Part shown: piece by piece, positions 1 through 64,000 of the stretch
Position numbering within the stretch: position 1 is the stretch's first letter
Layout: the number at the start of each line of letters is the position of its first letter
NCBI RefSeq assembly: GCF_002090055.1
Contig: NZ_BBRH01000012.1
Span: 1-64,000 of the forward strand
Origin: Demequina sp. NBRC 110051
Lineage (GTDB): Bacteria > Actinomycetota > Actinomycetes > Actinomycetales > Demequinaceae
DNA length: 64,000 nt
Direction of reading: 5' to 3'
The notes under the pieces: generated by a model
Seen by the model: the letters and a program-made list of their open reading frames with translations, nothing else
The model's database searches: none
What the model was told of the DNA's origin: nothing
Program-made: the position numbers and the translations under genes

Positions 1-119
1 GTCCCGCAGCGTCCTACTCTCCCACACCCTGGCGGGTGCAGTACCATCGGCGCTGGCAGGCTTAGCTTCCGGGTTCGGGATGGGACCGGGCGTTTCCCTG
101 CCGCTATGGCTGCGGTAAC
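1..119 (-). rRNA. rrf: 5S ribosomal RNA
   Basis: Read on the minus strand, this is a complete actinobacterial 5S rRNA. It begins GTTACCGCAGCC and ends CTGCGGGAC, and those ends pair to close the terminal helix. The conserved internal stretch CCCGGTCCCATCCCGAACCC is present. It is the last gene of the rRNA operon, about 80 bases past the 23S 3' end. The operon terminator lies outside the window. Confidence 0.95.
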
Positions 120-199
120 TCTATGGAGATTTTGGTGTGGTTCACCCGTTTCTCGGGAACCGCATAGTGGACGCGTAGTATCTCGCAACATTACATGTG

Positions 200-5204
<5,005 letters not shown>

Positions 5205-5454
5205 GCTTTATCAGAAACCTGCAAACAGGCTCATCAACAAACGAAGTGGTTCCAAAGAACCGGTTTAATCTCTAGCAAGAGAACAAATGTCACTGACATT
5301 CATTTCATTACCAAAGGAATCCTACATCCAACCCCAATTTTAGGGCAGATGCCGGAGATTTTGGCATCGACTATGTGGCACACTGTTGAGTTCTCAAAGA
5401 TCGGAAGCTCACCTCCCGCGGACCTTCCGGCCGGCGTTTGGGGCAACTCGTAAA

Positions 5455-5483
5455 AACTTACCCGATGTCTCCGGCCTTGTCAA
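5455..5483 (-). promoter_or_regulatory. rrn downstream promoter P2
   Basis: On the minus strand, a consensus TTGACA (5478-5483) is followed after exactly 17 bases by TAAGTT (5455-5460). It is the best sigma-A match in the window and lies about 250 bases upstream of the 16S gene. Confidence 0.75.
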
Positions 5484-5649
5484 CTCGCCGTTTTTCTTGG
5501 CGTGTTGGCTTGCCCGGAACGGGCTCTCCATCCTACATCCTCTTGGGCGCGCTAACGACCGTGGTTCAGAGGTTGGAGTTGCTGTCTCGTGGTGCTCAGT
5601 GAGGCCCCTCAGGACCTTTCGAGCGCTTCCCTCGTCGGCAGCGAGAAGA

Positions 5650-5679
5650 ACATTACGGGGATGTGAACCCCATCGTCAA
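5650..5679 (-). promoter_or_regulatory. rrn upstream promoter P1
   Basis: On the minus strand, TTGACG (5674-5679) and TAATGT (5650-5655) are separated by 18 bases. This resembles a sigma-A promoter reading toward the 16S gene, about 440 bases away. Confidence 0.6.
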
Positions 5680-5827
5680 ATCGGCGTCAGCCCGGGCGTG
5701 TCGCGACTGAACTACCTGGTAAATGATCGGTTTGCGCTCCCATTGTCCGTCATCTGCCCGAAACATAGCCAAAATTCGTGTGAAGTTTTTTCTGATCCGC
5801 ACCGCGAACGGAGTCTGGAAGCGCCAC

Positions 5828-8937
<3,110 letters not shown>

Positions 8938-9165
8938 GCCGTAGACCCCAGGACGCAAGAATGGCGACGCTCCCCCCTCCGGAGCGCCGCCAAGGATGAC
9001 GGTAGGCGGAGTCGATTTCCGCCGCGGTGCCCTCCGTGTTACCGCTCCGTAAATTCCGCGCAGAATGGTCATGGCGCCCGCGAACCCCGTGGCAGATTGT
9101 CGAGGACGGGGCCCGTGCCGAGGCCGCGTGGGAAGCCCGGGCCACCCGGGAAGAGGGAGGCGACG

Positions 9166-9969
9166 ATGGACCTGGCCGGGGTACGCACCATGCGTACGGC
9201 GAGCACGCGCGAGGATCTCGCGCTGGCACCGGGAGAGACGTTCATGGCCGGAGCCACCTGGCTGTACTCGGAGCCTCAGCCGGGCCTCACCGGCCTCGTC
9301 GACCTCGCCGGCCTGGGGTGGGACGAGCTGGAACTGACCGCGGCGGGCGACCTGCGCATCGGCGCCATGGCCACCATCGGCGACCTGGCCGCCTGGGCTC
9401 GCCTCTCGGAGTTGCCCGCGGCGCCCCTCATGCATCAGTGCGCGGAGTCGCTGCTGGCCTCCTTCAAGGTGCAGGCCGCGGCCACGGTGGGCGGCAACAT
9501 CGCGAAGTCGTATGCCGCAGGCGCGATGATCGCGCTGGCCGCCACCCTGGACGGCGTCGCGGAGGTGTGGCGCGCGGACGGCTCCATCGCGGACGTTGCG
9601 GTCGCAGACATCCCCGCCGACAACGGAGCCTCGCACCTGGGCCATGGCGACGTCATTCACGCCGTGACCGTGCCGGCCGCGGCCCTTGCGGCCCGGACGG
9701 CCCACCGCCGCATTGCGCTCGCCCAGAACGGACGCTCGGGTGCGCTGCTGACGGGACGGCGCGACGCGGACGGATCGTGCGTGCTCGTGATCACCGCCGC
9801 GACCCGTGTCCCGGTGGTCCTCCGCTACCCGCAGGTTCCGACGGCCGATGCCGTGGTCGCCGACGCTCGTTCCGCGCCTGGGTACTACACGGACCCGCTC
9901 GGCACGGCTGACTGGCGGCGAGGAGTCTCGGCGACGCTGCTGGCCGAGGTCGCCGAGGAGCTCGCATGA
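9166..9969 (+). CDS. Molybdenum hydroxylase FAD subunit (CoxM/XdhB-like)
   Basis: This 267-aa protein belongs to the FAD-binding subunit family of xanthine dehydrogenase-type enzymes. It has an AGATWL segment matching the GGTxL flavin motif and ATVGGNIAKS matching the second flavin-binding loop, followed by the small C-terminal CO-dehydrogenase flavoprotein domain. It passes electrons from the Fe-S clusters to the acceptor. The ATG at 9166 is preceded by a good GGGAGG ribosome site. Its stop overlaps the next start by 4 bases (ATGA), so the two subunits are translationally coupled. The purine context points to xanthine or hypoxanthine as substrate. Confidence 0.85.
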   Translation: MDLAGVRTMRTASTREDLALAPGETFMAGATWLYSEPQPGLTGLVDLAGLGWDELELTAAGDLRIGAMATIGDLAAWARLSELPAAPLMHQCAESLLASFKVQAAATVGGNIAKSYAAGAMIALAATLDGVAEVWRADGSIADVAVADIPADNGASHLGHGDVIHAVTVPAAALAARTAHRRIALAQNGRSGALLTGRRDADGSCVLVITAATRVPVVLRYPQVPTADAVVADARSAPGYYTDPLGTADWRRGVSATLLAEVAEELA

Positions 9970-12689
9970 CGTATGCGGTGAACGGCGCACAGGTCGACGC
10001 CACTCCCGAGCCGGGGCAGTGCCTGCGCACATTCCTGCGCGACGCGGGCCACGTCGAGGTGAAGAAGGGCTGCGACTCGGGCGACTGCGGCGCGTGCTCG
10101 GTGCTGGTCGACGGCAAGGCCGTGCACTCCTGCATCACCCCGGCGCAGCGCGCCGCGGGGCGCGAGGTCACAACCGCGGCCGGGCTGGGCAGCGACGGGC
10201 TCACGCAGGTGCAGGAGTCGCTCGCCGACCACGCCGGTTTCCAGTGCGGCTTCTGCACGCCGGGCATGGCCGTCACCGCGTCCGCCCTGACGCCCCAGGA
10301 CCTGGACGACCCGGAAGCGTTTGCGAAGCGCATGCGCGGCAACCTCTGTCGCTGCACGGGGTATCGGCCCATCCGCGAGGCGCTGACGCACGGCATCTGC
10401 GGATCGGGCGAAGGCTGCGGGGGATGCGCACGGACTCTCGAGCGCGGCGCCGCGGCCACCACTGAGGAGGCTGCGGGCGTCGGCGCCTCCGTGGTGCACT
10501 CTGCCAAGGACCGCGTCGTGGCCGGGCGCGAACCCTTCACCTTCGACGAGATGCCTGCGGACACCGTGCACCTCTCGGTGGTCGGCTCGCCGCACGCACA
10601 CGCGCGGATCGTGGCGATCGACGCGTCGGCCGCCCTCGCGATGGACGGCGTGCTCGCCGTACTCACTCATGAAGACGCGCCCGACGTGCTGTATTCGACC
10701 GGTCGCCACCAGCACCGCACGGACGATCCCGACGACACCCGGATGCTCGATTCGGTGGTGCGCTTCATCGGCCAGCGCGTCGCGGTGGTCATTGCCGAGA
10801 CCAAGCGCCTCGCGGATCTTGCCGCGAGCGCGGTGGTCGTGGACTACGAGGTCCTGCCGCACGTGCTGGACCCCGAGGCCGCCCGCGCCCCCGGGTCCCC
10901 CCTGCTCCACCCCAAGCGCACCCCCGCGGACCGTGTCGCCGATGCTTCGCGAAACGTGGTCGCCTCGGTACACGAGGCGACGGGCGACGTGGAGGCCGCG
11001 CTCGCGGAATCGGCGGCCACGACCGACGGGACGTGGTCCACCTCGCGCGTCTCGCACGCGCAGCTCGAGACCCACGGCGCCATCGCCTGGGTGGCCGACG
11101 ACGGACGCCTCACCGTGCGCACCAGCTCCCAGGTGCCCTTCCTCGTGCGCGACGAACTGGCCCGCGTGCTGGGCTGGGACGCCGATCGCGTGCGCGTGTT
11201 CACCGCGCGAGTCGGTGGCGGGTTCGGCGGCAAACAGGAGATGTTCTGCGAGGACATCGTCGCGCTCGCGGCGCTCGCCGTGGGCCGCCCCGTCGCGTAC
11301 GAGATGACGCGCGAAGAGGAATTCACCCGCACCTCCGTGCGCCACCCCATGCGCGTGCGCGTGCGTGCGGGAGCGGGCTCCGACGGACGCCTCACCGCGC
11401 TGCACGTCGACGTGCTGAGCGACACGGGCGCGTACGGCAACCACGCCGTGGGCGTCATGTTCCACGGCTGTCACGAGTCCATCGCCGTCTACCGCGCCCC
11501 GGTCAAGCGCCTCGACGCCGAGGCCGTCTACACCAACAACATCCCTTCCGGAGCGTTCCGCGGCTACGGGCTGGGACAGGTGATCTTCGCGATCGAGTCT
11601 GCGATGGACGAGCTCGCGCTGGACCTGGGGATCGACCCGTATGAGATGCGGCGCCTGAACGCGGTGCGCCCTGGCGACCCGTTCATCGTCGCGGGCGCTC
11701 CCGACGAGGACCTGAAGTTCGGCTCGTTCGGCCTCGACGAGTGCCTCGACATGGCGCGCGACGAGCTCGCGGGCCCGGACGACGTCCCCGCGCCCGAGGG
11801 CTGGGCCGTCGGCGAGGGTATGGCGGCCTCGATGATCGCGACACTCCCACCTCGCGGCCACGTCGCCGTCGCGTCCATCTCGGTCGGTGCTGACGGCATG
11901 TTCCACGCGCGCTCGGGCACCGCGGAGTTCGGCAACGGCACCACCACGGTCCACACCCAGATCGTGGCCGAGGTGTTCGGCGTGCCGCGCTCGCGCGTGC
12001 GCCTCACCCACGCGGACACGGACGCCGTGAAGCACGATACGGGCGCGTTCGGCTCCACGGGCATTGTGGTCGCAGGTAAGGCGCTGCACGCCGCATGCGT
12101 GGAGTTGCGCGAGGCCTTGCTGGCCTCGGCGGGACATGTCGCGACCGACTCCCCCGTCGACTGGGGCGCGCTCATCCCCGGCGTGGATGCGTCGCATCGG
12201 CGGGGAGACGAGGCCTGGGCGGAATCGTTCCTGGACCAGCGTGAGCGGTCGGTCGCGTTCAACGTGCAGGCCTTCCGCGTGGCGGTGCGGCCCGACACGG
12301 GCGAGGTGCGGATCCTCCGCTCGGTCCAAACAGCGGACGCGGGTGTGGTGATGAACCCGCAGCAGTGCCGCGGCCAGATCGAGGGCGGCGTGGCCCAGGG
12401 CATCGGCTCGGCCCTGTACGAGGAGGTCATGATCGACGAGCGAGGCGCGGTCGCGAACCCCGCGTTCCGCCAGTACCGCGTGCCGCAGATGGCGGACGTG
12501 CCGCTGACCCACGTGCGCTTCGCGACCACCTCAGACGACCTCGGCCCGTACGGAGCGAAGTCCATGTCCGAGTCGCCCTACAACCCCGTGGCCCCCGCCC
12601 TCGCGAACGCCATTCGCCGCGCGGTGGGCGTGCGACCCATGTCGATCCCGATGTCGCGCGACCGCGTGTGGAGGATGCTGCAGGCCTAG
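9966..12689 (+). CDS. Fused 2Fe-2S and molybdopterin subunit, xanthine dehydrogenase type
   Basis: This 907-aa protein joins two parts that are often separate genes. Residues 1 to about 80 hold a plant-type [2Fe-2S] domain (CDSGDCGAC plus a fourth Cys). Residues 85-160 hold the second cluster (CGFCTPGM and CRCTGY). From about residue 180 it is the large molybdopterin domain, with VGGGFGGKQE, AFRGYG and a late SESPYNP containing the probable catalytic Glu. The order matches Desulfovibrio aldehyde oxidoreductase, but here a separate FAD subunit lies upstream. Clustering with XdhC, allantoinase and uricase makes hydroxylation of hypoxanthine/xanthine to urate the best guess; substrate residues alone do not prove it. 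Confidence 0.85.
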   Translation: MTYAVNGAQVDATPEPGQCLRTFLRDAGHVEVKKGCDSGDCGACSVLVDGKAVHSCITPAQRAAGREVTTAAGLGSDGLTQVQESLADHAGFQCGFCTPGMAVTASALTPQDLDDPEAFAKRMRGNLCRCTGYRPIREALTHGICGSGEGCGGCARTLERGAAATTEEAAGVGASVVHSAKDRVVAGREPFTFDEMPADTVHLSVVGSPHAHARIVAIDASAALAMDGVLAVLTHEDAPDVLYSTGRHQHRTDDPDDTRMLDSVVRFIGQRVAVVIAETKRLADLAASAVVVDYEVLPHVLDPEAARAPGSPLLHPKRTPADRVADASRNVVASVHEATGDVEAALAESAATTDGTWSTSRVSHAQLETHGAIAWVADDGRLTVRTSSQVPFLVRDELARVLGWDADRVRVFTARVGGGFGGKQEMFCEDIVALAALAVGRPVAYEMTREEEFTRTSVRHPMRVRVRAGAGSDGRLTALHVDVLSDTGAYGNHAVGVMFHGCHESIAVYRAPVKRLDAEAVYTNNIPSGAFRGYGLGQVIFAIESAMDELALDLGIDPYEMRRLNAVRPGDPFIVAGAPDEDLKFGSFGLDECLDMARDELAGPDDVPAPEGWAVGEGMAASMIATLPPRGHVAVASISVGADGMFHARSGTAEFGNGTTTVHTQIVAEVFGVPRSRVRLTHADTDAVKHDTGAFGSTGIVVAGKALHAACVELREALLASAGHVATDSPVDWGALIPGVDASHRRGDEAWAESFLDQRERSVAFNVQAFRVAVRPDTGEVRILRSVQTADAGVVMNPQQCRGQIEGGVAQGIGSALYEEVMIDERGAVANPAFRQYRVPQMADVPLTHVRFATTSDDLGPYGAKSMSESPYNPVAPALANAIRRAVGVRPMSIPMSRDRVWRMLQA

Positions 12690-13654
12690 CCGCGAGCGTG
12701 GATGGCCGCCGTGCGATTGGCGAGGTGGCCGCCCTCGCGTCCGCGCGCGTCGGCGACGATCTGCGCGACGATCGAGATCGCGGTCTCCGCCGCCGTCACG
12801 CCTCCCAAGTCGAGGCCGATGGGACTACGCAGGCGCGCGAGGTCGCCGGCGCCCACGCCGGCCTCCGCGAGCAGCTCGCGCCTGCGCACGTCCGTGCGGC
12901 GCGAGCCCATCGCGCCGACAAAGCCGGCGTCCGACGCGAGCGCGGTGACGAGCGCGGGGATGTCGAAGCGCTCCTCGTGGGTCAGCACGCAGATGACATC
13001 ACGGGGGCCGATGCTCGTGGCGGCCAAGTAGTCGCCCGGCCAGGCGCGGATCACCTCGTGCGCGTCCGCGTGACGTGCCGAGGTCGCGAATGCCGGGCGC
13101 GCGTCCACCACGGTCACCCGGTATCCCAATGGGCGCGCCGCGGTCGCGAGCGCGGCCGAGAAGTCGACGGCACCCACGATGATGAGCCGGGGCGAGTCCT
13201 CCCGCTCGATCCGCAACGTGCCTACGGGGGCGGCCACGGCATCGGCCATCCCCACGGAGCCGGTCGCGAGGTCGATGTCGAGCCGGGCAGACCGCCCGGC
13301 GGCGGCGCGGCGCAGCTGCTCGCGCACGGCATGGTCGCCGGGCTCCAGGACGGACGCGACCACACTCAGGTGACCGCCACATGACAGGCCGGCCGCGAGC
13401 GCATCGTCGTCTGACAGACCCAGCTCGGTCGAGGCGACTCCCACCTCACCGCTCAGCGCGGCGCGGGCCAGCTCGTACGCCTCGGACTCGACACAGCCGC
13501 CCGAGATCGCGCCGATGACCTCACCCGTATCCGTCACGGCCATCGACGATCCGACCGTGCGCGGCGCCGAGCCGTGCACCACGGCCACGGTCACGACGCC
13601 CACGCGGCGGCCCGCGGCGAGCGAGCCCTCAAGCTGGTGCGCGATCTCCCACAT
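12686..13654 (-). CDS. XdhC/CoxI-family molybdenum hydroxylase maturation factor
   Basis: The 322-aa protein has the XdhC N-terminal signature (GSAPRTVGSSMAV and GAISGGCVESE) and a C-terminal Rossmann-like XdhC_C domain. XdhC proteins bind the molybdenum cofactor, help install its terminal sulfido ligand, and deliver it to the hydroxylase. The gene converges on the hydroxylase gene and the two stops share the bases CTAG at 12686-12689. TACAGT lies 6 nt upstream of the ATG, so the transcript may be leaderless. It starts 94 bp from the divergent allantoinase gene. Confidence 0.9.
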   Translation of the reverse strand: MWEIAHQLEGSLAAGRRVGVVTVAVVHGSAPRTVGSSMAVTDTGEVIGAISGGCVESEAYELARAALSGEVGVASTELGLSDDDALAAGLSCGGHLSVVASVLEPGDHAVREQLRRAAAGRSARLDIDLATGSVGMADAVAAPVGTLRIEREDSPRLIIVGAVDFSAALATAARPLGYRVTVVDARPAFATSARHADAHEVIRAWPGDYLAATSIGPRDVICVLTHEERFDIPALVTALASDAGFVGAMGSRRTDVRRRELLAEAGVGAGDLARLRSPIGLDLGGVTAAETAISIVAQIVADARGREGGHLANRTAAIHARG

Positions 13655-13748
13655 GAGCCGACTGTACGGCTGCGGCGTTTCGCGCGTGTTGCCCGCGCGG
13701 CCACGGCCCGGACACGCGCGCGCAATATTGGTTGCCTAGTGTCGGGGC

Positions 13749-15086
13749 ATGAAGGACTTTGATCTGGTGGTGCGCTCGCGCCGCGTGTTGGTGGGCGACG
13801 AATGGCAGCCGGCGTCGGTGGCCGTGAGGCACGGGGTGATCCGGGCGATCGGCGATATCGCCGCCGAGTACGACGCCAGCGAGGACGTGACGCTGCCCGA
13901 CTCCCAGGTGCTGCTGCCCGGCGTGGTCGATACCCACGTACACGTCAACGAGCCCGGACGGACCGAGTGGGAGGGCTTCACGTCCGCCACCCTCGCCGCG
14001 GGCGCCGGCGGCACCACCACGCTGCTCGACATGCCGCTGAACTCCATCCCTCCCACCACCACGCTCGAGGCGCTCGTGCTCAAGCGCACCGCCGCGTCGC
14101 CCCAGGTGTCGATGGACGTGGGCTTCTGGGGAGGCGCCGTCCCGTCCTCGCTGGGGCACCTGCGCGAGCTGCACGAGGCGGGCGTGTTCGGCTTCAAGTG
14201 CTTCCTGTCGCCGTCGGGCGTGGACGAGTTCCCGCACCTTTCCCGCGCGCAGCTCGTCGAGGCCGCGGCAGAGATCGCCGCGTTCGACGGCCTGCTCATC
14301 GTGCACGCCGAGGACCCCGACACGCTTCTCGATCACGCGGGCGGCGCCGACTACTCCGACTTTGTGGGCTCGCGCCCCGAGGCCTCCGAGATGGCGGCCA
14401 TCGACGCCGTCATCGCCGCCTCGCGCGAGACGGGGTGCCGGGTGCATATCCTGCACCTGTCTGCCGCCCGGGCGCTGCCGGCGATCCGCGCCGCGAAGGA
14501 TGAGGGTGTGCGGATCACCGTCGAGACGTGCCCGCACTACCTGACCTTCGACTCCGCCTCCATCCCCGACGGCGCAACCCAATACAAGTGCTGCCCTCCC
14601 GTGCGCGATGCGGCCAACCGCGAGGCTCTGTGGGAGGCGCTGCTCGACGGCACGCTTGATCTGGTGGCCTCCGACCACTCCCCCGCGACCGCCGAACTCA
14701 AGGTGGGAGCCGGCGGCGACTGGGCGCGCGCGTGGGGCGGAATCTCGGGCGTGCAGGTCATGCTGTCCGCCGTCGCCTCGGGCGCCGCCGCGCGTGACAT
14801 TCCTTTGGCCGATGCGGTGGCATGGGTCACGTCCCGGCCCGCGACCTTCGCCGGGCTCGCCGACAAGGGCTCGATCCGTGTGGGCGCGCGCGGCGACCTG
14901 GTGGCGTTCGACCCTGCTGAACGCTGGACCGTGGTCGCATCGGACCTGTCGCACCGCAACCCGGTCTCCGCTTTCGACGGCCACGAACTCACCGGCCGTG
15001 TGCAGCGCACGTGGCTCGCTGGCGCGCAGATCTTCCCGGTGCGCGCCAACGCCGAAAACACCGGGCGGCTCCTGGAGCGGCACTGA
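13749..15086 (+). CDS. allB: Allantoinase
   Basis: This 445-aa amidohydrolase opens the hydantoin ring of allantoin to give allantoate. The metal ligands of the family are visible: DTHVHVNEPG (two His), FKCFLSP (the carboxylated Lys), VHAED and LHLSAA (His), and ASDHSP (Asp). The end of the LPGVVDTHVH block is typical of allantoinase/dihydroorotase relatives. The start is an ATG 6 nt after TAGTGT, consistent with leaderless transcription. Urate oxidase follows 124 bp downstream on the same strand. Dihydropyrimidinase-like activity is a less likely alternative given the neighbours. Confidence 0.9.
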   Translation: MKDFDLVVRSRRVLVGDEWQPASVAVRHGVIRAIGDIAAEYDASEDVTLPDSQVLLPGVVDTHVHVNEPGRTEWEGFTSATLAAGAGGTTTLLDMPLNSIPPTTTLEALVLKRTAASPQVSMDVGFWGGAVPSSLGHLRELHEAGVFGFKCFLSPSGVDEFPHLSRAQLVEAAAEIAAFDGLLIVHAEDPDTLLDHAGGADYSDFVGSRPEASEMAAIDAVIAASRETGCRVHILHLSAARALPAIRAAKDEGVRITVETCPHYLTFDSASIPDGATQYKCCPPVRDAANREALWEALLDGTLDLVASDHSPATAELKVGAGGDWARAWGGISGVQVMLSAVASGAAARDIPLADAVAWVTSRPATFAGLADKGSIRVGARGDLVAFDPAERWTVVASDLSHRNPVSAFDGHELTGRVQRTWLAGAQIFPVRANAENTGRLLERH

Positions 15087-15210
15087 CGCTGCCAAGCCGG
15101 CCACGGCATCGGCGCTCCGAAAGCCGTAAGAAACGCCTGCGAAATGCCGGATCGCTAGCGTGAACCCATCCGACGCGCGACGTGCGCGTCCCGGCGAGAA
15201 AGGGGCCGCC

Positions 15211-16119
15211 ATGGCCATCACCCTCGGACCTCACCAGTACGGCAAGGCGGAAAACCGCGTGGTGCGCATCGTGCGCGACACCGCACGCCACGAGATCACG
15301 GACGTGAACGTCTCGACGTGCCTGCGCGGCGACTTCGACGACGCTCATCTCACCGGCGACCAGGGCACCGTGCTGCCGACGGACACGCAGAAGCAGACCG
15401 CCTACGCGTACGCCAAGACGGTGGGGCTGAACCCCGTCGAGGACTACGCCCTCGCGCTCGCGCGGCACTTCGTGGACGACGTGGAGCCCGTGCGCGGCGC
15501 CCGGATCGAGGTCGAGGAGTTCGCGTGGCAGCGGGTCACCGTCGACGGCGCCGAGCACGACCACACGTGGGTGCGCTCGGGCCAGGAGGTGCGCACGGCG
15601 GCGATCACGGTGGACGGTTCTGGTGACGAGCGTGTCGAGCACGTCATCCAGGGGCTCAAGGACCTCACCATCCTCAAGTCCACCGGCTCCGAGTTCCACG
15701 GCTTCCTCAAGGACGAGTTCACGGTGCTGCAGCCCACCGACGACCGCATCATGGCCACGTCGCTCGTGGCGCAGTGGCGGTTCGCGCCGGGCACCTCGGC
15801 GGACTGGAATGCGGTCTACGCGACGGTCAAGGGCATCCTGACCTCGGTGTTTGCCACCCACCACTCGCTCGCACTGCAGCAGACGCTGTTCGAGATGGGC
15901 AAGGCGGCGCTCGAGGCGGTGCCGGAGCTTGTCGAGATCCGCATGTCCGCCCCCAACAAGCACCACTTCGACTACGACCTGGGCCGGTTCGGCATCGAGA
16001 ACAAGGGCGAGGTGTTCCACGCGGACGACCGTCCCTACGGCCTCATCCAGGCCTCCGTGGTCCGCGACGAGGAGCCGGCCGCTCCCCTCGCGTGGAAGCA
16101 GTACTCGGGGCTGGTGTAG
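15211..16119 (+). CDS. uox: Urate oxidase (uricase)
   Basis: Uricase converts urate and O2 to 5-hydroxyisourate and H2O2 without a cofactor. The 302-aa protein has the expected catalytic residues: Lys near the N-terminus (YGKAENRVV), Thr in LPTDTQK, and His in NKHHFDYDLG. The FATHHSLALQQTL segment carries the substrate Gln. The ATG at 15211 is preceded by GAGAAAGGGG. An upstream in-frame ATG at 15160 would add 17 residues lacking similarity to the family, so I prefer the shorter form. A terminator hairpin follows at 16243. UraH and UraD, which process its product, are encoded at 28.8-29.6 kb. Confidence 0.95.
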   Translation: MAITLGPHQYGKAENRVVRIVRDTARHEITDVNVSTCLRGDFDDAHLTGDQGTVLPTDTQKQTAYAYAKTVGLNPVEDYALALARHFVDDVEPVRGARIEVEEFAWQRVTVDGAEHDHTWVRSGQEVRTAAITVDGSGDERVEHVIQGLKDLTILKSTGSEFHGFLKDEFTVLQPTDDRIMATSLVAQWRFAPGTSADWNAVYATVKGILTSVFATHHSLALQQTLFEMGKAALEAVPELVEIRMSAPNKHHFDYDLGRFGIENKGEVFHADDRPYGLIQASVVRDEEPAAPLAWKQYSGLV

Positions 16120-16242
16120 GCCCGCGCCCGCCTGTCGCCCCAGCGGCTCGCTCCTTGCGCCCCAGTGGGCACCCAGTGCGCCCTCGCGCACGTGCGTGGG
16201 TTCTAGCGGACAGTGAGTGTGGTGGGACGCCCCCAACGCAGT

Positions 16243-16276
16243 GAGGGCCCCGCACCGGTGATGGTGCGGGGGCCTC
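16243..16276. terminator. Bidirectional terminator between uricase and nrdF
   Basis: GAGGGCCCCGCACC and GGTGCGGGGGCCTC form a 14-bp stem with one mismatch and a GGTGAT loop. It lies between two convergent genes and can serve both. Confidence 0.8.
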
Positions 16277-16295
16277 GCTACGTGTGACGCGGGGC

Positions 16296-19436
<3,141 letters not shown>

Positions 19437-19452
<16 letters not shown>

Positions 19453-19838
19453 AACTCATCCAATCCATCGCGGACCGCAGTGACATCGTCCTGCGTTCCG
19501 AAGAGTTCAAATCTGTACAGGTGCGGCACGTGGCACTTCTGAGCGACGATGTCGCCAGCGATGCAGTAGGCCGCGCCAAAGTTGGTGTTGCCCGCTGAAA
19601 TCACCCCCCGGATGTACGAGCGGTTGTGCTCGTCGTTCAGGAACTTGATGACTTGCTTGGGCACTGCACCCTTGCCGTTGCCTCCCCCGTAGGTAGGAAG
19701 GACGAGCACGTAGGGCTCGTCAACCTTCAGGGGGGCTTCGGTGGGCAACAGTGGGATTCGCTCGGCGGGCACCCCCAGCTTTTCGACGAACCGGTGGGTA
19801 TTGCCGGACGACGAGCTGAAGTAGACGAGCGAGGCCAT
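19437..19838 (-). CDS. nrdI: NrdI flavodoxin-like protein
   Basis: NrdI (133 aa) is the flavodoxin-like protein that supplies oxidant to NrdF to build the manganese-tyrosyl cofactor. The FMN-binding loop [17 protein letters not shown] is at the N-terminus, and [17 protein letters not shown] matches the family's flavin loop. It lies 11 bp after nrdH and overlaps nrdE by 16 bp. Confidence 0.95.
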
Positions 19839-19849
19839 CAGGGGCTCGC

Positions 19850-20086
19850 TTAGGAGGCGGCCCGCTCGGCGAGCGCGGCGATGCGGTCGGGCTGGAAGCC
19901 GGACCAGTGCTCGTCGCCAGCGACCACCACAGGGGCCTGGAGGTAGCCGAGCTTCATCACCGTGTCGTAGGCGTCCTGGTCCTCGGTCACGTCAAACATC
20001 GTGAACTCGAGCTCGGCGCGCTCGAGCGCCTTCTTCGTCGCCGTGCACTGCACGCAACTGGGCTTCGAGTAGACCGCGATCGTCAT
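19850..20086 (-). CDS. nrdH: Glutaredoxin-like NrdH
   Basis: NrdH (78 aa) is the small redoxin that re-reduces NrdE. It has the redox motif CVQC at residues 11-14 and the conserved C-terminal stretch WSGFQPDRI that lets it accept electrons from thioredoxin reductase. The ATG follows AAAGGAAG at good spacing. It heads the nrdHIEF operon, downstream of two NrdR boxes. Confidence 0.96.
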
Positions 20087-20421
20087 GAGGACTTCCTTTC
20101 GAAGGGTGTGGGCCGTGCTGGCTGGCCATCACTATATATGGGGGTGGTGCCCCGATCCACCACTACATGGTGTGTTTCTTCCACAATTTTCTGCACAGGC
20201 CCTGTGGGCATCCTGTGCACAGCGGTGGACAGGGTTCGCAACACGCCGGGGCCGTGTGCGGACACGCCGGAGCGACACGCCGACACGCCGTTTTCCACCG
20301 AGATTTCACCTGTGAAATGTGGCAGAAACCGGCGGCGACTAGCGTGTCGAGGCAGAGCAGTCAGCGGGCGATACCGACCCGCCCCTCGGGCGCCGCCCGA
20401 GTCCTTGAGGAAGGCCCCGAC
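20087..20421. other. Intergenic region between nrdH and guanine deaminase
   Basis: This gap of 335 bases holds the nrd promoter and NrdR boxes at its left end. An open frame in phase with guanine deaminase runs back to 20167, but its translation is Cys/His/Arg-rich and unlike the family, so I treat it as noncoding. No tRNA or strong hairpin was seen in the right half. Confidence 0.6.
20129..20175 (-). promoter_or_regulatory. Two NrdR boxes upstream of nrdH
   Basis: TCACTATATATGGGGG (20129-20144) and CCACTACATGGTGTGT (20160-20175) both resemble the NrdR consensus ACACTATATATAGTGT. Their starts are 31 bp apart, three helical turns, which is the spacing known for cooperative NrdR binding. On the minus strand the first box contains TATATAGT, which may be the -10 element of nrdH. 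nrdR itself is not in the window. Confidence 0.8.
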
Positions 20422-21828
20422 GTGTCCCCCACCGTCTACCGCGCTCACATCTTCCACATCGCCGGTCACCCGGACCAGGCCGATGTCACGCGTCACCTGG
20501 TCTCGCTTCCCGACGGCGCGCTCGTGGTCGACGCGGACGGCACGGTCGCGTGGTGCGGCGACTTCGCGTCGCTTCCCACCCAATGGGCCGATGCGCCCGT
20601 CACCCGGGCGGACTACCTCCTCCCGGGTTTTGTCGACAGCCACGTCCACTTCCCGCAGGCCTATGCGACGGCGGCCCACGGCGGCGGGCAGCTGCTTGAG
20701 TGGCTCGACCACTGCATCTTCCCCACCGAGGCTCGCTACGCCGACCCCGACTTCGCTGCCCAGGGGGCGCGCTACTTCACCCGGCGGCGCATCGCCGCCG
20801 GCACCACGGCCGCCATGGTGTTCGGGTCCGCGTTCCCCGTCGCCCAAGATGCGTTGTACCGCGAGACGCTCGCGGCCGGCCTGCGCGTGGTTTCCGGACG
20901 CGGCGTGCAGACCGTGGGACCCGACACCGCGGCCGCGCTCGTGACGAGCGAGTCCGCCGCGATCGAGATGGTCGCCGATGAGATCGACCGTTGGCACGCC
21001 GTCGACACTGGCGACGCGCGGACCGCGAAGATCCAGGTGGGCATCGTGCCCCGCTTCTCGCTGTCGGTGACCCCCACCACGCTCGCGGCGATGGGTGAGC
21101 TGTACGACTCGGTGCGCGGGCGCGGCGTCTACTTCCACTCGCACCTGAACGAGAACAATCGCAAGGGCGACGGCGAGATCGCTGCCGTGCTCGGTTCCTA
21201 CGGCGTTAACTCCTACCTCGATACCTACGACGGGCACTTCCTGCCCGGGTCCAAGCATGGCGGTTCCACGCTCCTGGGTCGCCGCTCCACCTTGGCGCAC
21301 GCCGTGCACTCGCAGGCGGGCGAGCTGGCCCGCATGGCAGAGACCGGGACGTCGATCGCTCATTGCCCCACCTCCCAACTCTTTCTCGGCTCTGGGACGA
21401 TGCCGTGGCGGGCGACGATTGCCGCTGGAGTCAACGTATCTCTGGGGTCTGACATCGGCGCCGGAGACGAATGGCTCATCTCCCGCGTGGCCGGCGACTG
21501 CTACAAGGTCCACATCTCCGAGGAGGGCGACGCTGGCACTGCCCTGCACCCCGCGGAACTACTGTTCGCGGCGACGCTCGCCGGCGCACGCGCGCTCGAC
21601 ATGGAGCACGCGTTCGGCAACTTCGACGAGGGCAAGGACGCCGACTTCCTGCTCATCGACAAGAAGCTGTGGGAGCCGCTCGACGGCATGCTGTCCATGG
21701 GCATCCGTTCCGACGACGAGGACGAGGCGACGCTGGAGGAGCTGTTCACCCTGCTCGTGGGCCTGCGCCAGCCCGCCATCAGCGGCGTGTACGTCCAAGG
21801 AAAGCGGGCCGTCGCCCCGCGGTTATGA
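20422..21828 (+). CDS. guaD: Guanine deaminase
   Basis: This 468-aa amidohydrolase probably deaminates guanine to xanthine, feeding the purine pathway around it. The metal motif LPGFVDSHVHFPQ matches guanine deaminases, and FHSHLNENNRKGDGEI and SLGSDIGAGDEW supply the other His and Asp ligands. I chose the GTG start because GAGGAAG precedes it at good spacing and the family similarity begins there. Other members of the TrzN/AtzA branch cannot be fully ruled out. It is divergent from nrdHIEF. Confidence 0.88.
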   Translation: MSPTVYRAHIFHIAGHPDQADVTRHLVSLPDGALVVDADGTVAWCGDFASLPTQWADAPVTRADYLLPGFVDSHVHFPQAYATAAHGGGQLLEWLDHCIFPTEARYADPDFAAQGARYFTRRRIAAGTTAAMVFGSAFPVAQDALYRETLAAGLRVVSGRGVQTVGPDTAAALVTSESAAIEMVADEIDRWHAVDTGDARTAKIQVGIVPRFSLSVTPTTLAAMGELYDSVRGRGVYFHSHLNENNRKGDGEIAAVLGSYGVNSYLDTYDGHFLPGSKHGGSTLLGRRSTLAHAVHSQAGELARMAETGTSIAHCPTSQLFLGSGTMPWRATIAAGVNVSLGSDIGAGDEWLISRVAGDCYKVHISEEGDAGTALHPAELLFAATLAGARALDMEHAFGNFDEGKDADFLLIDKKLWEPLDGMLSMGIRSDDEDEATLEELFTLLVGLRQPAISGVYVQGKRAVAPRL

Positions 21829-21834
21829 CCTCCG

Positions 21835-22461
21835 CTACTCGGCGCCGCCACCCGCACCCAGTTCGCGTGCCGCGGCGTCCACGCGCTCCGCCTCGCTCAG
21901 TTCCCACACCTCGAACGCGGCATGGACGGCGAGACCCGTGATGATGACGCCCAGCACGACGTCCGGCCATCCCGACCCGGTCCACGCGGTGAGGAGCGCC
22001 ATCGCGATAATCGCCGCGTTGACCAGTACGTCATTGCGCGCGGACAGGAACGCGGCGCGCCCGAGCGAGCCCCCGTGGTGGTGCACGCGTGCGAGCAACC
22101 AGGAGCTCACTCCATTGACGACGATCGCGCCCGAGGCCGTCAGCAATACGGGAAGCACATGGGGCACGTCGGGTTCCCACAGCCTGCGCACCACCTGGAA
22201 CGCTGCGACGAGCGCAGGGATGAGGATGATGCCCGCCATCACCTTGGCCGCAAGCGCACGGCGCGCCAGCGTCATGCCCAGCGCCACCAGGAGCAGCGCA
22301 TTGACCGCAGTGTCCTCTAGGAAGTCGACACTGTCCGCGAGCAGGGCGACCGACCCCGCCGCGAGCGCCACCGAGAACTCGACAAAGAAATAGCCAAAGT
22401 TCAGCGCGGCGACAATGGCGACGGCACGCCGCAAGCGAGCCAAGGATGGGTCTGCGCGCAT
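21835..22461 (-). CDS. CDF-like cation transporter
   Basis: This 208-aa integral membrane protein resembles the membrane domain of cation diffusion facilitators, with about five to six hydrophobic segments. The first metal motif reads DSVDFLED, an altered form of the usual HxxxD site, and a His-rich loop RVHHHGG lies in the middle. There is no cytoplasmic C-terminal domain. A role in divalent cation or other small solute efflux is possible, but the substrate is unknown. TAGGCT lies 6 nt before the ATG, so it may be leaderless. Confidence 0.75.
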   Translation of the reverse strand: MRADPSLARLRRAVAIVAALNFGYFFVEFSVALAAGSVALLADSVDFLEDTAVNALLLVALGMTLARRALAAKVMAGIILIPALVAAFQVVRRLWEPDVPHVLPVLLTASGAIVVNGVSSWLLARVHHHGGSLGRAAFLSARNDVLVNAAIIAMALLTAWTGSGWPDVVLGVIITGLAVHAAFEVWELSEAERVDAAARELGAGGGAE

Positions 22462-22513
22462 CCCCTCAGCCTAGGGACCCGCCCGGACTCTCGACCGTGA
22501 GAGGATTCCCGCC

Positions 22514-22792
22514 ATGGCAGTGGTGAGCGACCGGGTCCGCGAGCGCGTGATGGAGGACTTCGGCGTTTCCTCTCACCGCGCCTTGAGCGCACTGGAGAAG
22601 ATCGCGCTGCCCGCCAGCATTGACCCCGAGCGAGTCCATGCGGCCGTCGTCCTCGTCTCGCGCCGGAGCGTCACTCTGTTTGATGACGCCGTCGAACACG
22701 CCCACGACGATTGGCGCGACCTGCTGGATCGCGCGGGGCTGGCCGATGGGAACTGGGCCGAGGCGGTCACCAACCGGTTCGGTCCCGCCTAA
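22514..22792 (+). CDS. Hypothetical protein, 92 aa
   Basis: I do not recognise this 92-aa protein. It is acidic and looks all-helical, without a signal peptide or membrane segment. A GAGAGG element lies upstream of the ATG. It ends 70 bp before pgi on the same strand. Its codon choice matches its neighbours, which supports it as a real gene. Confidence 0.65.
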
Positions 22793-22862
22793 CCCAGCCG
22801 CGGCATCGGCCGATCCCAAGGTCCCAGAGACGCGCGCGCCGGACGCGACTAGCCTGGGAGCC

Positions 22863-24542
22863 GTGAACGCACCCATCGATGCCACGACCACGTCCGCCTG
22901 GGCCGAGCTCACGTCCGCCAAGGACTGCTTCGCCCCCGATCTGCGCGCCTGGTTCGCGGCCGACGCCGGCCGCGTGGAGCGCTTCTCCTTCCCGCTGGCC
23001 GACCTCCACGTCGACCTGTCGAAGAACCTCGTCACCGACGAGATCCTGGCCAGCCTCGTGAAGCTCGCCGAGGAGACCGGCGTGGCCGAGCGCTACGCCG
23101 CGATGCTCGCCGGCGAGCACATCAACACCACCGAGGACCGTGCCGTCCTGCACACAGCGCTGCGCCGCCCCGCCGGCGCCGAGCCCGCGCTCGTGGTCGA
23201 CGGCCAGCACGTCGACGAGGACGTCCAGGAGGTGCTCGGTCGCCTGAGCGAGTTCGCCGACCGCGTCCGCTCGGGTGAGTGGACCGGCGTCACCGGCAAG
23301 CGCGTCGAGACGGTCGTCAACATCGGCATCGGCGGCTCCGACCTGGGCCCCGTCATGGTCTACGAGGCACTCGAGCCGTACGCCAACGCCGGCATCACCG
23401 CGCGCTTTGTGTCCAACATCGACCCCACCGACATGGGCCAGAAGGTCAAGGGCCTCGACCCCGAGACCACCCTGTTCATCGTGGCGTCCAAGACCTTCAC
23501 CACGCTCGAGACCCTCACCAACGCCCGCATGGCGCGCGACTGGCTGTGGACCACGCTCGCCGAGGCCGGCGTGGACCTCTCCGATGAGGAGAAGAAGGCC
23601 GATGCCGTGGCGCACCACTTCGTCGCCGTCTCCACCGCGCTGGACAAGGTCGCCGACTTTGGCATCGACCCCACCAACGCGTTCGGCTTCTGGGACTGGG
23701 TGGGTGGCCGCTACTCGGTGGACTCGGCCATCGGCCTGTCGCTCGCGATCGCGCTCGGGCCGGACGTCTTCGGCGAGTTGCTCGAGGGCTTCCATGCGGT
23801 GGACCGCCACGTCGCGGAGACGCCGCTGGCCCAGAACGTGCCCGTCCTCATGGGCCTGCTCAACGTCTGGTACGTCAACTTCCTGGGCGCGCAGTCGCAC
23901 GCCGTGCTGCCGTACGCGCAGCAGCTGCACCGCTTCCCCGCGTACCTGCAGCAGCTCACCATGGAGTCCAACGGCAAGTCCGTGCGCTGGGACGGCACCC
24001 CCGTCACTACCGAGACCGGCGAGATCTTCTGGGGCGAGCCCGGCACCAACGGTCAGCACGCCTTCTACCAGCTGATCCACCAGGGCACCAAGCTGATCCC
24101 TGCCGACTTCATCTCGGTCGTGAACCCCGCCTACCCGCTCACCGACGGCGACCAGGACGTGCACAGCCTTTTCCTCGCGAACTTCCTCGCGCAGACCAAG
24201 GCTCTCGCCTTCGGCAAGACCGCCGAGGAGGTCGAGGCGGAGGGCACCACGGGCCCGCTCGTCGCGGCGCGCACCTTCGCGGGCAACAAGCCGACCACGT
24301 CGATCTTCGCTCCCTCGCTCACCCCCGCGGTGCTGGGTCAGCTGATCGCGCTGTACGAGCACATCACGTTTGTGCAGGGCGTGATCTGGGGCATCAACTC
24401 CTTCGACCAGTGGGGCGTGGAGCTGGGCAAGAAGCTTGCGCTCGAGATCGCGCCTGCGATTGAGGGCGACGACGCGGCGCTCGAGGCGCAGGACGCTTCG
24501 ACGCAGGCGCTCATCGCGTACTACCGGGCCAACCGGAAGTAG
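22863..24542 (+). CDS. pgi: Glucose-6-phosphate isomerase
   Basis: Pgi (559 aa) interconverts glucose 6-phosphate and fructose 6-phosphate. The signatures [13 protein letters not shown] and [10 protein letters not shown] and the block [12 protein letters not shown] are present, and [15 protein letters not shown] holds the catalytic Glu/His region. I chose GTG at 22863: TAGCCT ends 7 nt before it, and the family N-terminus begins there. An upstream in-frame ATG at 22620 would read through the previous gene and is rejected. A long hairpin terminator follows. Confidence 0.96.
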
Positions 24543-24560
24543 CCACACTCGACCAACGCT

Positions 24561-24621
24561 CAGCGCCCCATAGGACGCACCGATCGCTTCAAAGCGACGG
24601 TGGTTGTCCCATGGGGCGCTG
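24561..24621. terminator. Bidirectional hairpin terminator after pgi
   Basis: CAGCGCCCCATAGGAC and GTCCCATGGGGCGCTG form a 16-bp arm with one G-T wobble, enclosing a second small hairpin (ACCGATCGCT/AGCGACGGT). It lies between convergent pgi and the aldo/keto reductase gene. Confidence 0.8.
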
Positions 24622-24638
24622 TGGCGTGGAAGTGAGGC

Positions 24639-25475
24639 TCAGACCATGTCGAAGGTGTCAGGGTCGGGGCCCTGACGGCCCGCGGCGCCCTGGTCGAGAA
24701 CGTCGATGCGCTCCATCTGCTCCGGCGTCAGCGAGAAGTCGAAGATCGCGAAGTTCTCCTCCATGCGCTCGCGCTTCATCGACTTGGGGAAGATGATGTC
24801 GCCGCGCTCCAGGTGCCAGCGCAGGATGACCTGTGAGGGCGCGCGACCGGTCTCCGCCGCAATCTGGGCGACCGTCGCGTCGTCGAGCACCGCACCCTGG
24901 CCCAGCGGTCCCCAGGCCTCGACCGCGACGGCGTGGTCGTGGGACGCCTGGCGCGCGGCCTCGTTACGGAAGTACGGGTGCACCTCGATCTGGTTGACCA
25001 CGGGCGCCTCGCCCGTGGCGTCGACGATCTGCTGGAGGTGGTCGGGCTGGAAGTTCGAGACACCGGCCGAGGTGAGTCGACCATCCTCCTTGAGCTCTAG
25101 CATCGCCTTCCACGTCGACACGAAGTCGCCGTCATACCTCGTCGGCAGCGGCCAGTGGATGAGGAACAGGTCGAGCCTGTCCACCCGCAGCTTCTCGAGG
25201 GTCTCCTCGAAGGAGCGGATCACGTCGTCGCGGCGGTGGAAGCCGTTGTGAAGCTTGGAGGTGAGGTAGATCTCGTCGCGCGAGATGCCGGAGGCGGCGA
25301 CGGCCTCGCCCACCTCGGCCTCGTTCTTGTAGCCCTGCGCGGTGTCGATGTGGCGATATCCCACCTCGAGCGCGGCGCCCACCGTGGCGGCGGTCTCTTC
25401 GGGAGGCACCAGGTAGGTGCCGAATCCCAGTTGGGGAATGGTGGTGCCGTCATTGAGTTTCACTGAATCAACCAT
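24639..25475 (-). CDS. Aldo/keto reductase (2,5-diketogluconate reductase-like)
   Basis: This 278-aa NADPH-dependent reductase has the AKR tetrad: Asp in HIDTAQGYKNE with its Tyr, Lys in YLTSKLHN, and His in FLIHWPLP. The closest family type is 2,5-diketo-D-gluconate reductase, which reduces small aldehydes and ketones in the cytoplasm. TAGGTT lies 9 nt before the ATG and no clear ribosome site is seen, so the leader is very short. The physiological substrate cannot be told from sequence. Confidence 0.9.
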   Translation of the reverse strand: MVDSVKLNDGTTIPQLGFGTYLVPPEETAATVGAALEVGYRHIDTAQGYKNEAEVGEAVAASGISRDEIYLTSKLHNGFHRRDDVIRSFEETLEKLRVDRLDLFLIHWPLPTRYDGDFVSTWKAMLELKEDGRLTSAGVSNFQPDHLQQIVDATGEAPVVNQIEVHPYFRNEAARQASHDHAVAVEAWGPLGQGAVLDDATVAQIAAETGRAPSQVILRWHLERGDIIFPKSMKRERMEENFAIFDFSLTPEQMERIDVLDQGAAGRQGPDPDTFDMV

Positions 25476-25529
25476 GGTGAGGGCAACCTACCGGCGTCCG
25501 TGTTCATTCCGGGCGGCCGATGCGTCAGT

Positions 25530-26129
25530 TCAGACCCGGTCGAGGTATCCGTCGAGCACGGGGCCGAGTTCGTCGAGCAGCACCTCGCGCGGGATCGACA
25601 CCATGTAGGGCACCCGCACCACAAAGCGCGTGAGCGCCACGCCCAGCATGTGGGAGCCCACGAGGGCCAGCCCCGTGTCGTCCGGCGCCCCGGCGAACTC
25701 CCTGTCCATCACTCCCCCGCCCATCACCTGGCGGAGGGCCGCGGGCACGGAAGACCCCGCCACGCTCGAGCGCACCAACGCCATCAGGATGGGGCCGGTC
25801 TCGTCGTCCTCCCACAGCCCCAGATACGCGTCGGCAAGGCGGCGACCGCGCCCAGGCGATGCGTCGGCGAGCACCGACGCGAGCCTTCCCACCAGCGGCG
25901 TGCGGTCCGCCACCGTCGCCGCGACGAGCCCTTCCTTGTCGCCAAACCAGTGACGGATCATGCCGGGGTCCGTACCCGCCGCCGTGGCAATGGCGCGCAT
26001 GGACGCGCGCTCGAAGCCCCGCTCGGCGAAGAGACCCGCCGCGGCGTCCAGGATCGCCTCGCGCGTGGTCTCGTCGCCCGGGCGACGGCCGCGCCCGGCG
26101 CCACGCGCGGGCCGATCGGGAGCATCCAT
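25530..26129 (-). CDS. TetR-family transcriptional regulator
   Basis: This 199-aa repressor has a TetR helix-turn-helix at residues 20-65 (ILDAAAGLFAERGFERASMR, ending HWFGDKEGL) and a variable ligand domain. It is divergent from the ABC exporter pair at 26220-28735, whose expression it probably controls. TACGAT ends 6 nt before the ATG, so it is probably leaderless. A palindrome at 26161-26174 in the shared promoter region may be its operator. Confidence 0.88.
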   Translation of the reverse strand: MDAPDRPARGAGRGRRPGDETTREAILDAAAGLFAERGFERASMRAIATAAGTDPGMIRHWFGDKEGLVAATVADRTPLVGRLASVLADASPGRGRRLADAYLGLWEDDETGPILMALVRSSVAGSSVPAALRQVMGGGVMDREFAGAPDDTGLALVGSHMLGVALTRFVVRVPYMVSIPREVLLDELGPVLDGYLDRV

Positions 26130-26160
26130 GCCCGCATCGTAGCCATTCCAGTTGCACAAT

Positions 26161-26174
26161 TCCACACTTGTGGA
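26161..26174. promoter_or_regulatory. Putative TetR operator
   Basis: TCCACA-ct-TGTGGA is a perfect 6-bp inverted repeat between the divergent TetR and ABC exporter genes. Further out, CCAGT and ACTGG are also inverted around the same centre. Confidence 0.5.
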
Positions 26175-26219
26175 GTTCACTGGGATCACGACGTCATCCC
26201 GACGAGAAGAGGCCACCGC

Positions 26220-27116
26220 ATGTCCGAGTCCACACCCGTCATCGACGTTACGGGGCTGACCAAGTCCTTCGGCAAGTTCCGCGCCCTGAACGGCCTGGAC
26301 CTCACGGTCACCAGGGGCGAGGTCCACGGCTTCCTGGGACCCAATGGCGCGGGTAAGTCCACGACCATCCGGGTGCTGCTGGGCCTCCTCAAGGCCGACG
26401 AGGGCCAGGTCAGCCTGCTGGGCGGCGACCCCTGGAAGGACGTCGTCGCCCTCCACCGACGCCTCGCCTACGTCCCCGGCGACGTGTCCCTGTGGCCGGG
26501 CATGACGGGAGGCGAGGCGATCGACCTACTCGGGGCCCTCCGCGGCAGTCTCGACGAGGCGCGCCGTCAGGAGCTCGTGGAACGCTTCGAACTCGACACC
26601 ACCAAGCGCGGTCGCCAATACTCGAAGGGCAATAAGCAGAAGGTGGCCCTCGTCGCCGCACTCGCGTCCGATGCCGAACTGCTAATCCTCGACGAGCCCA
26701 CCTCGGGCCTCGACCCCCTCATGGAGCAGGTGTTCCAGGACACCATCCAGGAGGCCAAGGACCGCGGCGTCACCGTGCTGCTCAGCAGCCACATCATGTC
26801 CGAGGTCGAGACGCTGACCGACCGGATCAGCATCATCCGCGAGGGCAGCATCGTCCGCACGGGCACGCTGGACGACCTGCGCACCGACACCCGCTCGACC
26901 ATCACCGCGACGCTCGCGCGGACCCCCGATGCCGCCCTCCTCGCGGCCCTCGACGACGTCACCCTCAGCGGCCACGACCTCACCGCGACCGTCGAGCCCT
27001 CCCAGGTGGGCGACGCGATGGCGCTCCTGACCCAATACGGCCTGAGCGATCTCGCTGTCCAACCCGCGAGCCTCGAGAAGCTGTTCCTCGAGCTGTACGA
27101 CCAGGCGACGCGATGA
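26220..27116 (+). CDS. ABC exporter ATP-binding protein
   Basis: This 298-aa ATPase powers the exporter whose permease is encoded next. Walker A is GPNGAGKST near residue 45, Walker B is LLILDEPTSGLDP, and the signature loop reads YSKGNKQKV instead of LSGGQ, as in many antibiotic-exporter ATPases. A C-terminal extension of about 80 residues follows the ATPase core. AAGAGG precedes the ATG. Its stop overlaps the permease start by 4 bases. Confidence 0.92.
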   Translation: MSESTPVIDVTGLTKSFGKFRALNGLDLTVTRGEVHGFLGPNGAGKSTTIRVLLGLLKADEGQVSLLGGDPWKDVVALHRRLAYVPGDVSLWPGMTGGEAIDLLGALRGSLDEARRQELVERFELDTTKRGRQYSKGNKQKVALVAALASDAELLILDEPTSGLDPLMEQVFQDTIQEAKDRGVTVLLSSHIMSEVETLTDRISIIREGSIVRTGTLDDLRTDTRSTITATLARTPDAALLAALDDVTLSGHDLTATVEPSQVGDAMALLTQYGLSDLAVQPASLEKLFLELYDQATR

Positions 27117-28735
27117 CCGCCCAGCCGGCCACGACATCGGCCGGTCCGAAGGCCACCGGCACCCGGCTGCTGCTGCGTACGTCGCTGCACCATGACGGGC
27201 GCCGCATGGCGCCGTGGCTCGCGCTCGTCACGCTGCTGTCCGTGTCCTCGGTGCTGGTCTACCCCTGGGTCTTCCCCGACCAGGAGGACCGTGAGGCACT
27301 GCAGCAGGCAATCGACGCCAACCCCGCGGTGGGCCTCATCTTCGGGCCCGCGAACGACCTGCTCACCACCGACGGCTTCAACGCGTGGCGCACCCTCGCG
27401 CTCGGCGGGTTCCTCGCCGCGATGGGCGCCATCTTCACCGTGGTGCGCGCCACGCGCGGCCAGGAGGACTCGGGGCAGGCAGAGCTGCTCGCCTCGGGCG
27501 TCATGGGACGCTCCACAAGGTTGCTGACGGGCGTCGCCATGGCGCTGATCGGCGCGCTCGCCACCGGAATCATCGCGGGCGCGCTCACCATCGTGTGCGG
27601 CGGCGGCACCGAGAACTCCCTGCTGCTGGCCTGCACGTGGACGGTGACGGGCTGGATGTTCACCGGGATCGCTGCCGTGGCCGCGCAGATCGGCGCCGAC
27701 GCGCGCACCTCGACCGCCATCTCCGTCGGGACGCTCGGCACGCTGTTCATCCTGCGCGGCTTCGTCTACTCGGTCGAGGGCCCGGCGTGGGGGATCTGGA
27801 TCAATCCCCTGGGCTGGATGCAGGAGACCGCGCCCGCCGGCGACAACCAATGGTGGCCGCTGTCGCTCGGCATCGCGCTGACCGCGGTCCTGCTGGCGGG
27901 CGCGTTCGCGCTCGAGGGCGGGCGCGACTTTGGCCAGGGCCTCATCAAGCCGGGACCGGGCCCCGAGCGCGGCCGAGCCCGCGGCCCGTGGGGCTTGGCG
28001 TGGCGCCTGGCGAAGGGATCGGCGATCACGTGGACCATCGCGTTCGTGTTGCTCGGCTTCGTGTTCGGCTACTTCGCGACGTCGATCACGGACCTCATCC
28101 AGGAGGGCAGCCCGCTGGCGGCGGCGCTCGCCTCGGGTGCCGTCAACCCCGACGATCTGGTGGGCGAGTTCCTCGTCTCCGTGCTCTCGCTCGTATCGAT
28201 CTTCGCAGCGATCCCGAGCGTCCAGGTGATGCTGCGGGTGCGCAGCGAGGAGATGGAGGACCGCGTCGAACCCATCATGGCCACCGCGACCGCCCGGCCT
28301 CGCTATTACGCGGCCAACGTGGTGCTCGCCCTGCTCCTACCCATCCTCTATATGGGGCTCGCGGGCGTGGTGATCGCCGCGCTCGCGTCTGGGGCCGAGT
28401 TGGGCGTGGACGTCGGCGAGGTATGGCTGCAGGCCTTCATGATGGTGCCGGCGATCTGGACGATCGTCGCTGTTTCTGTGCTGATCGTGGGCGCGCGGCC
28501 CAAGGTGGCGGTCGCGGCGTGGGCCGGCGTCGCCGCCACGTTCGTCATCACCCTTCTGGGACCGTCCTTCAAGTTCCCCGACTGGGCGCTCGGCATCAGC
28601 CCGCTGTGGCACGCACCCAATGTCATCGTCGCCGACACCGACTGGACCGGCTTGGGTTGGGTGACGCTGTTCACGCTCGGCTTCGCATTGGTGGGCTTTG
28701 CCGGGTTCCGCCGGCGGGACCTGGCGGTGGAGTAG
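27113..28735 (+). CDS. ABC exporter permease (polyketide antibiotic exporter family)
   Basis: This 540-aa permease has about 12 membrane segments in two similar halves, typical of the COG3559 'exporter of polyketide antibiotics' type. It is translated from an ATGA overlap with its ATPase. With the divergent TetR gene this forms a classical drug-responsive efflux unit. The substrate is unknown. A copy of the recurrent GGCATCGGCC-like motif lies at its 5' end and another just after its stop. Confidence 0.88.
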   Translation: MTAQPATTSAGPKATGTRLLLRTSLHHDGRRMAPWLALVTLLSVSSVLVYPWVFPDQEDREALQQAIDANPAVGLIFGPANDLLTTDGFNAWRTLALGGFLAAMGAIFTVVRATRGQEDSGQAELLASGVMGRSTRLLTGVAMALIGALATGIIAGALTIVCGGGTENSLLLACTWTVTGWMFTGIAAVAAQIGADARTSTAISVGTLGTLFILRGFVYSVEGPAWGIWINPLGWMQETAPAGDNQWWPLSLGIALTAVLLAGAFALEGGRDFGQGLIKPGPGPERGRARGPWGLAWRLAKGSAITWTIAFVLLGFVFGYFATSITDLIQEGSPLAAALASGAVNPDDLVGEFLVSVLSLVSIFAAIPSVQVMLRVRSEEMEDRVEPIMATATARPRYYAANVVLALLLPILYMGLAGVVIAALASGAELGVDVGEVWLQAFMMVPAIWTIVAVSVLIVGARPKVAVAAWAGVAATFVITLLGPSFKFPDWALGISPLWHAPNVIVADTDWTGLGWVTLFTLGFALVGFAGFRRRDLAVE

Positions 28736-28781
28736 GCCGACAAACCGGGGCCGATGCCGTGGCGGGCCTCCGTAAGGCCGC

Positions 28782-29114
28782 TCAGCTCCCGCGGTAGGTC
28801 GAGTAGGCGAACGGGCTGAGCAACAACGGCACGTGATAGTGATCACCGTCACCCACGGTGAAGGTGATCAACACCTCGGGATAGAACGAGTCGACGTTGA
28901 GGCGCGAGAAGTACATGCCGGTGTCGAACCGCACCTGGTAGTCGCCGGGCGCGAGGCGGTCGGGACCCAACTCGCCGATGCGGCCGTCTGCGTTGGTCAC
29001 GCCCGAGGCGACCGGCTCCCACCCGCCCTCCTCTCGTGCCGAGAGGGTGACGGCGACGCCCGCGGCGGGAGTGCCCGTGACGGCGTCGAGGACGTGCGTG
29101 GTCAGGTGGCTCAT
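28782..29114 (-). CDS. uraH: 5-Hydroxyisourate hydrolase
   Basis: UraH (110 aa) hydrolyses 5-hydroxyisourate, the product of uricase, to OHCU. It is a transthyretin-like protein with the diagnostic C-terminal YRGS, the N-terminal HVLDAVTG (catalytic His) and YHVPLLLSPF near the end (second His). The start overlaps the uraD stop by 4 bases (ATGA), so the two are coupled. Confidence 0.96.
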   Translation of the reverse strand: MSHLTTHVLDAVTGTPAAGVAVTLSAREEGGWEPVASGVTNADGRIGELGPDRLAPGDYQVRFDTGMYFSRLNVDSFYPEVLITFTVGDGDHYHVPLLLSPFAYSTYRGS

Positions 29115-29578
29115 GCATTCTCCCAGGTGGACTTCAGGCGCAGCGCGGCGATCAGCCGCAACTGCTCGGACGTCTCGTTCAGTTCGGTAAGCGGATCGTT
29201 GGCGAGGCGGCGCTCGAGCTCGGCGAGGATCTCCTCGCGCGAGCGCCCGGCGGCGCGGATAAGGAACACCCGCCCAAAGCGCTCCTCGTAGGCGGCGTTG
29301 CCAGCCGCGAGACGTGCGGCGAGGGCCGCATCGGGGTCCTGGCTGGCCGCCTGTTCGGAGGCGGAAAATGCCGCCTCGGCGCCCTCACCCGCATGGCGCT
29401 CGCCGATGCGAGGGTGGGCCGCGAGCGCCTCGTCGACCTCGGCCTCGGTGAGGTGGGCCGCAGACCTCTCGGAGGCCTCGAGCAGTGCTTCGAGGGTGTC
29501 GAACTTCTGTCCGACGATCTCGTCAGCCCACCGGCGAATCCGCAGGCACGACAGCAGTTGGTCACGATTCAAGCTCAT
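29111..29578 (-). CDS. uraD: OHCU decarboxylase
   Basis: UraD (155 aa) decarboxylates 2-oxo-4-hydroxy-4-carboxy-5-ureidoimidazoline to S-allantoin. The catalytic His lies in LAAHPRIGERH, and the substrate-binding Glu region (YEERFGRVFLIRAAGRS) is intact. The ATG is 6 nt downstream of TAGGAT inside a palindrome shared with the divergent nucleotidyltransferase gene, so the mRNA is probably leaderless. Confidence 0.95.
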   Translation of the reverse strand: MSLNRDQLLSCLRIRRWADEIVGQKFDTLEALLEASERSAAHLTEAEVDEALAAHPRIGERHAGEGAEAAFSASEQAASQDPDAALAARLAAGNAAYEERFGRVFLIRAAGRSREEILAELERRLANDPLTELNETSEQLRLIAALRLKSTWENA

Positions 29579-29581
29579 CCC

Positions 29582-29597
29582 GCCATCCTAGGATGGC
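29582..29597. promoter_or_regulatory. Palindromic divergent leaderless promoter
   Basis: GCCATCCTAGGATGGC is a perfect 16-bp palindrome. On both strands it contains TAGGAT, placed 7 nt before the nucleotidyltransferase ATG (plus) and 6 nt before the uraD ATG (minus). The two -10 boxes therefore overlap in the same bases. Confidence 0.7.
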
Positions 29598-29601
29598 AAG
29601 C

Positions 29602-30159
29602 ATGGATGTCACGGGAGTGGTGCTGGCCGCAGGGGCGGGAACACGGGCCGGAGGGCCCAAGGCTTTGCGCACACGCAAGGACGGCAAGCCCTGGATCGCG
29701 ATCGCGGTCGAGGCCCTCCGTAGTGCTGGCTGCCGCGAGGTCATCGTGGTGCTCGGGGCTGAGGCCGATGCGGCGGCTGCGCTGGTACCGCGCGGCGCCC
29801 TCCCGGTGGTGGCGACCGACTGGGCCCAGGGTCAGTCGGCCTCCCTCAAGGTGGGACTCGCCGCGGCGGCGACCTCGAGCTCCGACGGCGTGCTCCTCAC
29901 ACTCGTGGACTTGCCCGGCCAAAGCGCCGCGGCGGCAGCACGGGTGCTCGCGGCCGTCACCGACGACCCCCGCGGCACCCTCGCCCGCGCGCAGTACGAC
30001 AGCGCGCCTGGCCACCCGGTCTACCTGGGACGCGACCACTGGGGCGAGATCGGTGAGGCCGTCAGGGGCGACACCGGCGCTCGCGAGTACCTTGACACGC
30101 ATCTCACGATCGCGGTGGACTGCACCGACGTGGGAGGCGGCGAGGACGTCGACGCTTAG
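29602..30159 (+). CDS. MocA/MobA-like nucleotidyltransferase
   Basis: This 185-aa protein has the NTP-transferase signature VVLAAGAGTRAGGPKAL at its N-terminus and LLTLVDLPG at the metal-binding site. The family includes MocA, which adds CMP to the molybdenum cofactor for xanthine dehydrogenase-type enzymes. Sharing a promoter with uraDH and a genome neighbourhood with an XDH makes MocA the likely role. The ATG at 29602 is preferred to one at 29593 because of the -10 box spacing. Its stop interlocks with that of the next convergent gene (TTAG). Confidence 0.82.
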   Translation: MDVTGVVLAAGAGTRAGGPKALRTRKDGKPWIAIAVEALRSAGCREVIVVLGAEADAAAALVPRGALPVVATDWAQGQSASLKVGLAAAATSSSDGVLLTLVDLPGQSAAAAARVLAAVTDDPRGTLARAQYDSAPGHPVYLGRDHWGEIGEAVRGDTGAREYLDTHLTIAVDCTDVGGGEDVDA

Positions 30160-31577
30160 GGCGTCTCGGAGAAGCCTCGCCTGGTCATGACGCCCCATGA
30201 CGCCTTTTCGCCGCGCAAGGATGCGATGAGGCCGCGCACACGCCACCACAGGTGGAGCGGACGGAACCAGAACGGCTCGAGGACTGCCGCGAGGGCGAGC
30301 CCCGCCATATCGGCCAGGCGCCGGTAGCGTCCGAACGCCACGACCTCCACGAGGAGCGCCGCGAGCGACACCGCGATCGACAACAGGAACGACACCGCGA
30401 CAAACACCACGAAGACCCACGGCGCGATCCATCCGAACGCGATGCCGACGATCGCGGCGGCAAAACCGATCAGTTCGATCACCGGGCCCCACAGCTCGTA
30501 GAGCCAGAAGTACGGCATGGTGAGCACGCCCAGACGCCCGTAGCGGGGTCGCCCGATCATGTCGCGGAACTTGCCGAGCAGTTCACCCAAACCGTGGGAC
30601 CAGCGCCGGCGCTGGCGGGAGATCACTGCGAGGGTAGAGGGGGTTTCTGACCAGCACACGGGCTCGGCGACGAACACCACGCGATAGTCCTGGTGGCGTT
30701 CTTGGAGAAGCCGATGCGTCGCGACCACCAGGTCGGCGTCCTCGGCGAGCGAGGCTTCGTCGAGCCCGCCCACCTCCGCCATGACGTCGCGGCGGAACAC
30801 GCCGAAGGCGCCGGAAATAATCATCAGGCCGTTCGCGGCGGACCATCCAGCGCGCCCCACCAGGAAGGCGCGCATGTATTCGAGCACCTGAGTGCGCTCA
30901 AGCATCGTGGACGGGGCCTTCACGTCGACCACGCGTCCGCGCTCCACCGTCGAGCCGTTCGACGGCAGCACCACTCCCCCGGCGGCGACCACCATCGGGT
31001 CGTCCACGAAGGGTTGCGCGACGCGCAGCAACGCGTCGGGCTCGAGGATCGAGTCGCCATCGATCATGCACACCAGCGGCTTGGAACAGAGCCGGAACGC
31101 GGCGTTGACGGCGTCGGAGCGACGCCCCACCGACTCCTTGCGCAGCAGCACCAGGCCGGGGTGACGACTCGAGCGATAGGTCTCGATGGTGCGACCCACC
31201 TGCTCGACCGACTCCTCGACGGTGGGGACGTAGCGTTCCTCGAGGTCGAAGGCGTCGATGAGACGCTGGGCTGTGTTGTCCGTGGAACCGTCGTCGACGA
31301 CGACGATCTCGAGGCTCGGATACCGCGCCTCGAGAAGCGACTGCACCGACTGAAGAATGCCGGCCTCCTCGTTGTGGGCGGGCACGATGACTGACACCCC
31401 CGGCGCGAGGGGATTAGAAAAGGTCAGCGCCTGCGTGTTCTCGTCCTCCCATCGCTGCTCGCGGGCCACGTGTACGGTCGCACCGATGATCACCGAAGCG
31501 AAGATGACGTGATGTGTCAGGTAATACAGCGTCAACGCGAGGGTGACGGCTGTGAAGATCCATTCGACCGGACTCAT
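30156..31577 (-). CDS. Membrane-bound processive GT2 glycosyltransferase
   Basis: This 473-aa protein has an N-terminal membrane segment, a family 2 glycosyltransferase domain (residues 60-290) and three to four C-terminal membrane segments (about 350-425). The catalytic motifs VVDDGSTDN, MIDGDS, EDAD and QRRRW (a QxxRW motif) are those of processive synthases such as cellulose, chitin or hyaluronan synthase. It probably makes and extrudes a polysaccharide. It overlaps the HEAT-repeat gene by 4 bp and is the last gene of a receiver-HEAT-GT2 operon. The sugar is unknown. Confidence 0.88.
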   Translation of the reverse strand: MSPVEWIFTAVTLALTLYYLTHHVIFASVIIGATVHVAREQRWEDENTQALTFSNPLAPGVSVIVPAHNEEAGILQSVQSLLEARYPSLEIVVVDDGSTDNTAQRLIDAFDLEERYVPTVEESVEQVGRTIETYRSSRHPGLVLLRKESVGRRSDAVNAAFRLCSKPLVCMIDGDSILEPDALLRVAQPFVDDPMVVAAGGVVLPSNGSTVERGRVVDVKAPSTMLERTQVLEYMRAFLVGRAGWSAANGLMIISGAFGVFRRDVMAEVGGLDEASLAEDADLVVATHRLLQERHQDYRVVFVAEPVCWSETPSTLAVISRQRRRWSHGLGELLGKFRDMIGRPRYGRLGVLTMPYFWLYELWGPVIELIGFAAAIVGIAFGWIAPWVFVVFVAVSFLLSIAVSLAALLVEVVAFGRYRRLADMAGLALAAVLEPFWFRPLHLWWRVRGLIASLRGEKASWGVMTRRGFSETP

Positions 31578-32461
31578 GGTTCAAGCCTCACGTGATGGAG
31601 TTCGGCGTAGGCGCCGTGGAGTGACCGTTGGGTCAGCACCGGCAGGTCGTGTTTGCGCAGGCGTTTCTCGATAGGCGTCGCGGAGCGCGGGTCTCCCAGG
31701 CGCGCGAGGGACCAGGCGGCTGCATCGGCCACCGCAGGATCGTCGTGGGCGACCGCGTGCTCGAGCGGCACGCGCGCATCCGTCAGGTGCAGAAAGCCCG
31801 CAACCTCGGCTGCCATCGCCGCAACCTCGGGGCGATCGGACTGCCACGCGAGCCCCAGGGAGCGGGCCGAGCGAGGCGCGGCATGGACGATCGACATCGC
31901 AGCGACTGACACCGGCAGTGGAGCCTCGTCGGACTGCGCGGCGCGCACCAGGAATGGCACGGCGGTGTCAATGCCACACTCGCCGAGGGCACGGGCAGCG
32001 GCGGAGCGGACCCGCACGTCCCGGTCACCCAGCAGGTCCAGCAACGGGCGCGTCTCGCGGTCCGCGAGGCACGCGACGAACATCCGGGCCCCGCGGGCGC
32101 GTGTGAGGGCCACCTGGCTGTGCATCATCTCCACCGCATGCTGGCGAAAGCCCTCCTGGGTGAGCCACGTCGCGAGCGTCGCGCGGTCAGCGCCGCGCAG
32201 CTTTGTCGACAGCCTCGCGGCGGTAGCCGCGAGCGCGTGCCGGCGGGCCCGCCGCCAGGGCGCACGGACGTCGTCCCCCTCCAACACGCGGAAGAGCACC
32301 TCGCGGGCCCATGTCGAGCGGCGCTGGTCAGCGGCATCGGCCACCCATCGCAGCACCCGGATCACGAGCACGGCGACGACGAGCACCACCACGAGCACCG
32401 CAGAGCCGAGCAGGAGCCAGGCCGCGAGAGATTCTGCGCCAGCGGTGGACAGGTCAGGCAT
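31574..32461 (-). CDS. Membrane-anchored HEAT-repeat protein
   Basis: This 295-aa protein has one N-terminal membrane segment (residues about 13-38) followed by a helical domain with HEAT-like repeats, visible as DRDVRVRSAAARALGECG, DRPEVAAMAAEVAGFL and DDPAVADAAAWSLARLGD. HEAT repeats bind proteins, so it may link the receiver protein upstream to the glycosyltransferase downstream. It overlaps both neighbours (8 bp and 4 bp), which indicates tight co-expression. I do not know a characterised homologue. Confidence 0.8.
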   Translation of the reverse strand: MPDLSTAGAESLAAWLLLGSAVLVVVLVVAVLVIRVLRWVADAADQRRSTWAREVLFRVLEGDDVRAPWRRARRHALAATAARLSTKLRGADRATLATWLTQEGFRQHAVEMMHSQVALTRARGARMFVACLADRETRPLLDLLGDRDVRVRSAAARALGECGIDTAVPFLVRAAQSDEAPLPVSVAAMSIVHAAPRSARSLGLAWQSDRPEVAAMAAEVAGFLHLTDARVPLEHAVAHDDPAVADAAAWSLARLGDPRSATPIEKRLRKHDLPVLTQRSLHGAYAELHHVRLEP

Positions 32462-32819
32462 GCAGCAGCCGGGTGACGCGCACCATCAGCTCACGCGTGG
32501 AGAAGGGCTTCTGGATGTATTCGTCGACGCCGACCGCGTAGGCGCGCTCAAGGTCCACCTCGAGCGCCTTGGCCGTGAGCATCAGCACGGGGATCGACGC
32601 GAGCGTGGGGTCGGTACGCATGGCCTCGCACACCTCGATGCCATTCATACGCGGCATCATCCAATCGAGGATGACCAGATCGGGGGTCGAGGCGACCACG
32701 GCGGCAAGTCCCGCCCTGCCATCGGACTCCACCTCGACATCGTGGCCGCCCGCGCGGAGTTTGTGCGCCACCAGCAAGGAGATGTCGGGGTCGTCCTCGA
32801 TCACGACCACTCGTGCCAC
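32454..32819 (-). CDS. Single-domain response regulator
   Basis: This 121-aa protein is a lone receiver domain. The acidic pocket is VVIEDDPD, the phosphoacceptor Asp is in LVILDWMMPRMNG, and the conserved Thr and Lys are in MLTAKA and IQKPFS. There is no DNA-binding output domain, so it should act by protein contact. GTG at 32819 follows AAGGGAG at good spacing; a longer reading is possible from 32891 but lacks support. It heads the operon with the HEAT and GT2 genes and is divergent from a histidine kinase that is its likely partner. Confidence 0.88.
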   Translation of the reverse strand: MARVVVIEDDPDISLLVAHKLRAGGHDVEVESDGRAGLAAVVASTPDLVILDWMMPRMNGIEVCEAMRTDPTLASIPVLMLTAKALEVDLERAYAVGVDEYIQKPFSTRELMVRVTRLLHA

Positions 32820-32912
32820 GCTCACTCCCTTCGTCACGGCGCGCCGGCCTCTCGCAGGGTCGCCTGGGGTCCACCCTAAACTGTCAGGCACGACATGCTC
32901 GGAGGTGAATCG

Positions 32913-34928
32913 GTGCCCGTCGCTTCGCCCCCGCAGTCGTCACGGCTCGTGCTCATGGTGAGCGGCCTCGTGGCGCTGACCCTTGTGTTGGGTATCGCCG
33001 CAGTGGCCCTCGCCACTTACGGAGAATCCACCTCGGCGTGGTGGCCGGCAGCCGGCACCGCCGTGATCGCCGTCCTCCTCGCTCCGCGGCGCACGTGGGC
33101 GTGGGTGATCGCCGCGCTGCTGGTTGCCACTGCGGCCTCCAACCTGGTGGCGGGGCGCGACCTGGGCCTGTCCCTGGCATTCGCCGTGACCAACGCCCTC
33201 GAGGCGTGGGTCGTCGCGTGGTTGCTCACCCGCCGCGGTGCCGCGCCAAGACTCGCCACCGTGCGCGAGGTCACGACGCTCATCGTGGCCGCCATCGCCG
33301 GCGCGGCCGTCGCCGGGGTGGGCGCAGGCAGCGCGGTCGCTCTGATCGAGGGCGAGCCGTGGTGGTCGACGGCGTTCTCCGTGTTTCCGAGCCACCTCTC
33401 CGCGGTGCTCACCGTGGTGCCCATCGCGCTTGCGCGCCGCAGCGAGGCGCGCTCCACGGGCTCGGCGCTGCGTTGGATCCAGCCGTGGGCGCTCGGCATC
33501 GCGGTCGTGCTGGTGTTCGGCACGCCCGCGCAACTGCCCATCACCTTCGTCCTCTTCCCCATGCTCATGTGGGGCGCGTTTGCCCTGTCGATGCGGGCGC
33601 TCGCGATCGAGCTGGTCGTCACCGCCGCTGCGGTCACCACGTTCACGATGCTCGGGACCGGGCCGTTCGCGCTCGAGGACTGGGGCGTCCTTGAGCGCCG
33701 CATCGTGGTCCAGGGCTTTCTGTGGACTTTCGTCGCGTCGACGCTGTATGTCTCCGCCGCACGCATCGAACAGCTCACCGCCGTCACGCGCGTGCGCCGG
33801 CGAGAAGAGTTGCTGCGCTCGGGAATCCTGGGTGCTCCCATCGGCATGCTGCTGTTGCGAGAGGACGACAACGGCCGCCTGTGGATCATCGAGAGCAATG
33901 CGCGAGCCAGGCGGTCGCTGGGCCTCACCGCCGCGACCGGTAGCGGCATGGAGGCCCCGATCGATCTCGCGGCCACCGACGAGGGCACTCAGGCTGTGGT
34001 CGAGGCAGTGCACGCGTCGACGGGCTCCGACGACGCCGACGACGGTGACCGCGCTGCGAGCGTCGACGTCAGCGTCGCGGGCCGCATGCTGGAGCTCACG
34101 GCCACACGCATGGACCCGGAAGACGAGGACACCCTCGTCATCGTCCAGGTCGGCGATGTCACGGAACAGCGCCAGCACCTCCGGGCCGTGCGCCAGGCGC
34201 TGGCTGCAGAAAAGGAGGCCGTGGCGACACTGCGCGCCGCGGACCGCGAGCGCGAGGAGTTCGTCGCGTCGGTCAGCCACGAGCTGCGGACGCCCATCAC
34301 GAGCATCGTCGGCTTCGTCGAGGTCCTGCTCGACGAGGAAGACGTGAACCCGGTGCAGCGCCGTCATCTCGAAATCGTCGAGCGCAACGCGCGGCGACTG
34401 GGCGGGCTCGTGGAAGACATCCTCGCCCTCACGGTTGCTACGACGGCCCGCCGCGCCGCCTGCGACGTGTCACGCCTCGCCGCCGACGCCGTGCAGGACG
34501 TGAGCACCGGCGCCGAGCAGCGCCGCGTGTCGATCGTGATGCGCGACAGCCCCGCCACCTTCGTCGTCGGAGTGCGCGCGGACCTCGAGCGCATCCTCAT
34601 CAACCTCCTCAGCAACGCGGCCAAATTCAGCCCACCCGGCTCGACGGTGCACGTCGCCATCGACCGCCAGGGTGACCCGGTGCGGCTAACGATTACGGAC
34701 GAGGGGCCAGGCATCCCGGCCGACCAACTTGAGCACGTCTTCGGTCGCTTCCAGCGCGGGACGTTCGCCACCGAGAACCAGGTCCCTGGCGTGGGACTAG
34801 GACTCGCCATGGTGCGCGAACTCGCCCACCGCAATGACTTCACCGTCCGGCTCGTCTCCGACGGCGAGCACGGCACCACGGCCGTTGTCGAAATGCCCCG
34901 CTCGCCCTCGCCGGACTTCACGACGTAG
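32913..34928 (+). CDS. MASE1-type membrane sensor histidine kinase
   Basis: This 671-aa kinase has an N-terminal multi-pass region of about eight segments resembling MASE1 (to residue ~290), a PAS-like region, a short coiled coil, then HisKA with SVSHELRTPI (phospho-His) and an HATPase domain with NLLSNAAKFS, DEGPGIP and GVGLGLAM. GTG at 32913 is the likely start, because GGAGGTGA lies at correct spacing; an ATG at 32895 precedes this site. It is divergent from the single-domain receiver gene, 93 bp away. Confidence 0.88.
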   Translation: MPVASPPQSSRLVLMVSGLVALTLVLGIAAVALATYGESTSAWWPAAGTAVIAVLLAPRRTWAWVIAALLVATAASNLVAGRDLGLSLAFAVTNALEAWVVAWLLTRRGAAPRLATVREVTTLIVAAIAGAAVAGVGAGSAVALIEGEPWWSTAFSVFPSHLSAVLTVVPIALARRSEARSTGSALRWIQPWALGIAVVLVFGTPAQLPITFVLFPMLMWGAFALSMRALAIELVVTAAAVTTFTMLGTGPFALEDWGVLERRIVVQGFLWTFVASTLYVSAARIEQLTAVTRVRRREELLRSGILGAPIGMLLLREDDNGRLWIIESNARARRSLGLTAATGSGMEAPIDLAATDEGTQAVVEAVHASTGSDDADDGDRAASVDVSVAGRMLELTATRMDPEDEDTLVIVQVGDVTEQRQHLRAVRQALAAEKEAVATLRAADREREEFVASVSHELRTPITSIVGFVEVLLDEEDVNPVQRRHLEIVERNARRLGGLVEDILALTVATTARRAACDVSRLAADAVQDVSTGAEQRRVSIVMRDSPATFVVGVRADLERILINLLSNAAKFSPPGSTVHVAIDRQGDPVRLTITDEGPGIPADQLEHVFGRFQRGTFATENQVPGVGLGLAMVRELAHRNDFTVRLVSDGEHGTTAVVEMPRSPSPDFTT

Positions 34929-34952
34929 CCCGCCCCGCAGTAGCGTCCTTTC

Positions 34953-35396
34953 ATGGCGATCTCGCTCAACAACGTCGGCATCGCGGTACGCGACCTCGAC
35001 GCCGCTGTTGCCTTCTTCACCGACCTGGGGCTCACCCTCGAGGGCACCGACACCATCAGCGGCGAGTGGGCAGACACGGCAGTGGGGCTCGACGGCAATC
35101 ACGCCCGCATCGCGTTGCTCGCGGCACCGGACGGCCACGGCCGCGTGGAACTCTTCGAATACCTCCACCCCAACGCCTTCGAGACCGCCCCCATCGAGCC
35201 GAACACCATCGGCATGCACCGCATCGCGTTTCAGGTAGACGACATCGACGCCTCGCTCGAGGTCGCGGCCCGCCACGGCTTCGCGCCCCTCCGTGGGGTC
35301 GCGAACTACCAGGACGTCTACCGCCTCACGTACCTGCGAGGGCCCAGCGGCATCCTGGTCATGCTCGCCCAGGACCTCCGCGCGCCTCAGGACTGA
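34953..35396 (+). CDS. VOC-family (glyoxalase-like) protein
   Basis: This 147-aa protein has two beta-alpha-beta-beta-beta modules of the vicinal oxygen chelate family, beginning NNVGIAVRDLDAAVAFFTDL and repeating at HRIAFQVDDIDASL. Members act as glyoxalases, dioxygenases or resistance proteins; nothing here picks one. TAGCGT lies 6 nt before the ATG, so it is probably leaderless. Its 3' end overlaps the next convergent gene by 10 bp. Confidence 0.85.
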   Translation: MAISLNNVGIAVRDLDAAVAFFTDLGLTLEGTDTISGEWADTAVGLDGNHARIALLAAPDGHGRVELFEYLHPNAFETAPIEPNTIGMHRIAFQVDDIDASLEVAARHGFAPLRGVANYQDVYRLTYLRGPSGILVMLAQDLRAPQD

Positions 35397-35767
35397 CCGA
35401 ACGTCTCCGGGTTGACGGGGCGCTGCACGCGCGGCAACCCCGCGACGACCAGCAGATATGACTCGGTGACGAGGTCGTCGACAAACTCGGGGTCGAGCGC
35501 GCCGTCCGGGTACAGCGAGATCCAGTGCTTCTTATTCATGTGATACCCCGGCCGGATATCCGCGTAGGCCTCGCGAAGCGCGTGCGAGTCCTCGGGGCGG
35601 GCCTTGAGCGTGACGTGAGGCTCACCCGACTGGGCGGACTGCAGCATGAACACTTTGCCGCGCACCTTGTAGACGTCCCATTCCTCGCCAAACGGATGGG
35701 TAAGGCCCGACCCAGGCAGCTCGAGGGCCCGCGTGGCGGCGCGCCGCTGCAGCTCCTCGCCGTTCAT
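35387..35767 (-). CDS. MmcQ/YjbR-family protein
   Basis: This 126-aa protein has the MmcQ/YjbR fold, with conserved segments GEEWDVYKVRGKVF and the NKKHWISLYPD core. The family has a CyaY-like fold and is often called DNA-binding, but its biochemical role is unsettled. The ATG at 35767 overlaps the upstream XRE gene stop by 4 bp, which fixes the start and shows an operon. Confidence 0.85.
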   Translation of the reverse strand: MNGEELQRRAATRALELPGSGLTHPFGEEWDVYKVRGKVFMLQSAQSGEPHVTLKARPEDSHALREAYADIRPGYHMNKKHWISLYPDGALDPEFVDDLVTESYLLVVAGLPRVQRPVNPETFGQS

Positions 35768-36039
35768 GAAGCCGAGCTGCGCTCGCCGGGCCGCTCCGCC
35801 TCGCACACGTCTGCCCATAGCTCGTCGAGCGACAGACCCACGACGGTCGCGACCGCGGCGATGGTGGGAAACGACGGAGTCGCCACCCTGCCCGACTCGA
35901 TCTTGCGCAGCGTCTCAGGAGAGATGCCTGCCGCAAGCGCCGTCTCAAGCAAGGGACGCTCACCGCGCGCGTGCCGCAACGCCACACCCAAGCGCTGTCC
36001 GCGCTGGAGCTCGTCGACGGTCAGGGGAAGGCGCACCAT
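35764..36039 (-). CDS. XRE-family helix-turn-helix regulator
   Basis: This 91-aa protein is essentially one HTH domain (GVALRHARGERPLLETALAA, then SPETLRKIESGRVATPSFPT). TACTAT lies 7 nt before the ATG, so the transcript should be leaderless. It is coupled to the MmcQ gene and divergent from map. Repeats in the intergenic region (36044-36084) are candidate operators for autoregulation. Confidence 0.85.
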   Translation of the reverse strand: MVRLPLTVDELQRGQRLGVALRHARGERPLLETALAAGISPETLRKIESGRVATPSFPTIAAVATVVGLSLDELWADVCEAERPGERSSAS

Positions 36040-36043
36040 GCGG

Positions 36044-36084
36044 CCAATAGTAATACCGGGATAGTGTTCTGGGATAGTTATTGG
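36044..36084. promoter_or_regulatory. Direct and inverted repeats between the XRE gene and map
   Basis: GGGATAGT occurs twice (36058-36065 and 36071-36078), 13 bp apart, between an inverted pair CCAATA (36044-36049) and TATTGG (36079-36084). The region overlaps the -10 box of the XRE gene, so it is a plausible XRE binding site. Confidence 0.5.
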
Positions 36085-36103
36085 CACACCGAAGGAACAC
36101 CCG

Positions 36104-36880
36104 ATGATCGAGATCCTCAACCCGGCCGAGATCGCCCGCGCCCGCCGCACCGGCACCCTCGTCGCGGACATCCTCGCCTCCGCGCGCGAGCGCACGGTCG
36201 CGGGCACCAACCTGCTCGAGATCGACGCGTGGGCGCGGGACATGATGACCGAGGCGGGCGCCCAGTCCTGCTACGTCGACTACGCACCATCGTTCGGCGA
36301 CGGACCGTTCGGCCACTACATCTGCACCTCGGTCAACGACGCCGTGCTCCATGGCCGCCCGCGCGACCAGATCGTGAACGACGGCGACCTCGTCACGCTC
36401 GACCTGGCGGTCTCTCTCGACGGGATCGTCGCGGACTCGGCCGTGAGTTTCGTGGTGGGGCAGACGGCCGATGCCGCGAGCGCCAAGCTCATCGAGGCCA
36501 CCGAGCGTGCGCTCGCCGCGGGCATCGCGGCGGCGGGGCCGCGCGCACGGATCGGCGACATCGCCCACGCCATCGGCGAGGTGCTCACCGGCGCGGGCTA
36601 CGGCGTGAACACCGAGTTCGGCGGTCACGGCGTGGGCTCCACCATGCACCAGGACCCCCACATCCCGAACCTCGGCCGGGCAGGCCGCGGCTACCGCCTG
36701 CGCGAGGGGCTGCTGCTCGCGATCGAGCCGTGGGTGATGGAGGACACCGACGAACTCGTCACGGACGCGGACGGATGGACGCTGCGCTCCGCGACCGGCT
36801 GCCGCACGGCCCACAGCGAGCACACGGTGGCAATCACCAAGGATGGCGCGGAGATCCTGACGCTTCCAAGCGGGCGCTGA
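36104..36880 (+). CDS. map: Type I methionine aminopeptidase
   Basis: MetAP (258 aa) removes the initiator methionine from new proteins. The metal site is present: two Asp in the LDLAVSLDG region, His in GGHGVGSTMHQDP, Glu in AIEPW and Glu in SEHTVAIT. GAAGGAAC precedes the ATG. The chromosome probably has another map beside the ribosomal protein genes, so this may be an extra copy. The VSLDGIVADS segment differs from the common DGYxGD, a mild oddity. Confidence 0.92.
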   Translation: MIEILNPAEIARARRTGTLVADILASARERTVAGTNLLEIDAWARDMMTEAGAQSCYVDYAPSFGDGPFGHYICTSVNDAVLHGRPRDQIVNDGDLVTLDLAVSLDGIVADSAVSFVVGQTADAASAKLIEATERALAAGIAAAGPRARIGDIAHAIGEVLTGAGYGVNTEFGGHGVGSTMHQDPHIPNLGRAGRGYRLREGLLLAIEPWVMEDTDELVTDADGWTLRSATGCRTAHSEHTVAITKDGAEILTLPSGR

Positions 36881-36895
36881 CCCCCGCACCGAACG

Positions 36896-37852
36896 CTAGT
36901 CGCGCGGCACCCGCACCTGCAGGGCGGCCGGCTGCACCGAGAACGTGATGCGGGCCGTCTCGCCCACCTCGTCCCCATCGAGTTCGAGCATGCGCGGCTG
37001 CTCCAGGTCGACCACGACCTCGGTGAGGCGGCGGTGATCCACCGACTCGGAACTCTCGGCCTTGTCACTCGCCCCCACCAACCGCTTCAGCCCGTTGTCC
37101 CAGACCATGGAACGCAGGGTGTCGAGCCAGCCAGAGACCCCGTCGGCACTGAGGACGAGCATGTCGAGTTCGCCGTCGTCGGGCGTCGCGTCGGGCAGCA
37201 GCGTCACTCCCCCGGTCAGCAGTCCGCAGTTGCCCACGATGAGCGTGTGCGCCTGGTGCCGCTCGGTCTCACCACCGTCGACGGCCAGCCCCATCGCGAT
37301 GATGTCGCTCGCGGAGACGGCGCGGCCGAGCGACTCGACGTACGCGAGCCAGCCCACCTTGCCCTTCAGGTCCTCGTCGGTCTCGGTGATCATGTGGGCG
37401 TCGATACCGATACCTGCCATGACGGTGAACGCGAGGCGGACGTCGCCGTCGCCGCAGTCGGCCTGAGCCCACGCCAGGTCGACAGTGCGGGTGTCGCCGC
37501 CGAGCGCGGCCGCAAAGGCATCCGGCAACGAGTTCAGGGGGACCTCAAGGTTGCGAGAGAGCAGGTTGCCCGTGCCCATGGGGACAATGCCCAGGGCGGA
37601 CTCGGTCTCCGTGTCCGCGAGGCACTCAGCCACCGCGCGGACGGTGCCGTCCCCGCCCGCGGCCACCACGACATCCGCCCCCGCGTCGAGCGCCTCCTGG
37701 GCCTGACCGCGGCCAGGGTCCTCCACGGACGTCTCGTACCAACTGACCCGCGGTGCCTCGCCGTCGCCGATGGCCTCAGCGAGCGCCTCGCCAAGATCCT
37801 CCTTGCTGGTCTTCGCGGGGTTCCACACGATACCGACGTGCGTTGCGTTCAC
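36896..37852 (-). CDS. Diacylglycerol kinase-family lipid kinase
   Basis: This 318-aa protein has the DAGK catalytic signature: VVAAGGDGTVRAVAE near residue 65 and VPMGTGNLLSRNLEVPL near 95, with a C-terminal beta-sandwich domain. Bacterial members phosphorylate diacylglycerol or related lipids at the membrane. GAGGAG lies before the ATG. No partner gene indicates the specific lipid. Confidence 0.88.
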   Translation of the reverse strand: MNATHVGIVWNPAKTSKEDLGEALAEAIGDGEAPRVSWYETSVEDPGRGQAQEALDAGADVVVAAGGDGTVRAVAECLADTETESALGIVPMGTGNLLSRNLEVPLNSLPDAFAAALGGDTRTVDLAWAQADCGDGDVRLAFTVMAGIGIDAHMITETDEDLKGKVGWLAYVESLGRAVSASDIIAMGLAVDGGETERHQAHTLIVGNCGLLTGGVTLLPDATPDDGELDMLVLSADGVSGWLDTLRSMVWDNGLKRLVGASDKAESSESVDHRRLTEVVVDLEQPRMLELDGDEVGETARITFSVQPAALQVRVPRD

Positions 37853-37924
37853 GGCGAGTCTCCTCAGTTCGCGGCTACGGTTGCCTGTCGCGCGCCACCC
37901 CCGCGCGTCCAGATCAACGCCGCG

Positions 37925-38788
37925 TCATGCCTGGATAGTCCCGGCGACCGCGACGTGGGTGAGGCCGCCTACCCAGGTCTCGCCGGCATCGGCCGTCACC
38001 GCCACGCGCCCATCGCGCCCCATGACGGTGCCCTGGCGGGCGACGTAGGGCGCCTCGATGCGCCCGGTCTCGGTGAGCCACTGCGCGAGCGACGCGTTGA
38101 GCGAACCGGTGACGGGGTCCTCCCACACGGGAGCGCCGGCGTCGTACACGAACGCGCGCACCTCGAGCGCCACGTCCTGCGGATGGCCGATGCCGTGGCC
38201 GGCTCCGTATGGGCCTACGATCCCGTAGAACCCCCGTTCCGGGCGAGGGCTCGCGTCGGGTTCGCAGTCCAGGACCCGCTGGGCGTCGGCGAGCAGCAGA
38301 CCCAGCCAGCCCGGGCCGTTGTCGACCCAGGCGGCATCGACCACCTCGTCGCGAGGAATGTTGAGCCTTTCGCAGGCGGCCACGAGGTCGGCCTCGGCGA
38401 CCGCCCCCTCACGGATGCGCGGCGGCGCGGCGAAGGCGAGCGACTCTCCGTCGATCCGCACGGGCACCAGGCCCGCGCCGCATTCCTGGATGACGACGCC
38501 TGACTCGCGTGGCGTGTGGCCCGCATCGAGCCACGCTCGCGCCGTGCCGAGAGTGGGATGTCCCGCGAACGGGAGCTCCTCGGTCACCGTGAAGATCCGC
38601 ACACGGTAGTCGGCGGCCTGGTCCGTGGGGCTCAGCACGAACGTGGTCTCCGAGAGGTGCGTCCAGGTCGCGATGCGCTGCATCTGGGTGTCACTCAGGC
38701 TGTCGGCGTCGAGGATGACGGCAACGGGATTGCCGCGGTAGGGGCCGGAACCGAAGACGTCAACCTGGCGGAACGGGTGCGTGCTCAT
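37925..38788 (-). CDS. PhzF-family isomerase-like protein
   Basis: This 287-aa protein has the PhzF fold (two diaminopimelate epimerase-like halves). The N-terminal block FRQVDVFGSGPYRGNPVAV, the ELPFAGHPTLGTARA motif and the late WEDPVTGSLNASLA are all present. PhzF acts in phenazine synthesis, but most homologues, including this one with no phenazine genes nearby, are of unknown function. TACGCT lies 7 nt before the ATG, suggesting a leaderless transcript and fixing the start at 38788. Confidence 0.88.
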   Translation of the reverse strand: MSTHPFRQVDVFGSGPYRGNPVAVILDADSLSDTQMQRIATWTHLSETTFVLSPTDQAADYRVRIFTVTEELPFAGHPTLGTARAWLDAGHTPRESGVVIQECGAGLVPVRIDGESLAFAAPPRIREGAVAEADLVAACERLNIPRDEVVDAAWVDNGPGWLGLLLADAQRVLDCEPDASPRPERGFYGIVGPYGAGHGIGHPQDVALEVRAFVYDAGAPVWEDPVTGSLNASLAQWLTETGRIEAPYVARQGTVMGRDGRVAVTADAGETWVGGLTHVAVAGTIQA

Positions 38789-38861
38789 GCCCGTCAGCGT
38801 AGGCCGCGGCGGTGGGGCCACCGCCGCCTACGGTGGCCCCTCGCGCAGTACCCGGGTGGGG

Positions 38862-39254
38862 TCAGCGCGCCTCGAGGACGTCGACCGTGAACACCAAGGT
38901 CGAGCCGCCGGGAATGGGGCCCATGGTCTGGAAGCCGTAGCCGGACTCCGGCGGGACCACCAGCAGCAGCTTGGAGCCCACTGGCTGACCGACGATGCCG
39001 TCGACCCAGCCGTCGATGAGTGCGCCGTACGCGATGGGGAACGAGATCGACTCCCCGCGGTCCCAGGACGAATCGAACTTCGCGCCGTCCCACAGCCAGC
39101 CGCTGTAGTGCACGGTGATGTGCTGGCCCTCCTTGACGGGGGCGCCGGCGCCAGCCTCGTGAACCTCGACGACGAGCTCGTCGGGCATCTCGGCCCCGGC
39201 GAAGTCGATGCTGGGCGCGCCGTTCGCGTCGCGGGTGACGGTGGGCAGGGTCAT
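38862..39254 (-). CDS. FKBP-type peptidyl-prolyl isomerase (internal start)
   Basis: From the internal ATG at 39254 this gives a 130-aa FKBP that would catalyse proline isomerisation. It has HVHYSGW-like and FDSSWDRGESISFP motifs and the LLVVPPESGYG active-site loop. A strong AAGGAG lies 5 nt before this ATG, and the N-terminus fits stand-alone actinobacterial FKBPs, so independent translation is likely. It shares its whole frame and stop with the allantoate amidohydrolase gene, which is unusual. Confidence 0.8.
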   Translation of the reverse strand: MTLPTVTRDANGAPSIDFAGAEMPDELVVEVHEAGAGAPVKEGQHITVHYSGWLWDGAKFDSSWDRGESISFPIAYGALIDGWVDGIVGQPVGSKLLLVVPPESGYGFQTMGPIPGGSTLVFTVDVLEAR

Positions 39255-40535
39255 AGTCGCTCCTTGAGGTGGGGTGTCCTCCACAGTAGCGTCCGCGCCT
39301 GGCTCGTCGCCCTTCGCAAGCGCGAGGACAGCGGCCTCGAAGGCGTCGAGCGCGACGGCGACGTCGTCCGCCCTCACCGCCTCGTCCTTGTGGTGCGAGA
39401 TGCCGTCCTTGCAGCGAATGAACAGCATCGCGTAATCACACAGGTCCGCGATGGCCATGGCGTCGTGGCCCGCCTTCGACAACAGCGTCATGGGCTCGGC
39501 GTCCCCGGTGGAGCGAATGCCCTCCTCGATCGCGGCGGCCAGTCGTGCCCCCACCACGGTGGCCTTGGCCTGGTGCTTCTCGTCGATGTGGAAGTCGAGC
39601 CGGCGAGCGGCCGCGGACTTCAGCGCCTTCTCCTCGATGTCCAGCCACACTCGGTCGCGGAGGGCATCGGTCTCGGCGCGCAGGTCCAGCGTGAATTCGG
39701 CGCGGCCGGGGATGACGTTCTGGGCACCGGGATAGGCCTGCATGCGACCCACGGTGCCCACGGCGCCGGCATCCCGGGCGAGGCCTTCGACGGCGACGGC
39801 GACCTCCGCGGCGCCCAGCAACGCGTCGCGGCGGCGCCCGTACGGCACGCCGCCCGCGTGGCCCGCCTCGCCCACCATGGTCAGTTCGAACCGCCTGGCT
39901 CCCATGATGCCGGTGACCACCCCGAGTGGCTTGTCCGCGTCCTGCAACAGAGGGCCTTGCTCGATGTGTGCCTCGAGGTAGCCGATCACACGGCGCGGAT
40001 CCATGGCGGCGTCGCCCACGCGATCGGGGTCGAGGCCGAACGCCACGAAGGCGTCCCTGAGCGTGGTGCCATGCGGATCGGTGAGGTCCCACCAGGACTC
40101 GTCCCACGTACCCGCGACGGCGCAGGATCCGAGCAGGGTGCGACCGAACCGCGTGCCCTCCTCGTCCGCGAAGCCCAGCACCTCGATGGCGAACGGCAGC
40201 CGCTCGCCACGCGCGGCCAGGCGTCCGACGACGGCGATCGCCATGAGCGTGCCGAGGATCCCGTCGTAGCGGCCGGCGCCGGGCACCGTGTCGAGGTGGG
40301 AGCCGAGCAGCAACACCGGGGCGTCCTCGGTCAGTCCTGCATACGTGCCCCGCTGGTTGCCGGCGGCGTCCTGCCAGGGGGTGAGGCCGGCATCGGCCAT
40401 CCACTCCCCCACCGTCCAGTTGGTGCGGGCGTGCTCGGGGGTGAGGTACGCACGGTCGATGCCGTCGTTGGCCGCCGTGTGGGTGGCGAGGACGTCGCAG
40501 CGGGCGAGGACCTCCGTGGCGTCGTGGGCGCTCAT
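38862..40535 (-). CDS. allC: Allantoate amidohydrolase in frame with a C-terminal FKBP domain
   Basis: Residues 1 to about 410 are an M20-family allantoate amidohydrolase, which releases NH3 and CO2 from allantoate to give ureidoglycine. Metal motifs GSHLDTVPGAGRYDG, DEEGTRFG, HIEQGPLL and SHHKDE are visible. No stop codon follows: after a linker of about 17 residues (GDEPGADATVEDT) the frame runs straight into an FKBP-type prolyl isomerase and ends with it, giving 557 aa. The start ATG overlaps the pucG stop (ATGA). Whether the cell makes the fusion, separate FKBP from an internal start at 39254, or both is open. Confidence 0.85.
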   Translation of the reverse strand: MSAHDATEVLARCDVLATHTAANDGIDRAYLTPEHARTNWTVGEWMADAGLTPWQDAAGNQRGTYAGLTEDAPVLLLGSHLDTVPGAGRYDGILGTLMAIAVVGRLAARGERLPFAIEVLGFADEEGTRFGRTLLGSCAVAGTWDESWWDLTDPHGTTLRDAFVAFGLDPDRVGDAAMDPRRVIGYLEAHIEQGPLLQDADKPLGVVTGIMGARRFELTMVGEAGHAGGVPYGRRRDALLGAAEVAVAVEGLARDAGAVGTVGRMQAYPGAQNVIPGRAEFTLDLRAETDALRDRVWLDIEEKALKSAAARRLDFHIDEKHQAKATVVGARLAAAIEEGIRSTGDAEPMTLLSKAGHDAMAIADLCDYAMLFIRCKDGISHHKDEAVRADDVAVALDAFEAAVLALAKGDEPGADATVEDTPPQGATMTLPTVTRDANGAPSIDFAGAEMPDELVVEVHEAGAGAPVKEGQHITVHYSGWLWDGAKFDSSWDRGESISFPIAYGALIDGWVDGIVGQPVGSKLLLVVPPESGYGFQTMGPIPGGSTLVFTVDVLEAR

Positions 40536-41758
40536 GCTGCCGCGCCGTACACGTCGTACGCCGCCGCGACACCGGCGCCGGCCTCCATGCGATGCCCGGC
40601 CCTGCGCAGCACCGCCTCGAGCGCCGCGAGGGTGGTGAGCACGGCATCGGTCCTCGCGTTGAAGCCCATGGTGCCGATGCGCCAGATGCGGCCGTGAAGC
40701 GGGCCGAAGCTGGTGCCGATCTCGATGCCGAAGTCGCCGAGCATAGCGGCGCGGGCCGCGTCGCCGTCGATACCCTCGGGGATCTCGACGCCGACCACGT
40801 TGGTCATCTTGTATGCGAGGTGGCCGAACGGCGTGAGACCCAGTGCCTGAGCGCCGGCGAGCATGGCGCGACCGTGCAGGTCGTGGCGGCGCCACGAGGC
40901 ATGCAGCCCCTCCTCGAGCAGGATCCTCGCGCACTCGCGGGCGCCGTAGAGCATGGTCGTGGCCTCGGTGTGATGGTTCAGGCGTCGATCGGACCAGTAG
41001 TCGAAGATCTGCGCCATGTCGAGATAGTTCGAGCGTATGGGCTCCTCGAGGACCGGGTCGTCGGCGTCGCGGATGCCCTCCTCGACGCTCTTACGCCGCT
41101 CGATGACCTCCGCGGCCTTCGCGGAGAACGTCACGGGCGCCGAGCCCGACGGCCCGCCGAGGCACTTCTGGAGCCCGGCGGTCACGACGTCGAGGCCCCA
41201 TTCGTCGGCACGTAGTTCGTTGCCGCCGATCGTCGCGGTGGCATCGACGTACAGCAGCGCGCCGTGCCGCTCGCACAACTCGCCCAACCCCTCGAGGGGC
41301 TGCGCCATGGTGGTCGACGTGTCCCCGTGGACCACGGCGAGCACCTTGGGCTGCACCTCGATGAGCGCCGCCTCGATCGCCTCGTCGGTGAAGACCTCGC
41401 CCCATTCGGCCTCGATGGTGTGCACCTCGGCCCCCACCCGGCGGGAGATCTCGGCGAGCAGGTGTCCAAAGCGCCCGAAGATCGGCACGAGCACCCGGTC
41501 GCCGGGCTCCAACAGCGACACGAGCGCCGCCTCGATGCCCGCGCGCGACGTGCCGTCGACCAGCATGGTCTGGCGGTTCTCCGTGATGAACACCTGCCGG
41601 TAGAGGTCCATCACCTCGTTCATCGCGCCCGTCATCGCGGGGTCGTACTGGCCCACGAGCTGCGCACTCATGGCGCGCAGCACGCGAGGGTCGGCGTTGA
41701 TGGGGCCGGGGCCCATCAGTAGGCGGGGCGGCATGTTCACGGGACCAGGAATGCTCAC
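40532..41758 (-). CDS. pucG: PLP-dependent aminotransferase, PucG type
   Basis: This 408-aa class V aminotransferase resembles ureidoglycine-glyoxylate aminotransferase (PucG) and alanine-glyoxylate aminotransferases. It starts with RLLMGPGPINADPRVL, and the PLP lysine lies in AGLQKCLGGPSG. PucG moves the amino group of ureidoglycine to glyoxylate, giving oxalurate and glycine. Coupling (ATGA) to allantoate amidohydrolase, which makes ureidoglycine, supports that role over serine- or alanine-glyoxylate transfer. GTG at 41758 has CAGAAT 6 nt upstream; ATG at 41734 is an alternative. Confidence 0.85.
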   Translation of the reverse strand: MSIPGPVNMPPRLLMGPGPINADPRVLRAMSAQLVGQYDPAMTGAMNEVMDLYRQVFITENRQTMLVDGTSRAGIEAALVSLLEPGDRVLVPIFGRFGHLLAEISRRVGAEVHTIEAEWGEVFTDEAIEAALIEVQPKVLAVVHGDTSTTMAQPLEGLGELCERHGALLYVDATATIGGNELRADEWGLDVVTAGLQKCLGGPSGSAPVTFSAKAAEVIERRKSVEEGIRDADDPVLEEPIRSNYLDMAQIFDYWSDRRLNHHTEATTMLYGARECARILLEEGLHASWRRHDLHGRAMLAGAQALGLTPFGHLAYKMTNVVGVEIPEGIDGDAARAAMLGDFGIEIGTSFGPLHGRIWRIGTMGFNARTDAVLTTLAALEAVLRRAGHRMEAGAGVAAAYDVYGAAA

Positions 41759-41841
41759 GGACCCATTCTGGACCGCGGTGGTTACGCAGGCATTTCGTGC
41801 CAGCGGCGTGTGTCGCGGGCGCCGAGGTCTAGCGTGGCCGT

Positions 41842-42498
41842 ATGAGCGAACCGGCCGCCCCTCGGACCGTCGAGGTTGCACTGGGAGTGCTGGTGCGCGC
41901 GGATGCCTACGACCTCGACGAGGGACCCCGGTGGGAGGACATGGACCTGTCGGGGCTGTCGTGGGCGGGGCGCGACCTCACCGCCATGGCCTTCAGCGGC
42001 TGCGACCTCACCGCGGTCGACCTCGACGGCGTGCAGGCGAGACGCCTCGACGTCACCGACTGCGTGGTCGACAGGTGGTCGCCCTCGGTACTCGACGCCC
42101 CCGACTCACGCTGGGCCCGCACCGCGATCGCCCATTCGCGCATCGGCGCCGCCACGGCGCACGGGAGCGTGTGGGACCAGGTCACCGTCACGGGATGCAA
42201 GGTCGGCTTCTTTAACCTGCGTTCGGCCCGCCTTACCGACGTGCGCTTTGTGGACTGCGTGTTCGACGATCTCGACCTCATGGACGCCGCCCTCGAGCGC
42301 GTCGCGTTCGAGGGCTGCACGGCCCGGTCACTGACGGTCCGCGGCGCCCGTCACACGGACACGGACCTGCGCGGCCTCGACTTCCACGGCATCGACGAGA
42401 CCGCGGGCCTTGGCGGAGCGACCATCTCGGAACAACAGTTGAGCGACCTCGCTCCCGTGATGGCCGCGGCGGCGGGAATCCGAGTCGAGCCGGCCTAG
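41842..42498 (+). CDS. Pentapeptide repeat-like protein
   Basis: This 218-aa protein has degenerate A(D/N)LxG-type pentapeptide repeats forming a quadrilateral beta helix, visible as DLSGLSWAGRDLTAMAFSG and LRSARLTDVRFVDC. Such proteins can mimic DNA and bind gyrase, but most have unknown roles. TAGCGT lies 6 nt before the ATG. It stands alone on the plus strand inside the ureide catabolism block, and its stop interlocks with the amidase stop (CTAG). Confidence 0.8.
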   Translation: MSEPAAPRTVEVALGVLVRADAYDLDEGPRWEDMDLSGLSWAGRDLTAMAFSGCDLTAVDLDGVQARRLDVTDCVVDRWSPSVLDAPDSRWARTAIAHSRIGAATAHGSVWDQVTVTGCKVGFFNLRSARLTDVRFVDCVFDDLDLMDAALERVAFEGCTARSLTVRGARHTDTDLRGLDFHGIDETAGLGGATISEQQLSDLAPVMAAAAGIRVEPA

Positions 42499-44069
42499 CC
42501 CTTGGGCGCCGCGAGCCACTCCAGCGCCGTCTCGATCAGCGCGAGGTCGGAGCCGCGCGGGCCCACCAGGCACAGCCCGACGGGACCTTCGTCGATGTCG
42601 AGCACAGGGACCGACAGCGCCGGGCGCCCGGTGATCCCCGCGACCGCGGTGAGCCCAAGCGTCGCCTCCCGTACCGCTTGAAGCCGCTCCGCACTCGCGT
42701 CGCGCATGGGCGCGGTCGAGGATGCCGAGGGCAAGAGCAGGATGTCGTCGCCCAGCGCCAGATCGATCGCGGCGCGTGCCTCCTCCTTGGCCTCGATCGC
42801 CGCGGCCTCCTCGTCCGCCGTGACCGACGCGGCCCACGCGAATCGCGCCGTCACGTCGGGGGCGAGAGCGAGGGGATGAGCGGCGATCCACTCCTGCCAG
42901 TGACGCGACGCTTCCGCGGACTGCGTGTAGCGGAAGATGCGGAACAGGTCGGCGGGGTCGGGAAGGTTCACGGGCTCGAGGCTCGTGAAGACGCCCGCGT
43001 CCGAGAACGCGTCGATGACGGTCCCCAGGTAGAGGGCGACGTCATCGTCGGCCGCGAGGAACATCGGTCCCGACACGACGGCGACGTCGCGCGCGACGTC
43101 GCGCTGACTCTCGGAAGGGAGCGAAGCGCGGGCCGCCGCCAACAGCGTCTCTCCGTCCCGGGTCAACCACCCCGCCGTGTCGTACTGCGGCGCGAGCGGC
43201 AGTGCGCCGTTGAGGGACACCAGGCCGTGGGTAGGCCTCAGCCCCCACAGCCCCTGGTACGACGCCGGCACCCGGATGGAGCCCGCGGTGTCGGTGCCGA
43301 GGCCGATGCTCGCCTGCCCCTGTGCGACGGCGCTCGCGGGCCCCGAGGACGAGCCGCCGGGGATGCCCCCGGGGACCGCGGGGTTCGGTGGCGTGCCGTA
43401 CGCCTCGTTCATCCCCGCGATCGAGTACGCGAACTGGTCGGTCTGGGCGATGCCCACGACAGAGGCACCGGCGCGCGTGAGAGCGGCCACGGCATCGGCC
43501 GACTCCTCTTCAACCTCGGACTCGGCGAGGAAGGCGGGAACGCCCGCACCCAGGTGCTGGCCCACCACGGCGAAGACATCCTTCACGGCGACAGTGTGGC
43601 CAGCGAGCGGACCGGTGGGCGCGCCGGGCGCGAGCGGGTTGCCGACGACGCGCCAGACGCGGGTGTCGATCGCGGGCGCGGGCGCGCTGACGTGGGCGGC
43701 CTCGATGACCCAGCCGCCGGGAGTGGCGTCCGACTCGGTGCGCCGCCACAGCTGCGTCACCATGCCACGCCCGCCCTTGGCGGGCGCGTTGACCGACGTG
43801 AGGTAGGCGTGGGTGTCGCTCAGCACCCGGATGTGCGTGTCCGTCACCTCGCGCGCGGGGGCGCCGCCGCGCGCGCCGCGGAAGCGGTCGATCTGCTCGC
43901 GGCCCACCAGCAAGCCGCCGGCGTCGCCGCGCAGGGCGTCCGCGCCGTCGACGAAGTAGTGGCCGAGCGCATCGATGTCGTTCTCCGCGAGCGCGACCTC
44001 GTAGCCAATAAACGCCTCCATCAGGCCGGCAGGAACCTCGACCCCGTCGGGCACGTGGACGCGGGTCAT
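42495..44069 (-). CDS. AtzH-like domain fused to amidase-signature hydrolase
   Basis: Residues 1 to about 125 resemble the AtzH/HpxZ domain (SnoaL-like fold). From about 140 it is an amidase-signature enzyme with the Ser-cisSer-Lys triad: Lys in AVKDVF, Ser in GGSSSGPASAVA and Ser in TDTAGSIRVPAS. In Klebsiella the hpx purine cluster has separate AtzE-like (HpxY) and AtzH-like (HpxZ) proteins linked to oxalurate use. The adjacent PucG makes oxalurate, so I infer an oxalurate (or carboxybiuret-like) amidohydrolase. It overlaps the formamidase-family gene by 4 bp. Confidence 0.82.
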   Translation of the reverse strand: MTRVHVPDGVEVPAGLMEAFIGYEVALAENDIDALGHYFVDGADALRGDAGGLLVGREQIDRFRGARGGAPAREVTDTHIRVLSDTHAYLTSVNAPAKGGRGMVTQLWRRTESDATPGGWVIEAAHVSAPAPAIDTRVWRVVGNPLAPGAPTGPLAGHTVAVKDVFAVVGQHLGAGVPAFLAESEVEEESADAVAALTRAGASVVGIAQTDQFAYSIAGMNEAYGTPPNPAVPGGIPGGSSSGPASAVAQGQASIGLGTDTAGSIRVPASYQGLWGLRPTHGLVSLNGALPLAPQYDTAGWLTRDGETLLAAARASLPSESQRDVARDVAVVSGPMFLAADDDVALYLGTVIDAFSDAGVFTSLEPVNLPDPADLFRIFRYTQSAEASRHWQEWIAAHPLALAPDVTARFAWAASVTADEEAAAIEAKEEARAAIDLALGDDILLLPSASSTAPMRDASAERLQAVREATLGLTAVAGITGRPALSVPVLDIDEGPVGLCLVGPRGSDLALIETALEWLAAPKG

Positions 44070-45160
44070 GGGCGCGCCACCTGGAAGTCGGACTTGCGGA
44101 TCATGGCGTGCACTCCTTGAACGAGGTCGACCACCTGCGAGATGCGGAAGTCGGTGGCGGCGGACAGGTAGGCATACGCGAGGTGAGGCTCCATCGCGTG
44201 GCGGGCACCCAGGATGGCGACGGCCTGACGCACGCAGGCACGCATCGCCTCGTCGAGGTCGGCGTCCATACCGGTGGGGATCAGAAACTCGGCGGTCTCG
44301 CCGAGCGGTCCCGCGAGCTCGCCGAACGCGCGCAGCGCCTGGCGCTCGCCGATGAGTTCGAGGGAAACGGTGGCGCGCAGCGAGGCCTCGAGCGCGGTCA
44401 ACGCGACCTCGCCGTCGCCCTGCGCGAAGTGCGGGTCGCCCGCGTAGAACAGGGCACCGGCCACCTGCACGGGCAGATACACCGTGGAGCCCACCGTCAG
44501 TTCCTTGACGTCAATGTTGCCGCCGTGAGGGCCGGGCGGAACCGAGTGGGCGCGCTCGTGGGTCGCGGTCGCGACCCCCATGATTCCCAGGAAGGGCGCG
44601 AGCGGGAAGCCTGCCACGGCGGGCCCGCCATCGCGGTCAGGGAGCCAGCCTCGCCAGGTGCCCGCGGCATCGGCCGCAATGGGCGTGAAGACGGAAACGT
44701 TGTCGGGACCGGAGGGCATCTCCCCTGGTAATGCGCCGCGTCCGTGGCGGTTGGAGATGACGCCGTACGGCACGCGGGGCGTGAGGTCCACGACCGTGAC
44801 GGCCAGGAGGTCGCCGGGGCGGGATCCGGAGACGGCGATGGGACCGGTGACCACGTGCGGCCCGTCGCGCTCGGGGTCGCGCGCGGCCGATGCCGTGATC
44901 TCCTTGGCCTCGTCCAGCACCTCGTGCGCGGGGACGCCGTGAGAGGCGAAGAAGGCCGCGGGGTCCGAGCCTTGGTCCGGCAGCAGGCCCTCGTGCGACA
45001 GCGTGTCGACGACGACCGTCGCGCCGGGCTCGACCGTCATCACGGGAGCGTCCGCGCGGCACGGAAGCCTGCCCCACAGGGTGGTGGCGGGTGTGACGGG
45101 CAGGTAGTTTCCCGTGTCGACGCCCTCGCCACGGCGCAGCACTCCCGTGTAGTCGCCCAC
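44066..45160 (-). CDS. Acetamidase/formamidase-family hydrolase
   Basis: This 364-aa protein belongs to the FmdA/AmdA metal-dependent amidase family, with the characteristic GYxxxxNRHGRGALPGE region, GGNIDVKELTVGSTVYLPV and GDPHFAQGDGEVALTALE. Such enzymes hydrolyse formamide or other small amides to ammonia. GGGGAGGAG precedes the GTG start. It is coupled to the AtzH-amidase gene, so the two probably act in one route. I suggest oxamate, formamide or a related small amide as substrate; the sequence does not decide. Confidence 0.85.
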   Translation of the reverse strand: MGDYTGVLRRGEGVDTGNYLPVTPATTLWGRLPCRADAPVMTVEPGATVVVDTLSHEGLLPDQGSDPAAFFASHGVPAHEVLDEAKEITASAARDPERDGPHVVTGPIAVSGSRPGDLLAVTVVDLTPRVPYGVISNRHGRGALPGEMPSGPDNVSVFTPIAADAAGTWRGWLPDRDGGPAVAGFPLAPFLGIMGVATATHERAHSVPPGPHGGNIDVKELTVGSTVYLPVQVAGALFYAGDPHFAQGDGEVALTALEASLRATVSLELIGERQALRAFGELAGPLGETAEFLIPTGMDADLDEAMRACVRQAVAILGARHAMEPHLAYAYLSAATDFRISQVVDLVQGVHAMIRKSDFQVARP

Positions 45161-45266
45161 GTGTCTCCTCCCCGGTACCCCGGCCGGGGTGCCCTACTCT
45201 TGGTCGAGACTACCGGCGGTCATCGACCAGCCTGGTCGAGCGCCACGGCCCTGCGAGAGGATCCCC

Positions 45267-45944
45267 ATGAGCGAGCGTCTGCGCGCCAACCCCGCCGCCA
45301 CCCACCTGGGTCTGATGCTGGCGCTCACGTTTTCGACGGGCGTCATCGATGCCGTGGGCTACCTGGGACTCGACCGCGTGTTCACGGGCAACATGACCGG
45401 CAACGTGGTCATCCTCGGCATGGCACTCACCGGCGTCGACGACCTACCCGTCGTGGGCCCGGTCATCGCTCTCGTCGCCTTCATGTGTGGCGCGGCCGTA
45501 GGCGGTCGCACCCTGCGGACCTTCGATGCGGGCTGGTCACACAAAACCACGGTGCTGTTCACCGTGGTCGCGTCGGTGCTGACCGCGGCGGCGATCGTGG
45601 TGATCGTCGACGAGGACCCCGTGCACTGGCTCGCACTGACCGTGACGGGCGCGCTCGGTGCCGCGATGGGACTGCAGGCGGCCGTCGCCCGGCACATCGC
45701 CGTGAAGGACGTCACCACCGTCGTGGTGACCTCGACGATCACGGGCTTGGCCGCGGATTCCGCCGCGGGCGGCGAGGGGCTGAACTTCTGGAAGCGCCGC
45801 ATGGGCGCGATCCTGCTCATTGGCGCCGGAGCTTGTGTGGGGGCCCTGCTGCTGCAGTGGCACCTCGGTGCGGGCATGCTGCTGAGCGCGGCGATCACCA
45901 CTGTCGTGGTGATTGTGGGACACCGGTCGCGGCCGGTGGTGTAG
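45267..45944 (+). CDS. YoaK/DUF1275-family membrane protein
   Basis: This 225-aa protein has six predicted membrane segments and the DUF1275 motifs FSTGVIDAVGYLGLDRVFTGNMTGN and VVTSTITGL. The function of the family is unknown. The ATG at 45267 follows GAGAGGAT. It is divergent from the formamidase-family gene and ends 14 bp before the convergent SARP regulator gene. Confidence 0.85.
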   Translation: MSERLRANPAATHLGLMLALTFSTGVIDAVGYLGLDRVFTGNMTGNVVILGMALTGVDDLPVVGPVIALVAFMCGAAVGGRTLRTFDAGWSHKTTVLFTVVASVLTAAAIVVIVDEDPVHWLALTVTGALGAAMGLQAAVARHIAVKDVTTVVVTSTITGLAADSAAGGEGLNFWKRRMGAILLIGAGACVGALLLQWHLGAGMLLSAAITTVVVIVGHRSRPVV

Positions 45945-45958
45945 GCGCGCGGGCACTT

Positions 45959-48900
45959 TCAGCGCCACTGCGCGGCTGCTCGGGCGCCCTCACCGGTGCC
46001 GTCGGATCGTGCCGCCACCGACGTGACGAGTGCGACGATCCCGTCGAACGTGAGCGAGACGCCCGCGGCCTCGGCCGCCGCCCAAGCCTCGCGGCCCATG
46101 TGCTCAGCGGCACAGGCCGCGATGCGCGCGGTGTCGCACGGCACCCTCCAGCGGTGCGTGGGAGGGGTCGCGCGTGCGGCGGCCAGCAGCATGGAGGTCG
46201 ACTCGGGGTCGCGTGCGTCGTCGAGAACCGCCACTACCTCCGCCGCCGATCCGAGCGCACCCGACCACCCGATCGCCCCGCACGCGGCCGCGCCCTCCCA
46301 CGCGTACCGACACGCCGCGTCCAAGTCCTGTGCGAGCAGAGCCACCCGCGACGTCACCACGAGCGCTAGGGCCAGCCGCGCCCCGCGCCCGATGGTCCGC
46401 CAGCGCTCCACGGCGGCCACGCAGCTGACAAGCGCCTCATGAGGCTCGCCGGTGAGGGCGCGCACCAATGCGAGGGTCATCTCGGCCCGGGCGCCGGTCT
46501 CCTCGAGCCCATGAGTCTCGGCCAACGCGGCGGCCGTGCGCTGGCTGTGTGCGATGGCATCGGCCACCTCGGCCAGCGGGCGTGCGCCGTCGACGTGCCA
46601 CGCGAGCAGCACCTCTCCCCGCCCCACCTCGAGGTGCGCTTCGAGGGACGGAAGCGACGCGCTATGGGCGAGCCCGTTCACCGCGCGCGATGCCGCCTCC
46701 TCGAAGTTCCCCACATCGGCGAGAGTGGTCATACTCCAGTAATCGCACCACAGCATTCCCTCGAGGTCATCAACACTCACGCACAACTCACGCGCCCGCT
46801 CGAGGAGGGCGAACCCCTCGTCGGCACGGCCGTCGAGCCCCGCGATCGCGCCTGCCATCCTGAAGGCCGCCCCTCGCACATGCGGAGGAACATCCGTGCT
46901 GTCCATGTCCGTCGCGATACGCGACCACGTCACCTGCAATTGGAAGCGTCCGGTGTTGATGAGGGCCCAGCTCGCCCCCGCGGAGAGCCGCATCACGGTC
47001 ACTGCATCAGCGTTCAAGCGCGCTCGCTCGAATGCTGCTCGAGCGTCGAGCATGACCGAGTCGAGAAGCCGGTACCACCGTGGGGTGTCACCCACCAGTT
47101 CGTGTCCGATCTCTTCAACGAACTCGGCAATCCACCGGGTGTGGCGGTGTTCAAGCTCGGAACGTTCACTCCCCCACTGCTCACGGCCGAACTCTCTGAC
47201 CGTCTCCAAGAGGCGGTAGCGGTCGTCCGACACCCGTTCCACCACGCTCTTGTCCACCAGGTCGGCCACGGTCGCCGGCACCGTTGCCACTGGCACCCGG
47301 CTATCGCCGCACACGGCGGACGCGTCCACCATGCGGAAGGGTCCGGCGAAGACAGCGAGCCGCTCGAGCACCACACGCTCATCGGCGCTCAGCAGCGCGT
47401 GGCTCCATTCCGTGGCGGCGCGCAGCGTGCGGTGGCGGGGATCGTCGGTGTAGTCGCCCGATGTGAGCAAATCAAACCGAGCGGCCAAACCCGCGTCGAT
47501 GTCGGCGACTCCCATCGCGCCCGTGCGCGCAGCCGCCAGCTCAAGCGCGAGCGGAATCCCGTCGAGCCTGCGGCAGATGCGCGCGACCGACGGCGCGACG
47601 TGAGAGTCGAGGCGAAAGCTGGGGCTGACGAGCGCGGCCCGCTCGGCGAAGAGCGTCCCAGACGCGCTGGCCCGCACCGCGTCCACCGTGGAGGCCTCCG
47701 GAATCGTCAGCGCCGGGATGCGCCAGCGCCGCTCGCCGGCCACGCGCAGGGGTACGCGGCTGGTGGCAAGAACGGTGAGATCGGGGCACGCCGCGAGCAA
47801 GTGGTGACACAGAGCTGCGACCGGTCCGACGAGGTGCTCGCAGTTGTCGAGCACGAGCAGCACCCGGTCGCCTCGGAGGCGGGCGGTGAGGGCCGCGAGG
47901 GGGTCGCGATCAAACGGATCGGCGCCGCCCGTGGCCCGCAGGCACAGCGACACCAGTCCGTCGTCGTCGTGGAAGCCCTGGAGCGCGACCCAGCGCACGG
48001 GGCGGTTGTCGCGGCGCGCCTGGGCGAGGGCCAGCGCGAGACGCGTCTTTCCGGCGCCGCCGGCGCCGGTCACCACGACCAAGCGCTCGGCGTCGACCAG
48101 TGCGCCGAGTTCCTGGAGCTCCGCCTCGCGGCCGATGAGGCGGGTGCGCGCGACCGGCACCTCGTCGTGTTGAGGGGAGCGCTCGGTCTGCGTCGGCGTA
48201 GCGGTGACCGCCGAAGACGACGGGGGCGGTTCTTCACGGAGAATTCTCGCGAAGAGCTCGCCGAGCTCGGTACCGGGATCGACGCCCAGCTCGTCCGCGA
48301 GCGCCTCGCGGACCTGGGCGTGGAGCCTGAGCGCCTCTGCTCGGCGACCGAGGCTCCACAGGGCCTCGATCGCGGCCAGGGCGACGCGCTCGTCCGTCGG
48401 GTCGCGGTGGACCCTCTCGCATAGTTGCACGACCACCTCGCCCCACCCGCCACCACGCCCGATTCCCATCCACAGGCGCAGTTCGAGATCGTCGCGCAGC
48501 CGGGTGAGACGCTCGGCCTCGCGCATCGCGAAGTCACGATCGATGCCGGGATACGGCTCACCACGCCACAGGGCGAGAGCGGCACGGGCGGAGGCGATCT
48601 GCTCGGCACTGTCGATCACGCCAACGGCGTGGGCAGCGGCCTCGAAGGCGGCGACGTCCACGGCGTCGGCTCCCAGCGCGAGGCGGTAGCCCGCCCCGTG
48701 GGTGGCGAGCAGACCCCACCGGCCGTCCTCACCCATCGCGTCACCGAGGACGTGGCGCAATTGGGAGACGTACGTCTGGATGACCTTGGCGGCAGAAGCC
48801 GGTTCACGTTCCGGCCACAGTGCTTCGTGGATTGCGTGCAGCGGGACGACGGTGTCCCGACGGCTCGCGAGTAGCGCCATCAGCGTGCGTCGCCCCGCTC

Positions 48901-48997
48901 CGTGAACGGGTTCCGTCTGCCCGCCACGCAGCACGGCGATGTCTTGAAAGACCTCGACCCTCGGGCCGTCGGTGCGCGTTGACCGATCGTCTACCAC
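45959..48997 (-). CDS. Large SARP/AfsR-type transcriptional regulator with NTPase domain
   Basis: This 1,012-aa regulator has an OmpR-like winged helix (residues 10-95), a bacterial transcriptional activation domain (about 100-250), and an NB-ARC/AAA NTPase with Walker A TGAGGAGKTRLAL near 305 and a Walker B region LLVLDNCEH. The rest is helical, TPR-like. Such proteins activate secondary metabolite or stress genes in actinobacteria and bind heptameric direct repeats. It starts at GTG 48997, preceded by GGGGGGAG, and is divergent from a small coupled operon at 49048. Confidence 0.9.
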   Translation of the reverse strand: MVDDRSTRTDGPRVEVFQDIAVLRGGQTEPVHGAGRRTLMALLASRRDTVVPLHAIHEALWPEREPASAAKVIQTYVSQLRHVLGDAMGEDGRWGLLATHGAGYRLALGADAVDVAAFEAAAHAVGVIDSAEQIASARAALALWRGEPYPGIDRDFAMREAERLTRLRDDLELRLWMGIGRGGGWGEVVVQLCERVHRDPTDERVALAAIEALWSLGRRAEALRLHAQVREALADELGVDPGTELGELFARILREEPPPSSSAVTATPTQTERSPQHDEVPVARTRLIGREAELQELGALVDAERLVVVTGAGGAGKTRLALALAQARRDNRPVRWVALQGFHDDDGLVSLCLRATGGADPFDRDPLAALTARLRGDRVLLVLDNCEHLVGPVAALCHHLLAACPDLTVLATSRVPLRVAGERRWRIPALTIPEASTVDAVRASASGTLFAERAALVSPSFRLDSHVAPSVARICRRLDGIPLALELAAARTGAMGVADIDAGLAARFDLLTSGDYTDDPRHRTLRAATEWSHALLSADERVVLERLAVFAGPFRMVDASAVCGDSRVPVATVPATVADLVDKSVVERVSDDRYRLLETVREFGREQWGSERSELEHRHTRWIAEFVEEIGHELVGDTPRWYRLLDSVMLDARAAFERARLNADAVTVMRLSAGASWALINTGRFQLQVTWSRIATDMDSTDVPPHVRGAAFRMAGAIAGLDGRADEGFALLERARELCVSVDDLEGMLWCDYWSMTTLADVGNFEEAASRAVNGLAHSASLPSLEAHLEVGRGEVLLAWHVDGARPLAEVADAIAHSQRTAAALAETHGLEETGARAEMTLALVRALTGEPHEALVSCVAAVERWRTIGRGARLALALVVTSRVALLAQDLDAACRYAWEGAAACGAIGWSGALGSAAEVVAVLDDARDPESTSMLLAAARATPPTHRWRVPCDTARIAACAAEHMGREAWAAAEAAGVSLTFDGIVALVTSVAARSDGTGEGARAAAQWR

Positions 48998-49000
48998 CCG

Positions 49001-49029
49001 TCGACTCCCCCCGGTGAGACTCGACTCAC
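49001..49029. promoter_or_regulatory. Possible SARP direct repeat in the divergent promoter
   Basis: TCGACTC occurs at 49001-49007 and again at 49021-49027, 20 bp apart. An inverted pair GTGAG/CTCAC (49014-49018, 49025-49029) overlaps the second copy. SARP regulators bind heptamer direct repeats spaced by about two turns, so this is a candidate site. Confidence 0.4.
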
Positions 49030-49047
49030 GCCGTCAAGGAGGCCACG

Positions 49048-49269
49048 ATGTCCCGCTTCGCCGTCCGCCCGTCCCCGCCGTTCGCCGCTGCTGCTGCTGT
49101 CACTGTACCGAGGCTGCGCCGGGGGCGTCGGGACAGGGCCTCCCGCGGTGCGGGCACGGCCCGCTTCTTGGCGGCGCGGTACCCACAGCTCACAGCGCCG
49201 CCACCGCTCGGGATCGCTACACCACCGGCCCGCCCTGGCGACGGACACGATCGAAGGAGAACGTCATGA
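49048..49269 (+). CDS. Small Arg/Pro-rich peptide, 73 aa
   Basis: I do not recognise this peptide. The ATG has a perfect AAGGAGG 6 nt upstream, the strongest ribosome site in the window. The protein is Ala/Arg/Pro-rich and basic, with no cysteine and no membrane segment. Its TGA overlaps the next ATG (ATGA), and that gene in turn overlaps the methyltransferase in the same way. This chain argues that it is translated, perhaps as a leader peptide or a small product. Confidence 0.55.
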   Translation: MSRFAVRPSPPFAAAAAVTVPRLRRGRRDRASRGAGTARFLAARYPQLTAPPPLGIATPPARPGDGHDRRRTS

Positions 49270-49439
49270 CCACCCTCGTTACCGTTCGGCTTGCCATCGT
49301 TGGTGTCCTCACCGCGATCGCCCTGATGGCAGCCACGAGCCCCGTCATGGGCCTACCTGACGCGGGCGACATCCTGCCAGCCGTTCACGATGACATGTCA
49401 CCCCTCGGTGGCCATGTGGTCGAGTCTCACGTCCGATGA
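49266..49439 (+). CDS. Small secreted or membrane peptide, 57 aa
   Basis: This 57-aa peptide has a hydrophobic segment at residues 7-24 like a signal sequence or a single membrane span, then a polar tail of about 28 residues with three His and several acidic residues (DAGDILPAVHDD). AAGGAGA lies 5 nt before the ATG. It overlaps both neighbours by ATGA. A cleavage site after LMA or VMG is possible. Function unknown; the coupled methyltransferase is its most telling neighbour. Confidence 0.6.
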   Translation: MTTLVTVRLAIVGVLTAIALMAATSPVMGLPDAGDILPAVHDDMSPLGGHVVESHVR

Positions 49440-50497
49440 CCGCGACCGAGGCGGTGTCCACGCCCACACCCACCGCACCGCTCGCCACAACCGCCGTCAT
49501 GCTCACGGAGATGGCGGCCGGCTATGTGGGAACCCGGACACTCCAGATCGGCCTCGAATCCGGACTGATCGAGGCACTCGCCGCGCACCCAGACTCGGCA
49601 GCGTGGACGCTCGCGAGCGAGGCCGGAACTGACCCGTTCTACACGCGCGTATGGCTCACCGCAGCGATTGCTCACGGCCTGGTCGAGCGCAGCGGCGACG
49701 AAGGCGCTCGCCTCGCCGACAACGTTTCCACCCTCCTTCTCGCCGCCGGACACCCCGCACATATGGGAGCGCTTTTTCGAGTCCTGGAGGAGCCCGAGAT
49801 CTTCGCTCGATTTCATGACCGCTTGGCCACGGGCACTCGGACGTGGTGGGACGAATGCGGCCCGCGCTTTATCGACAAGGTGGCGGGTACGGGACTCCCC
49901 TTCTATGTGCGCCTTGTTCGCGACGGGCTCGCTGCCGCGGGCGAGGCGCATGAGCTTCTCGACAGCGGCGGCGTGGTGCTCGATACCGCATGCGGCGCCG
50001 GCGCAGGGCTCGTCGAACTCGCGCAGGCCTTTCCCCGAGCCCGCGTCGTCGGAGTGGACGGGGACGCGCACTCGATCGCGCTCGCGCGTGACAGGATCGT
50101 GGACGCCGGATTGGACGGACGGGTGAGCGTCACACAGACGGCGCTCGAGGATCTCGCACTCGATGCCCGTTTTGACGTCGTCATCAACAACATCGCCATG
50201 CATGAGTGCCGCGACATCGACGAGGTCACGCGGCGTGTGCGGACGCACCTGAAGCCTGGCGGCTGGTTTGTGATCTCCGATTTCCCGTTCCCGGACAACG
50301 ACGAGGCTCTTCGGTCGCTGCCCGGCCGGGTCATGAGCGGGATCCAGTTCTTCGAGGCACAGATCGACGATCAACTGCAGCCCGTTGGCGCCTATCTCGA
50401 GTTGCTGTCGCGCCACGGTTTCGATCGTGTCGGGACCGTGGCCCTCACACCCATGCACGCCATCACCTTTGGGCGCCGCCCCTTGCCACCGGGCTGA
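49436..50497 (+). CDS. SAM-dependent methyltransferase
   Basis: This 353-aa protein has an N-terminal winged-helix-like region (about 30-110) and a class I methyltransferase domain with motif I VLDTACGAGAGLVELA near residue 182, then RVVGVDGD and FDVVINNIAMHE. The domain order resembles O-methyltransferases of natural product pathways and regulator-like methyltransferases. Its ATG overlaps the small peptide stop. A 20-bp perfect hairpin terminator follows. Substrate unknown. Confidence 0.85.
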   Translation: MTATEAVSTPTPTAPLATTAVMLTEMAAGYVGTRTLQIGLESGLIEALAAHPDSAAWTLASEAGTDPFYTRVWLTAAIAHGLVERSGDEGARLADNVSTLLLAAGHPAHMGALFRVLEEPEIFARFHDRLATGTRTWWDECGPRFIDKVAGTGLPFYVRLVRDGLAAAGEAHELLDSGGVVLDTACGAGAGLVELAQAFPRARVVGVDGDAHSIALARDRIVDAGLDGRVSVTQTALEDLALDARFDVVINNIAMHECRDIDEVTRRVRTHLKPGGWFVISDFPFPDNDEALRSLPGRVMSGIQFFEAQIDDQLQPVGAYLELLSRHGFDRVGTVALTPMHAITFGRRPLPPG

Positions 50498-50510
50498 GCC
50501 ACGTCACGCC

Positions 50511-50556
50511 TAAGGGGCCTTCGCGGTCGACCGAAATCGACCGCGAAGGCCCCTTA
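50511..50556. terminator. Perfect 20-bp hairpin terminator
   Basis: A 20-bp perfect stem (50511-50530 with 50537-50556, starting TAAGGGGCCTTCGCGG) encloses the loop CCGAAA. It lies between the convergent methyltransferase and SDR genes and can end both transcripts. Confidence 0.85.
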
Positions 50557-50605
50557 AGCGCCGTTTCTCCGCCGTGTATCGACCGCGCGGAGAAGGGGGG
50601 GGTCG

Positions 50606-51733
50606 CTAGACCGCGGACCAGCCTCCGTCGGAGGGCAGGATCACACCGTTGACATTGTGGCCGTCGTCCGACAGCAGGAACGTGATCGAGGCCGCGAGCG
50701 ACTCGGGGCCCACGGGCGTGGGCAGCACCGCCATCGCCGTCTGGATCCGCTTGGCCGCCATCGGAGAGTCGAACGATGCCTGGATACCCGTGATGACGGG
50801 TCCGGGCGCGACGGCGTTCACGCGAATGCCCTGCGGGCCGTAGATGAACGCACTCGACTTCGTGATGCCCACCACCGCGTGCTTGGACGCCGTGTAGGCC
50901 AGACCTGCCGCGGAACCGCGGATGCCGGCCTCCGAGGTGATGTTGACGATGGAGCCCGCGTGACGCTCGAGCATGAACGGGATCACCGCGCGCGAGAGCT
51001 TGAACAGGCCGGTGGCGTTGACCGCCATCACCTTGTCCCACATCTCGTCGCTGACCTCGTGCAGCGGGGTCATGTTGTCCATGATTCCCGCGATATTGGC
51101 TAGTCCATCGATGACGTCACCTGCGGCCTTGACGATCGCGTCGACGTCCTCTTGCTTGGTGATGTTGCCCACCACCTTCACGATGTCGAGACCGGCGTGC
51201 TCGCCCATGAAGTCGTCGAGGCCCGCCTCGTTGAGGTCCACCGCGATCACGCGGCCACCCTCGCGGGCCACGCGGCTTGCGGTCGCACGGCCGATGCCGG
51301 AGCCGGCTCCCGTGACGATGATCGTCTTGCCGGTGAAGCGCCCCTCGGTCACCTTTTCTTCGAAGTCGGGCAGCTCGATGGCCTCGTCCTCATCCGCGGG
51401 GGAGGCGGGGACGGTCTGCGCCGGCTCAGCACCCTCGGCGGCGGGGTCGTAGGCCTCGGCCATGGCGACCAGCTCGGCGATCTTCTCCTCGGAGAACTGT
51501 CCCTTGCTCATGGGGATGAGGCGCTTCATCGCGAAGCCCTGCACGGGCTTCAGCTGCGAGGCGTCCTGGCCCGCCTCGGCGAGCATCTTGCGCAGGATGG
51601 GGCCACCCTGGGGGTGCGCCAGCCAGTCCTTGATCTTCGTGTCGCCGCTGAGGCCCGTGGACCCCACGCCCGAGGTGCCTGCCGCCTCCGGGGCGACCGA
51701 AGCATCGGCCGCCTTGTCCTTCTTGCCGAACAT
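50606..51733 (-). CDS. Short-chain dehydrogenase with N-terminal helical extension
   Basis: The last 245 residues of this 375-aa protein are a classical SDR with VTGAGSGIGRA (cofactor), NIAG, and catalytic Ser and YTASK. The first 125 residues are an acidic extension containing a helical stretch (KDWLAHPQGGPILRKMLAEA) that resembles small domains found at the ends of some glycosidases. It lies 9 bp after the KstD-like flavoprotein gene, so the two probably process the same, possibly steroid-like, substrate. GGGGAGAG precedes the ATG. Confidence 0.85.
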   Translation of the reverse strand: MFGKKDKAADASVAPEAAGTSGVGSTGLSGDTKIKDWLAHPQGGPILRKMLAEAGQDASQLKPVQGFAMKRLIPMSKGQFSEEKIAELVAMAEAYDPAAEGAEPAQTVPASPADEDEAIELPDFEEKVTEGRFTGKTIIVTGAGSGIGRATASRVAREGGRVIAVDLNEAGLDDFMGEHAGLDIVKVVGNITKQEDVDAIVKAAGDVIDGLANIAGIMDNMTPLHEVSDEMWDKVMAVNATGLFKLSRAVIPFMLERHAGSIVNITSEAGIRGSAAGLAYTASKHAVVGITKSSAFIYGPQGIRVNAVAPGPVITGIQASFDSPMAAKRIQTAMAVLPTPVGPESLAASITFLLSDDGHNVNGVILPSDGGWSAV

Positions 51734-51742
51734 GTCTCTCCC

Positions 51743-53398
51743 CTACTTGGTGATGCTGGTGAGTCGCCCCGCCGCGTGCTTCGCGCCGAGGTAGCCGAAG
51801 ACCGTCGCCGGTCCGATGGTGGAGCCTGCACCCGGGTAGGTGCGGCCCATGACCGATGCGGTGGTGTTGCCCGCCGCGTAGAGCCCCTCGATGGGGGCGC
51901 CGTCGGTGTCGAGCACCCGGGCGTGCTCGTCGGTGAGCAGGCCGCCCTTGGTGCCCAGGTCGCCCGGCACGATCGTGAAGGCCCTGAACGGCCCCTTCTC
52001 GATGGGGCCCAGGTTGGGATTCTTGAGGCTCGGATCGCCGTAATAGTTGTCGTAGGCGGTGCGCCCGCGGTCGAAGTCCTCGTCCACGCCGGTGGCGCAG
52101 AAGCCGTTGAAGCGGGTCACCGTCGCCTGGAGCACATCCCAGTCCATGCCCAGCTTGGCCGCGAGCTCCTCGAGGGTGTCGGCCTCGACCACCGAGCCGG
52201 CCTTCTTGAGCTTGCCCAGGCCCTGGAGCGCAGCGTTGTTGAGGAAGCGCCTGGCGTGGCGGCGCTCGGTGATCATCCACGAGTGGATCGCCGGCACCGT
52301 CTTGTGGCGCTCGAGGATGGCGTGTCCCACGTCGATGTAGCTCGCCGACTCGTTGCAGAAGCGCTGGCCGGACTGGTCGACGATGATCGAGTACGGGTCG
52401 GAGCGCTCGTTCACGCTGAATTGCGCCTCGCCGTTGGGCATGAGGATCGAGGCTCCCCACCAGGCATCATCCATGAGCGCCACGTCCGCGCCCGCGTCGA
52501 TACCTACCTGGATGCCGGTTCCGAGGTCGCCTTCGGGAGCAGACGAGTACCCGTCGATGCCGTGGTGCTCGCGGCGCCACTCGGCGTTGCGCGCAAAGCC
52601 ACCTGTGCCGAGCATCACCCCCGCGCGGGTCGCGATGCGCTTGATGCCGCCGGGGGTGGCGACCTCGGCGCCGATGACGGCTCCGGCGTCGTCCTTCACC
52701 ACCGCGGTGATGGGGGTGCGCAGCCGCACCTCCACGCCCAGCTCCTTCGCGGTCGCCATCAAGTGCCCTGTGTAGGCGCCGCCAAGGCCGTAGTACTTCT
52801 TGCCCGTCGCGACGCCCTTCAGGGTGCGGCCCACGAACTGGGCGCCGCGGGCGAACCCGTCCCGGCTGGACCACGCGCGGGTGAGCAGCCACACGTCGTC
52901 GGTTTTCAGGGGCGCGGGCATCATCGCGCGCGACGACTCGAACCAACTGCCCAGGCGCTTGGCGTCAAACGGCTCGGTCTCGATGGCGCGCCCGCCGTCC
53001 ATGCCGCCGGGCTTGTCGGGGTAGTAGTCCGGGTAGTCGGCGCTCAGCGCCCATCGGATACCCAGGCGCTTCCAGTCGTTGAAGACTTTCGGCACGGTCG
53101 CGATGTAGGCGTCGCGGCGCTCGTCCGAGCTCGCGGGACCCACGTCGCCGATGGTGACGTCCATGTACTCGCGCACCTTTGCGGGCGAGTCCTGCTTGCC
53201 GAGTTTTGCCATTTCGGGGTGGTTGGGCATCCACAATCCGCCGCCGGAGATGGCGGTGGTCCCACCCCACTTGTCGGTGCTTTCTACGACGAGGACGGTC
53301 AGCCCCTCGTCCGCCGCGGCGATCGCCGCGCTGAGCGCGGCGGCGCCGCTACCCGCGACCAGCAGGTCGACCTCTTCGTCCCACGTCTGCCGTGCCAT
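51743..53398 (-). CDS. FAD-dependent oxidoreductase, 3-ketosteroid dehydrogenase-like
   Basis: This 551-aa flavoprotein has an N-terminal FAD-binding fold (VAGSGAAALSAAIAAADEG), a GGTTAISGGGLWMPN block and a C-terminal GLYAAGNTTASVMGRTYPGAG flavin region. These match the fumarate reductase/KstD group, especially 3-oxosteroid 1-dehydrogenase and 3-oxosteroid 4-dehydrogenase. The start at 53398 follows GAGAGAGG. It is divergent from a TetR gene, with a perfect 20-bp palindrome between them. No other steroid genes are near, so the substrate stays uncertain. Confidence 0.85.
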   Translation of the reverse strand: MARQTWDEEVDLLVAGSGAAALSAAIAAADEGLTVLVVESTDKWGGTTAISGGGLWMPNHPEMAKLGKQDSPAKVREYMDVTIGDVGPASSDERRDAYIATVPKVFNDWKRLGIRWALSADYPDYYPDKPGGMDGGRAIETEPFDAKRLGSWFESSRAMMPAPLKTDDVWLLTRAWSSRDGFARGAQFVGRTLKGVATGKKYYGLGGAYTGHLMATAKELGVEVRLRTPITAVVKDDAGAVIGAEVATPGGIKRIATRAGVMLGTGGFARNAEWRREHHGIDGYSSAPEGDLGTGIQVGIDAGADVALMDDAWWGASILMPNGEAQFSVNERSDPYSIIVDQSGQRFCNESASYIDVGHAILERHKTVPAIHSWMITERRHARRFLNNAALQGLGKLKKAGSVVEADTLEELAAKLGMDWDVLQATVTRFNGFCATGVDEDFDRGRTAYDNYYGDPSLKNPNLGPIEKGPFRAFTIVPGDLGTKGGLLTDEHARVLDTDGAPIEGLYAAGNTTASVMGRTYPGAGSTIGPATVFGYLGAKHAAGRLTSITK

Positions 53399-53422
53399 CT
53401 GTGCCTCTCTCTCGCACGCACT

Positions 53423-53442
53423 ACCGGACAACTTTGTCCGGT
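53423..53442. promoter_or_regulatory. TetR operator palindrome
   Basis: ACCGGACAA-ct-TTGTCCGGT is a perfect inverted repeat with 9-bp arms. It lies between the flavoprotein and TetR genes, just upstream of the TetR -10 box TAGTCT (53446-53451). Confidence 0.75.
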
Positions 53443-53457
53443 CTCTAGTCTAGGCAC

Positions 53458-54033
53458 ATGACCAAGGTCCCACGCACCAATCGCGGAGGTGTCGCCGCGG
53501 GGCGCGAGAACCGCGCCGCGCTGATCGCCGCCGCGCGCGTGGAATTCGAGGCCAACGGCATCGACGCTCCCCTGTCGGCCATCGCGCGCCGCGCTGGCGT
53601 GGGCCAGGGAAGCCTCTATCGCCACTTCCCCGACAGGGTGTCGCTCGCCGTCGCCGTGTTCGAGGAGAACATCGAGGAGATCGAGGCCCTCGCCGCGGAC
53701 GGCACGCCGTCGCTGCGCGCGGTCACCGACCTCGTCACTCACCAGGTCGAGGGCGCGACGGCGCTCATTCAACTCATCGCGACGGAGCGGGCCGACGCCC
53801 GGGTCGAGCACATTGCCGAGCGCCTTCGCGCGGTGGTTGCCGCCGCGTGGGAAGAGCACGCCGCGGATGCCCCCGCAGGCATCACCGACGACGACATCAT
53901 GCTGGCCATCAGCATGGTGGCGACGACCGTGAGCCTAGCGCCGACGGCGGAGCGTCACCGCCTCGCGCGGCGCGCGTGGCGCCTGCTGGGACCGGGCATT
54001 GGGCGAGGCTCGGCGCCTGCCGACGACTCCTAG
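53458..54033 (+). CDS. TetR-family regulator of the SDR/flavoprotein operon
   Basis: This 191-aa regulator has a TetR HTH (LIAAARVEFEANGIDAPLSA, then GQGSLYRHFPDR) in residues 20-65. It is divergent from the flavoprotein-SDR operon and probably represses both that operon and itself through the 53423-53442 palindrome. The ATG follows TAGTCT by 6 nt, so the mRNA is probably leaderless. The stop interlocks with the LacI gene stop (CTAG). Confidence 0.9.
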   Translation: MTKVPRTNRGGVAAGRENRAALIAAARVEFEANGIDAPLSAIARRAGVGQGSLYRHFPDRVSLAVAVFEENIEEIEALAADGTPSLRAVTDLVTHQVEGATALIQLIATERADARVEHIAERLRAVVAAAWEEHAADAPAGITDDDIMLAISMVATTVSLAPTAERHRLARRAWRLLGPGIGRGSAPADDS

Positions 54034-55130
54034 GCCGACTCGCGCTCGACCAGCCGCGTCGACAACACGGTAGTGCGCTGGCGGCCCGTCTGCCCCGCAA
54101 GCACGTCGAGCAGGATGTCCGCCATCTCGCGGCCCATCTCCACCGACGGCTGACGGACGGTGGTCAGGGGCACCTCGCACGACTGTGCCGCCGGGCTGTC
54201 GTCGTAGCCGACCACCTTGAGGTCATCGGGGATGCGGCGCCCACGGTCGATGAAGACCGGCATGGCGCCGCTGGCCATGAGGTCGGAGGCGACGAAGACG
54301 CCGTCGACCTCGGGGTACTCATCGAGCAGCGCACGGGCGGCCCGTGCGCCGCCGACGACGGAGTAGTCACCGTCGATCACGGGACCGGGCGTGAGTCCGG
54401 CGGACTCGAGCGTCGAGCGCCAGCCCTCCACCCGGTCGAGGGCGCTTTGCATCGAGAGAGGTCCGGAGATGGTCGCGATGTTCTGGCACCCGCGATCCAC
54501 CAGGCGCTGTGTGGCGGTGACGGCCCCGTCGACGTTGTCGACGTCCACCACCCAGCAATCCACGCCCGCGAGCCCAGAACGGCCGCCGAAGACCACCGGC
54601 AGCATTTGGCCCACTTGCGTCAGCGACGTGTCCGAGGTGTGGTGGGAGACGACCACCACCCCATCGACGGCACCACCTGCCAGGTAACGCAGCATCTTTC
54701 CCTGCGGGGCGTGGTCGGCGATCATGAGCGTCAGCACGTAATCCGACTGCTCAAGCCGGTCGTTGATGCCCGCGATGATCGAGGCGAAGTAGACGTCGCC
54801 AAAGAAGCGGGTGGTGTCCTCAGGAACCACGAGAGCGATGGCGTGACTCTGCTGGCTGACCAGCGATCTCGCGGCCCTATTGGGCACATAGCCGAGCGTG
54901 GTGATTGCCTTACGCACGGCATCGGCCGACTCGGGATGCACCTTGGGTGAGCCGTTGACCACCCGCGACACGGTCGCGCGCGAGACGCCCGCGAGTGCCG
55001 CGACGGCCTCGAGGGTGGGCGCATGCTGACGCGTGAAGGCGCGCTCGCGACTCCCGGTGGAGGCGGGGGCGGCATTGCTGCCGTCCCCGCGCTCCCCGGT
55101 GAGCTGCGAGACCTTCGAATCCGTCGCCAT
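54030..55130 (-). CDS. LacI-family regulator, CebR-like
   Basis: This 366-aa repressor has its HTH at residues about 39-60 (LEAVAALAGVSRATVSRVVN) after an unusual N-terminal extension of 38 residues, then a periplasmic-binding-like sugar domain. It follows the MalG-like permease by 4 bp and is therefore in the transporter operon. Two GAGCGCTC palindromes upstream of the operon match the known CebR/CelR operator type, suggesting control by cellobiose or another beta-glucoside. Confidence 0.9.
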   Translation of the reverse strand: MATDSKVSQLTGERGDGSNAAPASTGSRERAFTRQHAPTLEAVAALAGVSRATVSRVVNGSPKVHPESADAVRKAITTLGYVPNRAARSLVSQQSHAIALVVPEDTTRFFGDVYFASIIAGINDRLEQSDYVLTLMIADHAPQGKMLRYLAGGAVDGVVVVSHHTSDTSLTQVGQMLPVVFGGRSGLAGVDCWVVDVDNVDGAVTATQRLVDRGCQNIATISGPLSMQSALDRVEGWRSTLESAGLTPGPVIDGDYSVVGGARAARALLDEYPEVDGVFVASDLMASGAMPVFIDRGRRIPDDLKVVGYDDSPAAQSCEVPLTTVRQPSVEMGREMADILLDVLAGQTGRQRTTVLSTRLVERESA

Positions 55131-55134
55131 CGGG

Positions 55135-55989
55135 TCAGCCCTTGACGGCTCCCGCCATGATGCCGGAAACGAGCTGGCGACCCGTGAAGATGAACAGGAT
55201 CAGCAGCGGCACCGTCGCGAGCAGCACACCCGCGAGCACCAGCGAGTAGTCGACAAAGTAGCTGGCCTGCAGGATCGACAGCGCGACCGGCAGCGTGGGG
55301 TTGGACTGGTCGAGCACGATGAACGGCCAGAAGAAGTTGTTCCACGACTGCACGAACGTGAACAGGAACAGCATGGCCGCGGCCGGGCGCACGGCCGGGA
55401 CGGCCACGTGCCAGAACGTGAGGATCATGTTGCAGCCGTCCACACGGGCCGCCTCGATGAGTTCCGTCGGCAACGACTGCTGCATGTACTGGGTCATCCA
55501 GAACACACCGAACGCCGTCACGAGCGCGGGGATGATGACCGCCCACAGGGATCCGGTCCAGCCGTAGCGCGACATGATGATGTACAGGGGCACCACGCCC
55601 AGCTGGACGGGGACCGCCATGGTCGCGACGACCGCGACGAACAAGCCGTTGCTGCCCTTGAAGCGCAGCTTCGCGAACGCGTATCCGGCGAGCGTGGACA
55701 GCAGCACGGTGGTGATCGACACGGTGGTCGAGACGATGAGCGAGTTGCCCAGTGCCTTCCAGAAGTTGACCGCGTCCGCGTTCATGACGGTCGCGGCGTT
55801 CGAGAAGAAGTTGCCGCCAGGCAGCCACGACATGTTGGGGTCGCGGATGGTGGTGGCGTCGCCCGATCCGATCAGGAAGGACCAGTAGAACGGGAACAGC
55901 GATGCGATCATCACTGCCGCGAGGGAGCCGTAGACGAAGAACCCCGGGCGGCTGAGGTTCACCATGGCCTTGCGCTTGGTCGCCATCAC
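55135..55989 (-). CDS. Sugar ABC transporter permease, MalG type
   Basis: This 284-aa inner-membrane permease has six predicted segments and the EAA loop LPTELIEAARVDGCNMILTF that contacts the ATPase. It belongs to the CUT1 family for oligosaccharides. It overlaps the MalF-like gene by 4 bp. No ATPase is encoded in the operon, so it probably shares a global MsiK-like ATPase, as cebEFG does in Streptomyces. Confidence 0.92.
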   Translation of the reverse strand: MMATKRKAMVNLSRPGFFVYGSLAAVMIASLFPFYWSFLIGSGDATTIRDPNMSWLPGGNFFSNAATVMNADAVNFWKALGNSLIVSTTVSITTVLLSTLAGYAFAKLRFKGSNGLFVAVVATMAVPVQLGVVPLYIIMSRYGWTGSLWAVIIPALVTAFGVFWMTQYMQQSLPTELIEAARVDGCNMILTFWHVAVPAVRPAAAMLFLFTFVQSWNNFFWPFIVLDQSNPTLPVALSILQASYFVDYSLVLAGVLLATVPLLILFIFTGRQLVSGIMAGAVKG

Positions 55990-56939
55990 TTGCTCCCGGA
56001 CTGGTCAGACGAGATGAGTTTGCGTGTGAGCCAGAAATTGAGCAGGCCGAACGCGAGGATGATCAGGAACAGCAGCCATGCGATGGCTGCGGCGCGGCCG
56101 AAGTTCAACTGACCCCATCCCGTGTTGTACATGTACATGGTGATCGTGAGCCACTGCTTGTCCGCGCCACCGGTGCCGGTGGTGTCGAACATGCGCGGCT
56201 CGTCGAAGATCTGAAGGCCACCGATGGTCGACGTGATGATCACGAAGATCGCGGTGGGGCGGATCTGCGGCAGCGTCACCGAGAAGAAGCGGCGGGCCTT
56301 GCCCGCGCCGTCGATCGCGGCGGCCTCGTACAGCTCGCGCGGGATGGCCTGCATGGCGGCGAGCAGGATCAGTGCGTTGTAGCCGATCCAGCGGAAGTTC
56401 ACCATCGAGGCGATGGCCACGTGACTCGACAGCACGTCGACGTGCCAGCCGATGGGGCCGATGCCGATGTAGCCCAGCCAGTGGTTGATGAGCCCGTAGG
56501 TGTCGGCGAACAGCTGGGAGAAGATCAGCGCGACGGCGACCGGCATCATGACGTAGGGCACGAGGACGCCCATACGCCAGAAGGTGCGCGCGCGGAGGTT
56601 GTGGTCCAGCATCGCCGCGATGAAGGTCGCGATGATGACCTGCGGAACAGACGACAACAGGAAGATCGAGAAGGTGTTGCGCAGCGCGATCCAGAACTGG
56701 CGGTCATTGAGGACGAACTGGAAGTTGTCCCACCCGAGGTACTCACCCGTGTTGCGGATGGTGTCCCAGTCCATGAAGGAGATCACGGCGGTATAGATGA
56801 TCGGGAACAGCCCGGTAAGGCCGAACACGATGAAGAACGGTGCGATGTAAAGGTACGGAGACGCCTTGACGTCCCAGTGCCCGAGCCTGTCTCGCCACGT
56901 GTACTTCACGCGGCGGGGCTCAACTTCTGTGGTGGCCAT
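55986..56939 (-). CDS. Sugar ABC transporter permease, MalF type
   Basis: This 317-aa permease has six predicted membrane segments after a short cytoplasmic N-terminus. The EAA loop reads IPRELYEAAAIDGAGKARRF. It partners with the MalG-like protein downstream and the binding lipoprotein upstream. A hairpin at 56984-57013 separates it from the binding protein gene, a common way to lower permease relative to binding protein. Confidence 0.92.
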   Translation of the reverse strand: MATTEVEPRRVKYTWRDRLGHWDVKASPYLYIAPFFIVFGLTGLFPIIYTAVISFMDWDTIRNTGEYLGWDNFQFVLNDRQFWIALRNTFSIFLLSSVPQVIIATFIAAMLDHNLRARTFWRMGVLVPYVMMPVAVALIFSQLFADTYGLINHWLGYIGIGPIGWHVDVLSSHVAIASMVNFRWIGYNALILLAAMQAIPRELYEAAAIDGAGKARRFFSVTLPQIRPTAIFVIITSTIGGLQIFDEPRMFDTTGTGGADKQWLTITMYMYNTGWGQLNFGRAAAIAWLLFLIILAFGLLNFWLTRKLISSDQSGSK

Positions 56940-56983
56940 GAGGATCCTTCAGACGGTCGCGGCGAATGCTGAGGTGAGCGGGC

Positions 56984-57013
56984 CCGGGGCGCCTCCGTGA
57001 GGAGACGCCCCGG
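56984..57013 (-). terminator. Intra-operon hairpin between binding protein and permeases
   Basis: CCGGGGCGCCTCC and GGAGACGCCCCGG form a 13-bp stem with one G-T pair and a GTGA loop. It lies between the binding protein stop and the MalF-like start, and may attenuate permease expression or protect the upstream mRNA. Confidence 0.65.
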
Positions 57014-57033
57014 TCCGTAAGGTATCGGCTAGA

Positions 57034-58386
57034 TCAGCCGAGTGCCTCGATGTCGCTCACGGCCTGGTCCCAAGACGCGGCCGCGTCGTTGACGTCCGTG
57101 TCCACACGGGTCAGGGCGTCGGTGATGGCGGTGTTCACCTGGAAGTAGAACTCGCCCTTGAACGGAGCGGCGGGAACTGCCTCGGCACGGTCGGCGAACA
57201 GCGTGCCGATCGGGGCGTCGTTGAAGAACGCGTTGGTCGCATCCGCGACGGCCGGGTCCTCATAGGCGGCCGGCTGGCTGGGGTAGGTGCCCGCGTTCGC
57301 GAACGCCTTGGCCTGCTGCTCGGGAGCCGTCAGCCACAGGGCCAACTTCTTGGCCTCGTCGACGTTGGCGCCGTTCGACGGAACGGTCAGCCAGGATCCA
57401 CCCCAGTTGCCTCCACCGTTGGGGAAGACGTTGGCGATGTTCCAGTCGTCAGCAGCGTCACCGACGTTGCCCTCGATGACACCGAGCATCCACGGCGGGC
57501 ACAGCATGGTCGCGTAGTCGCCGTTCGACATGCCCGCGTTCCAGTCCTCGGTCCACTGCTGGTAACCGGTCGACTGGTCGGCCGCCGCGGCGGTCAGCTG
57601 GTCGTAGGCGGCCTTCACGTCGGCGTTCTCGGTCGCAATGATCTCGCCCGTGTCGGCGTCCTCGAACGCGGGGTTGATCTGGCCGATCATGCCCTGCCAG
57701 ATGCCGGAGGTCGAGTCGAAGAATGCCTTGCCGGTGGCGTCGGCGTACTCCTGGCCCACCTCGAAGAAGTTGGCCCAGTCGCCGTCGAGCAGCGAGGCAA
57801 CCTCGTCGGGAGCGCTCGGCAGACCGGCCTCCTCGAACAGCGAGGCGCGGTAGCAGATGGCCTCGGGGCCCACGTCGGTACCGGCGCCAATGAGGCGGCC
57901 GTCGGCGTCGGTGGCGTCCGCCACCTTCGACTCGAGCCAGCGACCCTCGGTGTCGGCCGAGGTGAGGTCCTCAAGGAGGTCCGAGTACTGCATGACCTCG
58001 GGCATCCAGTCAACCTCGATCATCTCGACGTCGGCGAGGCCACCGGGGCCAAGCTTGGTGAAGAAGTTCGTACGAGCGTCACCGGACTCGGCCTTGCGGT
58101 CGTAGGTGATGGTGACGTTCGGGTTGAGGTCCATGTACTCCTGGATCAGGTCGTACTCGTAGTCCGCGTTGGGCTGCTCGACGCTGTTGTAGCCAGGGGT
58201 ATTGAAGGTGGCGAGGGTCAGGGTGACGGGCTCACCGGAGCCGGCCTCCTCGGTGGTGCCCCCCGTCGCGGAGCTGGTGGGCTCCTCGGTCTCGTCGTCG
58301 CTGCTCGAGCAACCGGCGATGGTCATAGCGAAGATCGCGGCACCTGCGGTGAGGGCCAGCGACTTCTTGCGGCGTGTGAAGCTCAC
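57034..58386 (-). CDS. Sugar-binding lipoprotein of ABC importer
   Basis: This 450-aa lipoprotein has a signal peptide with lipobox TIAGC and a Ser/Thr/Glu-rich linker, followed by a family 1 extracellular solute-binding domain. It would capture an oligosaccharide outside the membrane. GTG at 58386 is the best start because AAAGGAG stands 5 nt before it; the GTG two codons upstream lies inside that site. With CebR-like operators upstream, a cellobiose or beta-glucoside ligand is likely but unproven. Confidence 0.9.
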   Translation of the reverse strand: MSFTRRKKSLALTAGAAIFAMTIAGCSSSDDETEEPTSSATGGTTEEAGSGEPVTLTLATFNTPGYNSVEQPNADYEYDLIQEYMDLNPNVTITYDRKAESGDARTNFFTKLGPGGLADVEMIEVDWMPEVMQYSDLLEDLTSADTEGRWLESKVADATDADGRLIGAGTDVGPEAICYRASLFEEAGLPSAPDEVASLLDGDWANFFEVGQEYADATGKAFFDSTSGIWQGMIGQINPAFEDADTGEIIATENADVKAAYDQLTAAAADQSTGYQQWTEDWNAGMSNGDYATMLCPPWMLGVIEGNVGDAADDWNIANVFPNGGGNWGGSWLTVPSNGANVDEAKKLALWLTAPEQQAKAFANAGTYPSQPAAYEDPAVADATNAFFNDAPIGTLFADRAEAVPAAPFKGEFYFQVNTAITDALTRVDTDVNDAAASWDQAVSDIEALG

Positions 58387-58428
58387 GTTCACTCCTTTGT
58401 GAGTCCTGATGATGGTGACCTAACCCGG

Positions 58429-58460
58429 GAGAGCGCTCTCTCATGCGTGGGAGCGCTCTC
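58429..58460. promoter_or_regulatory. Two CebR/CelR-like LacI operators
   Basis: GAGAGCGCTCTC (58429-58440, perfect palindrome) and TGGGAGCGCTCTCA (about 58448-58461) lie upstream of the binding protein gene with centres 20 bp apart. The second differs by one base from the published CebR/CelR operator TGGGAGCGCTCCCA. Confidence 0.8.
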
Positions 58461-58521
58461 ACGAATCGTTACGAACGTACCCCTGGTCGGAATGTGGTGT
58501 CCACAAAAACGGGCCTTTCAA

Positions 58522-58564
58522 AACGTTTCGATACCGATTCGTGACCTTGCGTGATCGAAACGTT
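58522..58564. promoter_or_regulatory. Inverted repeat upstream of the quinone reductase gene
   Basis: AACGTTTCGAT (58522-58532) and ATCGAAACGTT (58554-58564) are perfect inverse copies, 21 bp apart. The site lies between the sugar-binding protein gene and the divergent oxidoreductase gene. The binding factor is unknown; an inner ACGAATC/GATTCGT pair is nearby. Confidence 0.5.
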
Positions 58565-58622
58565 GCGATGAGTCCCGTGGGGGCTTGCGGAATGTCTCGA
58601 GCCCCTGGGCGGTTCCGCCCCT

Positions 58623-59549
58623 GTGAGAGCCATCGCATACGCCTCCTACGGCGACCTCGACGTCCTCGACCTCACCGAGGTGCCCGATCCGCACCCCGGT
58701 CCCGACACGATGGTGGTGGAGGTCCACGCGGCGGCCATCAACCCGGTGGACGCGTATCTGCGTGCGGGCCATCTCGACGGGCTACTCGATGCACACTTCC
58801 CCGTCGTCCCCGGCTGGGACGTCGCCGGCGTGGTGACACACACCGGGCTCGATACCCCCGAGTTCTCCGTGGGCGACGAGGTCTACGCCTACGCCCGCAA
58901 GGACGTGGTCAGCGGCGGCACCCTCGCCGATAAGGTCGCAGTGCCCGTCCGCACCGCGGCCCTCAAGCCGCGCTCGCTGTCCTTCGCGGAAGCAGCAGCT
59001 GTGCCCCTCACAGGGCTCACCGCCCTGCAGACCCTTCGCCGCGCCGGCGTCAGCGAGGGCGACAAAGTACTCATCCACGGCGCCGCGGGCGGCGTGGGGA
59101 CCTTTGGCGTCCAGATCGCCGCGCACCTGGGCGCGCACGTGGTCGGCACCGCATCGGCCGCCAATCACGACTATCTCTGCGACCTCGGCGCCGAGCCCGT
59201 CGAGTACGGCGAGCACCTCATCGAGCACGCGTCGGTCTACGCCCCCGAGGGCTTCGACCGCATCATCGACTTCGCCGGCGGCGCGTCGCTCGACTCCGCG
59301 GCGGCACTGCTGTCCCCCACCGGCACGGTGGCGTCGATCGCCGATCCGCGCGCCGCGACCGAGCTGGGCGGCCACTACGTGTGGGTGCGTCCGGATAGCG
59401 CGGATCTCGCCACACTGGGTCGCCTGATCGACGACGGCCACGTGCGCGTCGAGGTCGCGGCAAGCTTTCCCCTTGAGCAGACGGCCGATGCGTACCGCGC
59501 TTTGGCGAGCGGCCACACCCGGGGCAAGATTGTGGTGACGGTCCGTTAG
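58623..59549 (+). CDS. NADPH:quinone reductase-like oxidoreductase
   Basis: This 308-aa protein is a zinc-less medium-chain dehydrogenase of the QOR type. It has the GroES-like N-terminal domain (INPVDAYLRAG and VPGWDVAGVV) and a Rossmann domain with LIHGAAGGVGTFGVQIA. It would reduce quinones or enones with NADPH. The start is GTG at 58623; no clear ribosome site is visible. The substrate is unknown. Confidence 0.88.
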   Translation: MRAIAYASYGDLDVLDLTEVPDPHPGPDTMVVEVHAAAINPVDAYLRAGHLDGLLDAHFPVVPGWDVAGVVTHTGLDTPEFSVGDEVYAYARKDVVSGGTLADKVAVPVRTAALKPRSLSFAEAAAVPLTGLTALQTLRRAGVSEGDKVLIHGAAGGVGTFGVQIAAHLGAHVVGTASAANHDYLCDLGAEPVEYGEHLIEHASVYAPEGFDRIIDFAGGASLDSAAALLSPTGTVASIADPRAATELGGHYVWVRPDSADLATLGRLIDDGHVRVEVAASFPLEQTADAYRALASGHTRGKIVVTVR

Positions 59550-59573
59550 GCGGGCCGTCACGGGTTGGCGGGG

Positions 59574-60659
59574 TTAGGCCTTCCGGCTCGCCAGGGTGGC
59601 CTGCCCGAGCACGCGCGTGCCCTGATAGATCACCAGTGACTGCCCCGCCGCGACGCCGCGCATGGGCTCGTCGAGGGTGACCGTCAGGCGGTCGCCGTCG
59701 CGCACCACCGTGCCCGCAGTGGGGGCACCGTGAGCGCGCACCTGCGCCTCGCAGGCCACGGGCATGGCCGCAGGGACATCGGGCGCGAGCCATACCGTCT
59801 CCTCGCCCACAAGCGTCGTGACCGACAAAAGGGTCTCGGGGCCCACCGTCACGACGTTTCGGGACGTGTCGACGCCCGTGACGTAGCGCGGTGCGCCGTC
59901 GGCCGCGGGCCTGCCGATGCCGAGGCCCTTGCGCTGGCCCACCGTGAACGCGTACGCGCCCTCGTGCGAACCCACCACAGCCCCGTCCTGGTCCACGATG
60001 TCGCCGGGGCGCTCGCCGAGCGAGCGCTGCAGGAAGCCCTTGGTGTCACCGTCGGCGACAAAGCAGATGTCGTACGAGTCGGGCTTGTTGCTCACTCCCA
60101 GCCCACGAGCGGCAGCCTCGGCCCTCACCTCGGCCTTCGACGCCATGTCTCCCAGCGGAAACATCGATCGGGCGACCTTCTCGGGCCCCATGACCGCGAG
60201 CACGTACGACTGGTCCTTCGCAGCGTCGCGGGCGCGGTGCAGCTCGCGTGTGCCGTCATCGCGGATCTCGATGCGCGCGTAGTGGCCCGTGGCCACCGCA
60301 TCGAAGCCGAGCACCTCGGCACGCTCGAGCAGGGTGTCGAACTTGATGTGTTCGTTGCAGCGCACACACGGATTGGGGGTGCGTCCCGCCGCGTACTCGT
60401 CGAGGAAGTCCTGCACCACGAGATCGTGGAACTCGTCCGAGAGATCCCACACGTAATACGGGATGCCGAGCTTGTCTGCGGCGCGGCGCGCGTCGTTGCT
60501 GTCCTCGATCGAGCAGCAGCCACGCGATCCCGAGCGGAACTCGTCGCGGTTGCGACTGAGTGCCATGTGCACGCCGACTACATCGTGGCCGGCATCCACT
60601 GCTCGGGCGGCGGCGACGGCAGAGTCGACTCCGCCGGACAGGGCAGCGAGCACGCGCAT
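59574..60659 (-). CDS. mnmA: tRNA-specific 2-thiouridylase MnmA
   Basis: MnmA (361 aa) puts sulfur on U34 of tRNA Lys, Glu and Gln. The PP-loop ATP site is [11 protein letters not shown] at the N-terminus, and the two catalytic cysteines lie in [12 protein letters not shown] and [19 protein letters not shown] precedes the ATG. Sulfur would come from a cysteine desulfurase such as the one encoded at 63.2 kb on the same strand. Confidence 0.96.
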
Positions 60660-60740
60660 GGGGGACCTCCTGGAAAGACTGCCCGTCCATCGTAAGCGAG
60701 GGACGCTACGTCTCAGGCGCGTCCGAGCTTGCCCCCCCGA

Positions 60741-61463
60741 CTACGACAGCAATAGCCGGGCACGCAGCCGCGCCACCGCATCGGCCTCTCCACCGTGTGT
60801 GGCGAACCACGCTCCGGCCCCGCCCTCGGCCTCCCATCGGTCGAGCACCACCTCGATCGCATGCGCAGGCGCCTCGAAGACTTCGGGCGGCATCTGCGCC
60901 ATCGCGGCCTCACGGAAATCAGCCGTCACGCCGCGCATCATGCGCTCGATCACTCCGTGCATGTGCTCGCCGGTCGCGACATAGTCAGCGACGACCGCGG
61001 CGCGTGGCACGTCGAGCAGCGTCTCGAGGAGTGCGGCGAGGACGCCGGTGCGGTCCTTGCCCGCGGAGCAGTGGACCAGAACAGGCCCTTCGGCCTCGGC
61101 CACGAGGTGCACCGCGCGCACCAGCGCCGCGGCAGGCGCGCCCTGGGTCATGTGGGTGTAGAGCACCTCGAGCGACATGAGAGTCTCGCGCGCCTGAGCT
61201 CCGGTCAGCGCCGCATCGTCGAGGACGGGGATGTCCACAATGGTGGCAACGGCGCCGAGCGCGTGAGCGTGCGCCTTCTCGGAGTCGCCGCGGAGGTCCA
61301 CCACGGTGCGCGGGGGCCAATCCTCGAGATGGGAGGGGGCCTCGTCGCCAGGCGATGGTGCATCGGCCCGGTAGACCACGCCGGGACGAACGCCGTGCCC
61401 CACCGACGCAAGATCGCGTGCATTCGCGAGGCGGCTGGCGGGCGTGACGGGCGGCACGGTCAT
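60741..61463 (-). CDS. Tyrosine/serine phosphatase (MptpB-like)
   Basis: This 240-aa phosphatase has the P-loop HCSAGKDRTGV with the CX5R active site, a general acid region with D near WPPRTVVDLRGDSE, and the lid-like helices of the MptpB family. Such enzymes dephosphorylate proteins or phosphoinositides. AAGGAGAACC precedes the ATG. It lies 81 bp upstream of mnmA on the same strand. Confidence 0.9.
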   Translation of the reverse strand: MTVPPVTPASRLANARDLASVGHGVRPGVVYRADAPSPGDEAPSHLEDWPPRTVVDLRGDSEKAHAHALGAVATIVDIPVLDDAALTGAQARETLMSLEVLYTHMTQGAPAAALVRAVHLVAEAEGPVLVHCSAGKDRTGVLAALLETLLDVPRAAVVADYVATGEHMHGVIERMMRGVTADFREAAMAQMPPEVFEAPAHAIEVVLDRWEAEGGAGAWFATHGGEADAVARLRARLLLS

Positions 61464-61550
61464 CGGTTCTCCTTGGGATGGCTACGTCTAGCCTGGCAGA
61501 CACCAGTGCCGCAGCGACCGCGCGCCACACCCCGTGGAACAATGACGGTC

Positions 61551-62540
61551 ATGCGCCTTGTCCCGCCCGCACTTGCCACGGTCACCGCCGTGACCGCTGT
61601 CGCCCTCGCCGGCTGTTCCACGCACGTGGACCCTGTCGACGCCGCCGACCCGCGCACGGACGAACAGTGGGGACTCGATGTCGTGAACTCCCGTTCGTCG
61701 TGGGAGTACGCGACGGGCAAGGACGTGGTCATTGCCGTCATCGACTCGGGCGTGGATGGCGGTCACCGCGACCTGCGCGCGCAGATGGTGCGGGGCTACG
61801 ACTTTGTCGATGGCGATCGCAACCCCAAGGACGAAAACGGCCACGGCACCCACGTGGCTGGCATCGCCGCGGCCGCGGCGAACGACTACGGCATCATCGG
61901 CGCCGCGCCGGAGGCCAGGATCATGCCAGTACGTGCCCTCGACGCCAGCGGCGCGGGCTCCAACGCGACGATCGCGGAGGCCATCGACTGGGCAGTCGAG
62001 CACGGCGCCAACGTCATCAACCTGTCGCTCGACGAGACGGGCCTCTTAGGCCGCATCGAGAAGGGCGGCCCCGTCAACGACGCCATCACGCGGGCGGACG
62101 AGGCCGGTGTGGTCGTCGTCGCGGCCTCCGGCAACGCCGGCGAGGTGGGCCAGCAGTATCAGTTCGGCGTGCACGTGTTGGTCGTCAACGCCTCGAACAA
62201 GGTCGGCACCGCCACCTATTTCTCCAACGTGGGTGACGCCCGCGCCGTGGCCGCCCCCGGCATGGACATCCTGTCCACGGTCCCGACCTACGCCACCACC
62301 CTGTTCCCCGACGGCACGGACGGTTACGCCACTCTCGCGGGCACGTCGATGGCCGCCCCGCTCGTGGCGGGCGTCGCCGCCCAGCTCATCTCGGCGGGCG
62401 TCCCGAGCGAGGAGGTCATCGACCTGATCACCGAGACAGCGTCGAACCCCGACGCCCGTCCCGGCCTTGGCAACGGCATCGTCGATGCTCACGCCGCGCT
62501 CGTGGAGGCAGTGAACCGCGGCTTTATCGCAGTCGACTGA
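61551..62540 (+). CDS. Subtilisin-family serine protease lipoprotein
   Basis: This 329-aa S8 peptidase begins with a lipoprotein signal ending VALAGC, so it should be anchored outside the membrane. The catalytic triad is present: Asp in AVIDSGVDG, His in NGHGTHVAG, Ser in AGTSMAAP, and the oxyanion Asn in AASGNAG. There is no long propeptide. An ATG at 61542 is an alternative start adding three residues. Its 3' end overlaps the convergent epimerase-like gene by 17 bp. Confidence 0.92.
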   Translation: MRLVPPALATVTAVTAVALAGCSTHVDPVDAADPRTDEQWGLDVVNSRSSWEYATGKDVVIAVIDSGVDGGHRDLRAQMVRGYDFVDGDRNPKDENGHGTHVAGIAAAAANDYGIIGAAPEARIMPVRALDASGAGSNATIAEAIDWAVEHGANVINLSLDETGLLGRIEKGGPVNDAITRADEAGVVVVAASGNAGEVGQQYQFGVHVLVVNASNKVGTATYFSNVGDARAVAAPGMDILSTVPTYATTLFPDGTDGYATLAGTSMAAPLVAGVAAQLISAGVPSEEVIDLITETASNPDARPGLGNGIVDAHAALVEAVNRGFIAVD

Positions 62541-63120
62541 CCCCCGAGTCGCGCACCTCGATCACCCCGGGCGCCTCGTCCAAGAGGTCGATGGTGACCT
62601 TGGCCGCCGTGTCGATATGCACCCGGTCCTCGGACCGAGGCGCGGTCTCGTCCCACGTGCCCGGCCCGTAGAACAGCCCATAACGGATCGACAGGCCTCC
62701 CACCGAGTCGACGGCGTCCTCGAGGTAGGTCACCGCACGCTGCGCCGCACCCGGCAACGGGAAGGCGACGGACTGCGCGATGAATCGCGCGTCGACGGCC
62801 CGTGCCGCGGCCACTAAGGCGTCGGTCCCCACCGTCCGTATGCGTCCCAGTCCGCGGACCTTGAACAGCAGCGCGGAGCGGCGATCGGGCAGGTCCGTCG
62901 CCTGATGCATGATCAGGTCGGGCCGATGCTCGTGGGCGACGGTGAGCATGGCCGCGGCATCCATGACGTCCTCCACCACGGGTGTCGCACCCGCGGCGGA
63001 CAGCAGCGCCGCCTTGGACGGTGTGCGCGTGATGCCCACCACCTCGTGGCCCGCCTCGTGCATCAGCGGTACCAGGCGCGCGCCAATCACCCCGGTCGCG
63101 CCCGCCAGTAGGATCCGCAT
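62524..63120 (-). CDS. Shortened NAD-dependent epimerase-like protein
   Basis: This 198-aa protein begins with a good nucleotide-binding motif LLAGATGVIGARL but is about 100 residues shorter than family members. The usual segment around YxxxK is replaced (SVAFPLPGAAQRAVTYLED) and the middle and C-terminal substrate regions look deleted, joining IRYGLFYGPGT to VHIDTAAKVTIDLL. Catalysis is doubtful; it may be a degenerate or regulatory relative. GGAGG lies unusually near the ATG. Confidence 0.75.
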   Translation of the reverse strand: MRILLAGATGVIGARLVPLMHEAGHEVVGITRTPSKAALLSAAGATPVVEDVMDAAAMLTVAHEHRPDLIMHQATDLPDRRSALLFKVRGLGRIRTVGTDALVAAARAVDARFIAQSVAFPLPGAAQRAVTYLEDAVDSVGGLSIRYGLFYGPGTWDETAPRSEDRVHIDTAAKVTIDLLDEAPGVIEVRDSGVSRLR

Positions 63121-63170
63121 GCCTCCACGATATTCCCCGCCGCGCGCCGGCGCGCGAGATAGCAGGGGTG

Positions 63171-64000
63171 TCAGCGGGCCCGCACGCGCAGCGCGCGGTC
63201 GACGGCATCGGGCAGGACGGCCATGAGCGCGTCCACGTCCGCGTCCGTCGTCGTGTGCCCCATCGAGATGCGCAGCGTCGAGGAGGCATCGGCGTGCGAG
63301 TACCCCATGGCCTCCACGACATGGCTCGCCTGGACCACGCCAGCGACACAGGCCGAGCCGTTGGAGACCTCGACGCCGTGACTGTCGAGCACATACAGCA
63401 GCGCCTCCCCGGGGGCGCCGGGGACGATGAGGTGGACGATGCCCGGCAGGTGCGCACCGGCCGCAGCGGGGCCCGACACCCATGCCTGGGGGATGTCGGC
63501 GTCGATCAGCGCGACGAGCCGATCCCTGAGCGCGCCCAGCCGAGCCTCCTCGGCGGCGCGTTCCGCCACGGCAGCCTCAACGGCCACGGCCGCGGCGATC
63601 GCGCCGGCAGGGTCGAGCGTGCCGGAGCGCACCGATCGCTCCTGTCCCCCACCGTGCGTGAGGGGCGTCAGCCGCGCGCGGCGAGCCAGCAGCAGGGCGC
63701 CCACGCCCACGGGGCCGCCCACCTTGTGAGCGCTGAGCGCCAGCGAGGTCAACCCCGACGCGGCGAAGTCGACCGCGACGTGACCCACCGCCTGGACGGC
63801 ATCCGAGTGCACCGGGATTCCGTGAGCGGCCGCGAGCGCCGCGACCTGTGCGACCGGCTGCAGTGCGCCCACCTCGTTGTTGGCCCACATGACGGACGCG
63901 AGCGCGATCTGGCCCGCATGCTCCGCTAGTTCCCGCTCGAGCGCGTCGAGCCGCAGCACGCCCGTGCGGTCCACAGGCAACTCGACAGCCGTGGCACCCT
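63171..64000 (-). CDS. Cysteine desulfurase, partial (NifS/IscS family)
   Basis: The gene continues past the right edge; the visible 276 codons are the C-terminal two-thirds. It would take sulfur from cysteine for Fe-S clusters and tRNA thiolation. The PLP lysine lies in LALSAHKVGGPVGVGALL and the active Cys in GSACVAGVVQASHV. The reading frame is open to the last base (…GTAVELPVDRTG). Likely sulfur source for MnmA on the same strand. Confidence 0.92.
   Translation of the reverse strand, partial: GATAVELPVDRTGVLRLDALERELAEHAGQIALASVMWANNEVGALQPVAQVAALAAAHGIPVHSDAVQAVGHVAVDFAASGLTSLALSAHKVGGPVGVGALLLARRARLTPLTHGGGQERSVRSGTLDPAGAIAAAVAVEAAVAERAAEEARLGALRDRLVALIDADIPQAWVSGPAAAGAHLPGIVHLIVPGAPGEALLYVLDSHGVEVSNGSACVAGVVQASHVVEAMGYSHADASSTLRISMGHTTTDADVDALMAVLPDAVDRALRVRAR

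Follow-up and report, generated by a model that had tools for sequence, protein, structure and literature searches.

We found that a gene pair encoding a HEAT-repeat protein and a GT2 glycosyltransferase is widespread across Bacteria and haloarchaea. The HEAT-GT2 pair apparently represents a widespread and uncharacterised variant of synthase-dependent polysaccharide secretion. We analysed it from a locus of Demequina sp. NBRC 110051 (contig NZ_BBRH01000012.1), within a stretch of 64,000 nucleotides that is further called the window.

Layout of the locus in Demequina

The original prediction described a MASE1 kinase, a lone receiver, a membrane-anchored HEAT-repeat protein and a processive GT2 synthase, the last three encoded by overlapping genes. 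Open reading frame coordinates and Pfam searches located the four genes at the predicted position with the predicted domains, and the overlaps are present (Table 1). The likely starts of the receiver (GTG 32819) and of the kinase (GTG 32913) were picked by eye, each after a Shine-Dalgarno-like stretch. With these starts the kinase gene is divergent and lies 93 bp away, as had been proposed.

Table 1. Features of the HEAT-GT2 locus in the Demequina window.
Feature	Position	Strand	Basis
GT2 membrane polysaccharide synthase (predicted), 473 aa	30156..31577	-	PF13641, motifs, predicted fold
Membrane-anchored HEAT-repeat protein, 295 aa	31574..32461	-	PF13646, structure model, 4-bp overlap with GT2 gene
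Lone receiver domain, 121 aa	32454..32819	-	PF00072; ORF open from 32891; 8-bp overlap with HEAT gene
Intergenic region between the divergent receiver and kinase genes, 93 bp	32820..32912	.	ORF coordinates, starts judged by eye
MASE1 sensor histidine kinase, 671 aa	32913..34928	+	MASE1, HisKA, HATPase_c; ORF open from ATG 32895

Conservation of gene order and neighbouring genes

For 215 distinct loci of the family the sequence reached 700 bp or more upstream, and in 213 of them a HEAT gene was placed directly upstream of the family GT2 gene on the same strand. The two exceptions were L084, a GT2 fragment with no HEAT, and L259, where the HEAT gene is present but convergent. A HEAT gene was likewise found directly upstream in 92/93 loci that had been kept out of HEAT-model training. 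The control, 29 PgaC-like GT2 loci with no less than 700 bp upstream in each case, yielded one HEAT match (weak, E 9e-5), no receiver and no kinase. Therefore the HEAT-GT2 linkage goes beyond chance. From the 223 loci counted as distinct only exact repeats had been removed; they still include close relatives, and no weighting was applied. In a tree of 69 family rows and the 29 controls, the HEAT-linked GT2s fell on one side of a single branch (SH-aLRT 97) and the PgaC-like controls on the opposite side.

We found the synthase in 23/394 Actinomycetes, in 33/149 genomes from the acidobacterial phylum and in 88/219 from the Heyndrickxia order; each sample includes the genome on which it was centred. 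The commonest full order was REC-YaiO-HEAT-GT2 (33/95 loci), followed by REC-HEAT-GT2 (32/95). Haloarchaeal loci kept REC, HEAT and GT2 and had no barrel.

A TPR/YaiO outer-membrane barrel is often inserted in Gram-negative loci, and it was found upstream in 55 of the 94 long family loci. We did not detect it in the Demequina window or in the actinobacterial loci searched, which is expected since these organisms are Gram-positive. Other neighbours comprised polysaccharide deacetylase genes (three family loci), UDP-glucose dehydrogenase-type genes (four), hydrolase-like genes (some loci) and, in Halosolutus, GlmS and a hexapeptide sugar nucleotidyltransferase after the GT2. The barrel, amino-sugar, UDP-sugar and deacetylase genes that surround the pair in relatives fit polysaccharide secretion.

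The GT2 synthase

The glycosyltransferase matched PF13641 (E 1.8e-29) and contained D96, DGD at 173-175, E279-D280 and QRRRW at 322-326. Residues D96, D173, D175, E279, D280, Q322, R323 and W326 were invariant in an alignment of 28 sequences, and the QxxRW and DxD/ED set was invariant or nearly so in a wider alignment of 95. The structure model (pLDDT 90.7, pTM 0.90) showed the fold of a membrane synthase, including the interface and channel helices, and the chain stopped soon after the last predicted helix. Thus the motifs and the predicted fold bear out the claim of a membrane synthase with QxxRW. We detected no PilZ and no other known regulatory domain in the protein (Pfam, E 0.01). It scored below the curated cut-offs of both TIGR03030 (BcsA; 54.0 bits, cut-off 699.1) and TIGR03937 (PgaC/IcaA; 121.3 bits, cut-off 422.3), the latter being still its best NCBIfam match.

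Structure searches with the model aligned hyaluronan, cellulose and chitin synthases over residues 1-473. Hyaluronan synthase was ranked first by Foldseek, which argues against an enzyme that makes no polymer, such as a mannosyl- or GlcNAc-transferase acting on lipids or surface proteins. In VIA-align, however, the mannosyltransferase PcManGT was the top match, above the polymer synthases; the fold is therefore not specific for polymer synthases, and GT2 folds are common to polymerising and non-polymerising enzymes. Against a lipid or protein glycosyltransferase stand also the motif set kept in the 95 aligned sequences and the TPR/YaiO barrel in Gram-negative operons, which would be needless for such modification. 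We regard this alternative as very improbable. The protein is probably a processive-type polysaccharide synthase.

The HEAT protein

The HEAT protein matched HEAT_2 (PF13646, E 4.9e-16), and both HEAT_2 and HEAT_PBS were above the Pfam cut-off. In the structure model (pLDDT 92.3) one long N-terminal helix (6-60) was followed by a helical solenoid with tandem repeats of the right-handed type. There was a single hydrophobic stretch, at about residues 12-34, with basic residues after it, and for this reason the repeats should face the cytoplasm. Foldseek returned designed HEAT-like proteins on top and generic repeats otherwise, so no function could be drawn from the fold search. No open reading frame joining HEAT with REC or GT2 was found in a fusion search over loci L001-L105. 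One protein with Response_reg and HEAT together (P0144) was dropped as evidence, being a generic large HEAT protein.

The receiver and the kinase

Response_reg (PF00072) covered residues 4-115 of the receiver (E 2.5e-25), and the protein has no output domain, as predicted. The acidic pair, phosphoacceptor Asp, Thr/Ser and Lys of a receiver were all found in the window protein by eye (D9, D10, D52, T82, K104). Across loci, the phosphorylation-site residues were conserved in 68/71 (D58) and 71/71 (K110) cases, in script numbering, and the Thr position in fewer than 90%. The receiver gene was placed directly upstream in 18/18 loci of Actinobacteria, 26/29 of the acidobacterial phylum, 22/29 of Bacilli and 26/28 of the Heyndrickxia order. 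Some lineages had no upstream receiver; it is common and not universal. We also calculated mean-field coupling for REC-HEAT pairs, of which there were only 163 (effective 130), and the top inter-protein scores were within the range of the within-clade shuffle.

The kinase contained HisKA (E 1.4e-18), HATPase_c (E 1.6e-23) and MASE1 (E 4.2e-15). Among seven kinases scanned at related loci, MASE1 was present in one, that of Demequina; in the other six the sensor was CHASE3, dCache or GAF/PAS, or no known one was present. REC-HEAT-GT2 is thus kept next to kinases with differing sensor domains. The original check was a search for the four-gene set in other genomes: the set recurs far beyond the genus, but a MASE1 kinase is no constant member of it.

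Some known phosphorelay relays are lone receivers of the Spo0F/CheY type. The receiver could accordingly be a relay or a phosphate sink for the kinase, whose true output would be a transcription factor encoded elsewhere, with HEAT-GT2 a mere neighbour or target, and the hybrid kinases with Hpt, extra receivers or an Hpt gene at some family loci agree with it. However, the receiver is kept beside HEAT in different phyla, whereas the kinases are relocated, differ in their sensor or are missing (54 of the 94 long family loci had one), and that of the window is an ordinary HisKA-HATPase and not a hybrid. A relay function of this kind seems improbable to us.

Relation to c-di-GMP

We scanned loci L001-L105 for GGDEF, EAL and PilZ motifs; the PilZ pattern was too loose for use. 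In Methylobacterium the upstream receiver was missing in all five loci, and in four of them a GGDEF-EAL gene was present downstream of the GT2. Pfam confirmed it in L063, L064, L075 and L057, the last being truncated at the contig end; none was found downstream of the GT2 in L067. For this reason the original description of the system as free of c-di-GMP does not hold as a general feature. One PilZ gene was noted on an Erythrobacter plasmid, about 5 kb from the GT2.

The missing receivers of several lineages, replaced by GGDEF-EAL in Methylobacterium, and the nearly invariant HEAT-GT2 linkage would suit a HEAT protein that serves the GT2 as structural co-polymerase or as a scaffold for assembly and is always needed, with the receiver and kinase acting elsewhere or as lineage-specific tuning. 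However, the receiver lies directly before HEAT in most loci of Actinobacteria, Acidobacteria and Bacilli, and the overlap of the two genes in the window is more than a loose association. We consider the scaffold explanation unlikely, though worth attention. It overlaps with the model of receiver control given below, and the dispute is mostly over the receiver's role.

Comparison with known systems

The loci resemble BcsA/BcsB/BcsC in the membrane GT2 with D, D, D, QxxRW, in the inner-membrane partner, in the TPR and outer-membrane barrel of Gram-negatives and in the post-translational switching proposed. Unlike BcsA, the GT2 has no PilZ and reached 54 bits against the BcsA cut-off of 699; the partner is a cytoplasmic HEAT protein whereas BcsB is periplasmic, and the usual input is a receiver domain instead of PilZ-c-di-GMP.

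PgaC systems have a TPR/barrel exporter and a deacetylase. PgaC/IcaA, the PNAG synthase, gave the best NCBIfam match (121 bits), and a deacetylase is present at some of our loci, but the score is far under the 422-bit cut-off, no PgaD was seen, and HEAT and receiver genes occur instead. Hyaluronan synthase is 17% identical to the GT2 and is not known to have a HEAT or receiver partner. In the E. coli yaiO-yaiX-yaiP-yaiS region a GT2 likewise stands with a YaiO outer-membrane barrel, and the annotation places a deacetylase close by, but no HEAT or receiver is annotated. YaiP is 27% identical to the GT2 over one part only (231 columns), and in the tree its long branch was placed apart from the family.

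On a Planococcus plasmid, DUF4956 and CotH genes adjoin HEAT-GT2, as they occur in the Gram-positive Pel cluster (CotH, polyphosphate polymerase, DUF4956; PMC7112168). The synthase of that cluster is different, and the available parts of PMC7112168 report no HEAT or receiver there; they suggest phosphorylation as a substitute where c-di-GMP is absent. EmbRS of Rubrivivax was dropped as a match, as its regulator has a LuxR-type DNA-binding domain (PMC3684757). Excerpts of PMC3826837, PMC12419801, PMC3174227 and PMC10434189 used the word HEAT in unrelated senses. We found no description of the HEAT-GT2 system in full-text searches of an open-licence library, in line with the original remark on the lack of a known characterised system of such makeup.

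Proposed mechanism and significance

We propose that the GT2 would polymerise a sugar, for which our best guess would be an amino sugar or the corresponding uronic acid, and would pass the growing chain across the membrane by a channel of its own. Beside it the HEAT protein would be anchored, with cytoplasmic repeats, as its obligate partner. The adjacent kinase would phosphorylate the lone receiver, which may dock on the HEAT repeats and set synthase activity, a role held by the PilZ domain in BcsA. In Gram-negative relatives the TPR/YaiO barrel would take the chain across the outer membrane. Taken as a whole, a synthase-dependent secretion machine with HEAT as obligate partner and a docking receiver that sets its activity seems to us somewhat probable; we infer the polymer product, processivity, binding and direction of control. 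More tentatively, and with slightly less than even confidence, we suggest that HEAT-GT2 may form a distinct secretion class, in which HEAT would be the universal regulatory partner, a phospho-receiver and not c-di-GMP the usual direct input, and kinase control of polymer synthesis post-translational and effective within seconds.

Cellulose, PNAG, alginate and Pel are the textbook synthase-dependent polysaccharides controlled by c-di-GMP. The HEAT-GT2 operon would offer an input other than c-di-GMP, and it recurs in many phyla. If the model is true, it would describe a matrix system in many bacteria of soil and water as well as in some haloarchaea and would add a new partner to the proteins that act with GT2 synthases; it would also be among the few cases of a lone receiver acting on an enzyme complex and not on DNA.

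Genes of the operon and their surroundings

In the window, the receiver, HEAT and GT2 genes overlap one another, and a gap of 93 bp, with starts chosen by eye, separates the receiver gene from the divergent kinase gene.

Genes of the four-gene set in Demequina sp. NBRC 110051
Product	Length	Position	Strand	Start
Receiver	121 aa	32819-32454	minus	chosen by eye
HEAT protein	295 aa	32461-31574	minus	chosen by eye
GT2 enzyme	473 aa	31577-30156	minus	chosen by eye
MASE1-HisKA-HATPase kinase	671 aa	32913-34928	plus, divergent	chosen by eye

The set is flanked by urate-pathway-like genes, named from a by-eye reading of the sequence, and a MobA-like nucleotidyltransferase gene on one side, and by a glyoxalase-family gene on the other. 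These are ordinary genes without relation to the operon. We observed that hydroxyisourate-hydrolase-like and OHCU-decarboxylase-like genes (by eye) adjoin the nucleotidyltransferase (PF12804, E 7.1e-29) at 28782-30159, which looks like a purine-degradation neighbourhood. The synthase was found in 4 of 44 genomes of the genus Demequina (E 1e-60). Given this patchy presence, it has been gained or lost often within the genus.

Linkage of HEAT and GT2 genes

A contig scan with the Cellulomonas soli GT2 as query gave 80 loci, whole-genome searches added further loci and plasmid records contributed 11 more; 223 were left once exact repeats were dropped. Locus choice rested on GT2 only, except for 20 stretches refetched with longer flanks, in which the short flanks showed no receiver or (2-3 cases) an odd layout. 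Among loci with at least 700 bp upstream, a HEAT gene directly preceded the family GT2 in 213 of 215; the exceptions were L084, where the GT2 is a fragment, and L259, where the HEAT gene is convergent. The same was true for 92 of 93 loci outside the training set of the HEAT model. As controls we used 29 loci of other GT2 enzymes, matches of the PgaC model in Actinomycetes, each with at least 700 bp upstream. There, HEAT was matched once (E 9e-5), and receiver and kinase in 0/29 each. A maximum-likelihood tree, obtained by a quick method and with several long branches, placed 69 family rows on one side of a branch and the 29 controls on the other (SH-aLRT 97). Gene linkage strongly supports a HEAT-GT2 partnership.

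The HEAT protein has a single hydrophobic N-terminal stretch followed by a helical solenoid (predicted model, pLDDT 92.3). Single-sequence search of 5.8 billion proteins returned 15 relatives, compared with 3671 for its GT2 partner. Judged from sequence, HEAT changes quickly; with so few relatives, earlier sequence comparison was therefore unlikely to connect these proteins easily.

Receiver, kinase and outer-membrane barrel

The receiver gene was directly upstream in 18/18 actinobacterial loci (4 already in the collection left out), 26/29 of the acidobacterial phylum, 22/29 of Bacilli and 26/28 of the order of Heyndrickxia. In 94 long-flank loci, a set enriched for receiver-less cases, it was upstream in 68 and anywhere in 75, and a kinase was present in 54. 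Some lineages showed no receiver within the flanks, for example L245-L253 and the Deinococcus radiophilus and Bacteroides finegoldii loci, and an upstream one was absent from 5/5 Methylobacterium loci. In four of these five (L057, L063, L064, L075) a GGDEF-EAL gene lies at most about 350 bp past GT2, as though inputs were swapped. A Haloarcula halophila plasmid carries the REC-HEAT-GT2 region twice (L297, L298) in nearly identical copies, with differing annotation of the GT2 proteins and of the next gene.

Seven kinases close to family loci were scanned: one, that of Demequina, had MASE1, and the other 6 had CHASE3, dCache, GAF/PAS or no recognised sensor. Sensory input is swapped between loci while REC-HEAT-GT2 persists.

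Many Gram-negative loci encode, between receiver and HEAT, a TPR protein that carries a YaiO barrel (PF19413). Among 95 loci the order was REC-YaiO-HEAT-GT2 in 33 and REC-HEAT-GT2 in 32 (Pfam run on examples). YaiO was matched in 0/20 actinobacterial and in 0/24 and 0/28 Bacilli loci, and haloarchaeal records carried no annotation of one; in Acidobacteria the barrel, where found, is often at another position. The barrel tracks the presence of an outer membrane, which fits the prediction for an export machine. L102, from a record titled Mycobacterium sp. KBS0706, shows REC-YaiO-HEAT-GT2, the order of Gram-negative loci; the record may be mistitled.

Neighbouring genes and the likely product

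In Halosolutus, GT2 is followed by GlmS and a hexapeptide sugar nucleotidyltransferase. UDP-glucose/GDP-mannose dehydrogenase family genes lie close to GT2 in L247, L248, L254 and L255, NAD-epimerase genes in L246-L248, and polysaccharide deacetylase genes in L076, L098 (about 4 kb off) and L258. A family of neighbours that are 289-637 aa long and have no Pfam match occurs in 14 of 111 long loci (L057, L063, L064, L067, L081, L098, L102, L243, L245, L251, L252, L254, L255, L258); one member resembles a solved Cellulomonas fimi protein, "putative GH97" according to its depositors (E 5.5e-14). These neighbours point to a polysaccharide product that probably contains amino sugars or uronic acids. 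The window itself has none of them.

A second recurrent family is large (567-1079 aa; L031, L105, L249, L251-L255, L295, L296); scanned members had no Pfam match, and one compared with PDB sequences had none there. In L295, a Planococcus maritimus plasmid locus, DUF4956 and CotH genes adjoin HEAT-GT2; passages of PMC7112168 describe the same accessory genes in Gram-positive Pel clusters.

Proposed mechanism

The kinase would perceive a signal and phosphorylate the receiver, which would dock onto the HEAT repeats in the cytoplasm; HEAT would then alter how active the neighbouring synthase is, or the state of its channel. Gene position supports the receiver as the usual input to HEAT-GT2. We infer each receiver, HEAT and GT2 contact, as well as the direction of control. 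No ORF fusing HEAT with REC or GT2 was found among L001-L105, and in REC-HEAT coevolution analysis, with 163 pairs only, the top inter-protein scores were within the range of within-clade shuffles. Since receiver-less lineages exist, HEAT has a role that does not depend on the receiver.

We found no description of the gene set in full-text searches of an open-licence library. Both the components and the logic of the operon resemble those of synthase-dependent secretion systems, and therefore we do not rank it as a new kind of system. In its cautious form, our reading is that HEAT would be the constant partner of the synthase, and the receiver the commonest among several inputs.
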